Shown piece by piece: positions 1 to 64,000 of a stretch of DNA of 64,000 nt. The position numbers and the translations under genes are program-made. The stretch is from Pilaira anomala (Eukaryota; Mucoromycota; Mucoromycetes; Mucorales; Mucoraceae): the NCBI GenBank assembly GCA_025716855.1, contig JAIXMQ010000003.1, positions 790,001-854,000 on the forward strand, given 5' to 3'. Every line of letters starts with the position of its first letter. Position 1 is the stretch's first letter. Below the pieces are notes generated by a model, which was not told the DNA's origin, ran no database searches, and worked only from the letters and a program-made list of their open reading frames with translations.

Positions 1-72
1 GGGTATATATATATATATATATGTCAGTGCGCGTGTCTCTTTTTACATGATACTTTTTTTGTTTTTGTTTAC

Positions 73-1023
73 CTAATCCATCCACAGCAGTTTCAGGCCA
101 AAATATTAAATTGACAAATAACGAAACGAAATTTCCAATTAAAAGAGATAACCCAAACCTACTTGATAACCCAGTTGGTGTCTCAGTATAGCCTACACCC
201 AGCGTTAAAGTAAACAATTGAACGACCATAAACTGTAAAGAAAAAAAGTGAAGTTTTGGAAAGGACTGTCGTAACATTTGAGCAGCAAAGATACCCAAGA
301 GTAAGAATAAGCAGTTGATACCTACACCAGCACTTGAATCGGGATGAGATGCATTATAAGATGAAGCGGCAGCAACACCCGCTAAGCCATAGACGATGGC
401 AACGGCAGCACCTAATGAGGAAGTCAAAGTGGCGTCGAATTGAGCGCCCATGGTTCTTCCTGGATGACTAAATAGGCAACCCGAGCAGACTAAAAATGGT
501 GATTGACCCAAGGCTCGAGCTAGTGGATGAATTGTACTGAATAAGGTGGATATAAAGTAAGCGATACTACATTTTAAGATACGGCGAATGATGATACGAT
601 TTGGTAGTTTCTTTTGTAAGTAATGAATCCACTTTGTTGTTGGTGGTGGTGGTTGTGTTGTATCGTTCGGAGTTCTTCTTTTATTGGAAGGACAATATCT
701 GTCGGGTCGGATAGACGGCATGGGCTCAAATGAAATATCTTGATCGCTGCCATTGTTATTGTGTTCGGTTGAAGTACTAGAATCTTCTAAGATACTATGT
801 CGATCTGAGTCGCGTATATAGTCGGTTGGCTTGGTTGGGTTTGGATCAGATCCGTCGTCTACAGACATATCAAAGAAGCTAACACATAAATTGATTAGTA
901 AGGAAAAAAAAAAACGTCAAACGATAACTTCGTATTCTTTCTGCTGGTTTCTTACCCTTCTCTACCTTCTACATTGGTAGGTAATTCAGTCAATGGTACA
1001 CCAATTTCATCCTGATTACTCAT
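73..1023 (-). CDS. ArAE-type putative ER/plasma-membrane transporter, 6-TM N-terminal domain (3' part off window)
   Basis: Two exons are visible (1023..956 and 878..73); a donor (GTAAAC) at 72-71 shows that the gene continues past the left edge. The split codon across the first intron is GG|C, and the intron has a TACTAATC branch site. The start MSNQDEIGVP is the first ATG. After a polar head of about 100 residues come hydrophobic segments, with stretches such as FSTIHPLARALGQSPFL, HPGRTMGAQFDATL and a closing LIFWPETAVDGLG. This pattern matches the fungal putative ER transporter 6TM N-terminal family (PF10337), related to FUSC/aromatic acid exporters and Bre4. The family is thought to move organic anions or xenobiotics; the substrate here is unknown. 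RPT5 ends 214 bp upstream on the same strand. The C-terminal half cannot be seen. Confidence 0.8.
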
Positions 1024-1237
1024 GTCGCAAAAAGAAGAAGAATTATTTTTTTGGTTCTTGTGCGTTGGGATGGGTTTATATATGTTAAATTTATTGACTC
1101 TCCGACTCGAAAGTGGTTTATTTACATATTTGACAAGAAGGTATTTTTTCACTGATAAGAATTTTTTTATTCAAATGGTTTTTTTTCTGGGTGTATGTGT
1201 ATATGTATATATAAAAAGAAAAAAAAGAAGAAAGAAA

Positions 1238-2781
1238 TTAAGCGTAGTATTGCAAAGTCATCTTCTTCTTTGCTTGTACTTCTTGAATGGCTTCCATGAA
1301 ATCTTCATGAAGAATTTCTAAAGCGCCACGACGTAAAGCAAGCATACCGCTTTCAACACAAATAGCCTTACATTGAGCACCATTAAACTCATCACAACAT
1401 CTAGATAATTCCTCAAAGTTAACATCCTTACTGACATTCATCTTTCTTGAATGAATTTGAATGATACGAGCTCTTGCTTCTTCATTAGGTAATGGGAACT
1501 CAATTTTACGATCTAAACGACCTGATCTCAGTAAAGCAGGATCCAAAATATCGATACGATTAGTAGCAGCAATGACCTTAATACGATCATCTGAAGAGAA
1601 ACCATCCAATTGATTCAAGAGTTCCAACATGGTACGTTGAACTTCACGATCACCAGATTTCTCAGAATCGAAACGTTTTGTACCAATAGCATCTAATTCA
1701 TCAATAAAGATAATAGTAGGTGATTTCTCTTTAGCTAATTCGAATGCATCTCGTACTAATTTGGCGCCATCACCAATAAACATTTGAACGAGTTGAGGAC
1801 CGGCTAACTTGAGATAAGTAGAATTGGTTTGTGCAGCACATGCACGAGCCAATAAAGTTTTACCAGTACCGGGTGGACCGTACATCAAGACACCTTTAGG
1901 TGGTTTAATACCCAAGTTCTTGAATCGATCAGCATGTGTCATGGGTAAAACTACTGCTTCAACTAATTCTTCAATTTGTTTATCTAAACCACCAATATCG
2001 TTATAATCTTCTGTAGGCTTTTCGTCTACCTCCATAGCTTTTACTCGAGAATCGTATCTATTTTTCATATTTAGAATTTTTGCATATAAAAAAAAAAAAA
2101 CACTCTGTTCACTTACTCGGCAGGTAAAGTATCTAAAATCAAGAAACTATCTTTGTTGACACCAATAAGATCTCCAGGCTTTAAACTATCGGCATCAACT
2201 AAACCAATCAAGGGTAAGAAGATTGTCTACAAAGTAAAAAAAAAAAAAAAAAAGATTTAGCAATGTAGAAGTGATTAGGACATTTATTTGTATTTCTTAC
2301 TTGACGCGTGGAAGTCTTGATGACTGCACACTTTCCTTTTCTTTGAGAATTTAAATCAACATTAGCACCATCCTCTTCGTCTTCCTCTGGATCAACATCA
2401 AGTAACTGGAATGAATTAAATTAAAAACACGTAAAATAAAAAAAAATGAATTTTTAAAGAATTTACCTCTACAACGTTACCAACAAGGTAAGGAAGTTGT
2501 TTATTCATCTTGATCTTTTCCTTATTATCCTTAATTCTTTCCTTCATAGAAGCTTGTTCATGTTGAAGTCTAACAATTTCAGATTTCATAACCTAAGTAA
2601 TGTGTTGATAAAAAGGCAATTATATAAAACATGAAATAGATTTATTTACCTTGATATCGTTCTCTAATAATCTAGTTCTGTTGTTTACTTCTTCAGGAGC
2701 TAAACGAAGAATTTCTTGTCCAATATCGTCTTCCTCTGGTGCTTGGTTATCCCAAAGTGATTTATCTTCTAAAGTGGCCAT
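1238..2781 (-). CDS. RPT5: 26S proteasome regulatory ATPase subunit Rpt5 (PSMC3/6A)
   Basis: Five exons: 2781..2650, 2592..2467, 2405..2301, 2226..2117 and 2057..1238, giving 430 aa, close to yeast Rpt5 (434). It is one of six AAA+ ATPases of the 19S base, which unfold ubiquitinated substrates and open the 20S gate. Visible: an N-terminal coiled-coil/OB region, the linker [16 protein letters not shown] with its codon split across the last intron, Walker A GPPGTGKT near residue 218, Walker B with DELD near 277, and the sensor segment VIAATNRID. The C-terminus is QYYA, the HbYX-type tail of Rpt5 that docks into the 20S alpha ring; this tail separates Rpt5 from the other Rpts. I see no canonical proteasome-associated control element (GGTGGCAAA) in the 320 bp upstream. 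Confidence 0.97.
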
Positions 2782-3101
2782 TATATATTTATAATTTGTA
2801 TTGAAAAAGAGAAGAAGAAAAAAAAAAAGCTTTCCTTCTTTCTTCTTTGAGGGACAAAATGAATACGTAATGGGTATTTAATGTCCGCGCATTTTGGTTT
2901 TGTGTTGAGAATTAGAAAAGTTTATTTTTTGTAATATATAAATAAGAAGGGGAATAAAGAAAACCATCAAAGGTGTAGTTGAATACTAATATAAAACAAA
3001 AAAGAAAGAAAGAGGAAATATATAATAAGAGAGAAGAAGGGCATGTTGAATACAATTATACAAAAAAAAAAAAAGGTGTGTAGTATATGGATAAATAAAA
3101 T
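2782..3101. other. Intergenic stretch, RPT5 promoter and MTHFR 3' region
   Basis: This 320-base AT-rich gap lies between the RPT5 start and the MTHFR stop, both on the minus strand. It has A-rich runs and a GA-rich stretch around 3000-3040. I see no further gene. Confidence 0.6.
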
Positions 3102-5117
<2,016 letters not shown>

Positions 5118-6803
5118 AATATATAAAAATAAAATAAACGGGGTATCAAAAAAGTATATAAGAGAAAAAGAAGAAGAAGAGAGAGAGAAAAGGAAATTGA
5201 CCAGATACTAAGCTATATATGTGCGCGCTTAAAGAATTGTGTACAACTGATTAAGTCTATGTGCGTATTGTATTATGTGTGTGTGTGTGTGTGTGTGTGT
5301 GTTCATTCCTTGAACGATTGTGACTTCCAATCTGCTTTTGATCATCTTGATCTTTTTCTCTATTATTTTTTTAAAATAGAAAAATACAAGTAGAATGAAA
5401 AGAGTAGCTTAAGAGTGAATAAGTTTACGAGAATAACAGAAAAGGGAAATTGAGGGAATAACAAGGTAAATTGATTGAAAAAAAAAGGTATTCCGTTGCG
5501 TTGTTATACTAAAAAAAAAAAGTTCATTGAAAGGGATAATCATCTCATCTTGGCTCTTATTGGATTGGTTCAAACACAATTTGCAACATTACATTAGCCA
5601 ATCAAACTCATTCAAAAATGCTATCTCAATCTATTTTGCCTTTTTTTTTTTTATGCTGTCAAAACAGAAATGTAAGTTGTTTCTACAAAGTCAATTAATA
5701 ATAACTAGGTTTTTTTAATATAAAAAAATTATAGAAACTAGTATTATTCAACAATGGTAACCATAGAAACCTGTTTTTTTTTTTTAAAAAAAAAGGGCAT
5801 TAATTTCAATAAAAAACTTTACTGTGTAACTTCTTTTGATAAAAACTTATTCACAGCCAATCAACATCTGGCATGAATTTCTTGGTTGGGTTACGTGCTA
5901 CACGTAAGATCTTGGGCCATGAGATCAAACCTTAATTTTGGACTCTGGACTAAACTATTATACGTGGCAAAGAGTGGATGGTTGAAATATTCCCTCAATA
6001 TTTTTTTTTTTATGAACTGATTGTTTTTAAAAATAAATGTAATGTACACAATTCTTGGGTTGTGCGACGAACTGGTATATAAAAATATTTTGACAGGATT
6101 GTGTATCATTTAATCTTTCTCTCTCTCTCTCTTTCATATATTTGATTTCACCTTTTTTTGAAGTGTAGTTACTATTATATGTTACTTGGAATAGAATTAT
6201 TATTTACGGTCACTGGAAAAAAAGGTGTCTGTTACTCATATAAACTAGTAACCGGGTTATTGGTGCAACCTGTACAAAATTAAGGGACCTAAAAAAATAA
6301 AAAATAACTTTTCTAGTTTTTTTTTAATTTTACTTATCTATTCGAATTTTGACGTGAGTCGTGTTACCTATTTCTTATAAAACAATGGAATTAAATAAAT
6401 TAACTGAAAGAAATGGTAGAATCTTACATTCTTTTTCTGATAAAAAAGTTCATCGAATTAACTACCAAGAAACATTTCCCTCTCACATCTATTTCGGTTG
6501 CTGTATCCCAGAAGTAGATAATTTTGAAAAGAAGTATAACTATAGTTTTTAAAATCCACATATATATATATATATATAAAGAGTACAATGTTAAATGCAA
6601 CAACTATTTTAATAGAAAGAATCGGGATGTTAGATTGAGAAGTTACTTAATTAATTTCCAGAAGATCAAAATTTTCTTTGCCTCTCCCTTCTCAAAAGAA
6701 ATTTTTTTTTTTTATTATTATAAAAAAAGAAATGTGTGTATGTATTACAATTCTTCTCCTATATGTATAATTATTTAGCTAAGCGGGAAATATAATAATC
6801 CCT
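5118..6803. other. Intergenic: MTHFR promoter and URC4 3' region
   Basis: This is 1.7 kb of AT-rich sequence with a (TG)n microsatellite at 5276-5302, CT repeats near 6116-6132 and many A/T runs. The only open stretch of note is a 55-codon ATG frame at 6385-6552. It has no recognisable family, and I do not call it a gene. Confidence 0.6.
5276..5302. repeat. (TG)n microsatellite
   Basis: An uninterrupted TG dinucleotide run of about 27 bases, upstream of the MTHFR start codon. Confidence 0.95.
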
Positions 6804-7341
6804 TTAGTATATTACTCCTCTTTCATTCTAATGATACAAAAAATAAAAATAATGTGAATAAACATGGTATCATTGTTAATTAACACAAACTTACCTTGAC
6901 TACAATAGGTGGTTGTTGCGTATTTGGACGAGAGATCTCGGCAAGTTCTCTTCCAGCCTATATAAACAAAATAAATGATTAATATATGTACATTTATTTA
7001 AATCATTAAGGAGGCTACTACTTACGCTAGTTGTTCCACCTTCAATTAATTGAGTTAAAGATAAAGTTTTCTTACTTAGTTTCATAGTTGAACGCACGCG
7101 TTCAGCTACAAGATCAAGATAAGCAATGGTAAGCGCACGCCATTCTACAATTACAGGATCCGACATTTCAAACATTGGAATCATTTCTATTTTAGGCTGG
7201 CCAGGTATAAGTGAATTTTGACGATAGTTTGAGATACCTCTTTCATAATCTACTTTTTTTAAAGTGATAAATCCGCTATCAATAAGTAAACCACCTAATA
7301 AAAGTACATGTTAAGGAGAATGATCTATATAAAAGGAGAAG

Positions 7342-7382
<41 letters not shown>

Positions 7383-7952
7383 ATTTGAATAACAAGGAAG
7401 GGGTGTCAATTGTTCAGTACCTTCAATGATAGCTCCCATTAATTTTTCCATTGGCTCAATTAATGAGTAAACTAACCATTGAGATAATTTATGAAAAGGT
7501 ACAAATTGTTTATCACCCAAGGAAGGACAAAGCCAGACATCACCCAAACCAAGAGTACCACCTTTTGATTTTTCTTGGCTCACTGTCCACAGTTCACCAA
7601 TTTCATATACAACAGGCCAAAGGGTCTCTAAATGAATTAAGGGTCCTTTCCTTGTTTTGATTGTGGTGGGATGAGACAAGAGATAATCTAAAAATAATAA
7701 TATAATGTTGATGTTTAAATATAAAAAAATTCTGTTTCTTTTCTTTCTCCTTAAAAATATGTATATAATTCCTACCCATCATGTTTCCAGGACGAGGAAC
7801 ATGTCCTTGTTCTCCACCAAAGTAGTCTGGTCTATCTTGTAAAACTTTTGAAAGATGCTTTAATAATTCAAATCTCTTTTCTAAACCTTCTAATGATTGT
7901 GTTTTAAATCTTGATAGTAAAGTATCTAAAGATAATTTTGACAATGCATCCG

Positions 7953-8026
<74 letters not shown>

Positions 8027-8585
8027 ATAGTTAAACTCAATATAAAAATTGTTTGTTATATTAACAAATGCTTATAAGCATTTCTCTTTTACCATCTACA
8101 CGGTGAGATTGAGTTGAGTTACTAGAAAATAAACCAGATTGAAACATTTCTAAAACAGCGATAGCGACTCCTTCTCTTCTTTTGTAAACACGATCTGAGA
8201 TGGTTTCTCGATAAGACCATTTGGATTGCTGTCCGGGATCAAAATCTAATAAGACAGCAACGACCATTAAATCCAAGACTCTTCTTGTTTTTTCAGTAGA
8301 ATCAATATTAAGCCAAGATTGAATCATGTTCTGGATTCGAGGTTTACCACCTACATCAAAATGTCTCCATCGTCCATGTGAAGGTATCTTTGATATATCA
8401 TCATAATCTCTTTTAATAAAGGAAACCACGAATTGAGCCATATCTTGTAATTTAGTTTGATCAATATCAAAATGTTGTAATTTGTTCTTGACAGCTGCTT
8501 CTTGAACCTTGAAACATCTTTCTCGGACCGCACGCAGGCTTGAAAGATATTCAATATCACCACTATTACTAAAAATAGGCACCAT
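6804..8585 (-). CDS. URC4: Uracil catabolism protein 4 (DUF1688 family)
   Basis: Six exons: 8585..8093, 7952..7776, 7687..7382, 7294..7026, 6957..6895 and a 24-nt terminal exon 6827..6804, giving 443 aa, which fits the family. The start is the only in-frame ATG (MVPIFSNSGDIEYL); the TTG one codon upstream is not needed. Family hallmarks: EYLSSLRAVRERC near the N-terminus, GRWRHFDVGG, the LDLMVVAVLLDFDPG core, FRVDAD-like HRVDADAL formed across the second junction, RPGNMMDYLLSH across the third, and LIEGGTTSAGRE near the end. DUF1688 is Urc4/Urg3, required in the fungal URC pathway that takes nitrogen from uracil. Its exact reaction has not been settled. Two introns hold extreme homopolymers, a 37-base and a 69-base A/T run. 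An isochorismatase-family gene lies divergently upstream. Confidence 0.92.
7343..7379. repeat. Poly(T) tract in URC4 intron 3, abutting the donor
   Basis: A run of about 37 T on the plus strand lies directly beside the intron donor. On the gene strand the intron therefore begins GT followed by about 37 A. Confidence 0.95.
7955..8023. repeat. Poly(A) tract of 69 bases in URC4 intron 1, abutting the acceptor
   Basis: An uninterrupted A run on the plus strand is read as T69 on the gene strand. It forms the whole polypyrimidine tract immediately before the acceptor AG at 7954-7953. Confidence 0.95.
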
Positions 8586-8639
8586 CAATTTTTTTGCTAT
8601 TTTTTTATTCAGTTTAATGGGTAAGTTAGAAAAAGAAAG

Positions 8640-8674
<35 letters not shown>

Positions 8675-9064
8675 GAAGAAGATGGTGAATAAAAAATTAT
8701 CGAAATAAATAAGATCAAAATTCAAGGAGTTCGCGCTGTTATGCCAAGTCTCGATCTACATTTTTTTTTTCTTTTTTACAACACCTCAATGGTTTAAGTA
8801 TAGAGAAATTATTTTGAAAATGGCCATTTTTTTTTTTCACAAAAAAAAAAAGGTGTTATATCAGCTGTTATTAAATGGCAAAAAAAAAAAAAAAGTCTGT
8901 GCTGTAGCATAGAATTACGTAGAGATGAAAAAAAAAAAAGCTTCTTTATGTCTTTGTAATGATTCTTCTTTAATAAACCCCTTTCAGAAAAAAAATAGAT
9001 CTACACATTTTATCCTTCTAGAACCATGAACAAATAATTAAAAGAACCGTGTGTGTGTGAACTA

Positions 9065-9095
<31 letters not shown>

Positions 9096-10196
9096 GTTGG
9101 CAAAGTTTTATAGATCAAGTTATAAAAAAAAACACGATAAAAACTATCAATCCCTCAATTCCCTTGAAGTTGTCATAACGATTAATTTATCTACCGAATT
9201 CTGATTTTTATGCATACTTAGGTCTTATTCAGTTTTTTGCATGGCCCTTTTTTTCTCATTCGAGGTGAGTAAAGCAACTTGATGCAGCATTATTCCGATC
9301 ATAAAAAGATGTGTGTATGTATTTTTATTCGTTCTGTTTTTATAAATACAAGAGATAATATGAGTTCCTTTTCTCTTTTTTTTTTCGTATATTTATTATT
9401 TGATAAGTGAGAGTGAAAAAAGGTTAACTTATATAGCTGGGATGTGTCAAAATTATAGGTACATAAAATGTACCATCCCTATACCGGGTGTATACAGTGC
9501 TTATAGGGTCTCTATTCGCAGGAAAGAAAAAAGTCGATTTACAGACAGAAAAAACTGGAAAAAAGTGAGGAGTTCAACATAATTGAATACCTACTACAAC
9601 AGTTTCATATCTAACTGATTACGCCAAAAGAAAATTTTCTTTAAATCAAGAAAAACAGTTTATACAGAGATGCTTTTTTTTTTTTCATCTTCATTTCTTT
9701 TCCCCTACTTAATTATATTTAAGAAGAATAATTGTATTCTTTTTGATCTAACGCCTAAAACCTATGTGTGTTCGGGAAAATTCTTCTCAAATGATAGATA
9801 TGTGTATTTTTTTTTGGAAAGACAGGAACGCGTGATAGATTCCTAGATTCTCTACTCTGTAATTTTGCGGGGTAACTTAACACAATTCACACGCGTAGAC
9901 ATATCTGTATATTTTAACATAAAAATTATCTTACGACTATCCGAGGATGATTCACAGATATTCAGAAAAAAAAACATTGTAATATACACCTGACTTATAA
10001 AGTGTGAGAAGAGTTTGATTTCATAGGTTCAAAGCTGACAAAGCAATTGATTTTATGTTTCAATCCAGAAACTTTTGTCGTGTCCCAAGTCGCATAATAG
10101 TTGGCAAAGATTGGCTTTTTTTTTTTTCACACATAAAATAAATTCCCACCAAAAAAAAAAGAAGTTACTTTATTCTTTAACTTTTTATATAACACC
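8586..10196. other. Divergent intergenic region URC4/isochorismatase
   Basis: This 1.6-kb promoter region lies between the divergent URC4 and hydrolase genes. It has many A or T runs (for example 8640-8664 and 9070-9095). No RNA gene or ORF with family resemblance was found; the 60-codon frame at 9400-9582 has no ATG at its start and no recognisable product. Confidence 0.6.
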
Positions 10197-11069
10197 ATGT
10201 CTATTAAAAAGATTACCAAGTTAGCACCCAAGACTACTGCTTTATTCATTTGTGATGTTCAAGAACGTTTCAAGGGACTTATTTGGCAATATCCTTCTGT
10301 TATCTCAGTTGCTGGAAAAATGGTAAGAACTTGATAAAAGCAAACGTGTTTTGATAAAATTCTAACCGTGTTTCTTTTTTTTTTTAGATTAAAGCAAGTA
10401 AGATTTTAGATATTCCAGTTGTTGTCACTGAACAATACCCTAAAGGTAGGTAGAATGGAAGAATATGATTAGATTGTAAATTTTACTGATTTCTCACGAT
10501 ATTTAATAGCTTTTGGTCCAACTGTCGCTGAATTGGATGTTTCTGAAGCAGCTATTTCCCTGTCCAAAACCAAGTTCAGTATGTATTTACCTGAAGTTGT
10601 TGAAGTTTTAAAGAAGAATGAGACTAAATCAATTTTGTTGCTGGGTATTGAAGTAAGATTAAGAGAGATCAAATTCTTAAATAGTAAACTAATATGTATA
10701 TTTTATATATGTAGAGTCACGTTTGTGTACTTCAAACTGCCCTTGAATTACTTGAACATGATTATGATGTTCATGTCATTGCAGATGGTGTTTCCTCTCA
10801 AAATTATCCCGAGATTGACATTGCTATTGCTGTAAGTGGGTCATATAACTAAAATAGAGAGATACAATTGTACTTAGATTATTTAAAAAAAAATGTAGCG
10901 TATGAAATCAGCTGGTGCAACTATCACTACTTCAGAATCTGTTCTTTTCCAATTAGTACATGATGCTAAGCACGAAAAGTTCAAGAGCATTAGTGGATTG
11001 ATCAAAGAATACTCTGAAGCTACAAAAGTAAACAAAATTTTGCAAAGAAACTTTGGTGCTAATTTGTAA
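10197..11069 (+). CDS. Isochorismatase-domain hydrolase (ISOC1/ISOC2-like)
   Basis: Five exons: 10197..10322, 10388..10445, 10510..10652, 10715..10831 and 10899..11069, giving 204 aa. The cysteine-hydrolase catalytic triad is in place: Asp20 in FICDVQERF, the Lys in SKTKFSMY (about 87) and Cys113 in [24 protein letters not shown] and [12 protein letters not shown] match the ISOC2/MAR1 subgroup. The family hydrolyses amides or vinyl ethers, but the substrate of the ISOC subgroup is unknown. No clear targeting peptide is seen. It is divergent from URC4, and some isochorismatase relatives (bacterial RutB) act in uracil breakdown, so a link is possible; this is inference only. All junctions keep frame and use GT-AG. 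Confidence 0.93.
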
Positions 11070-11089
11070 AATAAATAAATAAATAGTTC

Positions 11090-11120
<31 letters not shown>

Positions 11121-11127
11121 TTTGATG

Positions 11128-11899
11128 TTATGATTCAAAACTCTTTTCCCAGAAACCATTGCCCTTTACTTGAGAAACTGTAGTGTCATTCTTGGATTTT
11201 AAAGAACGGATCGCAGCTTTAAATCCTGGGTATAATTGAGCAATATTCATTTTCCACCAAGTACGGTTGTATTCCATTTGACGACCATAAGCCTTATTTA
11301 AAAAGTCCTTGTAGAATACTGATAAGGCTTCTGCTGTCACTTCTTCACCCTTTTCTATTACTACACATATATATATACAAAAAAAATTCCCTCGTCATCA
11401 GTTCCTTTCTCTTTGCAGGAATATATATCGTTTCTAACTTGATACTTACACTGTGCTTCATAATCTGCTTTTGCTTTTACAAATAATGTATTATTATGGT
11501 GCCAAAATTCTTCGTTGAATTGATCTACTTTAATACAAGATTCTCTCCATTCCTTTTCTTCTGCAGATTCATTAGGTGGTATATAATATTTAACAGGTCG
11601 AAGGTTGGAAATAGGGTCTGGTGTGCCAATCATATCTGCTGCAACTGGTTTAGATAAATTCTCATTCCATTTCGTTTTTTCTAAAAAAAGTAGGATGAGT
11701 TAGTTTCTTTTTTGTTGCTGAGAGTTTGTTGTAAAAGATATATATATATATACTTTTAAGTGGAGAAGTTGCCATAGTACGCTTACAATTATGCAAACAT
11801 AATTGTCTTATCGAATTCTATCCAATAATAGGTTAAAATTCTATTTTTCTTTCTCTTTTTCCAGTTCTTAATATATCTTACTCTAAGCATGGTAGACAT
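11128..11899 (-). CDS. COA8: Cytochrome c oxidase assembly factor 8 (COA8/APOPT1 family), mitochondrial
   Basis: Four exons: 11899..11882, 11817..11754, 11680..11450 and 11360..11128, giving 181 aa. The conserved core ADMIGTPDPISNLRPVKYY, NESAEEKEWRE and FNEEFWHHNN is the APOPT/COA8 signature. The first 18-nt exon joined to exon 2 gives an Arg/Lys-rich start (MSTMLRNSIRQLCLHNCKR) that suits a mitochondrial presequence, which supports the small first exon. A second in-frame ATG lies three codons downstream. In animals COA8 promotes or protects complex IV assembly under oxidative stress, in the matrix. The later part (SVFYKDFLNKAYGRQMEYN, PGFKAAIRSL) follows the family. The gene is head-to-head with MMS19 at 215 bp. 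Confidence 0.9.
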
Positions 11900-12114
11900 G
11901 GTAAAACTGTCAAAAAAAGGGTTAATATATGAACAATAGAAATAAAGAAAGAAAAAAAAAAAAAAGATAACCAGGGATACTTGATTTTATATCAAGTCAC
12001 TTTTGGGGGTTTGCACTCCGTTCAAAGTTTATATCTGCCTATTCATCTAGTTTTTTCGTAACATCTTTTTCTTCTTTTTTCTTTTTTTGTATAAAAAAAA
12101 AAGATAAAGAGAAT
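11900..12114. promoter_or_regulatory. Shared divergent promoter, COA8 / MMS19
   Basis: These 215 bp separate the ATGs of two divergent genes, so any promoter elements must be shared or overlap. It contains A-rich and T-rich tracts on opposite sides. No specific factor site was identified. Confidence 0.6.
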
Positions 12115-15100
12115 ATGAGTAATAGTATTATCGAGAAGAATGTTACAGATTATATGATATCTGAAAATGAAACGAGTTCAAATGCTATGAAAGCAGCAGA
12201 GAATATCATGAACTGTAAGTTGTGTTTTTTTTTGTTTACATGTTTTATATATATAACACCTTTTGTTTTGTTTTGTTAGTTATCAATAACGAACAGGACG
12301 TTAAAACTAATTTATTAAATTTGATTCAGTCAATGGGTGATTATCTTATTCATGAAGATGATACCATTCGCTCAAAATGTTTGTTTATTTTTTATATATA
12401 AAGTGTTGTCTAATAGTAAACTAACGTGTTTCTTAGCAACTAGTTTATTATCATACGCTATCACTCATTGCGATCAATCAAAATTGACAGAAGAAACAGG
12501 TACGAGATCTAATTAACGAAAAGATTCCTTTTTTTTTTCTCACTCTATTTTCTGCAGTCGGCGTTCTTGTCAATTTTTATGCTAATCGCTTATCAGATTA
12601 TGCCAGTGTGCCTAATTTAATGACTGGTTTTATTGCATTAACTAGTAAATTTGATCATTTCAATACAGCTTGTACAATTAAAACAATAGAAGGGTAGAAA
12701 AAAAAAAAGGATAATAATTTATAAAAGGATTTTTACATTAAAAACTTTTATTTAGCATTATTAATCAAGTCAAAGTACAAGCATTTCTTCATATCACTCG
12801 TAACGCTACATTTCAAGTATACGAAAATCTTTTAGATTACCATTCTGAAGGTACGAAGATTTATATATAACCAATTTAAAAATATATACGAAACTTATAC
12901 ACACGTGCATTAGATGTTAAATTAGTAAACGATCAATTTATTCGAGGATTTATAAGATCTATTGCAGGTGAAAAAGATCCTCGTAATTTGATGAAAGTAT
13001 ATACAATTATTCAAAAGATGATTCAATTACTTGACATTTCGAGACATGTGGAAGATGTATTTGATGCTACTTTTTGTTACTTTCCAATCACATTCCGTCC
13101 TCCCCCAGATAATCCTTTTGGTATCACAGCAAAGGATCTTAAATCGAATCTCAGAAAATGCATGGCTTCTACACCCTTATTTTCTAAATTAGCATTACCA
13201 CTTTTATTACAGAAATTGAGTACTACTGCTGGAAGTGCGAAGGTAATAAGAAGAAGAAATAAAAATAAAAAAATAAAAAGCCAAAGTTAACATAAAAAGT
13301 AATAGAAAGATGCGTTGGAAACAATTACTGCTTGTGCACCAGTTTATGGAGCCAGCGAAATTATTCCAATCGCTGGAAAGTTATATGATGCAATTAAAAT
13401 TGAAATTGTAAATGAAAGTGCAGATCCAGCACTTAGAGATCCTGCTTTAGATGCTATTCATGCTGTAACAAAAACCATGACAAGTCATGTCACTGCTTCT
13501 ACAAATGATTCAGAGGTCACACAAGTATTGAAACCGCTAATTGACGACTGTATCAATTTACTTGATGAATTAGATGAATCTACAGTGAAACCTGCTAGTT
13601 TGGTATTACGTTCAGCTGCTTCTTCTTCTCGTATGTTGATAATAATATGTTGCTTTAATTGAACCATTCATGACTTTCTTATCTATATATATATTTAGCA
13701 TTTGCGTACTCTGTGATTGAAAGCTCAATCATTCCTATGCTTTTACGCCAGTATAGAGATAATGAAGGAATGGCCGAACGTTATTTAATATTATGTACTA
13801 TGGTAGCAATCATTCAAGCAAGAAAAATTGTCTTTGGTCCTTCAACCGGAAATGATAAAGACGGTAAAAAAAAATCTATTTAATTTCAATATCATGTTGA
13901 GTACTTAATCAGATTCCTTTTTTTTTTTTTTTTTTTTTTTTGCTTATATAGTTGATTTAAGTCATGATTCAGTATTAGTATCCTATAAGGATCGTCTGAT
14001 TCAAATTTTTAGCACTGCTGTAAAATCATCTAACGAGCATCCTGAAGTTCGTCTGATGGGAATTCTTGGTCTTGGCTTATTATGCGTATTGAAAGGTTAC
14101 ATGAAACGAAATGAGGTAAATTTAACAAGACAAAAAAGGGATTAAAAACTAACCTAACTATAGCGAGGTGTCTGTATTCAAACATTAAACAGTGTATTAC
14201 AAACAGAAGAGGAAGAAAAATTAAGAATGTCAGTTGAGATGTCACTTTCTGAAATTTCAAGCTTTGATCCTGAATTGGTGGCACATATCACAGTACCCGT
14301 TTTGATTCAACTTTTACCTGATTTTACTTCTTCTACTAGTAGTCAACAAGAAAAAAATACCGAGAATTTTGTGTCATATAAACTCACATTGAAAACTATT
14401 CAAAAGTTATGTACAAGCTCTTTATTATACCAAGCTATAGAACCAGAATTGTTGAAAAAGTTTTTACTCATATGTGGTCATAGTAAGTTTAAAATTACTT
14501 TCGATGATAGAATTTTATTTAATTTTTGTATGTATAGATGATGATAAGAAATATGCAGTAGAAACGATTTCAACTTTATTGAATTTAATTCAATCAAAAG
14601 ATATTGCAAAACATACCGATTTGAAACGTTCTGCAGATACCCTTTTACCTCAATTAATTCATGCTGTCATTTCTGCATCTTTAGACAACACTGCAGATAA
14701 AAAAAAGACGATTATTGTAAGCGACGAAATCATGCAAATCATTTATTTGATTATAACTATTGTTGTAAAAAATATGAACACGATGTATGTTTGATACTTT
14801 TTTTTTATTTATTTATTTCTTAAATGACTAACAAATAAAAAAAAAAAAACTTTCTTTAGTGAGCAGCAAGATTATATTGTTCAAATGTTCAAATTATTCA
14901 AGGACAATGATTTGTCGATTCTTCAAATTAAATCAGATACTAAATTTTGCCCACTTTTAGCTGATGCTCCCGACTCTCAAACAGTTTGTACTCAAATGTT
15001 TAGTTCGATTGTTTCTACATTACGTAAAGATGTTATTTTACCTGTTGAATCCGCGGAGTCTTTCTTGGATGATATTGTTGGAGAGTCATTAAAGAGTTCA

Positions 15101-15903
15101 AATGAAGCACAAATTGCTTCTTTATCAAGAATTACAGCCTCTTTAATCAATAAGTGGAAAGATGGTATAAAAAGAAAAAGAAAAACTGGTTTTGATTTCA
15201 TATTCTAACTCTCTTTTTCATGTTAGACGATAGTTTCAAGACTTATTTAGACACTTTAGTGACAAGATTAGAAGACCTTGTTCGAGCTAAATCACTTTCT
15301 GCATTACTTGTATACATTTGGGTAATTTTTTTTTTAACTTTATTTTTGTATTTCATATCTCTAAGTGATATATATTTTTTTTTTCGATTAGGTCGCAAAA
15401 GCGCTTGTCACTCGATCTCATAAAAGAGGTTTATTAATGACAGAGACTATTATTAGTTGGATTCCTGATCCAGTTTTTGGTAAACAATCTTCTAGTGGAT
15501 TCGATGTACTGATTGGTGACGACCCATTATGTTTAAACAAACAATGTTTTGCTACAGTTTCAGTAAGTCTAGAAAAACAAATATATTTTAAAACACATTT
15601 CTAACAAGCATAAAAAAAAAAAAAAAATAGTTCTTACATAAACAAAAATTTATGGCTTACTCATTACCTAAATTACTTCATAATTTCAACGCTGTTCAAG
15701 AAGAAGGTAAAGCATAAACTTATTATCGATCGAATTAAAAAACTAAAAAAAAAAGTAATTGTTTACATAGATGGTAAACTAAATTATCTTATTGCGATTG
15801 CATATTTGTTAAAGAACGTTCCAAAATCAATCCTTATTGACGAATTACCTCCAGTAAGTTGGTTTTATTTTTTGCATTTTTTTTTTTTTGCTTTTCAACT
15901 CAC

Positions 15904-15938
<35 letters not shown>

Positions 15939-16298
15939 CTTGTAACGTTGTTAATTCGATCTCTTTCATTCCCTGACGCTGTATTAAAGCTTTCAACGCT
16001 TGAATTATTTGAATTTGCACTTTCGGAAGTAACGCATGTGATGGAACAACATATAACTACGCTTTTGCAAGCATTTACGTCATTGATTGGACCTAATGAA
16101 CGCTCAATGAAGGTTAGAATCTTGGCACTCAAGTGTATTGAACTAGTGTGTAAAAACATATCTCGTGATATTGTTTTGCCTCATGTAAGAGAAACTTTAA
16201 AAGCTATTGCAGTACCTTTAGATGATAAGAAACGACTTGTGAGAAAACAAGCTGTTGAATGTAGAGAAGCTTGGTATTTGATTGACCAAAAGAAATAA
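12115..16298 (+). CDS. MET18: MMS19/Met18 cytosolic iron-sulfur assembly HEAT-repeat protein
   Basis: Seventeen exons: 12115..12214, 12280..12378, 12437..12499, 12558..12693, 12756..12850, 12914..13242, 13306..13630, 13699..13863, 13952..14115, 14164..14482, 14538..14784, 14860..15164, 15227..15321, 15392..15562, 15631..15706, 15771..15853 and 15939..16298. This gives 1043 aa (yeast Met18 is 1032). The protein is the substrate-binding scaffold of the CIA targeting complex (with Cia1 and Cia2). It hands Fe-S clusters to DNA polymerases, helicases such as Rad3/XPD, and other apoproteins. Diagnostic: DVFDATFCYFPITFRPPPDNPFGIT with the following LRKCMASTPLFSKLALPLLL, the MMS19 N-terminal domain. 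The rest reads as alpha-helical HEAT repeats, ending in RERSMKVR-like and LDDKKRLVRKQAVECREAWY segments. Yeast met18 mutants need methionine. MET16 converges 454 bp downstream. Confidence 0.93.
15909..15937. repeat. (AT)n microsatellite forming an MMS19 intron 3' end
   Basis: An AT dinucleotide run that ends in the acceptor TATAG just before the last exon. Confidence 0.9.
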
Positions 16299-16752
16299 AT
16301 AACTTTAAAAGCATCATATATGTATATATATATACTTTGTGCTGTATTATAATTTTTAATTTCATTGTGTATATTAACTTAATGTTTTTGCGCGTGCGTT
16401 CTGATCGTCCAATAGAGTGATAACATCTAATTATATTTATACTAGATTTTTACAGATGGATTAAAATATACAGAATGTGATATTATTGTTGATACTACTA
16501 CTACGCCTTGTTTTTTTTAGTATACATTATTGTTGATAGTAAACCATTTTGTTTTGTTTTTTTTTGTTTCAAAAGAACATTTATTATTAATGTGTATTTA
16601 CAGGAATATTAAGTAGTATATAGAAAATAAAAATAAACTACAAACATAAGAGTATATAAGTTGTGAGGGAGTGGTTGTGGAAAAGATGAGATGAGATGTT
16701 TATATGCAAAAAAAAAAAGGAGGGGAAAAGAAGAGGTATAATGATTTTTTTT
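16299..16752. terminator. Convergent 3' region MMS19/MET16
   Basis: This 454-bp gap lies between two stop codons. Both transcripts must end here. AT-rich with TATATA and ATAATA elements; no gene seen. Confidence 0.5.
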
Positions 16753-17583
16753 TTAAACAACAATAGGACTTTGATGTTGTTGAGCTTCTCTCTTCTTCTT
16801 AGATGCCATGAAAGCAGCACGCATTTTGAAGTAATCCTTGTGTAAACCACATTCAGTCTTCTTTTGACCAGACCAACGACCTGAGCGTTCATCTTCACCG
16901 TTAGGAGCGTGAGTAGAATGCCAATCACCAATAGACTTATAACCTTGATCGATTAAAGCGTTGTAAGGAACTTCATTTGCGCGAATGTAAGTCCAAACTT
17001 GTTGGAAATCCCAATAAGCAAGAGGATTCAATTTGATAAGACCTGTACCGTCTACTTCCAAGATAGGAATCGCTTCACGATCACCTTTTTGGCTACGACG
17101 ACGACCGGTGATGACAGACTTGACATTCAATTCTTCATAAGCGCGACGAGCAGGTTCTACTTTAATAAGATAATCATAAGAGTCTTCATCAGTTTCCCAT
17201 AGCTTTTGACCGTATTCCAATTCGAAATCAGCGGTAGTTTTGCAGTGCATGGGTTTGAAAACCTTGAGAGGAACATTGTAAGTTTGTTTGCAACGTTCGG
17301 CAAGATCCAATGTCTCTTTGAAATGATAAAGTGTGTCCAAGAAAATTAAGGGTACGATATGGGGTTGGTTACGTTCGACACTGATCTTGTTGATGATATC
17401 AAGCGTGGCGAGTCCAGTTAAACCAAAGGCAGTGGTTTGATACAAGTTGGGTAAAGAGTTAATGGCCCACTCAAGAATTTCTGTTGGTTCCAATGTTGCG
17501 AGATACTCATTTAATTGTTTCAAGGTTTCAGGGTTTAAATCAGCACCTGATTGAATTTTAGCGGTTTTGCTTACAGAAGGCAT
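16753..17583 (-). CDS. MET16: Phosphoadenosine phosphosulfate (PAPS) reductase, thioredoxin-dependent
   Basis: A single uninterrupted exon of 276 aa, close to yeast Met16 (261). The enzyme reduces 3'-phosphoadenylyl sulfate to sulfite and PAP using thioredoxin, in cytosolic sulfate assimilation. Visible: the ATP-pyrophosphatase-like core (AFGLTGLATLDI, VPLIFLDTLYHFKET), TGRRRSQKGDR, LIKLNPLAYWDFQQVW, the YKSIGDWHST loop and the catalytic ECGL with Cys245 near the C-terminus. The CC...C..C pairs that bind the 4Fe-4S cluster in APS reductases are absent, so this is the cluster-free PAPS type. In this intron-rich window an intron-free gene stands out. It is convergent with MMS19. Confidence 0.96.
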   Translation of the reverse strand: MPSVSKTAKIQSGADLNPETLKQLNEYLATLEPTEILEWAINSLPNLYQTTAFGLTGLATLDIINKISVERNQPHIVPLIFLDTLYHFKETLDLAERCKQTYNVPLKVFKPMHCKTTADFELEYGQKLWETDEDSYDYLIKVEPARRAYEELNVKSVITGRRRSQKGDREAIPILEVDGTGLIKLNPLAYWDFQQVWTYIRANEVPYNALIDQGYKSIGDWHSTHAPNGEDERSGRWSGQKKTECGLHKDYFKMRAAFMASKKKREAQQHQSPIVV

Positions 17584-18004
17584 GACTTTTTTTTTATTAT
17601 TTTATTTTATTTAAATAATATAGAAATAAGGAAGTATGAATAGTATTTTTTTTTTTTTTTTTTTGCTTCCACTATTTATATGTTACGGGGGGAACGGAGA
17701 GTTGTAAAGAATTGGGCCCAATTTGGAAACTAGAGTATTATGTAGAGATGACATTTCAGCCAATAATATCCAATTGAAATGGCGAAAATAATGAAATACT
17801 CTCGTCAACAAGGTCTTCTCGAATCCCATTACAAGGTCTGAGTCGTAATCACTCTTAATGTGCAACCGTGATGCTTAGTTGTATTATAAATTAAGTATCG
17901 GCTGTTTGACCCATATCCCATTGTGAGATAACAATTGCCAGTGCTTTTTTTTTTGTCACAGTCTACAATTTGTAAGCCTCACTGATCTGTCGTTTCACAG
18001 TCCC

Positions 18005-18043
<39 letters not shown>

Positions 18044-21000
18044 TTGAGATTATCAAAAAAGAAATATTAGAAACGATCTTATCCAGTGATAATTAATTAT
18101 TCATCAAAAATAAATGCATCGAATTGCTCTTATTATTCATCGTTTAATGAAGGAAAGCCACTTTATCTATTTTTTTTTCCGCTTATTTTATTTAATATAA
18201 GCTTTATTTTTCTCCCAAATGTTTTCTTCTAGAAATATTGAAATGATGATAAATATTCAATGGAATGGACACGATTTGAACTGACTCTGATTCTCACGTC
18301 ATTTTAATAATGAATATTATTGGCTTATGAGTATATGCATCTTTCAACAAGATTGATGTGTTATTTATTCCTGTTCATGCAAAAAAAAAAAAAAGCTTTT
18401 TTTTTTTTGTTTGATTCTAATTCAAATATTTAATATATACTTGCTCTAGAGTTGTGTTTATACAGCTTAATACAAAATACTTGTGCCTATGGTAAACATT
18501 GAATAGCTCTTTAGATCTTCTATTTACGCGCATGGGTACACTCGATCAATTTGAAAGATAAGATGCATGAAATAAATAACTATATACTACTTTAAACACA
18601 TAATGTCCCCTTTTTTTTTTGCCAGAAACAATTCTAATTAGTATGAACTTATCAACTGACTGCCTTGCGCCATAATTATGTATATATAACCGGGATAAAT
18701 TGTACAATAACCATAAGATTAGATCTGCTGTTTTCTTTTTTGATGTGCCGTACGATGTTTTAAAATATATGGGTATATTCTCATATTTATATCATGCACG
18801 GTGTGACTCAAGTATATATATATATATATATATATATTATTATTGCGCGTTTTTTATAGTATATGGGATCATCCATAACTTTTACAGGTTTCTTTTTAAT
18901 CTATATAGTTATTTAGATTTTGACATATGCATGAAAATATGTGGACTTTAAACTTTTATTATAACATATAGTTGGTGTAGCAGGAAATTAACATTTTGTT
19001 TTATTAAAAGCGAACATATGTAAATATAATACAATAAATTGAATGTTTTTATCTAGCCATGCATTATGAAATTTCTAAAAGACCCTAAGGTACTTTAATA
19101 CTCTTTGTATATAGTACACGCTCTTAATTTTAGTACCTAATGCGTATATAATAATGGGTAGAATTGATCGAGAGTGAGGGGATTATAAAATGGTACAAGT
19201 GACGGATAGCATGATTTTTTGCTGATGTATTGTAAATTTTATGGATTTGTTGTAAGTTTTATATTAACTCTCAACTCAGTTATTGCTTGATTTAATATTA
19301 ACTATTGAAAAAAAAAAGCATTATAAATGCAATTGCTTTCTGAAAAAAGACATTCCATTATTTTACATCTAACAGATAGTTATATACATTCGTACTGATT
19401 ATAAGCGTAGTTATTTTTGTATGTATCACTGCTTACATATAGAATATTTTAACTGAAAAATGATATTACAAATAAAACTACAAGAATGCTGGATTGTAAC
19501 CTGAGATGGAATATAAACCCAACAGATGTGGTACGATAATCTTAAAAAGAATTCATGCATTTAGTAAACCCTTATACCTATCATCATTAAGAAGAAAGTG
19601 ATACAATACAGGAAGTAAACCCCCCCCCCAGCATTTACCGCTTCACTACTTGGATCAATCACGGTAGAATTATAATATGTATTTATACAAGATGACCTTT
19701 AATGCAGGGTAGAGTGTTTAATCATTCTATGTTTTCAATTATGCATCTTTTACCAACTTTGTTCAAATCTAGCATAACTTTATAATTATGATACAAGTAT
19801 TTTTTTTGTAAGTGCATTTAGTTTTGTTAGCTCTGGTTTTATAGTGTTCTGCTTTATTATGGTTTTAAGATAAACAAAAGGCGCGCTTATAATTCTTTTT
19901 TATTACTTGATAGTAGATAATATGACAACCTTAGTGATGTCCAAGGTTAGATTTAGAAATAATGATTAAGTGAGTCGTCATTGTTGTAGCATCATTGACG
20001 CGAGAGAAAGACAGGTCTCGACGGTACTTTCTTTCCCCTTTTTGTAATTGAGGGGAATAGTGAGTGGTATGTGTTCTCGAGTACGAGTTAGGTATATGAG
20101 AGCTTCGTGTGTCAGTATTCATGCGTATCTTATGTTCTGTAGTCAGAGTCTCTACTGAATGTATGTACATACATTACAGAAGGGGCATTTTCATAAAATT
20201 TTTATTAAATGCATAAATATTTTCTTATGTAATTTCAAAAAAAAAAATGTGTCTGTGCTCGCATGTCTTTTATTTAAGGATTGCATTGAAATACAAACAA
20301 CAAGATTTGTAATTGATCTAAGCTAATGTTATTGATTCATATCATTGAGGAACGTAAGATTAAAAAGTGTTATAAAAAAAAAATTTTTTTTAGTGTGTAT
20401 TATATATATGAAACTTGAACACTCCAGAAGCGCATAGAATATTTAAATAGAAGTATACATATTTAGCTTTGGTATAATAGAATCTCCGTTTGGATAAAAT
20501 GGGTGTTACAGATTGATCTTTTTGTAACATAATCAAATGACATCATAATTTGTTAAACGCTGTAAAGTTCAGAACAAGATAAAAGAAGCAAATAAGATAT
20601 AGAAATCATGTGTGACTCCAATTGTAAGAAATAAACAGTGTAACGCAAGGTGACATAATAAAGCTCATTTCCCCCAATTAAGTTTTTCTTATCTTGTTGA
20701 AATCAGAAAAAAATTATACATAATTCAATATGACGACTCTATTTAACTTTTTTAACATTGTTTTTTTAAATATCAGCATTCAAGACTAAAGGGATTAAAA
20801 AAAAAAAAAAAAAAGGGCCTGGGTTAAAGTCTTTTTTTTTTTTTTTTTTTTTTTTTTGCTCACCGGAATTCATTGATTTGAATAAAGATAATGGTGATGA
20901 TGACATAATGTTGTCACATGAATGAATAATTCCAGATTCTTTTCTCACTCTTATTTTGTTGTAAACAACTCTATTTCTTTTTCAGGTTAAGATATTCAGT

Positions 21001-21289
21001 TACTAAGTTATAACAAGTTATGAACAATAAAAAAAGGTACAGAAATAAATAAACCGGGCAAAAAACTGTTTGTCGGTTCATCAAAAAAAAGGTGCTTTTC
21101 TTTCCGAATTACTACAGAGTGATGAATGGGGTTTTTTTCTTTTTTTATGCGACTATGAATTCTAAGCCCGCATTTTTTTTCACATATAACCCTTTTAAAT
21201 TTTTTTTTTTATATACTTTTTATCGTTTTTTTTTCCCCCTCCTTTTATTAAAAAAGAAAAAAAACTTTTGTTAAATAATCTATAAGAAA
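17584..21289. other. 3.7-kb gene-poor region between MET16 and TPS2
   Basis: Very AT-rich, with a long T run at 18007-18040, an AT microsatellite at 18813-18836, a C run at 19620-19629 and a T run at 20832-20857. No ORF with family resemblance, tRNA or rRNA was recognised. A slightly GC-richer island at 19930-20170, with short inverted repeats and an 80-codon open frame, is noted in the findings. The right part is the TPS2 promoter. Confidence 0.5.
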
Positions 21290-22367
21290 ATGTCACCATT
21301 AACAGCAGAAAAAGTAGCAGATTTCTTACCTTTATCAGGAAAAATGCCTCATATTTCGGGTCGTATCATTAATGTTACGCATCAAATCCCATATCATATC
21401 TCTAGATCTTCTAATAGTGTTTCTACAGTTGTAAGCGATACTCCCTCAAAATCCAAACCTGCTCAAAAGCCAGAAACAGAAGAAGAAGAAGAAGAAGAGG
21501 ATGATGGTGTTACTGCAGCCCCTGTATCTAAAGTGACCCGTCATCATCGTCGTGGTCGTACCTTACGTGCCAAGTTTCGTGCTGCTGAATGGATGATTGT
21601 ACAAAATAGAGGTCATGGTGCACTCAATGCTGGTTTACAAAGCTTAAATGATGAATATCAAACTTTACATATTGGTTGGACTGGTCCTATTAAGGATGAA
21701 TCAAATAAGGTCGTTGTTCCCTCTGAAGATTTAACAGAAGAGGATAAGACCAAGTTATCTGGTCTTTTAATGGAAACTGGGCATATTATACCCATCTTTT
21801 TAGATAGTAAGTCGCGTGGTCATTACGAAGGTTACTGTAAAGAAGGTAAATATTATTTCGCGTTTAAAATCATAATTTTGGGAGCTAACATATGATATAT
21901 GTATATAGTCCTTTGGCCCTTGTTCCATTATTTGGTCTGGACAAACGATAGCAACGGTTTAGCTGAAAAGCAATATTGGGAAGATTATGTTGCTGTCAAT
22001 CGTCAATTTGCTGAAACAATTGCTGCACAATATCGCCCTGGAGATATAAGTAAGTATTTAAATGTGTGTGTGTGGAACGGTTTAGAACAAAATCTTTGTT
22101 GCTAAACAATTTCTTATTAGTTTTCTTGAACGATTATCATTTATTGTTGGTTCCCGAGATGTTGAGAGAACTTATCCCTGATGCTCCTATTGGACTTTTC
22201 CTTCACGCTACTTTCCCTAGTTCGGAGATCTTCCGTTGTCTTTCAAGTAAGATATTATATAATTACCTATACATTACGTACGTATGAAATTGACATTTTT
22301 TTTTAAATTTAAAAGCCCGTAAGGAACTTCTTAGCGGTTTATTAGGCGCCAATTTAGTTGGTTTCCA

Positions 22368-22409
<42 letters not shown>

Positions 22410-24134
22410 ATTTGATATAGTGATATTAATCTTATTTTTAATTATTAGACTTACTCTTATGCTAGACATTTTATCGGTGCTTGTACTCGTGTACTTGGTT
22501 GTGAATCCACCCAAACCGGTGTCAATGTCAACGGTCATATTGTTTCTGTTGGTACATTCCCTATCGGTATTGACGCTAACCGCGTAGATCAATTCCGTAC
22601 CGAACCTAATGTTGCACCCAAGATGAAGGCTATCCGTTCCATGTATGCTGGTAAGAAGATTATCATCGGTCGTGACAAGTTAGATTCCACCAAGGGTGTT
22701 CTTCAAAAGTTACATGCCTTTGAAAAGTTCTTGCACGATTATCCTGAATGGCGTAAAGAAGTTGTACTTGTTCAAGTAACCACACCTACCTATGGTGATA
22801 ACTCCAAGTTAGAAAACAAGGTCTCTGAAGCCGTTAGCCATATTAACAGTCTTTATGGTTCTCTTGAGTTCACACCTGTTCACCATTATTATCAAGATAT
22901 TGATCGTGATGAATACTATGCTCTTTTATCTGTTGCAGATGTTGGTTTAATTACAAGTTTAAGAGATGGTATGAATACTACTTCCTTAGAGTACATCATT
23001 TGTCAACAAGAGTCTCATGGTCCTCTTATTCTTTCTGAATTCACTGGTACTGCTGGTTGCTTGAGTGCTGCCTTGATTGTGAACCCATTTGATTATGCTG
23101 GTGTTGCTAAGGCATTAAATGAAGCTTTATTGATGAGCCCAGATGATAAGCTTACACGTCATACCCAACTCTTCCAATACGTAAAAGAACATTCTGCTGC
23201 TTACTGGGCCAAGTCTTTTGTCAAGCAATTGGTTGAGAGCACTCAAAACTTTTCTCTTCAATCTCAAACCACACCTGCTTTAAACCCTCAATCTTTAATT
23301 GACAACTACAAGCAATCCAAGAAGCGTCTCATGTTCTTTGATTATGATGGTACTTTAGCACCTATTGTTTCTGTCCCTACAGATGCTAAACCTACACCTG
23401 AAATGTTGAGTTACTTGCAAGAACTCTGTAATAACCCCCAAAATGAAGTCTGGGTAGTCTCAGGTCGTGATCAAGCTTGTTTAGAAGAATGGTTAGGAGG
23501 TATCAAGAACCTTGGATTAAGTGCAGAACATGGTTGTTTTGTTAAGGCAGCTGGAAGTACACAATGGACAAATATCTTGGAGAATGTGGATATGAGTTGG
23601 AAGAAGGATGTTGTTGAAATCTTTGATTACTATACTGAACGTACTGAAGGTAGTTTTGTTGAACATAAAAAGTCTTCAATCACATGGCATTATCGTATGG
23701 CAGATGAAGAGTATGGTTTATTCCAAGCAAAGGAATGTCAAAATCATTTAGAAAACTCGGTCGTTGCTAAAATGCCTGTTGAAATCTTGGTCGGTAAGAA
23801 GAACTTGGAAGTACGTCCCATGATGGTGAATAAGGGTGAAATCGTGAAACGTATCATGGCTCAATCTCCTGGTGCTGACTTTATCGTATGCGCTGGTGAT
23901 GATAAAACTGATGAAGATATGTTCCGTACTCTTTCTGCTAGCTATTTCTCTCGTTATCAAGATCAATTGAACTCTGGTAACACTGAAACTACCTGGAAGG
24001 ATACTAAATCTTCTCTCTTCTCCGTCACTGTGGGTCCACCTGGAAAGAAGAGTATGGCTAACTGGCAAGTTGAAACTCCTGCTGATGTGGTTGATCTCAT
24101 TGCTAAAATGGCAGAAGCAGATAAACAAGCATAA
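21290..24134 (+). CDS. TPS2: Trehalose-6-phosphate synthase/phosphatase complex protein, TPS2-type (GT20 + HAD phosphatase)
   Basis: Five exons: 21290..21845, 21909..22049, 22121..22246, 22316..22368 and 22449..24134, giving 853 aa. The N-terminal half is a glycosyltransferase family 20 domain (LWPLFHYL, FLNDYHLLLVPEML, GRDKLDSTKGV, SLRDGMNTTSLEYI). The C-terminal half is a HAD trehalose-phosphatase with the nucleophile motif FDYDGTLAPI near residue 590, WVVSGRD, AEHG and CAGDDKTDEDMF. This two-domain order is that of yeast Tps2, which dephosphorylates trehalose-6-P. The GT20 half keeps several sugar-nucleotide residues, so weak synthase activity cannot be excluded. An acidic Glu run (about residues 64-73) is followed by a basic HHRRGR segment. 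A CCCCCT stretch about 50 bp upstream resembles a stress element. The stop is 162 bp from the convergent pICln gene. Confidence 0.94.
22370..22407. repeat. Poly(A) tract opening TPS2 intron 4
   Basis: The intron begins GT followed by about 37 A, the same arrangement as in URC4 intron 3. Confidence 0.95.
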
Positions 24135-24296
24135 GTTATCCAATTCATAATATAAAAAGCCCTGGAGGTTTTTCAAACCCCATCTATAAAACACACGCAC
24201 ACACATTTTCTATTTATAAAAAAAACTTACACACACACACAAACACACACAATTTTGTTTTTATTTACATTTAATAAATATCTTTTTTTTTTTGTT

Positions 24297-25021
24297 CTAT
24301 TTATCTTCTTCAATATCATCGTATTTATGCCCATTCATTTTAGGTTGTTCAAAAACGGATTCCAAGTGAGCAAGTGCAGCTTGTTGCATTTCATTTAATT
24401 CTGCTTCGTCACTAGGATCAGCATAATATTCTTCTTCTCCGTAAGCTTCTTGTTCAGCCATAAATTCTTCGTCAGGGTGAAGTGCTGCACATTCTGACAT
24501 GGCCATATAAATACCTTCCACTATTTTTGAAATCGATTAGCATAACTGTTGTAAAACAATTTTTTTTTTTTTTTTTTTATGTTTCAATATAAATTACTTA
24601 CAAGCTCCTCCGTCTCTTGGGATCAAACGAAGTTCGGTTACGGTTTCCTCTCTTTCTTGTTCATCCTCAGGTAATTGTTGGTTAGGAAAGAATAATCCAG
24701 CATCAAGTTGACAATAAATATTAGGTTGACCTTCTTGTCTGGAAATAGCGTGAATAATAATATCTGGGTATTGAACTGCGATACCTGATTTAGCTGATTC
24801 AGAGTAAAAGTAAAATTGACTAAGTAGACGCGAATTAGTAACAACAGTTTTACAATAAAAAGGGACAAAATACTTTACTCTTCACAAACACTTAATTCAC
24901 CAAAAATAGGTCCGTCATGTCCAGATAAAGGTGGTGAAATCAAAAGTGCAGTATCTTTTTGAACATGACGAGGCTTTAAAGTAGAAACGTCGGGTGCTTC
25001 TTGAAGTAATGTCACAGTCAT
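24297..25021 (-). CDS. CLNS1A: pICln-like methylosome subunit (chloride-conductance regulatory protein ICln)
   Basis: Three exons: 25021..24879, 24819..24602 and 24520..24297, giving 194 aa. The N-terminal part is a PH-like fold: HVQKDTALLI, then GELSVCEDQFYFYSE across the first junction, SGIAVQYPDIIIHAISR and IYCQLDAG. An acidic C-terminal tail carries LRLIPRDGGALEGIYMAMSECAALHPDEE. This layout matches pICln. pICln chaperones Sm proteins with the PRMT5 methyltransferase before snRNP assembly, in the cytoplasm. That suits a genome with this many introns. The frame is open at all joins. The same-strand upstream gene is a DUF2423 protein; TPS2 converges downstream. Confidence 0.88.
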
Positions 25022-25414
25022 TTTAAGTAATTGATAAAAAATAAGAATAAAATGAAAAAAAAAAAAAAAAAAAAGTTTTTTTTTTTTATTTGCTTCAAAG
25101 CTAAAAACATACCAACTACACACACCCCAAAATACCTTAATTTCACAAAATTTGACACATTTAAAAATATAACACTATGCGAATTCTAAGGTACGTATTT
25201 TCGTCTATTATTTACAAATACTTCTTTTTCTATCGTTTTAATAAAGTAATCGGAGGGAAAAAGAAAAAACAAAAGGATAAAAAGATTGTGTGTGTGTGTA
25301 GTGAATTAAAAAACAAAAATGAAATGTGGAGGGGGAAAAGAGATTGGTTGCAAAGAAAGAAAATTTTTCTAGATTGGAATACAAAATAAATGATGGAACA
25401 AAAAAAAAAGGAAT

Positions 25415-25798
25415 TTAGAACTTGTTGTTGGTCTTCTTTCCCTTCTTCTTCTTTTCCTTGAGCTTTCTAGCATGTCTGTTACTACGAGGACCACTTGTGG
25501 AGATCTTCTTGGGTTCTTCCTCAGTCATGGCGTCGTCAGTGGTTGTAGTTGTGGTTGTAGTAGCGACTTCTTCCTTATCCATAAAATCTCCAACACTGGG
25601 CTTCTTGGCAGCCTCAGCTTGTGCTGCTGCTAAACGTGCAAGACGAGCATCCTCAACAGGCTTGAAGATGGTCTCTCTCTTGACAGCTATTTTAAAAACA
25701 CTATGGTTTTAACTCTTTTGTTCTCCTTTTCTCTATTTTTTCCACTTGTATTTACCTCTGGTTCTTTTCTTTGCTTGAGATCTTAAACTTCTGGCCAT
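25415..25798 (-). CDS. DUF2423 / YBL028C-like small basic nucleolar protein
   Basis: Two exons: 25798..25756 and 25686..25415, giving 104 aa. The start MARSLRSQAKKRTRAVKRE matches the DUF2423 N-terminus (Ybl028c begins with a similar MAKSLRAS). A Lys-rich end follows (ARKLKEKKKGKKTNNKF). Family members are small, basic and associated with the nucleolus or pre-60S particles; biochemical detail is lacking. In the middle lie a Thr run (TTTTTTTT) and an acidic DDAMTEEEP segment. The stop is 393 bp from the pICln start. Confidence 0.8.
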
Positions 25799-25884
25799 TT
25801 TATATATAGATTAGATTATGGGTTTTTTTTAAAAGAGAAAAAAAAAAATATAATTTAAATAGAATATTTTTTTTTTTTTAGGTT

Positions 25885-25921
<37 letters not shown>

Positions 25922-26630
25922 TAGTAACAGCCACAAAGCAGTCCTTTTTTCGAGAAAAAATGCTGTATCTAAGAGTGAAAAGGAAGCTAAAGTAAGCTTT
26001 TGATAATTAAGTATGAGTGTATTTGTCTCTCCTGATGTCAATAGTAAAAACATGATTAAGTTTCATTTGAAAAAAAAATGAAGGGAAAGCCTTACTTGGA
26101 ACTCATATCTCGGTCATTTGCTTGAAGTACGAAACGAAGAAAACCGTCAAGCTTTACCAAAGACAATAATTATAAAGTCAATTAATTAATTGAGGGGAAA
26201 ATCGTACAAGATAGAAATAAAAAGAGAGAGAGAAAGAATACGGTTCTCAAATATACGTTTTTGACACATTATCTCTTGCTTAGTAAACTAAATTGGATAA
26301 TGTCCAGACGCATGTCAGGTAAAAATAAATAAATAAAAATTGAATTACCTAAACAATCTACATGCGATTCCTTTCATATATCCTATCATTTCAAGATCAA
26401 CAATTGAAAAAAAAAAAAAAAAATGAAATGGATGTTTGTGGAAAATATTTGCATTAAAACCTTGACCGCATTAAAACTTTATTTTTATTATTAAAAATCC
26501 TGAATGATACTACCTTTATTTTTTATAAAGTCATAGATTCATTTATATAATAATATGTCCTATTATTATGCTCTCATATCAAAATATGATATATCTATAA
26601 TGTGTGCAATTTACAAGTAATGTTTGGATG

Positions 26631-26671
<41 letters not shown>

Positions 26672-26799
26672 AGGATCCAATCTAAGGATTTATGTTCTCA
26701 TCATATATCATGATTTTAATTTTTAGTATCCAATTCCTCTCTCTCTTTCTTTCTTTTTCTTTTTATATTTTTTGTTTTTTATCTTCTGGCAAACAAAAA
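25799..26799. other. 1.0-kb intergenic region
   Basis: Divergent promoter region between the DUF2423 gene and the RBR ligase. Long A runs lie at 25888-25918 and 26639-26668. No further gene seen. Confidence 0.6.
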
Positions 26800-27709
26800 A
26801 TGAGTTCATTATGTACCATTTGTCTCGAGACCCTTTCTTCTACAGACCGTTATCTTAAGGTGCCTACCTGTAAACATGCAACCTGCAAAAACTGCCTTCG
26901 CTTATATTTAAATGAACGCTTGAATACTTGGCATCAAACGCACTATAAAAGTGTACGCTGTCCTGTTTATGGCTGTTCTGGAGTAATAGCAACTGTTGAT
27001 ATTGTTGATAAAGTATTTTCAAAAGAGGAAGCAGCAAAATGGTGGGAAACTGTGACCAAAAGAACTTGTATTATCCATAAGGTTGGTTCAGCTAATAAAT
27101 TTTGAATAAAAGAAAAAAGAAAACATTAACAAGATATAAAAAAAAAAAAAAAGATTTATTGTCCTTTGGAGGGCTGTGGAGCAATCTTTGAAGGAAACGA
27201 AAGTTTGAAATCTCAATGTACTTTTGTTATCTGTATCCGATGTAATCGAGGGTTTTGCTCTGCTTGTCAAAGCAAATGGCATGCAGGTATTGATTTATTT
27301 AGTTTAATTTTAAAATTTTACTCATGTTTTTTTTTATAGATGGGTCTAAAAGGAGCAGTAACGTTGAACTTGAACAACAAGCATTAAAGAAAGCAAAAGA
27401 AAGTAATTGGGCTCGCTGTCCGAAATGTGGTAGCCTCGTTGATAAAATAGTAAGTGTATATCATCATTCTGATGAGTGTTTATCACAATCTTAATAAATA
27501 TTTAGGAGGGATGTCTGCATATGCGCTGTTATTGTGGAGCAACCTTGTAAGTTGTTTGATTTAATTTAAAATGGTTCATACATACAATTTACATTTTCTA
27601 TCTATATAGCTGCTACAAATGTAGCCGTTTATATTCTACTTGCAAAGACACCTGTTTAAATTTGAGTCAAGCTGTAATTAATGAAATACGTGATAGCATA
27701 TTTAAATAA
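26800..27709 (+). CDS. RBR (RING-IBR-RING) E3 ubiquitin ligase, short form
   Basis: Five exons: 26800..27081, 27154..27286, 27340..27449, 27506..27546 and 27610..27709, giving 221 aa. RING1 starts at CTICLETL with TCKHATCKNCL and RCPVYGCSG. The IBR follows (YCPLEGCGAIFEG, CIRCNRGFCSACQSKWH). RING2 reads CPKCGSLVDKIEGCLHMRC-YCGATF-CYKC; Cys178 in EGCLHM sits at the catalytic position of RBR ligases, which pass ubiquitin through a thioester. The protein is almost only the RBR module, with little sequence on either side, so substrate choice may need a partner. The first intron uses an unusual GTTGGT donor and a plain AAG acceptor; the join is chosen because it restores KIYCPLEGC. That join is the least certain. 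Confidence 0.85.
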
Positions 27710-28208
27710 ATAAAAAAAAAGCTGTTCTTTTTTATTTTTTTGGCGGTAGGCTCAGATAGAATTACAATAGGTTTATACGTTATTTATCAGGAATTTTTAG
27801 CTTGTTTTAGAAAAGCTTAATATAAAAATGCCTTACTATGTAACTAGAACTATGCTATTCATTATAAAGCAAATGGATTCATATATAGACCTACTGAGAA
27901 CCTCATCCCATGGACTCAAGATACCCTATTATAAACGAAAGTAAACATTCGTTGACCGGTGAAATGATATGTATTTTAACAAAATCAATGTAGATACTTC
28001 ATATAGCATAAAACAATTAGCTTCACGTTCATCTTTGGATTACATATTCATCATGTTATTAAAACAGCCTTAAAACTGGCCTTAAATTTTTTAGGTCACA
28101 TCATCTTTTTTTTATTTTTTATACAAACCTGGCGAATGATTTAAATGTTTTATTTGTTTCTTTTTATTTGTTTCTTTTATTTATTTCATTTTTATTTACT
28201 TTATCAAT
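27710..28208. other. Intergenic region RBR/GMC
   Basis: About 500 AT-rich bases between two plus-strand genes, holding the RBR 3' end and the GMC promoter. No gene seen. Confidence 0.6.
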
Positions 28209-30126
28209 ATGCCTCGTCTCAAACCAAATGAGATTCATCAACGTCAATTTGATTTTATTATTATTGGAGGTTAGAAAACAAAATAAAACGCGAAAAAAAA
28301 AAACCATTGGTATTTCTTATACATTTTTTTTTTCTAAAAAAAAAAAAAATATAGGCGGTACAGCAGGTTGTGTTTTGGCCAACAGATTATCCACAGACGG
28401 AAAATACACAGTTCTTGTTTTAGAAGCAGGTAGTGTAGCACAAGAAGAACTACTTGAAGCACAAATCCCGCTCCTTAACGGCAAATTGAAAAACACCAGT
28501 TCAGACTGGAAACTTCAATCTACGACACAACCCAATGCATCCGAACGAATTATCCCTATTCCATTAGGAAAACTCTTGGGTGGGTCTAGTGCATTTAATG
28601 CCTGTATCTATCACCGTTGTTCACCTTCAGATTATGATGCTTGGAATGCACCTGGCTGGAATTATGAGGACTTAAAACCTTATTTCCGTAAGGCAGAGAC
28701 ATTTCATGATGCTGGACACCCAGTTGATCCAACTGTGCATGGTACAAAAGGACCTGTACAGGCGACACATATCAATAAATCCACTACACTTGGCACACAC
28801 TTTACAAAAGCCTGTCAAAACTATGGCTTAAACGCTTATCGTGATATGACCGATTTGAGATGTCAGATTGGTGTGACGGGTTTAGATGCTTCGATTTATC
28901 AAGGTCAACGTTCTTCAACTGGATCAAGTTATTTACCAAGAGAGATTCAAACGGATCGAGCCAATTTATATATTGGTCTTGGTTGTAAAGTGACTCGTAT
29001 CGTGATTGAAAACGATACTGTCACACGTATTGAGTATACAGACGAGATGGATCATGCCTCTTATACAGTGAGTGTAAACCGTGAAGCGATTCTTTCTGCT
29101 GGTGCTATTTTGTCTCCTACCATTTTACTCTCAAGTGGTATTGGTTCGAAATCAGACCTTGAAGCCTTGGGTATTCCTGTTCAAGCAGATTTACCAGGTG
29201 TAGGTAAGAACCTTCAGAATCATTGGCGAGTACCTCTTGTACATGAAACTCCTCGTCCTGATATGTCATTACATGACGGGTTATTTGGACATGCTAAAGA
29301 ATCACTTGAACAAGCTATTGCAACAAAAGATGGTGCATTTACACAATTATGGCCTGACGCTGTTGCTTACATGAAAGTGCCGGTAAGATATAGATTTTTT
29401 TTTTTTTATGGTTGCGATTGAATATTGATTTTTTTTTTTTTTTTTTAAACAAAAAAAAAAAAAAAAATTAGGATACACCTGATAATAGTAGTAGTGTTGA
29501 AAATACACCACAAATTGAGTTATTCACAGGTGGATTAGCATTATGCCGTGAATTACCAAAACTGAAGCATTTGAATTGTGCTACGTTGTTAATGGTTTAT
29601 GTGACACCATTCTCTAAGGGTTCAGTAAGCTTAACAAAAGACAAAAAAGCTTATATCGATGTGGGATTATTAAAGGACGAAAGAGATTTAGAATGTCTCG
29701 AGAAGGGACTTGAACTTTCAATGCGAATTGCAGAAGATAATGAGTATAAAGAGCATTGTATTAAGCGTTGGATTATGCGTCCTGAAGGAGATATAAAGGA
29801 ATATATTAAGACACATGTAGATACACTTCATCATTATGCTGGTACTTGCAAGGTAATAACGAAAAAAAAAAAAAAAAAAAAAATATTTTTCAAAAAAAAA
29901 AAAACGATGTGACTCATCCTTGAAAAAAAAAAAATAGATGGGGCCAAAGGAAGATTCATTGGCTGTTGTAGATCATCGCTTAAGAGTTCATGGTATTAAC
30001 CGTTTGAGAGTTGTTGATGCATCATTTTTCCCAATTGTACCTGCTGGACAAATCTGTTATCCTGTGATTGCATGTGCTGAACGAGCTAGTGAAATGATAC
30101 TTGAAGATAATAAATACATTATATAA
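28209..30126 (+). CDS. GMC-family FAD oxidoreductase (choline dehydrogenase/aryl-alcohol oxidase-like)
   Basis: Four exons: 28209..28269, 28355..29382, 29472..29852 and 29938..30126, giving 552 aa. The dinucleotide-binding motif DFIIIGGGTAGCVLANRL is rebuilt across intron 1. PLGKLLGGSSAFNACIYHR and AGAILSPTILLSSGIG are the two GMC signature regions, and GRPxVRVV-like RLRVHGINRLRVVDASFFP marks the C-terminal FAD contact. The first catalytic His is in HHYAGTCKMG, with its last residues in the next exon. At the second catalytic position, usually His or Asn, I read Gln (VPAGQICYP). GMC enzymes oxidise alcohols, sugars or choline; the substrate is unknown. No signal peptide is seen, so it is probably cytosolic or peroxisomal. 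It converges with an MFS transporter gene 166 bp away. Confidence 0.92.
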
Positions 30127-30292
30127 TTAATTGCTATATATTTATTTACGTTTTTGAAAGAAAAAATGAGAAAGAGAAAAGAGAGAGTGAAGTTAAAAGG
30201 GGTATTTATCTGTTAATGTTTTTAAATACAAAATGGTGGGGAGGGGGGGGGGGGGGAGGGAAGATTAGGAGAGAGAGAGAAAAAAAAAAAGT

Positions 30293-31823
30293 CTATGTCT
30301 TAACAAGAGGATGCCAACCAGCTCTTTCCACACGAAGGAACCAACAAAGTACACCACCGGCAGTCATAAGCATACCACAATAAACAGCAGCATAAACATA
30401 ACCAGATTGACTGATGATAGCAGATACAATAGGTGAACCAAACAAGTAACCAAGAACGGAAGTAAGATAAAAGAGACCATTAGCAGCCGAGATGTTATCG
30501 TAACCAGCGACTTCCGGAAGCGAGGCACCGTTCAAGGTAAGATAACCGCCACCAAAGTAACCATAAAGGACAACATAGACCCAAATGGCAGCTTCGTTTT
30601 TAGCGGTAGTCCAGATAGCTAAAGTGAAAATACCTGACAAGAAAGTACAGATAAATAAACCGTTCACGCGACCAATACGATCACCAATCCAACCTGTGGA
30701 CAACATCGAAACGGCGTTTACAGCAGACATAATAGCACCCAAGTTTGTACCGATCCATGGATCCAAACCAAGGGATTCAGCATAAGAAGCTAAGAAGAAA
30801 GCGGGAGTCAAGTAACCAAACGTGGTGATGGTACCACAAGCAAGCATAATTTGAAATTGTCTGTTTTTGACCAATTGCTTTTGCTTTTGGTACAATTCCT
30901 TGAACGTTTCTTGTTTAGCTGGAGCAGCGTTACTGGGAGGTTTGACCAAGATGGTTGCGACCAACATGAATGCAAAGCAAACGAAACCAGCAATACGTAA
31001 AGCCCAGCGGTAATCCAAGTTGGAAATAGCGGCTTGGCAGATATTGGAGAAAATCAAACCACCCACACCCGAACCACACATAGAGAGACCGACAGCTAAT
31101 CCTCTGCGGGTAGTGAACCATTGTTGAGGAGCGGCTAAACAGGGAAAGAAAACAAAGGAGGCACCAATACCAAACATGACACCTTGAGTTAAATAAAGAT
31201 GCCAGATTTCATGACTGATACTGGCTAACATGAGGGCTAAAGGACACAAGATATTACCGATGGCAAGCATCTTGGTATAGCCAAGTTTACTTGTTACCCA
31301 TTCATTGACAGGACCAATAATGAAGAACAAGGCAACACAAATTGAACCAATCCAAGATAATTCGTTCATTTTACCAGGATAAATTTCTTCATTATAGTGA
31401 TTGAGAAACACACCCCAAGTATAATTGACACCATACCTAATCAAAAGAAAAGAAAAAATGTTAATTCAATTGTTCTAACCAAAGTTTTTTTTTTTTTGTA
31501 AGTGTAAAAATACGTACTCTGCGACCATACCCTATATAAGAAATAGACAGTAATAATAATAATAAAAAAACAAATATGCATTTAGTTTTGACAGCTTATG
31601 AAAAACATATAAGGAAGAAGAAGAAAAAAAAATTACTTACACAAAAGCCACCGAAAACAGCAAGCCAAGCAGCAAGACCACCGTTAGGAGGTTCATGAAT
31701 ATCGACTGTTGTACCAGTCTTTTCAACGTCATCGTTTATAACGATCGATAAGGATCGATCATCCAAAATATCATCTGGACCAAAACGAGACAGTGACTTT
31801 TCGTCAATGCTTGAGTTATTCAT
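30293..31823 (-). CDS. Monocarboxylate-type MFS permease (MCH/MCT family)
   Basis: Three exons: 31823..31641, a 14-nt microexon 31531..31518 and 31436..30293, giving 446 aa. A polar head (about 48 residues) is followed by PPNGGLAAWLAVFGGFC, then GMVAE from the microexon, then YGVNYTWGVFLNHY. This order matches the first helix and loop of fungal Mch-type transporters and supports the microexon. About 12 TM helices follow, with FVFFPCLAAPQQWFTTRRGLAVGLSMCGSGVGG and TGWIGDRIGRVNGLF typical of the family. The long central loop (KQETFKELYQKQKQL) separates helices 6 and 7. Family members carry monocarboxylates, riboflavin (yeast Mch5) or other anions; the substrate cannot be read. It converges with the GMC oxidoreductase. 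Confidence 0.93.
31518..31531 (-). other. 14-nt microexon of the MFS permease
   Basis: A 14-base exon flanked by TATAG before and GTACGT after. It is needed to join phase 0 with phase 2 and adds GMVAE. Confidence 0.85.
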
Positions 31824-33394
31824 TGTTGAAATGGAATAATTACGAGTGTGTTTTTTTTAAAAAAACAAAAGAAAAAGGTGTTGTTGATGAAAAGAAAAAA
31901 GGAATAATTCAATTTTAATTCTTGGTAAAACATGTCTTTTAACAAGAGAATCGGCGGAAAATCAATTCAAATTTTATTAAAAAGTTTTTTTCTATTTTGA
32001 AATCCTCCTTTCCATTTTATATGTCTCAAAATCATTCGAGAAAAGGGGGAGTTTTTTACTGTAGTAAAAATGAAGATGGCTTCAAAAAAAAAAAAAAAAA
32101 AAAAAAATGGATGGTTTTGTCGTTGCCTTGGTTACAGTTTTAATTACTCAAATCATTTCCGGTTTTATATATATATACATTTTTTTTTTGTCATATATGA
32201 AAGCCCGTTCAGAGTAAAGTCTCTTTCATTTGTTCCAAAGTTTTTTTTTTTTTTTATCTCAGTTAAATGAAATAAAAATATAACATTTTTTATATTTCAA
32301 AGTTTATTTAGTCTCTTTATCTTTCAAAAAAAGAAAAAAAAAATCCGGCTTAATTACGATGACAGTATTGCCGTACAAAAAAGGTAAACTCTTTATAATA
32401 TTTTTCCGTAAATAAATTAGAATGAAAATGACAGCTCTCCGGCTAAAAGAAAAAAAGAAAGAAAAACAAAAAAAAAAAAAAAATTGAACACACAGTCCCA
32501 ATGAACCCTTTTTTTTTTTTATGACTGGCCCTCATAAATAGTCAAATCCCGAAAATAACGTTTCTTTTTTTTAATGCAAAAAAAAAAAAAAAAAAAAAAG
32601 TATACATAACCCAAAACGTTGTATAACCCAAAACGTTGTATAAGCTAAAAAAAAAAAATGATTTGCACAAAAAAAAAACGGCTATTTTTATTTATAAATC
32701 GTATTTTGAAAGAGAAACAAACAGAAAAAGTATTTTTATCTAGTATTGCTTTTGTTATGAAAAAAAAAAAAAAAAAAAAAAACTATTAATAAATTTGTAT
32801 AAAACACTTACACAACTTGAAAGCACGGAACCAAAAAAGATATACACCCGCGTATCACTATTTTACATCCTAACTTTAAAAAAAAAAAGGAACCTCAAGA
32901 TTGATGGACAAGCACTTTTTATTATTTTTCGGTTGCTTTGGTTACACGCCGAGATTTTGCTAAACGGTTTAAATGGAAGGTTTCGAAATGATCAAAACAA
33001 ATAGTATCTAAAGAAGGGAAGGTGATTTCCAAACATAGATAGTCTTTTATTCTATTGGTTATAAGATTGATGGCTATATATACTGTATGATAAACAAAGG
33101 ATGACATTTTTTGTTGTTCTTGTGAGTCTCATTCGGTAGCTATTTGTGTGTGTATGGTAACGCATCAACTCCGAACTTTTTTTTTTTTTTTTTTTTTTAG
33201 TGTTTAGACTAAAGGACCTAATTTTTTCTGTACAAACAGTCTAAAAAACTGATATAATGCATAAACTATAATATGATTTTTTTTTTCAGAAAAAAAAAAA
33301 GAAAAGAAAGAGAATGGTTTATTTAATACATATAATGGGAGAGGTCTATACAGTGTGAAAGGAAGGATTTAAAGGAGATTTATATACAAAAAAA
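31824..33394. other. 1.6-kb intergenic region with homopolymers and a 17-bp tandem repeat
   Basis: The promoter of the MFS permease lies at the left. Several A or T runs of 15-25 bases occur, and a two-copy 17-bp repeat is at 32606-32639. A 61-codon minus frame at 32922-33107 has no recognisable product. Confidence 0.55.
32606..32639. repeat. 17-bp direct tandem repeat, two perfect copies
   Basis: The unit ATAACCCAAAACGTTGT is repeated twice without a gap, and each copy contains the palindrome AACGTT. It lies about 0.8 kb upstream of the MFS permease start. Confidence 0.95.
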
Positions 33395-33838
33395 TTATTT
33401 TGAGCTTTTAACACCGACAGCTCTCAAGACGCATGATTTCCAAGAAGATGGACTAGAACGTAAATTTTGTCTGGAATAATTTGATTTCTTTGCAAAGAAA
33501 GTGCTTTCATCACTATCATCTGATTCTTCTTCATCATCATCTTCTTCTTCGAGGTCAAGATCATGAATAATAGTAGGTACAGTAGCTGATCTTTCGCCTG
33601 TCATACCCAACTTCTTTCTTGAAAAAGGGGAGGAAGGAGTAAAGTCGATACCAGTAGACTTCTTTTTATTATCTTGATTTTCTAATGTGGCATAAGATCT
33701 TGTTCTACTGAATTTTTGACGAAAGGAAGAAGTAGGTCTCAAATTACTTCTTTTATAGTAAGATGGTTGGTCATGAGAGAAATAACTATCACCTTCTTCT
33801 TGATGGTATAATAAGTTGGATCTTGTAATAGATGTCAT
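33395..33838 (-). CDS. Hypothetical small acidic/Ser-rich protein
   Basis: A single open exon of 147 aa from an ATG preceded by an A/T-rich leader. No family is recognised. The N-terminal half is basic and Ser/Tyr-rich (SYYKRSNLRPTSSFRQKFSR). A run of acidic residues follows at about 95-112 (LDLEEEDDDEEESDD), then a basic Ser-rich tail ending in SSWKSCVLRAVGVKSSK. It appears disordered, with many possible phosphorylation sites. Support is codon pattern, length and a clean frame, not homology. It could be a rapidly evolving mucoralean protein. Confidence 0.55.
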   Translation of the reverse strand: MTSITRSNLLYHQEEGDSYFSHDQPSYYKRSNLRPTSSFRQKFSRTRSYATLENQDNKKKSTGIDFTPSSPFSRKKLGMTGERSATVPTIIHDLDLEEEDDDEEESDDSDESTFFAKKSNYSRQNLRSSPSSWKSCVLRAVGVKSSK

Positions 33839-33922
33839 TTTTTGATTGATTTTGTTTATTAGGTAAATAAATTGTCTAAAGAAAGAGAGGGAATAAATAA
33901 AATATCCAACTTGGTATTTATA

Positions 33923-33993
<71 letters not shown>

Positions 33994-35067
33994 GCTTTTT
34001 GTTTATTACGCTTTTAAGGTGGTCTTTTAAAAAAAAAATCTAATAAAGGTAATGTTTAATTTGTGACATGGACCAACATCGTTTATTTTAATTTATTATA
34101 CAATATACATTACTTCTTTCTAATATAAGCTATTGATACTATTTAATTTTTCACTCTTTCAAAAATCCTTTATTTGAAATACGGTTTTCCCAGCTTTTTA
34201 GTCTTTTTATTATTTGTTTACTTTTCCTAAATCAGTAGTTTGATACAAACTAAAAATCTATTTATCTCTCTTTTTTCCTCCTTTAAACGCGTTGTCAATC
34301 AACTCAAGTAATGATTGTATTCTTACTGGGAATCCAGGAATCCCACGTTTTTTTTTTTAAAAAAAAGAAAAAAAAAAGTATAACTATATGAATAGGAGTT
34401 TATTTTTTCTTAATCAATCATTCACTCTTTTAAGAAAATTCATTCTCACGTCTATTAAGCTTAAATATCTATATAAATCGAGATCAAATGTTATATATTA
34501 TGCTGTATTCTTTTAAAGAAATTTGTTTTATAAAAGGAAAAAAAGAGATCATTACTCAATAAAGTTGATGACTCGCTTTGTTCATGGTATATCAAAGATC
34601 GACTTTTTTTTTTTTAAAAAAAAAAAAAGAAAACAAATACACTGTAGATCTCGGTACACAAATTAAAGCATTTACCTTTAATAGAAAAGTCCCTATTCTG
34701 ATCTATTTTTTTTTTTTTTTTTTTAAAGTTTATTGTTGGACTTGGCATTTAGACGATCATTAGCATCTACTAACTATGCCTGAATTACATGTACAAACAT
34801 GTCTTGATATAAAAAACATCTTAAATGTATAATATATTGATCCGCTGGTTTCTTACAGAAATAAGATCAGCCTTTTCTTTCGTGATTTAAATAGAAGAGA
34901 TACAAAAAAAAAAAAAACAAGTACCAATCAACATGACTATAATTTCCACCTGTCTTTTTCATAACAATAGTAATAATAAAAATCAGGCGTTTTAAGAAAA
35001 AAAAAAAAAAAAGATGGCATTCAAGTTTATTGTCATATGTATAAATAAATAAAAAAAAATATAGTTT
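33839..35067. other. 1.2-kb intergenic region
   Basis: Contains the longest T run of the window (33927-33991) and further A/T runs. It spans the promoter of the small acidic protein and the 3' side of the F-BAR gene. No gene seen. Confidence 0.55.
33927..33991. repeat. Poly(T) tract of 65 bases
   Basis: Uninterrupted T run upstream of the small acidic protein gene, 89 bp from its ATG. Confidence 0.95.
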
Positions 35068-37047
35068 TTATAATGGTATATCAGATGGTAAATGATGATG
35101 ATCGGATGGGGAATAATAAAAATCCATTTGGCTAAAGAGAGGACTAGGAGGAGATAATACAGAAGGAGAAGAAGGAGAAGGAATACTATTGTTGTTGTTG
35201 TTGTTGTTGTTGTTATGATTTGGGATTAAAAGTGTTGTTAATGAAGATCTCTTCTTTTTTTCTTCCAACGGCAACGACGGTGGCGACAGCGGTGTTTTCT
35301 TCTTTTTTAAGAAACCTAATGAAGAAAATAAAACGGAAGTTTTTTTACTACTATTGGTTGGAGTTGATAGTATTCGTCTTTCTTCACTTCCATAAGATGT
35401 TGTTAATGTTGATTTGTTTTTATGATAGTCTACTATTGTTATTTTTTTGAAAGAAGGAGTGATTAGTTTTTTTTTGCTTTCTGCAATGTTCGTGTATTTA
35501 CTTTTGTCTACATCTTGATGATGATGATGGAAACCAAGGTTACTTAGGATCGGATCACTTTTTGATTTTGTGTTGGATTTATATAATGGATCAAGTGGAT
35601 ATTGAAGCGGTGGTGACAATGAAGTCTACATTGTATAAAACAATAAGTATATATGCATACACGCCAAATGCATTTTTAAATTATCTTATTTACCTGATTT
35701 TTTGTATTATTATTATTATCCCATGGACTAGGCATTTTCTTTAATTGTTCGTTCACAGATCTTAATTGTTCATCATGTTTTGTAGGTATATTGATCTCTT
35801 TAATCATTCTAGTCTCTTGTAACTGTAATATCTCTCGATTATCTCTTTTATACTTTGTGTATTTCGGAATCTCTATATTATATAATATGTTTTAGTTGAA
35901 ACTAAAATAGAAAAAAAAATTCGTTCTTAGTTACCTGGTAACGTTGAACCAGTTCCATAATCTGTTATGAATTTCGAGACTTGTTCATCAACATCCATAT
36001 CTTCCATTGCAGTTAATAATCTATCGCAAGTCTAATTGAACTAATGATATGAATAAAGAGAATGTTTTATATGTTTAATTTTAAATTACACACCTGATCA
36101 TCCACGTTAAAAGTACAAGCTGTCATGCTAGCAAAACTAATAAAGTGTAAAAGTGTCAGTCTCTTTACAATTTACGAAAGGTTGTTTCATTTACGTCTTT
36201 ATCACTGCTTTTAAATAATCGAGTCGGTTTGATTCTAATGATTGAAAGGTTTTACAAGATTCGCGCCAATCGTGTATCCAAACATATGATTTAGATTGCA
36301 TTAAATTGATTGCTTTTTGATACTCGCAATCTAATATTTCAGTTTCTTTCTCTGATGGATTAGGTTTTTGACATTCATGAATATATAACTGTCGCGACTA
36401 TTAAAAATGTATGTTGAATTGAAATGTGTTACGCATATTATATTTGTATCCATTACCTTTTTCACATTGTCACCATGCAACATTTTCATGTTTTGTGATT
36501 CTTTCATTTGATTGGTCATCTAAGAAAACAGTTTTTGAGTATTTACTTTTTTTTTTTTTTTTTTTCACATTTATAAAAAAAACATACAAACAGTTTGATG
36601 TTTTCTTGCTCTTTAAAGTAATTATTTAAAGGTATTTCTAATAGATTTTTAATGTTTTCACTTAAATCCATATGCGCTCTTGCGTTCATTTCTGTTGTAT
36701 TTGAAATGATGTTGAAGTTTTCGTCATGTTGAGTATTAAACGTTTCTGATAACTTTAAAAGTTGGGTTCCATATTCGAGTTCTATTTGAGCTCTTTTTAT
36801 TTATTATATTAGTTTTAAGAAAAGTTACTCTTTTTTCTTTTTCGCTTTACCGTTGATTAAAGAAGTCTTGAATGGCAACATTGGTTTTATTTGATTGATC
36901 AAGTTTCTCTAGTAAAATATTCAGGGCAGTTTTATCCGAAGACTTTTTTTTTTTTAAAATGAGTATAATGTTGCTAGTTTGAAAAAAAAAAAAGGTTTTT
37001 TTTTTTTTTACCCAAAAGTTGTTCTCTATAGAACATGTGTCTAACAT
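35068..37047 (-). CDS. F-BAR domain protein with disordered basic/Ser-rich tail
   Basis: Nine exons: 37047..37012, 36942..36851, 36792..36588, 36519..36457, 36397..36195, 36136..36094, 36031..35935, 35872..35694 and 35625..35068, giving 491 aa. Residues 1 to about 270 read as an F-BAR domain: ENNFWVSSDKTALNILLEKL, FFNQRAQIELEYGTQLLKL, YIHECQKPNPSEKE, KSYVWIHDWRESCKTFQSLESNRLDYLK and EQVSKFITDYGTGSTLP. F-BAR dimers bend and scaffold membranes in endocytosis and cytokinesis (Cdc15/Imp2/Hof1, Bzz1, Rgd1). The tail is Lys/Ser/Pro/Asn-rich with an Asn run and His clusters, and ends without an SH3 or RhoGAP domain. The junction at GTATGT (36587) was chosen over an upstream GT because only it keeps the frame. 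It is divergent from FNIP. Confidence 0.82.
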
Positions 37048-39078
37048 TGTTTTAATAAAGTTTAATGTAGTCTATTTTGAAAAAAAAAGGGTAAAATAAA
37101 GAAAAATAAAGAGAGAAAGGTAAAAATAAAAAATAAAAAAAAAGGATGTTATTTTTAACTGTAATATTGCCCCCCCTTCTTTTGGAATAGTCATTTACAT
37201 CATGTGACTAGGTAACATCTTTTGACAAGGTTCTCTCTTGTTTTAAAAAAGCATCAAGGCAATTATTCTTATATAAAAACAACAATGAAAAACTCATTTT
37301 GGGTTTTAATATCCCGATATTATATACTTGTATATATCTCTCAATTGACATTATATATGTATACATTCAGGAAGAGATAACTTTGTATATTATCTGTGTG
37401 TGACACTATAACACACACTCTCTCTATCTTACTGGAGTGTTTTATTTTCTATTGTCTGAAATAGTAAAACATGTATATAAATAAATTTAATTTTTGTGCT
37501 TAGCAACAGACGAATAATATAGAGACATTCATATGTTATTACGTATTTTTGTAGTGTCCCAAGATTCTACAAATGTCACTTATTCAAACTACTAATTGAA
37601 ACGTTTCTTTTTTCAATTATTACATCAATTGAAAGAATCTTGGCGCTCTTTTCTTTCTCATACTTCTTCATATGTTACAGACTGTATTTTTCTAGTAAGT
37701 AATGCTGGTAACCAATCAAAATTGATGTCACAAAGCTAAAAAAGATAGGTATCGTTGAGGTTAATCAACCTTTTTGTCTACTATTTGAAACAAATATTTT
37801 GATTGCTGCGAATTTATTCAGGGGTGGGTGGGGGGTTTTTTTTGTTTTCTTTCTTTTTTTTTCTGAGAGCATAATCAGTATAATAAAAACCATTTTATGT
37901 TACATTTTCATTTGGGGGAGTTTTTTTGTGTTTTATCATGCTTGGGAGTGAGTAACTGTTGTCAAGATCATTAGATGAACACTGTTTACATAGATACTTA
38001 TATCTTTTTAACAAAGAATTGTACATTAAAAATAGAGGGTTTTCATTTTCTTTCGTGTAGTCTATGTTTCACTAACTGTGAATATGTACAATATTAGTTC
38101 CACAGAACCATGTGCTTAATTTCTTTTCATGTGTCACACCGTCAAAAAAAAAAAAAAAATAAAAAAATGCTATTTGACTATGTGGGTCTGGACTATACTT
38201 AATAATTGCAATTGCTATGTTTGTGTGTCCTTAAAAGTTGGAGAATGTTATAGTTAAAAAAAAAAAAAAACTCCTACATCTTAAGCACTGTTCTCTCGGT
38301 TTATCCTTTTATATTATCGTTTTTTTTTTAATGAAACAAATTGTTTGACATTATAAATAATAGGGGTCCTACTACATTCTGTTTATTTCAGGTACCCTTA
38401 TTGGTTAAAATAGTAACAATAGAAAAAAAAAAAGTCAATTGTTCTCACTTTTTTTATATAGAATATCCTTGTTTTATTAGATTTACATGATTTAGATTAT
38501 ACTCTCTTTCTTTAAAGAAAGAAGAAAATTTAAAATTAAATAAGCATCTTAAACAAAAGTAGTTAAATGAACTTAAAATGCAATCTCTCCTTTGTTCGAA
38601 ATATATACAGAAAAAAAAAAAAATATTATAGCGAACAAATCAGGTAGAACCACACGTCAAGTACAACAACAAACAAGAGATTAAATCGGATTGACTTATA
38701 ATGGTGATGATGATGATGATGATGATACAGTCTTATGAACCTGCATAGTTAAATCAAGCCATAGCAGCATCATTATTAGCAGAAAAAAAAAAAAAAAAGG
38801 GGGAGCTATTTAAATTTTGTGTCCATAGTAACTAGGATCATAAAAAGAAAAAGAAGACGAATTGGCTCTAGATTTATAATATACTGCTAATAAATTAAAA
38901 GAATACACTTCTTCTTTAAAACTCTTCTCTCAAGAAAGGGTCATTTGAAACGCGTGGGAAAGATGGAATAAAATCTTTTACGAACAAGTATACGCTGGCT
39001 ATACGAGTAATTTATAAGTTCATTACAAATAAGGCAAGCCCTGTGACTTACCACTCAACCAGTTGACAACTTCCATTC

Positions 39079-39116
<38 letters not shown>

Positions 39117-39267
39117 CTTTTTAAAACATTCTCTCTCTCTCTCTCTCTCTCTCGTTTTTTTATTTACCATTTTTTTTTTCTATATAAAAACGACAGTGAA
39201 TAAAATATAATTATTAACATACAAAGAAAAAAAACGAAAAAAATACGAAAGAGAGATACAGAAAAAT
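37048..39267. other. 2.2-kb divergent intergenic region F-BAR/FNIP
   Basis: AT-rich, with a (GAT)n run at 38704-38727, a T run at 39081-39114 and a (CT)n run at 39131-39153 just upstream of FNIP. No ORF or RNA gene recognised. Confidence 0.6.
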
Positions 39268-42200
39268 ATGCTCCAACGACTCTTTCGTAACAAAACAGGC
39301 ACAAGCGACGCTGACGACAAACAGAGTCAATTACTATTAGAATCTCAATCGTAAATAAAAACCATAATTAATACATGTATAAAAAGGGGAGAGAGAGAGG
39401 AAATGAGGAAGGGGCGTGTTGTGCAAGTTTAATTCATATTATTTTTTTTTTTTAAAAAAAAAAAAAAAGAAAAAAAAAAAGATATTATTACAAACTATTT
39501 TTCTTGCTTTTTAAAATAAAACCTCTTCTTTTTATTTTTTTTATTTTTTAGATGGCATCCTACTCAAATACAACCAGAAGATTTACGAATATTGTTTTGT
39601 CAAGATGTTGGAGATTCCAATAAAACTATTTTATACGATTCGGATTATTTTTTAGAAAATTCAACTCGATCACCGCCTCCACCTGCCACTACACCTTTAG
39701 CTCGTTCTTGGAATGGTTCACAAATACATAGTTCAGGTAAAACAAATATGGAATTAGGCTCATTAAAGGATCAACGTCATGATTGGAGACCTTCTTATAT
39801 GAGAACTATGCCTTCATTAACAATTGATCCAAACCAACAATCGAATTATAGTAGACAAGTAAATAATAATAATAATAATAATTATGAATTATTATCAAAC
39901 TAACTTAAAATATTAGAACAACCGTAAATTAGATTTAACTGGTGAGATGATCTTTGGTACTGCACCACTTGCTTATAAAGGAATGAATACAAAAGTTCAT
40001 TATTATAAACGTGATAAAAATCCACAAATTATTATATCTAAATTATTTACATTAAATAATACACAACCACCACCACCATCATCAACACATCAACAACCAA
40101 TTGATATTACTAGACGTACTTCTTTTTCTTCTGTCAATAGTGATAGATCTACTACTTCATTTACAGCCAATTCATCTATTTGTGAAGATAATATATCTGA
40201 GCAATCAAGTGATGATGATCATCTTTCTGCTGCATCCATCTATCCTCCCGTTCTCGGTCTATATCAATCAACAAAACGTACTCGTAGATTTAGTCAAACT
40301 AATATGGAAAACGGTACATTTAGTCCTACCCCATTACCCACTACTAGAATATCTCCTTTAGAAAACGTAGGTAATAAGATAACTATTGTATATACACATA
40401 TATAAAGATGAACTCAAAATGATAATATCCTCGTTTTTATATAGCCTGTACGACAACATACTTCACGATCCGTCAAATTTGCAGTGGCAATTATCATTAC
40501 ATTACAAGATAAAAACGAAACGTTATATGATTTTATATTCTCACATTTCGCTTTAATCGAAAATAGATTACATCAATTACAAGCGGTTGCATTCAAACAA
40601 TTATATCAATACTTTAAAAATCATCCGCCGCATACTTATTTACAACCTAGAAAGAGAGCGAGTTCGATCTTTTTGAACCCAAATACCTTTCAAAAAGATT
40701 TGATCTTGATTGATGCAGCAAATCAATTTAAAACTTGCTTTTTTAATCTTTATCATACACCTCGAATACAAGTAAAATGTTATATATATATATATAACTC
40801 AAGTGACCTTAATTAAAATCTTTTTTTTTTTCTTTTCTTTCTTAGGAGCCCTTATGGTTAAATATGTCGACATACCCTCAAAAAAAATCTGAATATGAAG
40901 CAAGTTTAATAAAGGAATTCATGCATTTAATACAACAATACGATACAAAGTCTTATAATTACTTTATATCTACTTTACTGACTGGTGTATTAATGCATCA
41001 TCTATCTTGGGTTAATACTGTGGCGCCTCCTGAAGCTGATGTAGTAAGTTTTTTTATTTTTTATTGTTATCATTTGTTACCACCATCTGATCCGTCTTCT
41101 TTCTTTTTTTAGCATATCGGATGTCACCATGGAAACTATGACCCTCTCTGGGCTCAACTAAGGTATATATTTATAACATGTATTACATACATAAAAACAA
41201 AGAAAAAAAAAATATTTACAGCATTTTTTTTTTTAAAAAAAAAAGTGATCTGTATGGATTTATCGGTACACCTTCTCGGATTACACGAACCATAGTTGTA
41301 GGCTTAAGACCAAGTCTTGTTCGAAGAATCCTATATATCCTCACGTACTTTATTCGGTGTAACGAAGTATTTGAAAACACCGAGAGTCGAACAAAGAACT
41401 TGACGAGTTCAAATTCGAGTGATTCGATATTTAGTAACGAACTGGATGATAACAATAGTGAACATAAATTTGAAGATAAGATTGTACGCCATTTAACAGG
41501 CGATGTAGAATCTATTGCGATACCCAACACGAATCAAAGTCATGCTATCTATACTCCATCTTCCATGGAATCTACCAATTCACTCAAGAGTTCTTCAAAG
41601 TGGTATAACAGTGATACAGAAGAAAGGCCTTGGTCTCCAGATCCGTTTGTGGTGGTTTCAAATTCTTCTTCTTCTTCTTTAGAATTACCTTCATTGACTT
41701 TATCTCCTTCTGGAAGCTGTCATGTAGCTATGCCAAAGTAAATCTCTCATCATCATCATCTTTTTCTTTTTTTTTTTTTTAATTGAAGCCTTTTTTTATC
41801 CTAACTGCTTTTTTTTTTTTAAAAAAAAATCTTTTGATTTAGATCGACAGTGACTCACATGGAACCTGATATCACTCAAGAATCAAATGATGCTTCGAGT
41901 AAGACAAAAATCGACCATTTATTCGCGAAATCATATGGTCGTTCATTGATGGTGTCTTATTGTGACACCTATAAATCTGATTTTGTATTGATGGGAATCC
42001 CTACTTTACCTTCGACTGCTACTCTAGACGCTGATTTAAAAAGTACGCTTGAACAATTTACACTTTCTGATTCTGTTTCTGAAGCTTCATGTCTTGTTAT
42101 TGATACGAATAATTTGTAAAGTATTTTACAGAAAAAAAAAAAGAAAAAAAAAAAGACTAATTTCTATATGTATAATTATCTATAGTAAATGTCGTGTATT

Positions 42201-42649
42201 GAATCATAAATTATCAGATCCAGTAGTTGATCCAGTATCAAAGAAATCAAATCAAGGTAATTGGCAAGTGATAGCTATGTCTAATTTAGTACATACGATG
42301 TTGAACGATATGAAGCAAACGTTTGAAGAAAACAATCAAGATTTATCTTGTGCGGAACAAGTAAGAAAGTTAAAAAAAATCAATACGATATAAAAATTTT
42401 TTTTTACTGACTTTTTTTTGTTATTAGCTAATTAATTTAATGGAAGATAGTTTACAATTGATTTATTTACATAGTACAATACTTCAAGATATTGTACAAG
42501 AATCAATACAAGATGGAAAAGATCCCCTTCGTGATCCACAGGCTTTAGCATCCACTTTAGATTTGAACCAGAATGATATACCTTTATTACTCAATGTGTG
42601 TAGTACTTATGATACAAAAATATGGAATTTGCAAAAAAATACTTATTAG
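39268..42649 (+). CDS. FNIP: Folliculin-interacting protein (FNIP/Lst4) homologue
   Basis: Ten exons: 39268..39350, 39552..39858, 39917..40366, 40445..40771, 40846..41043, 41113..41162, 41246..41737, 41843..42115, 42186..42360 and 42428..42649, giving 858 aa. FNIP/Lst4 pairs with folliculin (Lst7) as a GAP for Rag GTPases and controls TORC1 at the lysosome or vacuole. N-terminal part: [18 protein letters not shown] and [18 protein letters not shown]/longin-like. Middle: [45 protein letters not shown]-terminal: [27 protein letters not shown], the FNIP C-terminal domain, then Asn/Asp-rich VLN and a last helix. Long Ser/Thr-rich inserts (about 150-240 and 450-540) look disordered and open to kinases. 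At exon 3 the donor GTAGGT is taken because phase 0 is needed for PVRQHTSRS. Confidence 0.87.
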
Positions 42650-45211
42650 TAACACTCATGGAAATAAAAAAATAAACTTTTTTTTTTTTTTTTATATATA
42701 TAACATTTGTTTGTCTTTTTCAACTTTCTTCTACATTATTATTATGTCTAGAAATTGTTTGCAGAGAAAAATAAAAAAAAAAAAAAAAAAAAAAAAGTTA
42801 CATACCACGTATCTTGAGGATGCGTAAAATATTTTATTTTTATTTTTAAATCACGGTTTTTACGCTCAATAATGCTGGAATCCTTGACTCTTATCAATAA
42901 GGACTCTTCATCCAAAAGAGGTGCTCTTTTAAACTTACTTTGGAAGATAGTCCAGAATTGTTCAATCGGATTGAGCTCTGTGGAGTATCATGGTATGTAA
43001 AATAGAAAGGCCATCATAGTTTACGAGGTAAACAAGCAGTTATTAAAAGGGAAAATCCTGGTATTGATATAAAGCTCATAATTATAGATTGAACTGATGA
43101 CATAAAGAATACTATAGTGCATGCATCATCCTAAAAGCATGACAATAGTTTACTCCAGACTAGTGTGAATTAACTACAGTAGCACGTCCCCGAGCAGATA
43201 GAAGAGATCTTTGTTAGCCCTATTTTTATATTTTAACAAGAAGAGTAGCAAGAGACCTATTTCCTTGAGGAAACCCCTGTATTACCAACTAAAAACAAAT
43301 CTAGTAGCATACATAAAAGGCTTTATTCTGTTTTTTAATGCAAAAGTATAATAAACTAGAAAACATAATGTCTTAAAAGACATTCTTAATCAGTTGAATG
43401 GTAACGGTAATAGATCCCTATCAAAAAGCCGAGCTGTAGACGTAGTATTACACTATCACAGTGCTTTCCTCACTTGTTGACATTTTCATCAGAGTTGATA
43501 TGTACGATACCTCTCATTCTGTCAGCCTGAATCTTCTTTTTGGGCGATCAAGCGCCTAAAATTACTTCTCTATCATGTCCATCATCCCCCTGTCAGCTTT
43601 AAAAATAGTAATTGGCTCTACAGCACGACAAACCTATCACGTCTCTCCCTCTCGACTTTATACCATACTTCTCGATTAACAGACTCATCCCCCTTTTTTT
43701 TATTTAATTTTCCATTCTCATCAGTTTCTATTGGCTGCATCGCGCATAAAGAAAATATTTTAATTCATTGAAGCAAACGATATGGTTAAATTTACCGGAC
43801 TAGAAAAAAAGAAAATCCCCTATACATAAAAATTTTTGAAGGAGCTTATATAATAGTAAAGTATTGGTTATGAAATCAGATACAATTCACTACTCGAACA
43901 ACTTGGTAGTGTCTGGCTTCTTGGATTAAATACTGCTCGCAACATGAGCGCAAGAGATTTTATCTGATTGAGTAGATAATATATTAGTTCTCATAACCAG
44001 CAGTGCATAAATGTTAATGTTGTCTTTTTAACAAGTCTTCAACTTATTGCCACGCGCAAAAAAATAACTTTTTGAACGCGTAACTAAGAATAAATTTGGA
44101 TACTTATTATATCTCGACTCAGGGTGTGTATAAGTACATTGTAGAATTTTACTTTTTAGCTTTCTGATCATATTCGATTTAAGTGATTTTTTTCTGTGTA
44201 TAATTCATATTATGTTTTATCAGAATATATGCACTAAGGTTAATTCATATGATGAATGAGCCTAACTTTTTTTTAATAAGGGTATATTTTTAATGAGATC
44301 GAGAAAAGGCTAAGTATACATATATATCTTTTTGATTTTTGATATATATATCCTTTGAAACAACACGATAAGAATGATTTTATATATCACTAAAAGGTAA
44401 GCAGTTATTTTGATGATTATAAGTAAAAAAAAAAAAAAAAACTATTCCTCTCTTGTTTTGCTAAAATGGACCTGCCACCAAAGTGAGTATTTCTGATCTC
44501 GAAAAAATTGTAAACGACTGGAAGATCTGCAAACTTCACGAAAAAAAAAAAAGAGAAATTAAAAAGTAATGCATTCATGAAAAGGCTTCTCTTGTGTACT
44601 TGTTGTTGAGTGTTATTCGAGTGTTGATTTGTTTCTAAAAAAAGAATAAAACAGCCTTTTTTCCCAATTTTTAAACTAATTTAACATGTTTACTTTGTTT
44701 AGTTCAAAGACGCTATTCTAAAAAAAATATCTTTTGTTGGTGTTTCATATATCTTTTTTTGGAAAGTAACTACACGATGTCCTTTACTATTAAGCTTCAA
44801 AGGAAATATCTCTCTGTTAAAGTAAAAAAAAAAAAAAAAAAAAAAGATGTAAAACCAAAAGCCCTCTTTTCATGCGCATTGTACTCAATTAAACTTTTGT
44901 ATGTACATTTTGATATGGAGAAATGAAACGTTTTTTTTTACTTTACGAAGTCGTCTCACTATGATTCCATACATGTTTAAATGACAATCCAATTACGTGC
45001 TTTAAATAAAAAGCATACTAGCCTCATTGTTTAAACAATTCAATTATTATGCTAAAATACGCATTTTTGTACCATTGTAATGTCGTCAGGTTACACGAGA
45101 AATAAAATTAAAATCTGCGGGCAATACGTCATAAAATTTTTACTATTTGCATTAAATCAACTTTATATTTTAATTGGGAAGGTCTGATTTTAGAATGTCA
45201 GAATGACGATA

Positions 45212-45246
<35 letters not shown>

Positions 45247-45329
45247 GTTATATAAATACCAAAGAGAAATTGAACTGTTTAGAAGAATCAATTAATATAT
45301 TTAATAATAATAAAAAAAACCTTACTATA
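42650..45329. other. 2.7-kb region with decayed transposon remnant
   Basis: Between FNIP and the Asn-rich gene. The left kilobase holds a degenerate transposase (listed separately); the rest is AT-rich without a recognised gene. It ends with a T run at 45213-45243 just before the next gene. Confidence 0.55.
42795..43200 (-). pseudogene. Degenerate Tc1/mariner-IS630-like DDE transposase remnant
   Basis: On the minus strand, positions 42987-42952 read YSTELNPIEQFW, the conserved block around the third acidic residue of Tc1/IS630-type DDE transposases (usually PYSPELNPIEQFW). The frame stays open for about 60 codons after it (IFQSKFKRAPLLDEESLL). Directly before it is an in-frame TGA. Further upstream, at 43198-43163, SARGRATVVNSH resembles the SPRG..AVV block of the same superfamily. 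It is separated by stops and a frame change. The element is dead. Terminal inverted repeats were not found by eye. Confidence 0.72.
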
Positions 45330-46505
45330 ATGAACAACCAACACATGAACATCCAACAATCTGATAACATGAACAACCAACAAACTGATTTGAATAACCC
45401 ATTTATTGGTGATGCAGACAATCGTCGCACTGATATGAACAGTAATGATATGCATCATCAAGGTTTAAATATGGATGGTGGTAAAGATACTATGATGAGA
45501 TCTCAAAATGCCGGTGTAGGCGCTCCACACACTCTTATGGACAATCATCCTATTGATATGAGTGGACAAAACAAGGGCGCACGCATGACTAACCAACCTA
45601 TTGGTACTGGCCAACAATCAGCTGGTATGTTCAATCAACCCACTGGAATGCACGAACACCGCAATCACCACGATATCTTGAACACTGATCGTTCAAACCC
45701 TACTCAAAACACCAACCTTAATAATAACTCGAATGATAATATGATGCACAACAACAATAATCTTAATAAATCAAACGATATTTTGACTACACAAGCATCT
45801 GGTCATAACAACCATCACGATCTTATGAACACTCATCATCTTGACTCTAATAAATATCAAACTACTATGGAAGATACTCACCCTGAAAAGTATCATGATG
45901 CTTTAAATACTCAACCCAACAGCAACCGTCACGATCTTATGAATACTCATCATACCACTAAGATGACTACAGGTGATGGAGAATTAAACCGATCTACTGA
46001 TTTGGGACATAACCATCAAACAGGCACCAACCGTGGTACGGATACCACCAATATGAACAACCAACATAATATGGGAGAAGTCAAGACTGGTGATCACCCT
46101 ACTACAGTCGAAGATATTCACCGCTCCTCTGGTAATAACTTGACTCAAACCAGTAACCCCACTCAAGGCTTACGTAACAACAACACCAACCTTACACACA
46201 AGAACAATTTGGAAGATAGTAAGGGCAGCGTATCAGCCATCTCTTCTACTCCCTCTGAATATGGATCTTCTGATGATAATAACAGTCGTACTTCTCATAA
46301 TAACCGTGCACCTCTTACAGCCGACAAGAACGCTTTTGTTGAACCTAAGGATACCAAGAAGCACTGGCAAACTAAGATGTCTCCTTCTGAAAGAGCTAAG
46401 GAATTAGTAAAGGAGATGGATGATAAGATCAAGCATCGTGGAACCACTGATGAAAAAGAAAAGTCTCTTAAGATTGGTGAAAGCAAGGAAATCAAACTTG
46501 ATTAA
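45330..46505 (+). CDS. Asn/His/Met-rich low-complexity repeat protein
   Basis: One open exon of 391 aa from the first ATG (MNNQHMNIQQSDNMNNQQ). The frame extends 60 bases further upstream but only to a TTG. No domain is recognised. The middle carries imperfect repeats of a (H/R/Y)HD(L/I/A)(M/L)NT core: NHHDILNTD, NHHDLMNTHH, KYHDALNTQ and NRHDLMNTHH. Many Asn, Asp, Thr and Met surround them. The last 50 residues are highly charged (KKHWQTKMSPSERAKELVKEMDDKIKHRG) and could form a helix. Codon use is even, with C-ending codons, as in an expressed gene. It may be a hydrophilin-like or stress-related disordered protein, but that is a guess. A long T run lies just upstream. Confidence 0.65.
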   Translation: MNNQHMNIQQSDNMNNQQTDLNNPFIGDADNRRTDMNSNDMHHQGLNMDGGKDTMMRSQNAGVGAPHTLMDNHPIDMSGQNKGARMTNQPIGTGQQSAGMFNQPTGMHEHRNHHDILNTDRSNPTQNTNLNNNSNDNMMHNNNNLNKSNDILTTQASGHNNHHDLMNTHHLDSNKYQTTMEDTHPEKYHDALNTQPNSNRHDLMNTHHTTKMTTGDGELNRSTDLGHNHQTGTNRGTDTTNMNNQHNMGEVKTGDHPTTVEDIHRSSGNNLTQTSNPTQGLRNNNTNLTHKNNLEDSKGSVSAISSTPSEYGSSDDNNSRTSHNNRAPLTADKNAFVEPKDTKKHWQTKMSPSERAKELVKEMDDKIKHRGTTDEKEKSLKIGESKEIKLD

Positions 46506-47535
46506 ATTATAAATACTTCTTCCTTCTTAAATATGTATAATACTATTGTTAAATAAATCAAACCATTATTTTTTTTTTTATGTAATTGATAACCATTACT
46601 CATAGCATTTTCATAAGTGAGGTATACTTCGAACTAAACAGTCGTAATATCTTTATGTTGTTGTTTTGTTATTTATAAATCCGTGTAGCGTTGATTTCAG
46701 TTTGTACTCAGAGCAGTACTTTGTCAATGCTACGAAAAACACTGTTTTCAAATGCCTGTATTTAAAACAAACTATGCTTGCCTTTTGACAAATCAGCCAT
46801 TATTAGTAAATACAAAACAACGAGCTTTGATATGACTTACCACTGACATGTTTTATGTAGGTTTCAAAGTTATTTATTTCTTGAAACAAGCTCTTGTCTT
46901 AATAGAGACGTATACAATTAAAGAAAAAATTAAGAGGGTATCGGTGAAAAGAAAAAGAAAGAAAAAGAAAGAAAAAAGAGTGATTTATAATGAAACTAAA
47001 AAAAAAAACCTGTTTGAGTGGCGTGTGAAAAAAATATGGTGCGCAAAAAGAAATGTGTTGCGCGAATATGGTACGCGTATCTTTCCCCCCTCCCCCCCCC
47101 TTTTTTTTTACACAATAATGTTGTTTTGTTATACAAACCGTTTTATGTTTATGTGGAAGTCCCAAGTGTAAAATAAAAATATTTGTTTTTGTTTAATTGA
47201 CCAGATTGTACATACATACATCATTATTGTGATGTTTTCGAAATAAAATGGATTATCCAAATTATCATTTTAATAACAGATATCGTTATTATCTGTGAGA
47301 TATTTTTTTTTAGCTATATGTTTATGCTTAGGAAAGAGAGATTTTAAAAAAGTGTTCAATTGAGGGTAAACGTACTGTATTGTAAGAGTAAAATGAGAGA
47401 AAGTTGCTCGAGTGATACAACTCTTACAAATACGTTACACAATTAAATTTGAATAGGAAATGCTTATTTCCAACGTAAAATTAAAAAAAGTGTGTGAGAA
47501 CGGTGTTTAGGAGAATTTAATTTTTTTTTATTTAT
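46506..47535. other. 1.0-kb convergent intergenic region
   Basis: 3' regions of the Asn-rich gene and the PEBP gene. Opposite frames around 46850-47170 are open but low-complexity, and I read them as chance. Confidence 0.6.
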
Positions 47536-48300
47536 TCAAGTAGGACAACAAAAGAAATTGGCAGTAACTAACTCAAGATGATTATCAGTTTCAAATTGAC
47601 GAAGTTTGAAGAGACGACGTTGTTCCTTTTGTTCATGTTCCATTGGTTCAAACTGTTGTTTACCCTTGGTTTGCTTATAGAGTAAGAATACGTAACGATG
47701 CGTACCTGTATCTTTACCAGGACCAGGACCAATATAAGGAGTATGTTGATTTTCTGGGCTTTTTACTGTCTTTAAATCAGAACCTGTTTTTTTAAGAAAA
47801 AAAAAAAGTCAGTATACAACATGATATGCATTCATATATATATATATATATATAGTATACCCAAAATGTTGACTACAACCCAGTGACGCCAAGGACCAAA
47901 CTTCTTGTCTTGTTCAGAGGGAGCATCAGGATCAGTCTTCGTGATACGACCGAGAATTATTAATATTTACGTCATGTATGCAGCAGCTGTAAACTTACCA
48001 TGATTAAAGTATAGTACGCGTCTTGTTCAGGAGCAACGAAAAAGATTTCGGGCTGTTCATTGGTTTGTTGAGGATTCAACAAGTTACCAAGAGCTACATC
48101 ATTTTGACCATAATCAACTTTTAATAAAGTAGTGGGAGTAATAGGATGATCCAAGACTAAGTTGTAGTATAGAGATATAAAAAGAATTCAATGCGTTGTT
48201 GCAGGATTACATTTAATTACTATGGTTACTTACCATCAGGAACAATACCATGTTTTTCCAAACTAGTGTTCATGTTCATATTTGCTGTAATAAATGCCAT
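47536..48300 (-). CDS. Phosphatidylethanolamine-binding protein (PEBP) family
   Basis: Four exons: 48300..48234, 48156..47999, 47936..47861 and 47783..47536, giving 182 aa, normal for PEBP. The two signature regions are present: TDPDAPSEQDKKFGPWRHWVVVNILG (last codon split) and YIGPGPGKDTGTHRYVFLLY. PEBPs bind anionic ligands or phospholipid head groups. Yeast Tfs1 inhibits carboxypeptidase Y and the Ras-GAP Ira2. The N-terminus lacks a signal peptide, so it is cytosolic. In the third exon the acceptor is CACGAAG, without a polypyrimidine tract, but it is the only one that restores LIMTDPDAP. Two cysteines close the protein (FFCCPT). Confidence 0.9.
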
Positions 48301-48565
48301 TTTTTTTTTAAAAAAAAATAATTTGTATGAGAGTAGAGAGAAAAAAAAAGAAAAGAAGAAAGAAGAAGCCTGTGTACGTGCATTTTGTACCCAAATAAAA
48401 AAAAAAGGTACAGCAAACGTCACACACACAAACTCGGAGAGGACTACTTTTTTTTTTCTTTTTTTCAGGAGTTAGAGAAAAAATGAATCACAGGTTATTC
48501 TCTTTCTCTCTCTCTTTTTTTTTTTCGCTTTATTTTAATTTTTAATTTTTTTTTTTTTTTACATA

Positions 48566-49497
48566 ATGGTATCTCAACCACAATCGATGACTACACAAAT
48601 ACCCTCAGTTAAATTAGTTTTATTAGGTAATGATTGGATTTGAAATTGAGCTGAAGGTGAACAACACCCAACTAAAAAAAAGTAAGCTATGTCTCTCTCC
48701 CTTTTTATACATAAAAAATAGGTGAATCCTCGGTTGGCAAATCAAGTATTGTTGCAAAATATGCAACCAACTCATTTTCTGAAGGAAAAGAAGCAACAAT
48801 TGGAGGCAAGCGACAATAATAATAATAATAAAACTAATAAAAAGTGCCAAGAAGAGAGAGGCTGAACTTTTTTTTTTATAAAAATAGCTGCATTTTTAGC
48901 AAGAGTGTGTACAACATCAAAACGAAGCATAAAATTTGAAATATGGGATACAGCAGGTCAAGAAAGATTTCATTCACTTGCACCCATGTATTATAGAAAT
49001 GCTTTAGCAGCGATGGTAGTATTCGATGTTACAAAATATGTAAGAAAAATATATATTTCTCTTGTACACACACACAAATAAATGACAACATTGACAACTT
49101 GGTTTTTTTTTTAAAAGTCTACATTTGAAAGAGCACAAGAGTGGGTGAGCGAATTACAGCGACAAGCGAATCCGAAATTATTAATTATACTTGTTGGAAA
49201 CAAGACAGATATAGAAGAAAGAAGTGTAGATTATCAAGAAGCTAAAAGTTATGCTGCGGATACTAGTCTACTATATGTTGAAACAAGTGCAAGATTAGGA
49301 ACCAACATAAGTCAGGTGTTTACTGAAATAGGTAAGTTTACTATATATATATAGTATAAACAGCCTATATTTAATAACTCTCCCTTCTTTTTTTTAAAGC
49401 CGAACATGTTGTCTTGGATCAGCCACGTCATTCAAATGTAAATGTGAAGCTTGATGGAAAAAATCATGCAAAAAAATCCAGTTGTGCCTGTACCTAA
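48566..49497 (+). CDS. RAB5: Rab5-family small GTPase (Vps21/Ypt5)
   Basis: Five exons: 48566..48626, 48722..48805, 48888..49039, 49118..49331 and 49400..49497, giving 202 aa. It directs early endosome fusion. P-loop GESSVGKSS is rebuilt across intron 1. ATIGAAFL, the Rab5 switch-I signature, is rebuilt across intron 2. Then come [20 protein letters not shown] (switch II), VGNKTD and ETSAR. Intron 2 opens with GGAG|GCAAGC, a GC-AG intron; no GT in range works, because reading through meets a TAA. The C-terminus is KKSSCACT: two cysteines in CxC spacing with one residue after, a less usual prenylation end for Rab5. Confidence 0.94.
48806..48887 (+). other. GC-AG intron in Rab5 gene
   Basis: The donor AG|GCAAGC fits the GC-AG consensus and the acceptor is AAATAG. 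Splicing here gives ATIGAAFL; reading on gives a stop after GKRQ. Confidence 0.85.
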
Positions 49498-51590
49498 TTT
49501 TTATTCGTAGACTCTTCCCTTTTTTTTTTATATATATATCTCAGAAGTAAATTATTTTATATATATATATAACGTATAAATAAATTTTTCCCTTAAACAA
49601 CCCCCTTTTCTTTTGATCGAAAACAGCAGCAGTAATAAAAAAAAAAATGTATATTATTATGCAAGAGATGAAACGTAGAATGTAGTACAAAACGTTTAAA
49701 TTGTTTGGATCATTTAAAACAAAAAATTAAGTTTCTGGTCATTCAAATGCAGGTTTATTATACTATCACGTCTTTTCTTTATAAAACAAAATAATGTACC
49801 ATTGTTACTTTTTTGTTGTTGTTATTATAAAGATAAAATACAATGAGATCTGTTTGGAATCAACAAAAAAAAAAAAAAAATCAATCCCTGAAAAGATAGA
49901 GTTTATGTGACATATATATCTTTTTTTTTTTTCATGTAAACAAAAATAGAAAAATATGAAACACTTTAAATTTATATCTTGTGTGCACGTACAATGTGAC
50001 GTATACTGATTATGTCAAGTGCGTAGCAAAAAAAAACAGAGGTAATACAAAAATGGAGGGCTTATGATCACCTATACAAACAAAAAAAGCAGCACATTTC
50101 TTGCAAGTCTTTGTGAATCGATTGGTCATAAAATAGACAAAATTTATATTTTTTCTTTTTGGGTACAATAGTAACTAAAGCAATAGTTGTTTCTCTCTCC
50201 GAGAAATATTTTTGCATAAGAAAAAAATAAAAAATAACCAGTTATTCAATTGATAAACTCTTTCGCTCCGAGGTGGGTTAGAATCTTTATTTTAGTTGGT
50301 TATTTCTATAACATTGTTCTATGATAACTGACTTAAGCCTCTTTTTGTACAATGACAAAAAAAAAAAAAATTAAACGTTCAACTCTTTCTCTCATTCGAG
50401 GTTAGTGATTTTCGTATTCATAGTTTTTTTTTTCCCTCTTGTTTATTCTTTTCAAACCTAGTTACTACTTCATTTTGAATAAGCCAAGATTTGACGTGTA
50501 TAAAGGCCTTTTAATATGACTCACACATGAAATAAATTTCTTTCTGAATGTACTCACATATACAATATGCGAACCAATGTATTCTTAATTACTTGACACG
50601 AGAATATACACGTATTTGGTTTTTCTTTGACCAATAGATCTATGACATACACTGACACCAGAAGACTGCTTTCAATGCATGCATACATTACAACATGTGA
50701 AAAAAAAAAGTTGAGATAGATTGAAATTATATACGGTGATGATAATATTATTTAGAACAAATATAATTAAATGTATTATACGAAAGAAAAAAAAAATTGA
50801 AATGTTGTCCATCAAGGAGAAAAAAAAAAAAACAAAAAAAAAAGAAACAAATGAAATTTTGCATTAAACATGTTTCTGTAATGCAAAAAAAAATTGACAT
50901 TGCTGTGAATATGATGCTATAGAAGGGTTTAGTTTTTAATATTAAAGTCTAGATCAAGAAAGAGGAGGAAGAGGGGAAAAATGCGTTCTAGGAATTCTCT
51001 CTTTATTAGATGTAAATGTAATTTTTACCACGTTGTCGTATTGATTTTAAGCGATACAATATGGATTTTTTTTTCTTTGATGTATTAGATATTTATACTT
51101 GTTTTATATAAAAAAGGTTATTTTAATAAATGTTCATGTTTCAACTGAAAATATATTTAGATTTTTTTTTTGTTAAAAAAGAGTAGAGCAGTAATAAGAA
51201 GAAGAGAGATCTGTTAGAAAAAAAAAATGAGAGTATATTCTTTCGACTTCCCTTTCTATTGCCCTGAAATTATAAGAGCAGTAACTAAACATTTGATCTT
51301 TTTTAATTATCAATAATAAAAACCTTTATATATATATATATATATATATCTTGTAATATAAAGCTCTTATATGATTGGATTTTTAACTATTTCTTGGATT
51401 TAAGGAGTTGTCGAAAAATGAACAAAATAGTTTAAAAAAACACCTTCTAAAAAGTAAAGTGACCGAGAACAAAAGATTTATTTATGCGAAAAAAAAAAGG
51501 TATTTATATCAAGCAAAAATACATGTTTGAATTTATTCATCTTTTTCTTTCTCTCTTTCTCTTTCCTATTACTCTCATTTTTAATATACA
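49498..51590. other. 2.1-kb intergenic region
   Basis: AT-rich, between Rab5 and the zinc-cluster gene, with A/T runs and an AT microsatellite at 51328-51349. No gene or RNA recognised. Confidence 0.6.
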
Positions 51591-52851
51591 ATGTCTACTG
51601 AAAACACAGTTAAAAAATCCAATCATGATTCAACCAAATCGACTGAAAACCGTATACGATCTTCAACAAAGCGTCCTAGAGCACCTATTGCATGTTTTCG
51701 ATGTCATCACAAGAAGGTAAATAGTAAAAAAAAAAAAAGAGACAATCTTTTCTCTCGGATATACTTATCATGATATCTTATTTAGGTTCGCTGTGATGGA
51801 GCTCATCCTAATTGTACAAGATGTTTAACAACAGGAGTACTTTGCGCTTATCCAAGTTCAAGAAGATCTCGTACAACACAACCTACCAATGTAGATCCAT
51901 TTATTGACAACTTATCACATTTAGAAGCTCGTATTCGACGCATTGAAACTGATCTAGAGAACCAACGTTCCATGGTTCATTCTATCGTATCTCCTTCTAA
52001 ACTAGATGATGAAACTATGAATGAATTAAGTTCAAAAATGTTAAAGACTGAGATTGAAGTACAAGATTCAAGGTCTATTTTAGCTCAATTACGACTTCGA
52101 GGAGAACAAAGGATTTCAAGAGGTAAAAGAGCTGCTGCTGCTGCTGCCGCTGCCGCCGCTGCTGCCTCTGCATCGAATTTAACTACCTCACCTAAAGAAG
52201 AAAAAGTCAAACATAATCGACAATCAAAGCCTGGTAATAAATTAAACAAGAAACCAAAGCATCAATCATCCCCTTCAAATCAAAATGAAATGAGTCATAA
52301 GGCCGATAATAAATCCATGTATCCAGCAACAACAACAACAACAACAACAACAGCATCATCCTCAGCAACAGGATCTTCATTTTATTTTCAAGGTATGATG
52401 CTTGATCAAAATCCAGATTTTCATGGGTACGAGAATGCACCACCAGGCCATGGTATGGATTGGACGTTATTTGAAAACCAACAAGAGTTTATGGGATCCA
52501 ATGATAATAGTATGCAACATTTATTTCATAATGGGGCACCTCAATTGATGTTTCCAGAGAAAATGATGCCTTCACCAAATCGATCTACTATTTCTTTGGC
52601 GTTTCCAGTGAATTTACAGCCTTCGAATTCAACCACGTCTACTACATCGAATGCGACATCTGCTACCTCTTGTTCTTCATTAAATTCATGTGATAATATT
52701 TTTGGATTTGCTATGGATGATATGATGATTCATTCTTCTGAACCACAAGGTAATAAAATATATATATATATTCGAATCAAGACTAATTATATATTTATTA
52801 GATGTACAAATGTTATCAAATCATCCTTCTGTTTGGTATTATCCTTCTTAA
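51591..52851 (+). CDS. Zn2Cys6 zinc-cluster transcription factor
   Basis: Three exons: 51591..51716, 51786..52749 and 52802..52851, giving 379 aa. The zinc cluster spans the first junction: CFRCHHKKVRCDGAHPNCTRC, then LTTGVLC. Its spacing is C-x2-C-x6-C-x6-C-x2-C-x6-C (about residues 35-62). Next is a short helical, probably dimerising stretch (NLSHLEARIRRIETDLENQRSM). After that the protein is low-complexity: an Ala run (about 13 residues), a Thr run and Ser/Asn/Met-rich segments likely to act in activation. The fungal-specific middle homology domain common in this class is not seen. Target genes cannot be read. The last exon adds DVQMLSNHPSVWYYPS. Confidence 0.9.
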
Positions 52852-53030
52852 ATATTTAAATATATATTATTTTATGCTATCTTACATATTTTTTTTATAT
52901 CATTACGTTCATTTTTTATACTTTTCTTTTTTTTTTTTACATACATATATTACAACATAGCAACAACAACACATTTTCATTCTTATTTTTATACATAATA
53001 AAGGCTCTCTCTATATAAATATTTCATTAA

Positions 53031-53067
<37 letters not shown>

Positions 53068-53095
53068 CAATTTATTTATATATATATGTACAAAT

Positions 53096-55444
53096 CTACT
53101 TGTTGGTATTCTTTTTTAACATAGTACTATCATCAATGCTGACGACAGAAGCAGCAGATGAAGCATTCAGAGATTTATCACTCATCAAAGATGAAGTGGT
53201 AGTGGTGGTATTTGGTTTACTATTAGTAGTAGTAGTAGTATTAGGATTATTTTTAAATTCATCTGGAGTTTTGTTTTTCGTTTCATCTAAATTTTCAACA
53301 CGACGTAACATATGCCATATTAAATCTTTGTTTGTCCAATAAGAGAAATGAGCTCTTAAACCAATCAAGTATTCATTTGCGATCATGGACATGACACTAT
53401 CAGGTTGTAATACATAATCTAATCTACATTTACCTGGCAAACGATTGATTTCTTCTTGTTCAATTCTTGCCTCATCTTCCTCTGTTGTGATCTCCACAGC
53501 TTGTTCTTCTGTTTCATCTGCAGCAGCAGTAGGTACTGTAGCATCTTGTGCAACATCGGCCCGAGACTCTCCTGGGTTTGTAATGGCTGGACCTGGTTTA
53601 TTTAATTCTTTATTTAAATCAGACCAAATGTCATCACCACCTGATCCATTCTCTGATTTATTTTCATGCTTATCAAAGTTAACTCGAGCACGTTCAAAAG
53701 AATCTACACGTACACCATCAATACCAAGTACTTCTACTAGATGTTGTCGAGTTGGATGGTTTTCAAAAGTTAAAGTTCTGCGGAGTGCATTCGTTTCAAG
53801 TGTTGTACTACTATTACTGCTACTACTATTGTTTTTAGTTGCTTTATCTAATACGGAACCATCTGAATTTTGTTCAAGAGAAGAAGAATAAAGACTATCA
53901 TCATGAGCAGCATAAGTCTTTGATCGAATGTTCATGTTTGGACGCTTTGAGGGTACATTTTGAATAGAAGTGTTGTTTAGAGTTCGATCGAGATCATCAC
54001 GTAAAGCTAATAATTGTTCTCGCGTTTGTTCTTTTAATGGATCCCAAGTGATGATACCAATGTCTTTTGGATCGGTTTCTTTTCGAGGTTCTTGTTTTGT
54101 TCCACCACCTTTTGAAAAGTAACCCATGACAGATGACATGAATCCAGATTGTTGTTGATTTCCTGTTGCAGCAGAAGAAGAGTTGATATCAGCAGTAGGT
54201 TCTATATTAGATTCTTCAGCTTGATTAGCAGCTTCAGCAGTAGCATTAAACATGGTTTTAGCAGCTTTATCTTGAGATTTCCAGGAGAAGAAAGAAAAGA
54301 AACCAGCAGTAAGTGGAAAAGAAGGCATGGATGGAAACGAAAAGGAAGGACCGAATGGGATAGACCGTTCGATCAAGACAGCTGGTTTATCAGTAAAGTA
54401 ATCACTGTACAAGGGTTCAAATCGATACCCAATGGGATCAAATGGATGAAATACATTTTCAAACTGAATATCAGTCTCTGGATGATAATGGGTAGGATCT
54501 TGACCACGAAAGGTTAATACAGCACCTAAAGGAGAGCCAAGACCATAAAAGAAATCAGGTTTAAAATCCAATTTTGAGAATTTGATGTTGTCTAGTTTTT
54601 GATAGTTTTCTTTTTGTATTTGATTTGAAGGTTCACGTTGATGAGATAAGATGTCCCAGACAATAACACCACCAAGAGAATAACCCAAGATGACTATTTT
54701 TCCATCAAAGTTTGGATGCTTTTCTTTAAAGTTATGGTATGAAGTATTGAAGAGTTGAGTGACATTGTCCACGATGTTTTGACCTCGGTCCTTTGAGAAA
54801 TAAAATAAGACGTCGGCTAGGTAATCGTTTTCAATCAGTCGGATTGTGGGTAAAGATTTTAATGTGATCTTGTTGATAATCGGATCTACTTGTTCGTGAA
54901 TGTGTCTATGCCATTCGATTGGTATCAGTTCTATACGAACGTTATGATCGGGAACTTTTGCTTGTAAAACTTGACGTGTAGTCTCTTGCAAGTTTTCGAC
55001 TAAAAAAGAATAAGTAAAAAGATATATTATTCCATGTTTTCGTTTTAACTTACTATGTTCATAAAAGTGTCCATATTGTTCTGTTTGCTATTATATTCTT
55101 TCACATGTTAGTTTCTGACCTTTAAACATATAAACCTTTTTTTTTTTTTTTTTTTTTACCTGTCCGATACCCTTAAATAAAATTATCATGTGAATAATAC
55201 TGAAGAATATGATAGAATAGAAGAGAAACTTACATGAATAACAAAGATAAGATGGTCTACTGGTTTAGGCGCAGCAGGTTCAACATCAGGTTCTATTTGT
55301 GTTGGTATATCTTGCAAGTCATCTTTTTTGTTGTTGACATGTTTAGTTTTTTTTTTTCAAATGAAGAGAGTATATTTATATAAACTCACCTAAACTGGTG
55401 ACTGATAAAGGTGGGGAAGGTACATAAGTTGCTTCAAAAAACAT
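53096..55444 (-). CDS. DDHD-domain intracellular phospholipase A1 (PA-PLA1/iPLA1)
   Basis: Five exons: 55444..55390, 55322..55234, a 12-nt microexon 55171..55160, 55087..55054 and 54999..53096, giving 697 aa. The small exons build VDHLIFVIHGIGQQTEQYGHFYEH, the conserved opening of the lipase core. GYSLGG (Ser about 171) is the GxSxG nucleophile elbow. FYGLGSPLGAVLTFRGQ and FHPFDPIGYRFEPL follow. The C-terminal DDHD region holds RLDYVLQPDSVMSMIANEYLIGLRAHFSYW. Between these lies a long Ser/Thr/acidic linker of about 250 residues. DDHD lipases hydrolyse phosphatidic acid and other lipids; they act at the ER, Golgi or mitochondria. There is no WWE or SAM domain. It is divergent from the HMG gene at 271 bp. 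Confidence 0.9.
55160..55171 (-). other. 12-nt microexon of the DDHD phospholipase
   Basis: GGTATCGGACAG, flanked by TTTAAG and GTAAAA. It encodes GIGQ of the conserved HGIGQ lipase motif, which makes the tiny exon credible. Confidence 0.88.
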
Positions 55445-55715
55445 TTTCTTTTTAAGGGCTTATATATATATATATATAAAAAGGAAAAAGAGGATTTAAA
55501 AAAGAACTATGAGATAAAATGCTTTTATGAAGGGGAGTTTTATTACCATATGTGGGATAATTTTTTTTATCCAATGCATTACGGAATTGTTACAACATTA
55601 CTCACTCTCCGCTTGATCATTTATCCTTTCAAATTCACGAAAAAAAAAAAAAAAAGGAACGCGACGCCTACGTGAATAATTTTTTCTTTTTTTTTCTTTT
55701 AAAAAGAAAGCAACA
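55445..55715. promoter_or_regulatory. Shared divergent promoter, DDHD lipase / HMG protein
   Basis: 271 bp between two divergent ATGs, with an AT microsatellite at 55459-55476 and A/T runs. No specific site identified. Confidence 0.55.
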
Positions 55716-57822
55716 ATGCCATACTCGGTGCAATGTCCTAATTGTTCAGATATAAAAATACATGATAAAAAGATAACTGGCTTATAGTAAAGTATTTCCA
55801 TTCAATAATAATAATAACAACAACTTACTAAATAAAATGAAAATAGTAAATGTCCTTCATGTCGAGTAGTGTATCTACCCAAACCTATAAACCAAGATAA
55901 CTCTAGTTTACAATCCAAAGATAATAAGAGAGGAGAACCTGAGAAAGCATCAAAGTCGTTATTAAATAACATGATATCAATTAACTCGGTCAAATCGAAT
56001 TCAACAAAGGCCCCTGCGAAAACAACGACCGATAAGAAATTTGTATTGGAGTTTTCAGATGACGATGACGATGAAATAGTCGATCTGTCTAGTTTGAAAT
56101 TATCGAAATCATTAAATAAGATTAAAGCATATAATGAGAATGCTAAAAAGATTTTACGGCGCCCAACAAGGCCTGAACTTGACTTTGAATTAAGCGATAT
56201 TGAGAGTGAAGATGATACAAAAGATAAAGTGCCTTTTCGACCCCCAACAACAACAGCAAAAAAATCAAAGACTGAAATAGATTTAGAATTAAGCGATGTG
56301 GAGAGTGTAAATATCAAGAATGACAAGACGCTCTTAAGACGTCCAAAAGCGACAAAAACAACCATAACAGAAACAAAGAATAAAGCAGATTTTGAATTAA
56401 GTGATGTTGAGAGTGTAGATATTAAGAATAATAAAGCACTCTTTCAACGCTCATCAACAGCAAAGTCTAAAAGTTACCATGAGAGTGAAGATATTAAAAA
56501 TAAAAAGACATCTTTTACACACCCGTCAACAAGACAATCTAAACTTAACTTTGCCATAAGCGACGTTGAGAGTGTAGATGTTAAGAACGATAAAAGTTTT
56601 TCAGTAGAAAAGACCCCAACAGCAACTAGACAAAAAAGAGCAGTAGAATTATCTTCAGGTTCTGAAAGCGATGAAGAACCTGAAATCATTACAAAGGCGA
56701 ATTCAAGTAGACCAAGAAGGGAAAAGAAAAGTGTATCTGTGTCATTAGATTTTGATATAGAAGAAGAACTTACTTCAAAAACCTCAGGAAAGAAACGAGC
56801 ATTGGAAGACGATGAATATGTAGGAAATGATGATGGATACGATGACAACTATGATAATGATGATGATGATGATTATGTAGACAATGATGATGAATATGAA
56901 GATGAATTTGAAAGAGACTTCTTTACAGAACAGCAAAAGAAAAGACCTGGTTCAGGTCAAGAGGACAAAGAAGGATTTCTTTCATCTACACACTCGAATC
57001 AAGAAGAAGCATCAGACACCATTGGAGGAAAAAAAGTGGTGCGTCTCAATTTTAAAAACGATCCACTTTTTACAAGAAGAATGGATGAAGAGAATGATCA
57101 CCAAAACAAAGACACATCTCCATCAGAGGATCCATTATTTTCAGATATGGATGAGGATATGGATGAAGACTTACCAGAACAACCCAAAACCAAAAAACGA
57201 GCACCTAGAAAACCAAAACCAAAGGCTACTGTTGAACCTGGAGGAGTTTTACAGACAAAAATCTTTAGAAGTGGTATGGAAAAAGATAAGACGATTGATG
57301 ATTCCAGATTACCTAATCCTGACAAACCGAAAAAAAGAAAACGACTTGTTAGAAGATTTGGTGCCAAACCCGGAAATCGATTCAATCCCTTCATCTTGTT
57401 TAATAAGGAATATCGTAGTCAGATAAAAGAAGCCAATCCTCATTTAGATTATCTCGAATTAAATCAATTAGTAGGTAAAACATTTAGAGAGCTTGGCCCA
57501 GTAAGTTTTTTTTTATGTATATATATTTATACACATATACACACTCATACTAAAATAAGAATAATAATAACAGGAGGAAAAGGAAACATTTATGAAAAAT
57601 GTACGTAAAAAGGCGGAAGCAGCTGTAGCAAATGCACCACCCAAACCAATCGAATTTCCAAAGAGACCACCAAATGCATTTTTATTGTTCAAAAGTATTA
57701 ATAAATACAAGTTCAAAGAAAGTGACGAACCAACAAATAATATTAATACATTTATTACAAAGTTATGGAAGAGTACACCTGAGGTAAATAAATAAAATAA
57801 CAATAAAAATAAAATAAAATGA

Positions 57823-57864
<42 letters not shown>

Positions 57865-58031
57865 CATAGGAAGAAAAGGATATATATAGAGAAGACGCTA
57901 AAAGGCTAATGAGAGAATTTATTGAAAAGAATCCAACTCTGTATGAAGAAATGTGTGCAAGTATAAAGGCAAAGGGTAGATCAACAAGAAGATCAAAATT
58001 ACAGAAGACCACCACCCAAAGCGGCGAGTAA
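55716..58031 (+). CDS. Two-HMG-box protein with N-terminal zinc ribbon and acidic repeats
   Basis: Four exons: 55716..55786, 55847..57500, 57574..57783 and 57870..58031, giving 698 aa. The first 38 residues form a putative zinc ribbon, CPNC-x17-CPSC, rebuilt across intron 1. From about residue 120 to 290 an imperfect repeat of about 35 aa recurs: ELSDIESED, ELSDVESVNIKND, ELSDVESVDIKNN, ESEDIKNKKTSF, AISDVESVDVKND. An acidic Asp/Tyr/Asn stretch and basic segments (PKTKKRAPRKPKPK, KPKKRKRLVRRFG) follow. HMG box 1 is RFNPFILFNKEYRSQIKEANP (about 530-600) and box 2 is PKRPPNAFLLFKSINKYKF (about 603-670). Both cross introns. The domains suggest a chromatin-binding protein. I know no named family with this order. 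The kelch-kinase gene starts 84 bp downstream. Confidence 0.8.
56182..56610 (+). repeat. In-frame imperfect repeats encoding (E/A)(L/I)SD(V/I)ES units
   Basis: At least four full units and one partial unit, spaced about 100-155 bases apart, within the HMG gene. They share the coding pattern GAATTAAGCGATGTTGAGAGT with drift. Confidence 0.8.
57828..57862. repeat. (AT)n microsatellite in last intron of HMG gene
   Basis: An AT dinucleotide run of about 33 bases just before the acceptor TCATAG. Confidence 0.9.
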
Positions 58032-58115
58032 AAAAAAAAAAAAAAAGAAGTTTAAATAAAAAAGTTTTATAATATTCTGCTTCTTCTCTTTCTTCCATTT
58101 ATATATACAATAAGC

Positions 58116-61100
58116 ATGTCTCGATTAAAGAATCGAATATTATTATTACTTTTAAGCTTAAAACTAGTAACAACACAAAGTAATGTAGGCATTGGACCTA
58201 TTCAAACCAATGTACCTTGGAAAGCAGGTCATGCTTCAGGTAATTATTTTGTTATTGTTTTTTTTTTTTTTAAAAAAAAAAGAGGGCTTATTATTCTTAA
58301 TTTATTTAGCACTCGTATACCCCTATGTTATCATGTATGGTGGAGCAGAAGATTATTTACAACCCATGTCAACACAATCTTCAGGCTCTACAGGATTATG
58401 GATATGGGATATTCGAAATGGTTCATGGTATCAACCAACAGTTCAGGTACAAGGCGGAGTTAGCATGCTACCTCAAATCTATTTCAAAGCAACCAATTTA
58501 CCTAGTCAAGGACAGATTGCAGCTATCGTCAGTAATACAACAGGTGGATCAGCTACAGGTGTATTACAAAAATTAGATATAAATAGCTGGTCATGGAGTT
58601 TCCCGACAACAAGTAATAATAATAATAATAATAAAGAGTGTATGTGTGTAACCATACTTATAATAATTATTCTATATGTATATTTAGATTTTCAAAGCAG
58701 TGCTAGAACAATTGGATATTCTATGTTACGAGTAGATAATACGATTTTTACATATGGTGGATTAGCAGTTGGATTAAATGGATACCCAAATTCAAATGCG
58801 ATACAAAATACATTATCATTAATTGATACCAATAGTTTTCAATGGTCTTCTGGATCCAATGGATTAGGATTATCTGATCATTCTACATGTTATTTAAAGA
58901 AATGTAATTGTTTAGTTACGTTTGGTGGAACTACTACAGGAAATCCAATTGAAGTAACTGATGTAACGTATACATACTATAATAATCAATTTGTTATTAT
59001 ACTATATTTATTTATATTTAATAGGCTGTCAACTTGTATGATGTGAATTCAAAAGTTTGGAATGTACAAGGTATTATCACTTCAGCTGGTTCTCCTTCTC
59101 CTGGTGCAAGAAGACTTCATACTGCAAACTGTTTAGATGATATCATGATTATCTATGGTGGTGGAACAAATCAACCTTCTGATACCGATCTTTGGATATT
59201 AAATGCTTCTGCTTATCCTACTTTGGCTTGGGAAAGAAAGACAATCAGCAATCCTTCAGAAGGACCTGGCCTACGCATGGGTAAAAAAAAAAAAAAAAAA
59301 AAAAAAGAAGAATTTATATATATAAAAAAAAAATGTCTGTTGCTGATCTCTTTATAGGTCATTCTTCTGTTTATGATGATGCAAATAAAAAGATTTATAT
59401 GTATGGTGGTTGGGGTGTATCTGCAACCAACGATTCAACCATGTACGTATTAGATGTAATTCATTGGAATTGGACACGTGTAGCAACAACAGGATATCCA
59501 AAAGATGCGATACGACCTAACACTGATCCCAACGACCCAAATAATACAATAAATGGCGAATCCCATGATGACGATAATAATAAAATAAGTACAGGAGCAA
59601 TTGTAGGAGCAATTATAGGTGCATTAGTTGGTTTAATAGCAATTGCTGCACTTGTTTTATTCTGTATTCGAAAGCGACGTCGAGAAGAAAAGGTTGAGGA
59701 ACAAGGAGAAGATGAATTATCAGAAAATATTCAACATCAAGAATTAAAGCATACAGGGAATCATCCTTATTATCATGATGATATAAATCAACAACCGAAT
59801 CAATATCAACAACAACAACAACAACAACCTACAGCCACAAATAAACGCTTGTCAACCGGTTGGCTTCATGGTACAATGAGTACCCGAAATAGTTTTACGA
59901 GAAGATCCGAAATTGGTGATTCCGATCGAGTCGTGACGGGTATTTTAGAGGAATTGAATCAACCTCATCATCATCATGAGGATGATGGCACGGCTGGGGC
60001 AACTCACGGTTCACGTAGTCCCCGTGAATCTTTTCGAAATTCTAAAGTCCTTCTTGTCCCACCCATAAATCAACAACCAGGTCAAGTACCAAATGAAATT
60101 ATATCTCAAAAACCAAATGAATTTTCTATACCTGCTATGAGATTTCATCATTCAGCTAATCAACAAAATATACCCATTGATCATTATCAACAAGAAGCGC
60201 CAGTGAGTTCATCTATGGAAGTATTAAGAAGTATTAAAACAAATGGAAGTAGTATGATGAATCATCCTGCTGGAAGTCAAGTCAGTACTAACACCAAAAG
60301 AGGTGTACCTGTCACTCATGCTACAGTAGAAGATGATGAAAATTGGACATTTGCTGATTCACTTTCAGTCAGTCCTGCTATACAATACATTTTACCTAAT
60401 TCACAACAATTAAGTACAGATACTTGGGATACTACCAAAGATCCACGTCGCATTGTTGAGCATCATTATCCTTCATCCACATTAGATATGCCAATTGCAC
60501 GAACTGTAACACCACCCACCACAACCAATAATAGTAGTAGTAGTAATAATAGCTCTCATCATGATCTCTATCATCACAATGTATTAACAGAAAATAATTC
60601 TACACCGAGTAATAGTCGAAATGGATCCACAACCATTTTAAAATCAAGAGAAATTTCATCTTCTATTTCTACAATACAGTCATCATCTAACAATGAACAA
60701 CAATTTCAATCATTACAACCATTAATTAATGCATTACCTCGTAGATACCAAGTAGATAAAAGTAAAACACCCATTACTGGACCTACCAATAATATTTTAT
60801 TTGCAACACATAATGAAAAAGTCGTAGCAGTGAAATCGTTTGGAAGAAGAGAGGCTTGGGAAAGAGAATGTAGAACGTTAATTAAATTGAAATCTCCTTG
60901 TGTAGTAGAGATATTAGAAGTATTAACGATTCAAAGTGAACCAAGAGGAGAGGAAGAAGTGATGACAACTGAAGAAGAAGTGGAAGGAGATATCAAATAT
61001 GTCACAGTGATGGAACGATTAGATGAGACCTTGAGTAGTTTTATTCGAAATAGTAAACGAAACAATACCACATTGCGAAACGGTAAAATTGCACGAGATA

Positions 61101-61702
61101 TTTTAGGTTGTTTAAGTTGGTGTCATGGCAACGGTATTGCGTTTTGTGATTTAAAGCCAAGTAATATCATGCACAATCAAGATAAGGCATGGAAATTGAT
61201 TGATTTTGAAGGAAGTCGGACGATTCATGAAGAATGTGTTGGTGTGATCACACCAAGGTATTGTCCACCTGAAGTAGCGAGAGCCACAACGTATGGATTA
61301 GAAGGTGCAAATGGTGTGGTCGCTACAGCCAGCGTGGATTTATGGTCATTGGGTTGCGTGATTTATGAACTGGAAACGAAAAAAGCTTTGTTCTCGAGTG
61401 CGATGAAGGATGAAACCATCCTTCATTTTATATCGCATCCTTCACCTTCTACACCTATTTTGAATAATGGGTTGAGGTGGAATGAAAATAAGGAATTGGA
61501 AATACCTCAGTTGGAAAGGATTATACCAAATGCACAAACCAGACAATTAATTAAAACCTTACTTAGTAGAGAACCAAGTAAAAGAGGTTCTGCTACTCAG
61601 TTACTAGTAAGTTGTGATTGAAATCATTTTTTTTTTTTTTTTAAAAAAAGTGTCTATAAATACTAACTTCTTATGTAGGAGCATCCTTACTTTACTAGTT
61701 GA
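58116..61702 (+). CDS. Kelch-ectodomain, single-TM protein with intracellular protein kinase domain (receptor-like kinase)
   Basis: Six exons: 58116..58239, 58310..58612, 58688..58962, 59025..59280, 59358..61606 and 61679..61702, giving 1076 aa. Order: a signal peptide (MSRLKNRILLLLLSLKLVTTQS), then five kelch-like blades marked by VIMYGGAED, IFTYGGLAV, LVTFGGTTTG, MIIYGGGTN and IYMYGGWGV (about 50-375). One TM helix follows at about 396-421 (STGAIVGAIIGALVGLIAIA), with a basic stop-transfer RKRRR. Next is a 380-residue Gln/His/Ser-rich cytoplasmic linker, then a kinase domain (about 790-1070). Kinase: VAVKSF (Lys about 812), FCDLKPSNIM (catalytic Asp 917 and Asn), LIDFEGSR (Asp 935, DFE instead of DFG), TPRYCPPEVA and DLWSLGCVIYEL. 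The glycine loop is not evident. TM and kinase sit in one uninterrupted exon, so the fusion is real in the DNA. Ligand and substrate are unknown. Confidence 0.85.
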
Positions 61703-61819
61703 AAAACTAAAATGTAAATAATATCCCCCCCCCCCCCTCCTCCTCCTCCTTCTTTCTCTCTCTCTCTCTTTCTTTTTTTTTATATTAAAATATAATCTTT
61801 TTTTTTTTTGTTTTTTGTT
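61703..61819. terminator. Convergent 3' region kelch-kinase/NudC
   Basis: Only 117 bp separate the two stop codons. C-rich, (CTC)n/(CT)n and T-rich runs lie between them. Confidence 0.5.
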
Positions 61820-62605
61820 TTATTCGTTTGAAAATTTAGCATTACTGAAATCCATTTCAGGATGTTGTTGTTTAAACTTTGCAAACATTTCTTCCTTTTT
61901 CAATGTATCACTATCTGGTTTACCCATTGACTTTTGACGTTGATCAAACTAAATAAATATATATATATTAGTATAATCATATTAAAACGTTAAAAAAAAA
62001 ATACAATTTTTACCATCATTTTCTCAACCATGGCTCGAGTTTCACCGTCTAATTCACTTAACTGAGAGTTCTCGGGTTGAATACGTTGAGTATTGATCTT
62101 GGGAGCACCTTTCACAACATTCTCCCACCATTGCATTTGATTGATTTTTTCTAAATGAACTAGTACTTCTTTTTGATCTTCTAATGTCCATGTACTATCA
62201 TCTACTTTAATACTTTGACATAATTCACCCTGTGTGTATATATATTTTTTTTTTGAATTAAGTTTTTTTTGTTGTTGTCTTTCTTTGTTGTTCTGGACTT
62301 ACCTCTACAATAGGTTCTTTTCCTTTTAAGCCTACTTTGAATTGATTCTTCTTCAATACGACTTCCAAGTCACGACCACGGGTACCCTTTGGAACAGGAA
62401 TGGTGATATCTACATCTTGTAAAGTTTGTCTCCAACTAAATTTTAGTTAGTTACATTTGTTTATATGTTTGTTAAAAAAAAAATGAATTTACGCGTAAGG
62501 AAGTTGAGCTTGTTCTTCTTCTTCTTTTTGCTTTTCGAGTTTATCTTGGGCTTCCTTGGCTGCACGTTCAGCAGGAGATAAAGCGTCAACAGGTTGTTCA
62601 GACAT
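61820..62605 (-). CDS. nudC: Nuclear migration protein NudC
   Basis: Four exons: 62605..62493, 62435..62303, 62229..62014 and 61948..61820, giving 196 aa, the size of Aspergillus NudC. The start [14 protein letters not shown] lies beyond a long A run. A CS/p23-like domain follows: [40 protein letters not shown], then [30 protein letters not shown]. The conserved end [45 protein letters not shown] is the NudC tail. NudC is an Hsp90 co-chaperone that stabilises dynein/LIS1 pathway proteins and nuclear positioning in hyphae. All introns are GT-AG and in frame. Convergent with the kelch-kinase gene. Confidence 0.95.
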
Positions 62606-62612
62606 ATTTTTG

Positions 62613-62643
<31 letters not shown>

Positions 62644-62894
62644 GTACTTCTGAATCAATACATTTATTTATTTTAAAGTACCGTGGAGGTTTTTTTGTGA
62701 GAAAATATAAATGGAAAAATGACACTTTCTCAAAGGATAGCTTAAATTCTAAACAGCAAACTAGCTATTACCGTATATTTATATATATATATATAAAGAG
62801 AATATCTCTTACTTATTATTGCAATTTATATAGCTTTTATCATTTTATCCTTTAAAATCACTTCATCTGGTAATAGGTAAAATGATATTAATCA

Positions 62895-62926
<32 letters not shown>

Positions 62927-63593
62927 CATTTTCTATCTGAAGCTTGATCATCATCAAAGTCTTCATATCATGGCCACGCATATTGTTAGCCTCATCCGCA
63001 TAAGATTGCTCCAATTTGTGAAGAAAATACGAAAAACCATATGAATATTATGACAAAAGATGTTTGTTCTTCTTATTTTTACAACTGGTATTTGACCAGT
63101 TACAGACTAGTAAGTTCAATCGATCATAAGAATATTGATAATAAAATGAATGATGTATGTTATGTTTTATCCTGCAATATTAAAATTATTAGGAACTTGT
63201 TTTGCGGTAACGAGTTAAGAGCTAATTGTCACTTGAGTTTGCAATAACTACTTGATTGTTTATAGTTGACTTCTTTATTTATTTTTTCTCACGCCACATA
63301 AACAGGTTTTTTTTTTTAAAAAAAATATATAAAAATAAATCCTTTTTTTTTTCTATCCTTTTCTTTATCTTTCTTTTTGTCTTTCTTCCTTTTTTTTTTC
63401 TTCAAATATAAAATATGAACCTTTCCTACCAATACTATCTTTTTCTCTCCTCTAATCACACATGTTATCCAGACAAGAGGTCTTATCAAAATATGGACAA
63501 CTTTGAAACATGTATTATACATGTTATGAATGGCAAAACAACATTTTTCATAAACACCAGTAATTTTATCCTAAAATGGTTCATTGTCTAATC
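62606..63593. other. 1.0-kb intergenic region
   Basis: NudC promoter side, with an A run at 62618-62643 and a T run at 62899-62926. A 68-codon plus frame at 63041-63247 has no recognised family; no gene is called. Confidence 0.5.
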
Positions 63594-63956
63594 TCAATAA
63601 CAAATACTTTTTTCTGTGCATGTATTTAGTATGAAAAATGTTCTGTCCGAAGTCTTTAGGGTAAGATGACCGTCAGCGAGTGAAGCGAGAAAGTCGGAAA
63701 TCCATATCGGAGGTTGTGCTGCAGTATCTTTTTCAATGCATTTTTTTACAATCTATCATCGAATGTAACGAAATCAAGGGTTATTCTCTCCAAGCCATGA
63801 AAAAAAAGAAGAGAACCGACATCTCCACTGGGTTTCCAAGGTTCCTCTAAAGATACTTGCCAACGTGACTGATGTTCTATTATTTCTACAATCAAAACAG
63901 AATACATGGCTTTTTTCAAACATGTTTGGATACGTATAACCAAACATCAAACTCAA
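63594..63956 (-). pseudogene. Unassigned coding-like fragment, apparently frame-broken
   Basis: Two adjoining minus-strand open stretches look coding by base composition but lie in different frames. The upstream one is 63943-63746, containing RWQVSLEEPWKPSGDVGSLL and ending in FVTFDDRL-stop. The downstream one is 63734-63594, containing EKDTAAQPPIWISDFLASLADGH and ending at a TGA. No good intron joins them by eye. No family is recognised. It could be a decayed gene or part of a gene entering from the right edge. Confidence 0.25.
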
Positions 63957-64000
63957 AAATCAATAAAGACTAGTCTGTAGCTTTCTCTCCTTACAGTAGT

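Follow-up and report, generated by a model that had tools for sequence, protein, structure and literature searches.

IRE1, a transmembrane sensor kinase that fungi do have, crosses the membrane once and couples a beta-rich luminal sensor to a kinase in the cytosol. The non-RD immune receptors of plants have a catalytic loop of the HCDLKP form, and histidine kinases belong to a different kinase superfamily. In the portions available of the respective papers, fungi are generally thought to be without receptor tyrosine kinases and receptor-like kinases (PMC10329083), a fungal lineage near the tyrosine kinases is placed mostly in Agaricomycetes (PMC3937382), and hybrid histidine kinases are given as the only group resembling receptor kinases in fungi by a study that used a representative set of Mucoromycota (PMC6733946). 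Among the matches listed in the open-licence literature (titles and starts of abstracts), we found no description of a fungal protein joining kelch repeats, a transmembrane (TM) helix and a kinase, and the word kelch occurs 0 times in the available parts of the main text of the Rhizopus oryzae genome paper (PMC2699053) and of a fungal kinase paper (PMC2838846).

We analysed a window of 64,000 nucleotides from the genome of Pilaira anomala, in which an initial annotation had placed such a gene:

58116..61702, plus strand: whole gene, six exons, 1076-aa kelch-TM-kinase protein (spliced translation, homologues)
58116..58239, plus strand: exon 1, signal peptide (residues 1 to ~21) and start of the propeller (hydropathy)
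58310..58612, plus strand: exon 2, blades 1-2 (gene model, GG motifs)
58688..58962, plus strand: exon 3, blade 3 and beginning of blade 4 (gene model, GG motifs)
59025..59280, plus strand: exon 4, remainder of blade 4 and blade 5 (gene model, GG motifs)
59358..61606, plus strand: exon 5 (2249 nt), blade 6, TM helix, linker and nearly the whole kinase in a single open frame
61679..61702, plus strand: exon 6, terminal seven residues EHPYFTS and stop (gene model, homologue junctions)

Re-splicing the six exons reproduced the 1076-aa model exactly and free of stops. Alternative splice sites with an open frame exist at introns 2, 3 and 5, and alignment with homologues favours the chosen sites at all three. 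The last blade, TM helix, linker and kinase had been assigned to one unbroken exon, which holds for blade 6, the TM helix, the linker and most of the kinase, but the end of the kinase lies in exon 6. No stop interrupts the 749 codons between residue 321 and the end of exon 5; the longest open frame in 300 Markov-1 simulated sequences of equal composition was 145 codons.

A gene with HMG-box sequence (55836-58031, plus strand) ends 84 bp upstream of the kelch-kinase start codon; one exon scores 25.2 bits with the HMG-box Pfam profile, slightly under the 25.4 cut-off. In Rhizopus stolonifer, one annotated protein (P0029) contains both the HMG box and the kelch-kinase, probably an annotation fusion, and the HMG parts of P0029 and of the Pilaira anomala neighbour align with 29% identity (E 8e-16). 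As judged from this alignment, the HMG-box and kelch-kinase genes are conserved neighbours. Protein P0122 of Apophysomyces ossiformis (2356 aa), in which the kelch-kinase is joined with a Ubp12-type deubiquitinase, is probably a gene-model fusion. Other genes recognised in the window are:

61990-62298, minus strand: CS-domain exon of the downstream gene, presumably NudC-like (Pfam)
3102-4478, minus strand: MTHFR (Pfam)
22449-24134, plus strand: protein with glycosyltransferase 20 and trehalose-phosphatase domains (Pfam)
53096-55087, minus strand: DDHD-domain protein (Pfam)

Annotation fusions such as P0029 with the HMG-box gene and P0122 with the Ubp12-type gene lend some colour to the reading that two adjacent genes, one encoding kelch-TM and the other a kinase, were falsely joined by the gene model. 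Against it stands the 749-codon frame, which spans blade 6 to the kinase, and so does the alignment of 122 rows (121 homologues and the model). Eighty of these rows are near-complete, with over 70% coverage of the propeller and of the kinase alike, and the domain order is identical in every one of the 80. The 42 partial rows left out of this count include P0044 (Blakeslea), whose model has propeller and TM without a kinase; most of the others we take to be truncated gene models or frames left unspliced. The initial annotation had named recurrence of the architecture as support, and the architecture does recur: kelch-kinase proteins occur in about 40 named genera among the matches listed, with a TM helix in 80/80 near-complete rows. 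The third argument is P0003, a continuous 1134-aa ORF that runs across all five exon junctions and ends in QLLENPYFN. Its source, 'lgn', contributes 18 further rows; a spliced-like end is absent from all of them, and nine run on as LLVS, the unspliced reading. In the same vein, the start of P0013 (MSVADLY...) resembles the end of intron 4 of the Pilaira anomala gene. Since this source otherwise does not splice, P0003 would most simply be a cDNA assembly. Separate kelch and kinase mRNAs, which the initial annotation had named as the refuting case, are contradicted in a relative by the spliced-like P0003 ORF. We rejected a fusion artefact on the strength of the 80/80 architecture, the P0003 ORF and the 749-codon frame, and regard the two-gene reading as extremely unlikely.

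The ectodomain is matched by kelch Pfam families (best E 3.1e-28). About five blades had been counted at first; we find six, from GG motifs in the model at residues 51, 119, 165, 221, 278 and 335, and from the AlphaFold model of P0003, whose strands, grouped by eye, form six four-stranded sheets, in keeping with a kelch beta-propeller of six or seven four-stranded blades. Both the propeller and the kinase fold are predicted with confidence by AlphaFold, and KLHDC2 and KLHDC3, kelch proteins that bind protein C-termini, are among the nearest folds. The signal peptide noted earlier has a 10-residue hydrophobic core (mean KD 2.64). Across the family, a clear signal peptide is present in 35 of the 80 near-complete rows vs 47 of 1600 control windows, a proportion that counts against a receptor kinase; many rows without one have gene models that begin at the first blade or shortly before it, with three Umbelopsis-type rows, P0069 and P0117 as signal-less exceptions that do not start there. 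Between propeller and kinase lie:

59594..59665, plus strand: TM helix, residues ~399-422, with GxxxG motifs, then RKRRR (hydropathy; helix in the P0003 model)
59672..60733, plus strand: cytoplasmic linker, residues 425-778 (disorder predicted in P0003)

The membrane segment bears out its first description: hydropathy has one peak (residues ~395-426, KD up to 3.0), the GxxxG glycines are G399, G403, G407 and G411, and RKRRR follows directly as a basic stop-transfer. A TM helix between propeller and kinase, with the basic flank on the kinase side, is present in 80/80 near-complete rows; the longer triple TM motif is found in 43/80 only, and of six Mortierellomycotina rows looked at, one is without GxxxG and five are without the triple motif. 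The model matches EphA2_TM weakly (0.016) and P0029 matches TM_ErbB1 (5e-9), both of which we read as reflecting the GxxxG TM only. The linker is long, as had been proposed, and holds short conserved motifs, e.g. Q.PNE...QKPNEFS.

The kinase domain and its main residues are as follows:

60734..61606, plus strand: kinase domain, residues 779-1069, with the final residues in exon 6 (Pfam, structure comparison)
60833..60835, plus strand: Lys812, the VAVK lysine (121/121 kinase-bearing rows)
60866..60868, plus strand: Glu823, presumably the helix C glutamate (121/121 kinase-bearing rows)
61148..61150, plus strand: Asp917, catalytic Asp in FCDLKPSN, non-RD (120/121 rows; Gly in P0119)
61202..61210, plus strand: Asp935-Phe936-Glu937, D-x-E in the place of DFG (D935 and E937 in 121/121)

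Pfam supports the proposed kinase with a Pkinase match at residues 804-1074 (E 6.6e-34), and Asp917, within CDLKPSN, is the catalytic Asp as claimed. We take Glu823 to be the helix C glutamate by its spacing to the SPCVV motif and by comparison with CDK2. N922 is kept in 121/121 kinase-bearing rows, so that the catalytic residues K812, E823, D917, N922 and D935 are complete, with the DFG Gly replaced. The Pilaira anomala kinase is otherwise non-canonical, with FCD for HRD and DFE for DFG. Across the family HRD is replaced by [FY]CD, the Cys before the catalytic Asp being present in 121/121, and C[DG]LKP[ST]N is found in 119 of 122 aligned rows (absent from P0044, which has no kinase, and from P0068 and P0087). 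The Gly-rich loop is degenerate with one Gly left, and the Pfam match begins at profile position 22. P0119 (Gamsiella multidivaricata) is the only aligned kinase with Gly for the catalytic Asp (YCG); it may be a dead kinase confined to its lineage, or the change may be an error in the sequence. A tyrosine-kinase catalytic loop reads DLAARN or DLRAAN, and the loop here is neither; the lysine of DLKPSN together with a P+1 threonine is the rule for Ser/Thr kinases. Ser/Thr specificity is therefore predicted from DLKPSN and the TPRYCPPE P+1 loop. The closest structures, compared with a view to the plant RLK/Pelle (TKL) clade, tie between MST3, CDK2, DAPK1, CaMKII, CTR1 and PknB (among 50 entries listed), and the top kinase profile matches in PDB are p38 and CDK12 at ~80 bits (best 60 of 1233). 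No specific kinase group emerged by PDB sequence (best 60 of 190; best 60 of 1233) or by structure (50 entries listed), a comparison open to families outside the matches listed. By sequence, the kelch-linked kinase is a distinct family.

Many early-branching fungi have homologues with the identical domain order; as we assign the genera, they belong to Mucorales, Umbelopsidales, Endogonales (Jimgerdemannia) and Mortierellomycotina. A wide search with the Jimgerdemannia P0069 region as query, over proteins of 802-2551 aa, returned at least 111 members of the family, the weakest at E 2.8e-39, followed by nine other kinases from E 1.4e-8 (best 120 of 126); it is incomplete, as P0107, a family member of fitting length, is missing among the matches listed. 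Of the 111 family rows among these matches, 108 have kelch Pfam domains, and the other three (P0054, P0060 and P0078) are frames or models starting near the last blade. No Glomeromycotina, Dikarya or chytrid is found among the organism-named members of the 111 listed. A further homologue search covered the best 120 of 133 matches, with a word-based candidate step that may miss distant relatives. In a tree built from 54 of the 122 kinase domains, Mortierellomycotina (13 rows) stand apart from the others (100/100), Umbelopsis and Jimgerdemannia fall outside Mucorales, and the Pilaira anomala protein is sister to that of Thamnidium elegans (99/97), with kinases 86% identical. The tree follows taxonomy across Mucoromycotina and Mortierellomycotina, the pattern expected of vertical inheritance. 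Some Mucorales have two copies under one locus-tag series, e.g. Radiomyces spectabilis (P0017, P0035), Phycomyces nitens (P0023, P0025) and Syncephalastrum racemosum (P0018, P0042). A second copy sought in the Pilaira anomala genome was not found and there is one locus; the other 17 of 22 genome matches are kinase-region frames (E 3.2e-12 or weaker), bar one weak TM-region match on contig C215.

The family sequences are already public, as unnamed or misnamed proteins. Automatic names of Mortierellomycotina P0075, P0077, P0086, P0100, P0103, P0112 and others look misleading (F-box only protein 42, CDK12/13, Negative regulator of mitotic exit), and no F-box is found in the model (E up to 0.1) or in P0104 (E up to 1e-5). 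The UniRef record of an Absidia glauca homologue is labelled receptor protein-tyrosine kinase; GenBank and UniRef names, this one included, were given no weight as evidence.

Together, the domain order and catalytic residues suggest that the protein is probably a single-pass type I plasma-membrane receptor-type Ser/Thr protein kinase, and the extracellular sensor that had been envisaged at first, recognising a wall sugar, mating or a partner surface and coupled directly to phosphorylation, would fit the topology. We infer ligand binding by a secreted six-bladed kelch propeller, probably N-glycosylated, that would lie outside the plasma membrane on the wall side. The TM helix with its GxxxG motifs may carry dimers or clusters and so bring the kinases together, each held by a disordered cytoplasmic linker with conserved short motifs and keeping its catalytic residues. 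Because the kinase is non-RD, its control would be expected via clustering, the linker or a partner kinase rather than activation-loop phosphorylation, and its signal may consist in Ser/Thr phosphorylation of the linker and of partners that it recruits.

Kinase activity may nevertheless be weak or absent, since the DFG Gly is Glu in 121/121 and the Gly-rich loop keeps one Gly. The domain would then be a pseudokinase-like scaffold through which the receptor recruits an active partner kinase, a reading to which the invariant D-x-E, the Cys in place of Arg before the catalytic Asp (121/121) and the degenerate Gly loop all point. Pseudokinases, however, usually lose at least one catalytic residue over such divergence, whereas 120-121 of 121 rows retain K812, E823, D917, N922 and D935, with the D917-to-G change of P0119 as the one exception, and we consider a scaffold unlikely. 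Location raises another question, as signal peptide and TM fit inner membranes and the plasma membrane alike. An IRE1-like luminal sensor of the ER or vacuole, whose propeller would sense proteins or glycans, whose TM would cluster and whose cytosolic kinase would signal, has a precedent in fungal IRE1 itself and draws on the closeness of the propeller to KLHDC2 and KLHDC3; the Pilaira anomala genome also has an IRE1-type RNase domain on contig C146 beside a Pkinase match (C146:17920-18762). In the protein studied here the Pfam matches include no RNase domain, the kinase match stops two residues before the C-terminus, and a dilysine-type C-terminal tail is found in 0/80 near-complete rows, which is weak evidence; we consider an endomembrane sensor unlikely. 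The absence of HDEL (0/131) was dropped as an argument against the ER, since the tail would face the cytosol.

A protein for wall anchoring or adhesion with the kinase as a minor regulator would find a parallel in kelch-TM proteins of the Pilaira anomala genome in which no kinase is seen, but conservation is higher in the kinase than in the ectodomain and we hold this role very unlikely. A bolder form of the receptor reading, to which we give only a slim chance, is that of an independently evolved fungal counterpart of plant non-RD pattern-recognition receptor kinases, in which a kelch sensor at the surface would detect glycans or peptides and the kinase would be of the non-RD, D-x-E type. If true, the protein would report contact with bacteria, partner hyphae or wall damage, and Fungi would have receptor kinases of their own for innate recognition, a class marked by a catalytic signature not shared with others. 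On the receptor-type Ser/Thr kinase reading that we favour, a conserved kelch-TM-kinase family would contradict the view, stated in two open-access papers, that fungi lack receptor kinases for Mucoromycotina and Mortierellomycotina, and would offer a concrete gene for asking if surface sensing in these fungi runs directly through phosphorylation. The family also combines a fixed D-x-E for DFG (121/121) in the kinase with one ectodomain.

Within the same genome, the kelch-TM proteins L038 (C57:233341) and L043 (C196:84271) share the signal peptide-like start, kelch repeats and TM, but differ in a hydrophobic C-terminal part of another kind and in that no kinase is seen within 3.5 kb. The model has no HisKA/HATPase or receiver domain (15 Pfam families, E up to 0.1). 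Like IRE1, it is a single-pass membrane protein with a sensor on one side and a kinase on the other; unlike IRE1, it has kelch repeats in place of the luminal domain and no C-terminal RNase (PF06479, E up to 0.1), the RNase domain lying elsewhere, on C146. Animal receptor tyrosine kinases share its topology and differ in the catalytic loop, which here is DLKPSN, the Ser/Thr form. No plant receptor kinase is among the best 60 of 190 or the best 60 of 1233 PDB matches. In layout the protein nonetheless resembles plant receptor-like kinases, especially the non-RD FLS2, EFR and XA21, with a secreted ectodomain, one TM, a cytosolic kinase and no Arg preceding the catalytic Asp, and it departs from them in having a kelch rather than LRR ectodomain and D-x-E rather than DFG.
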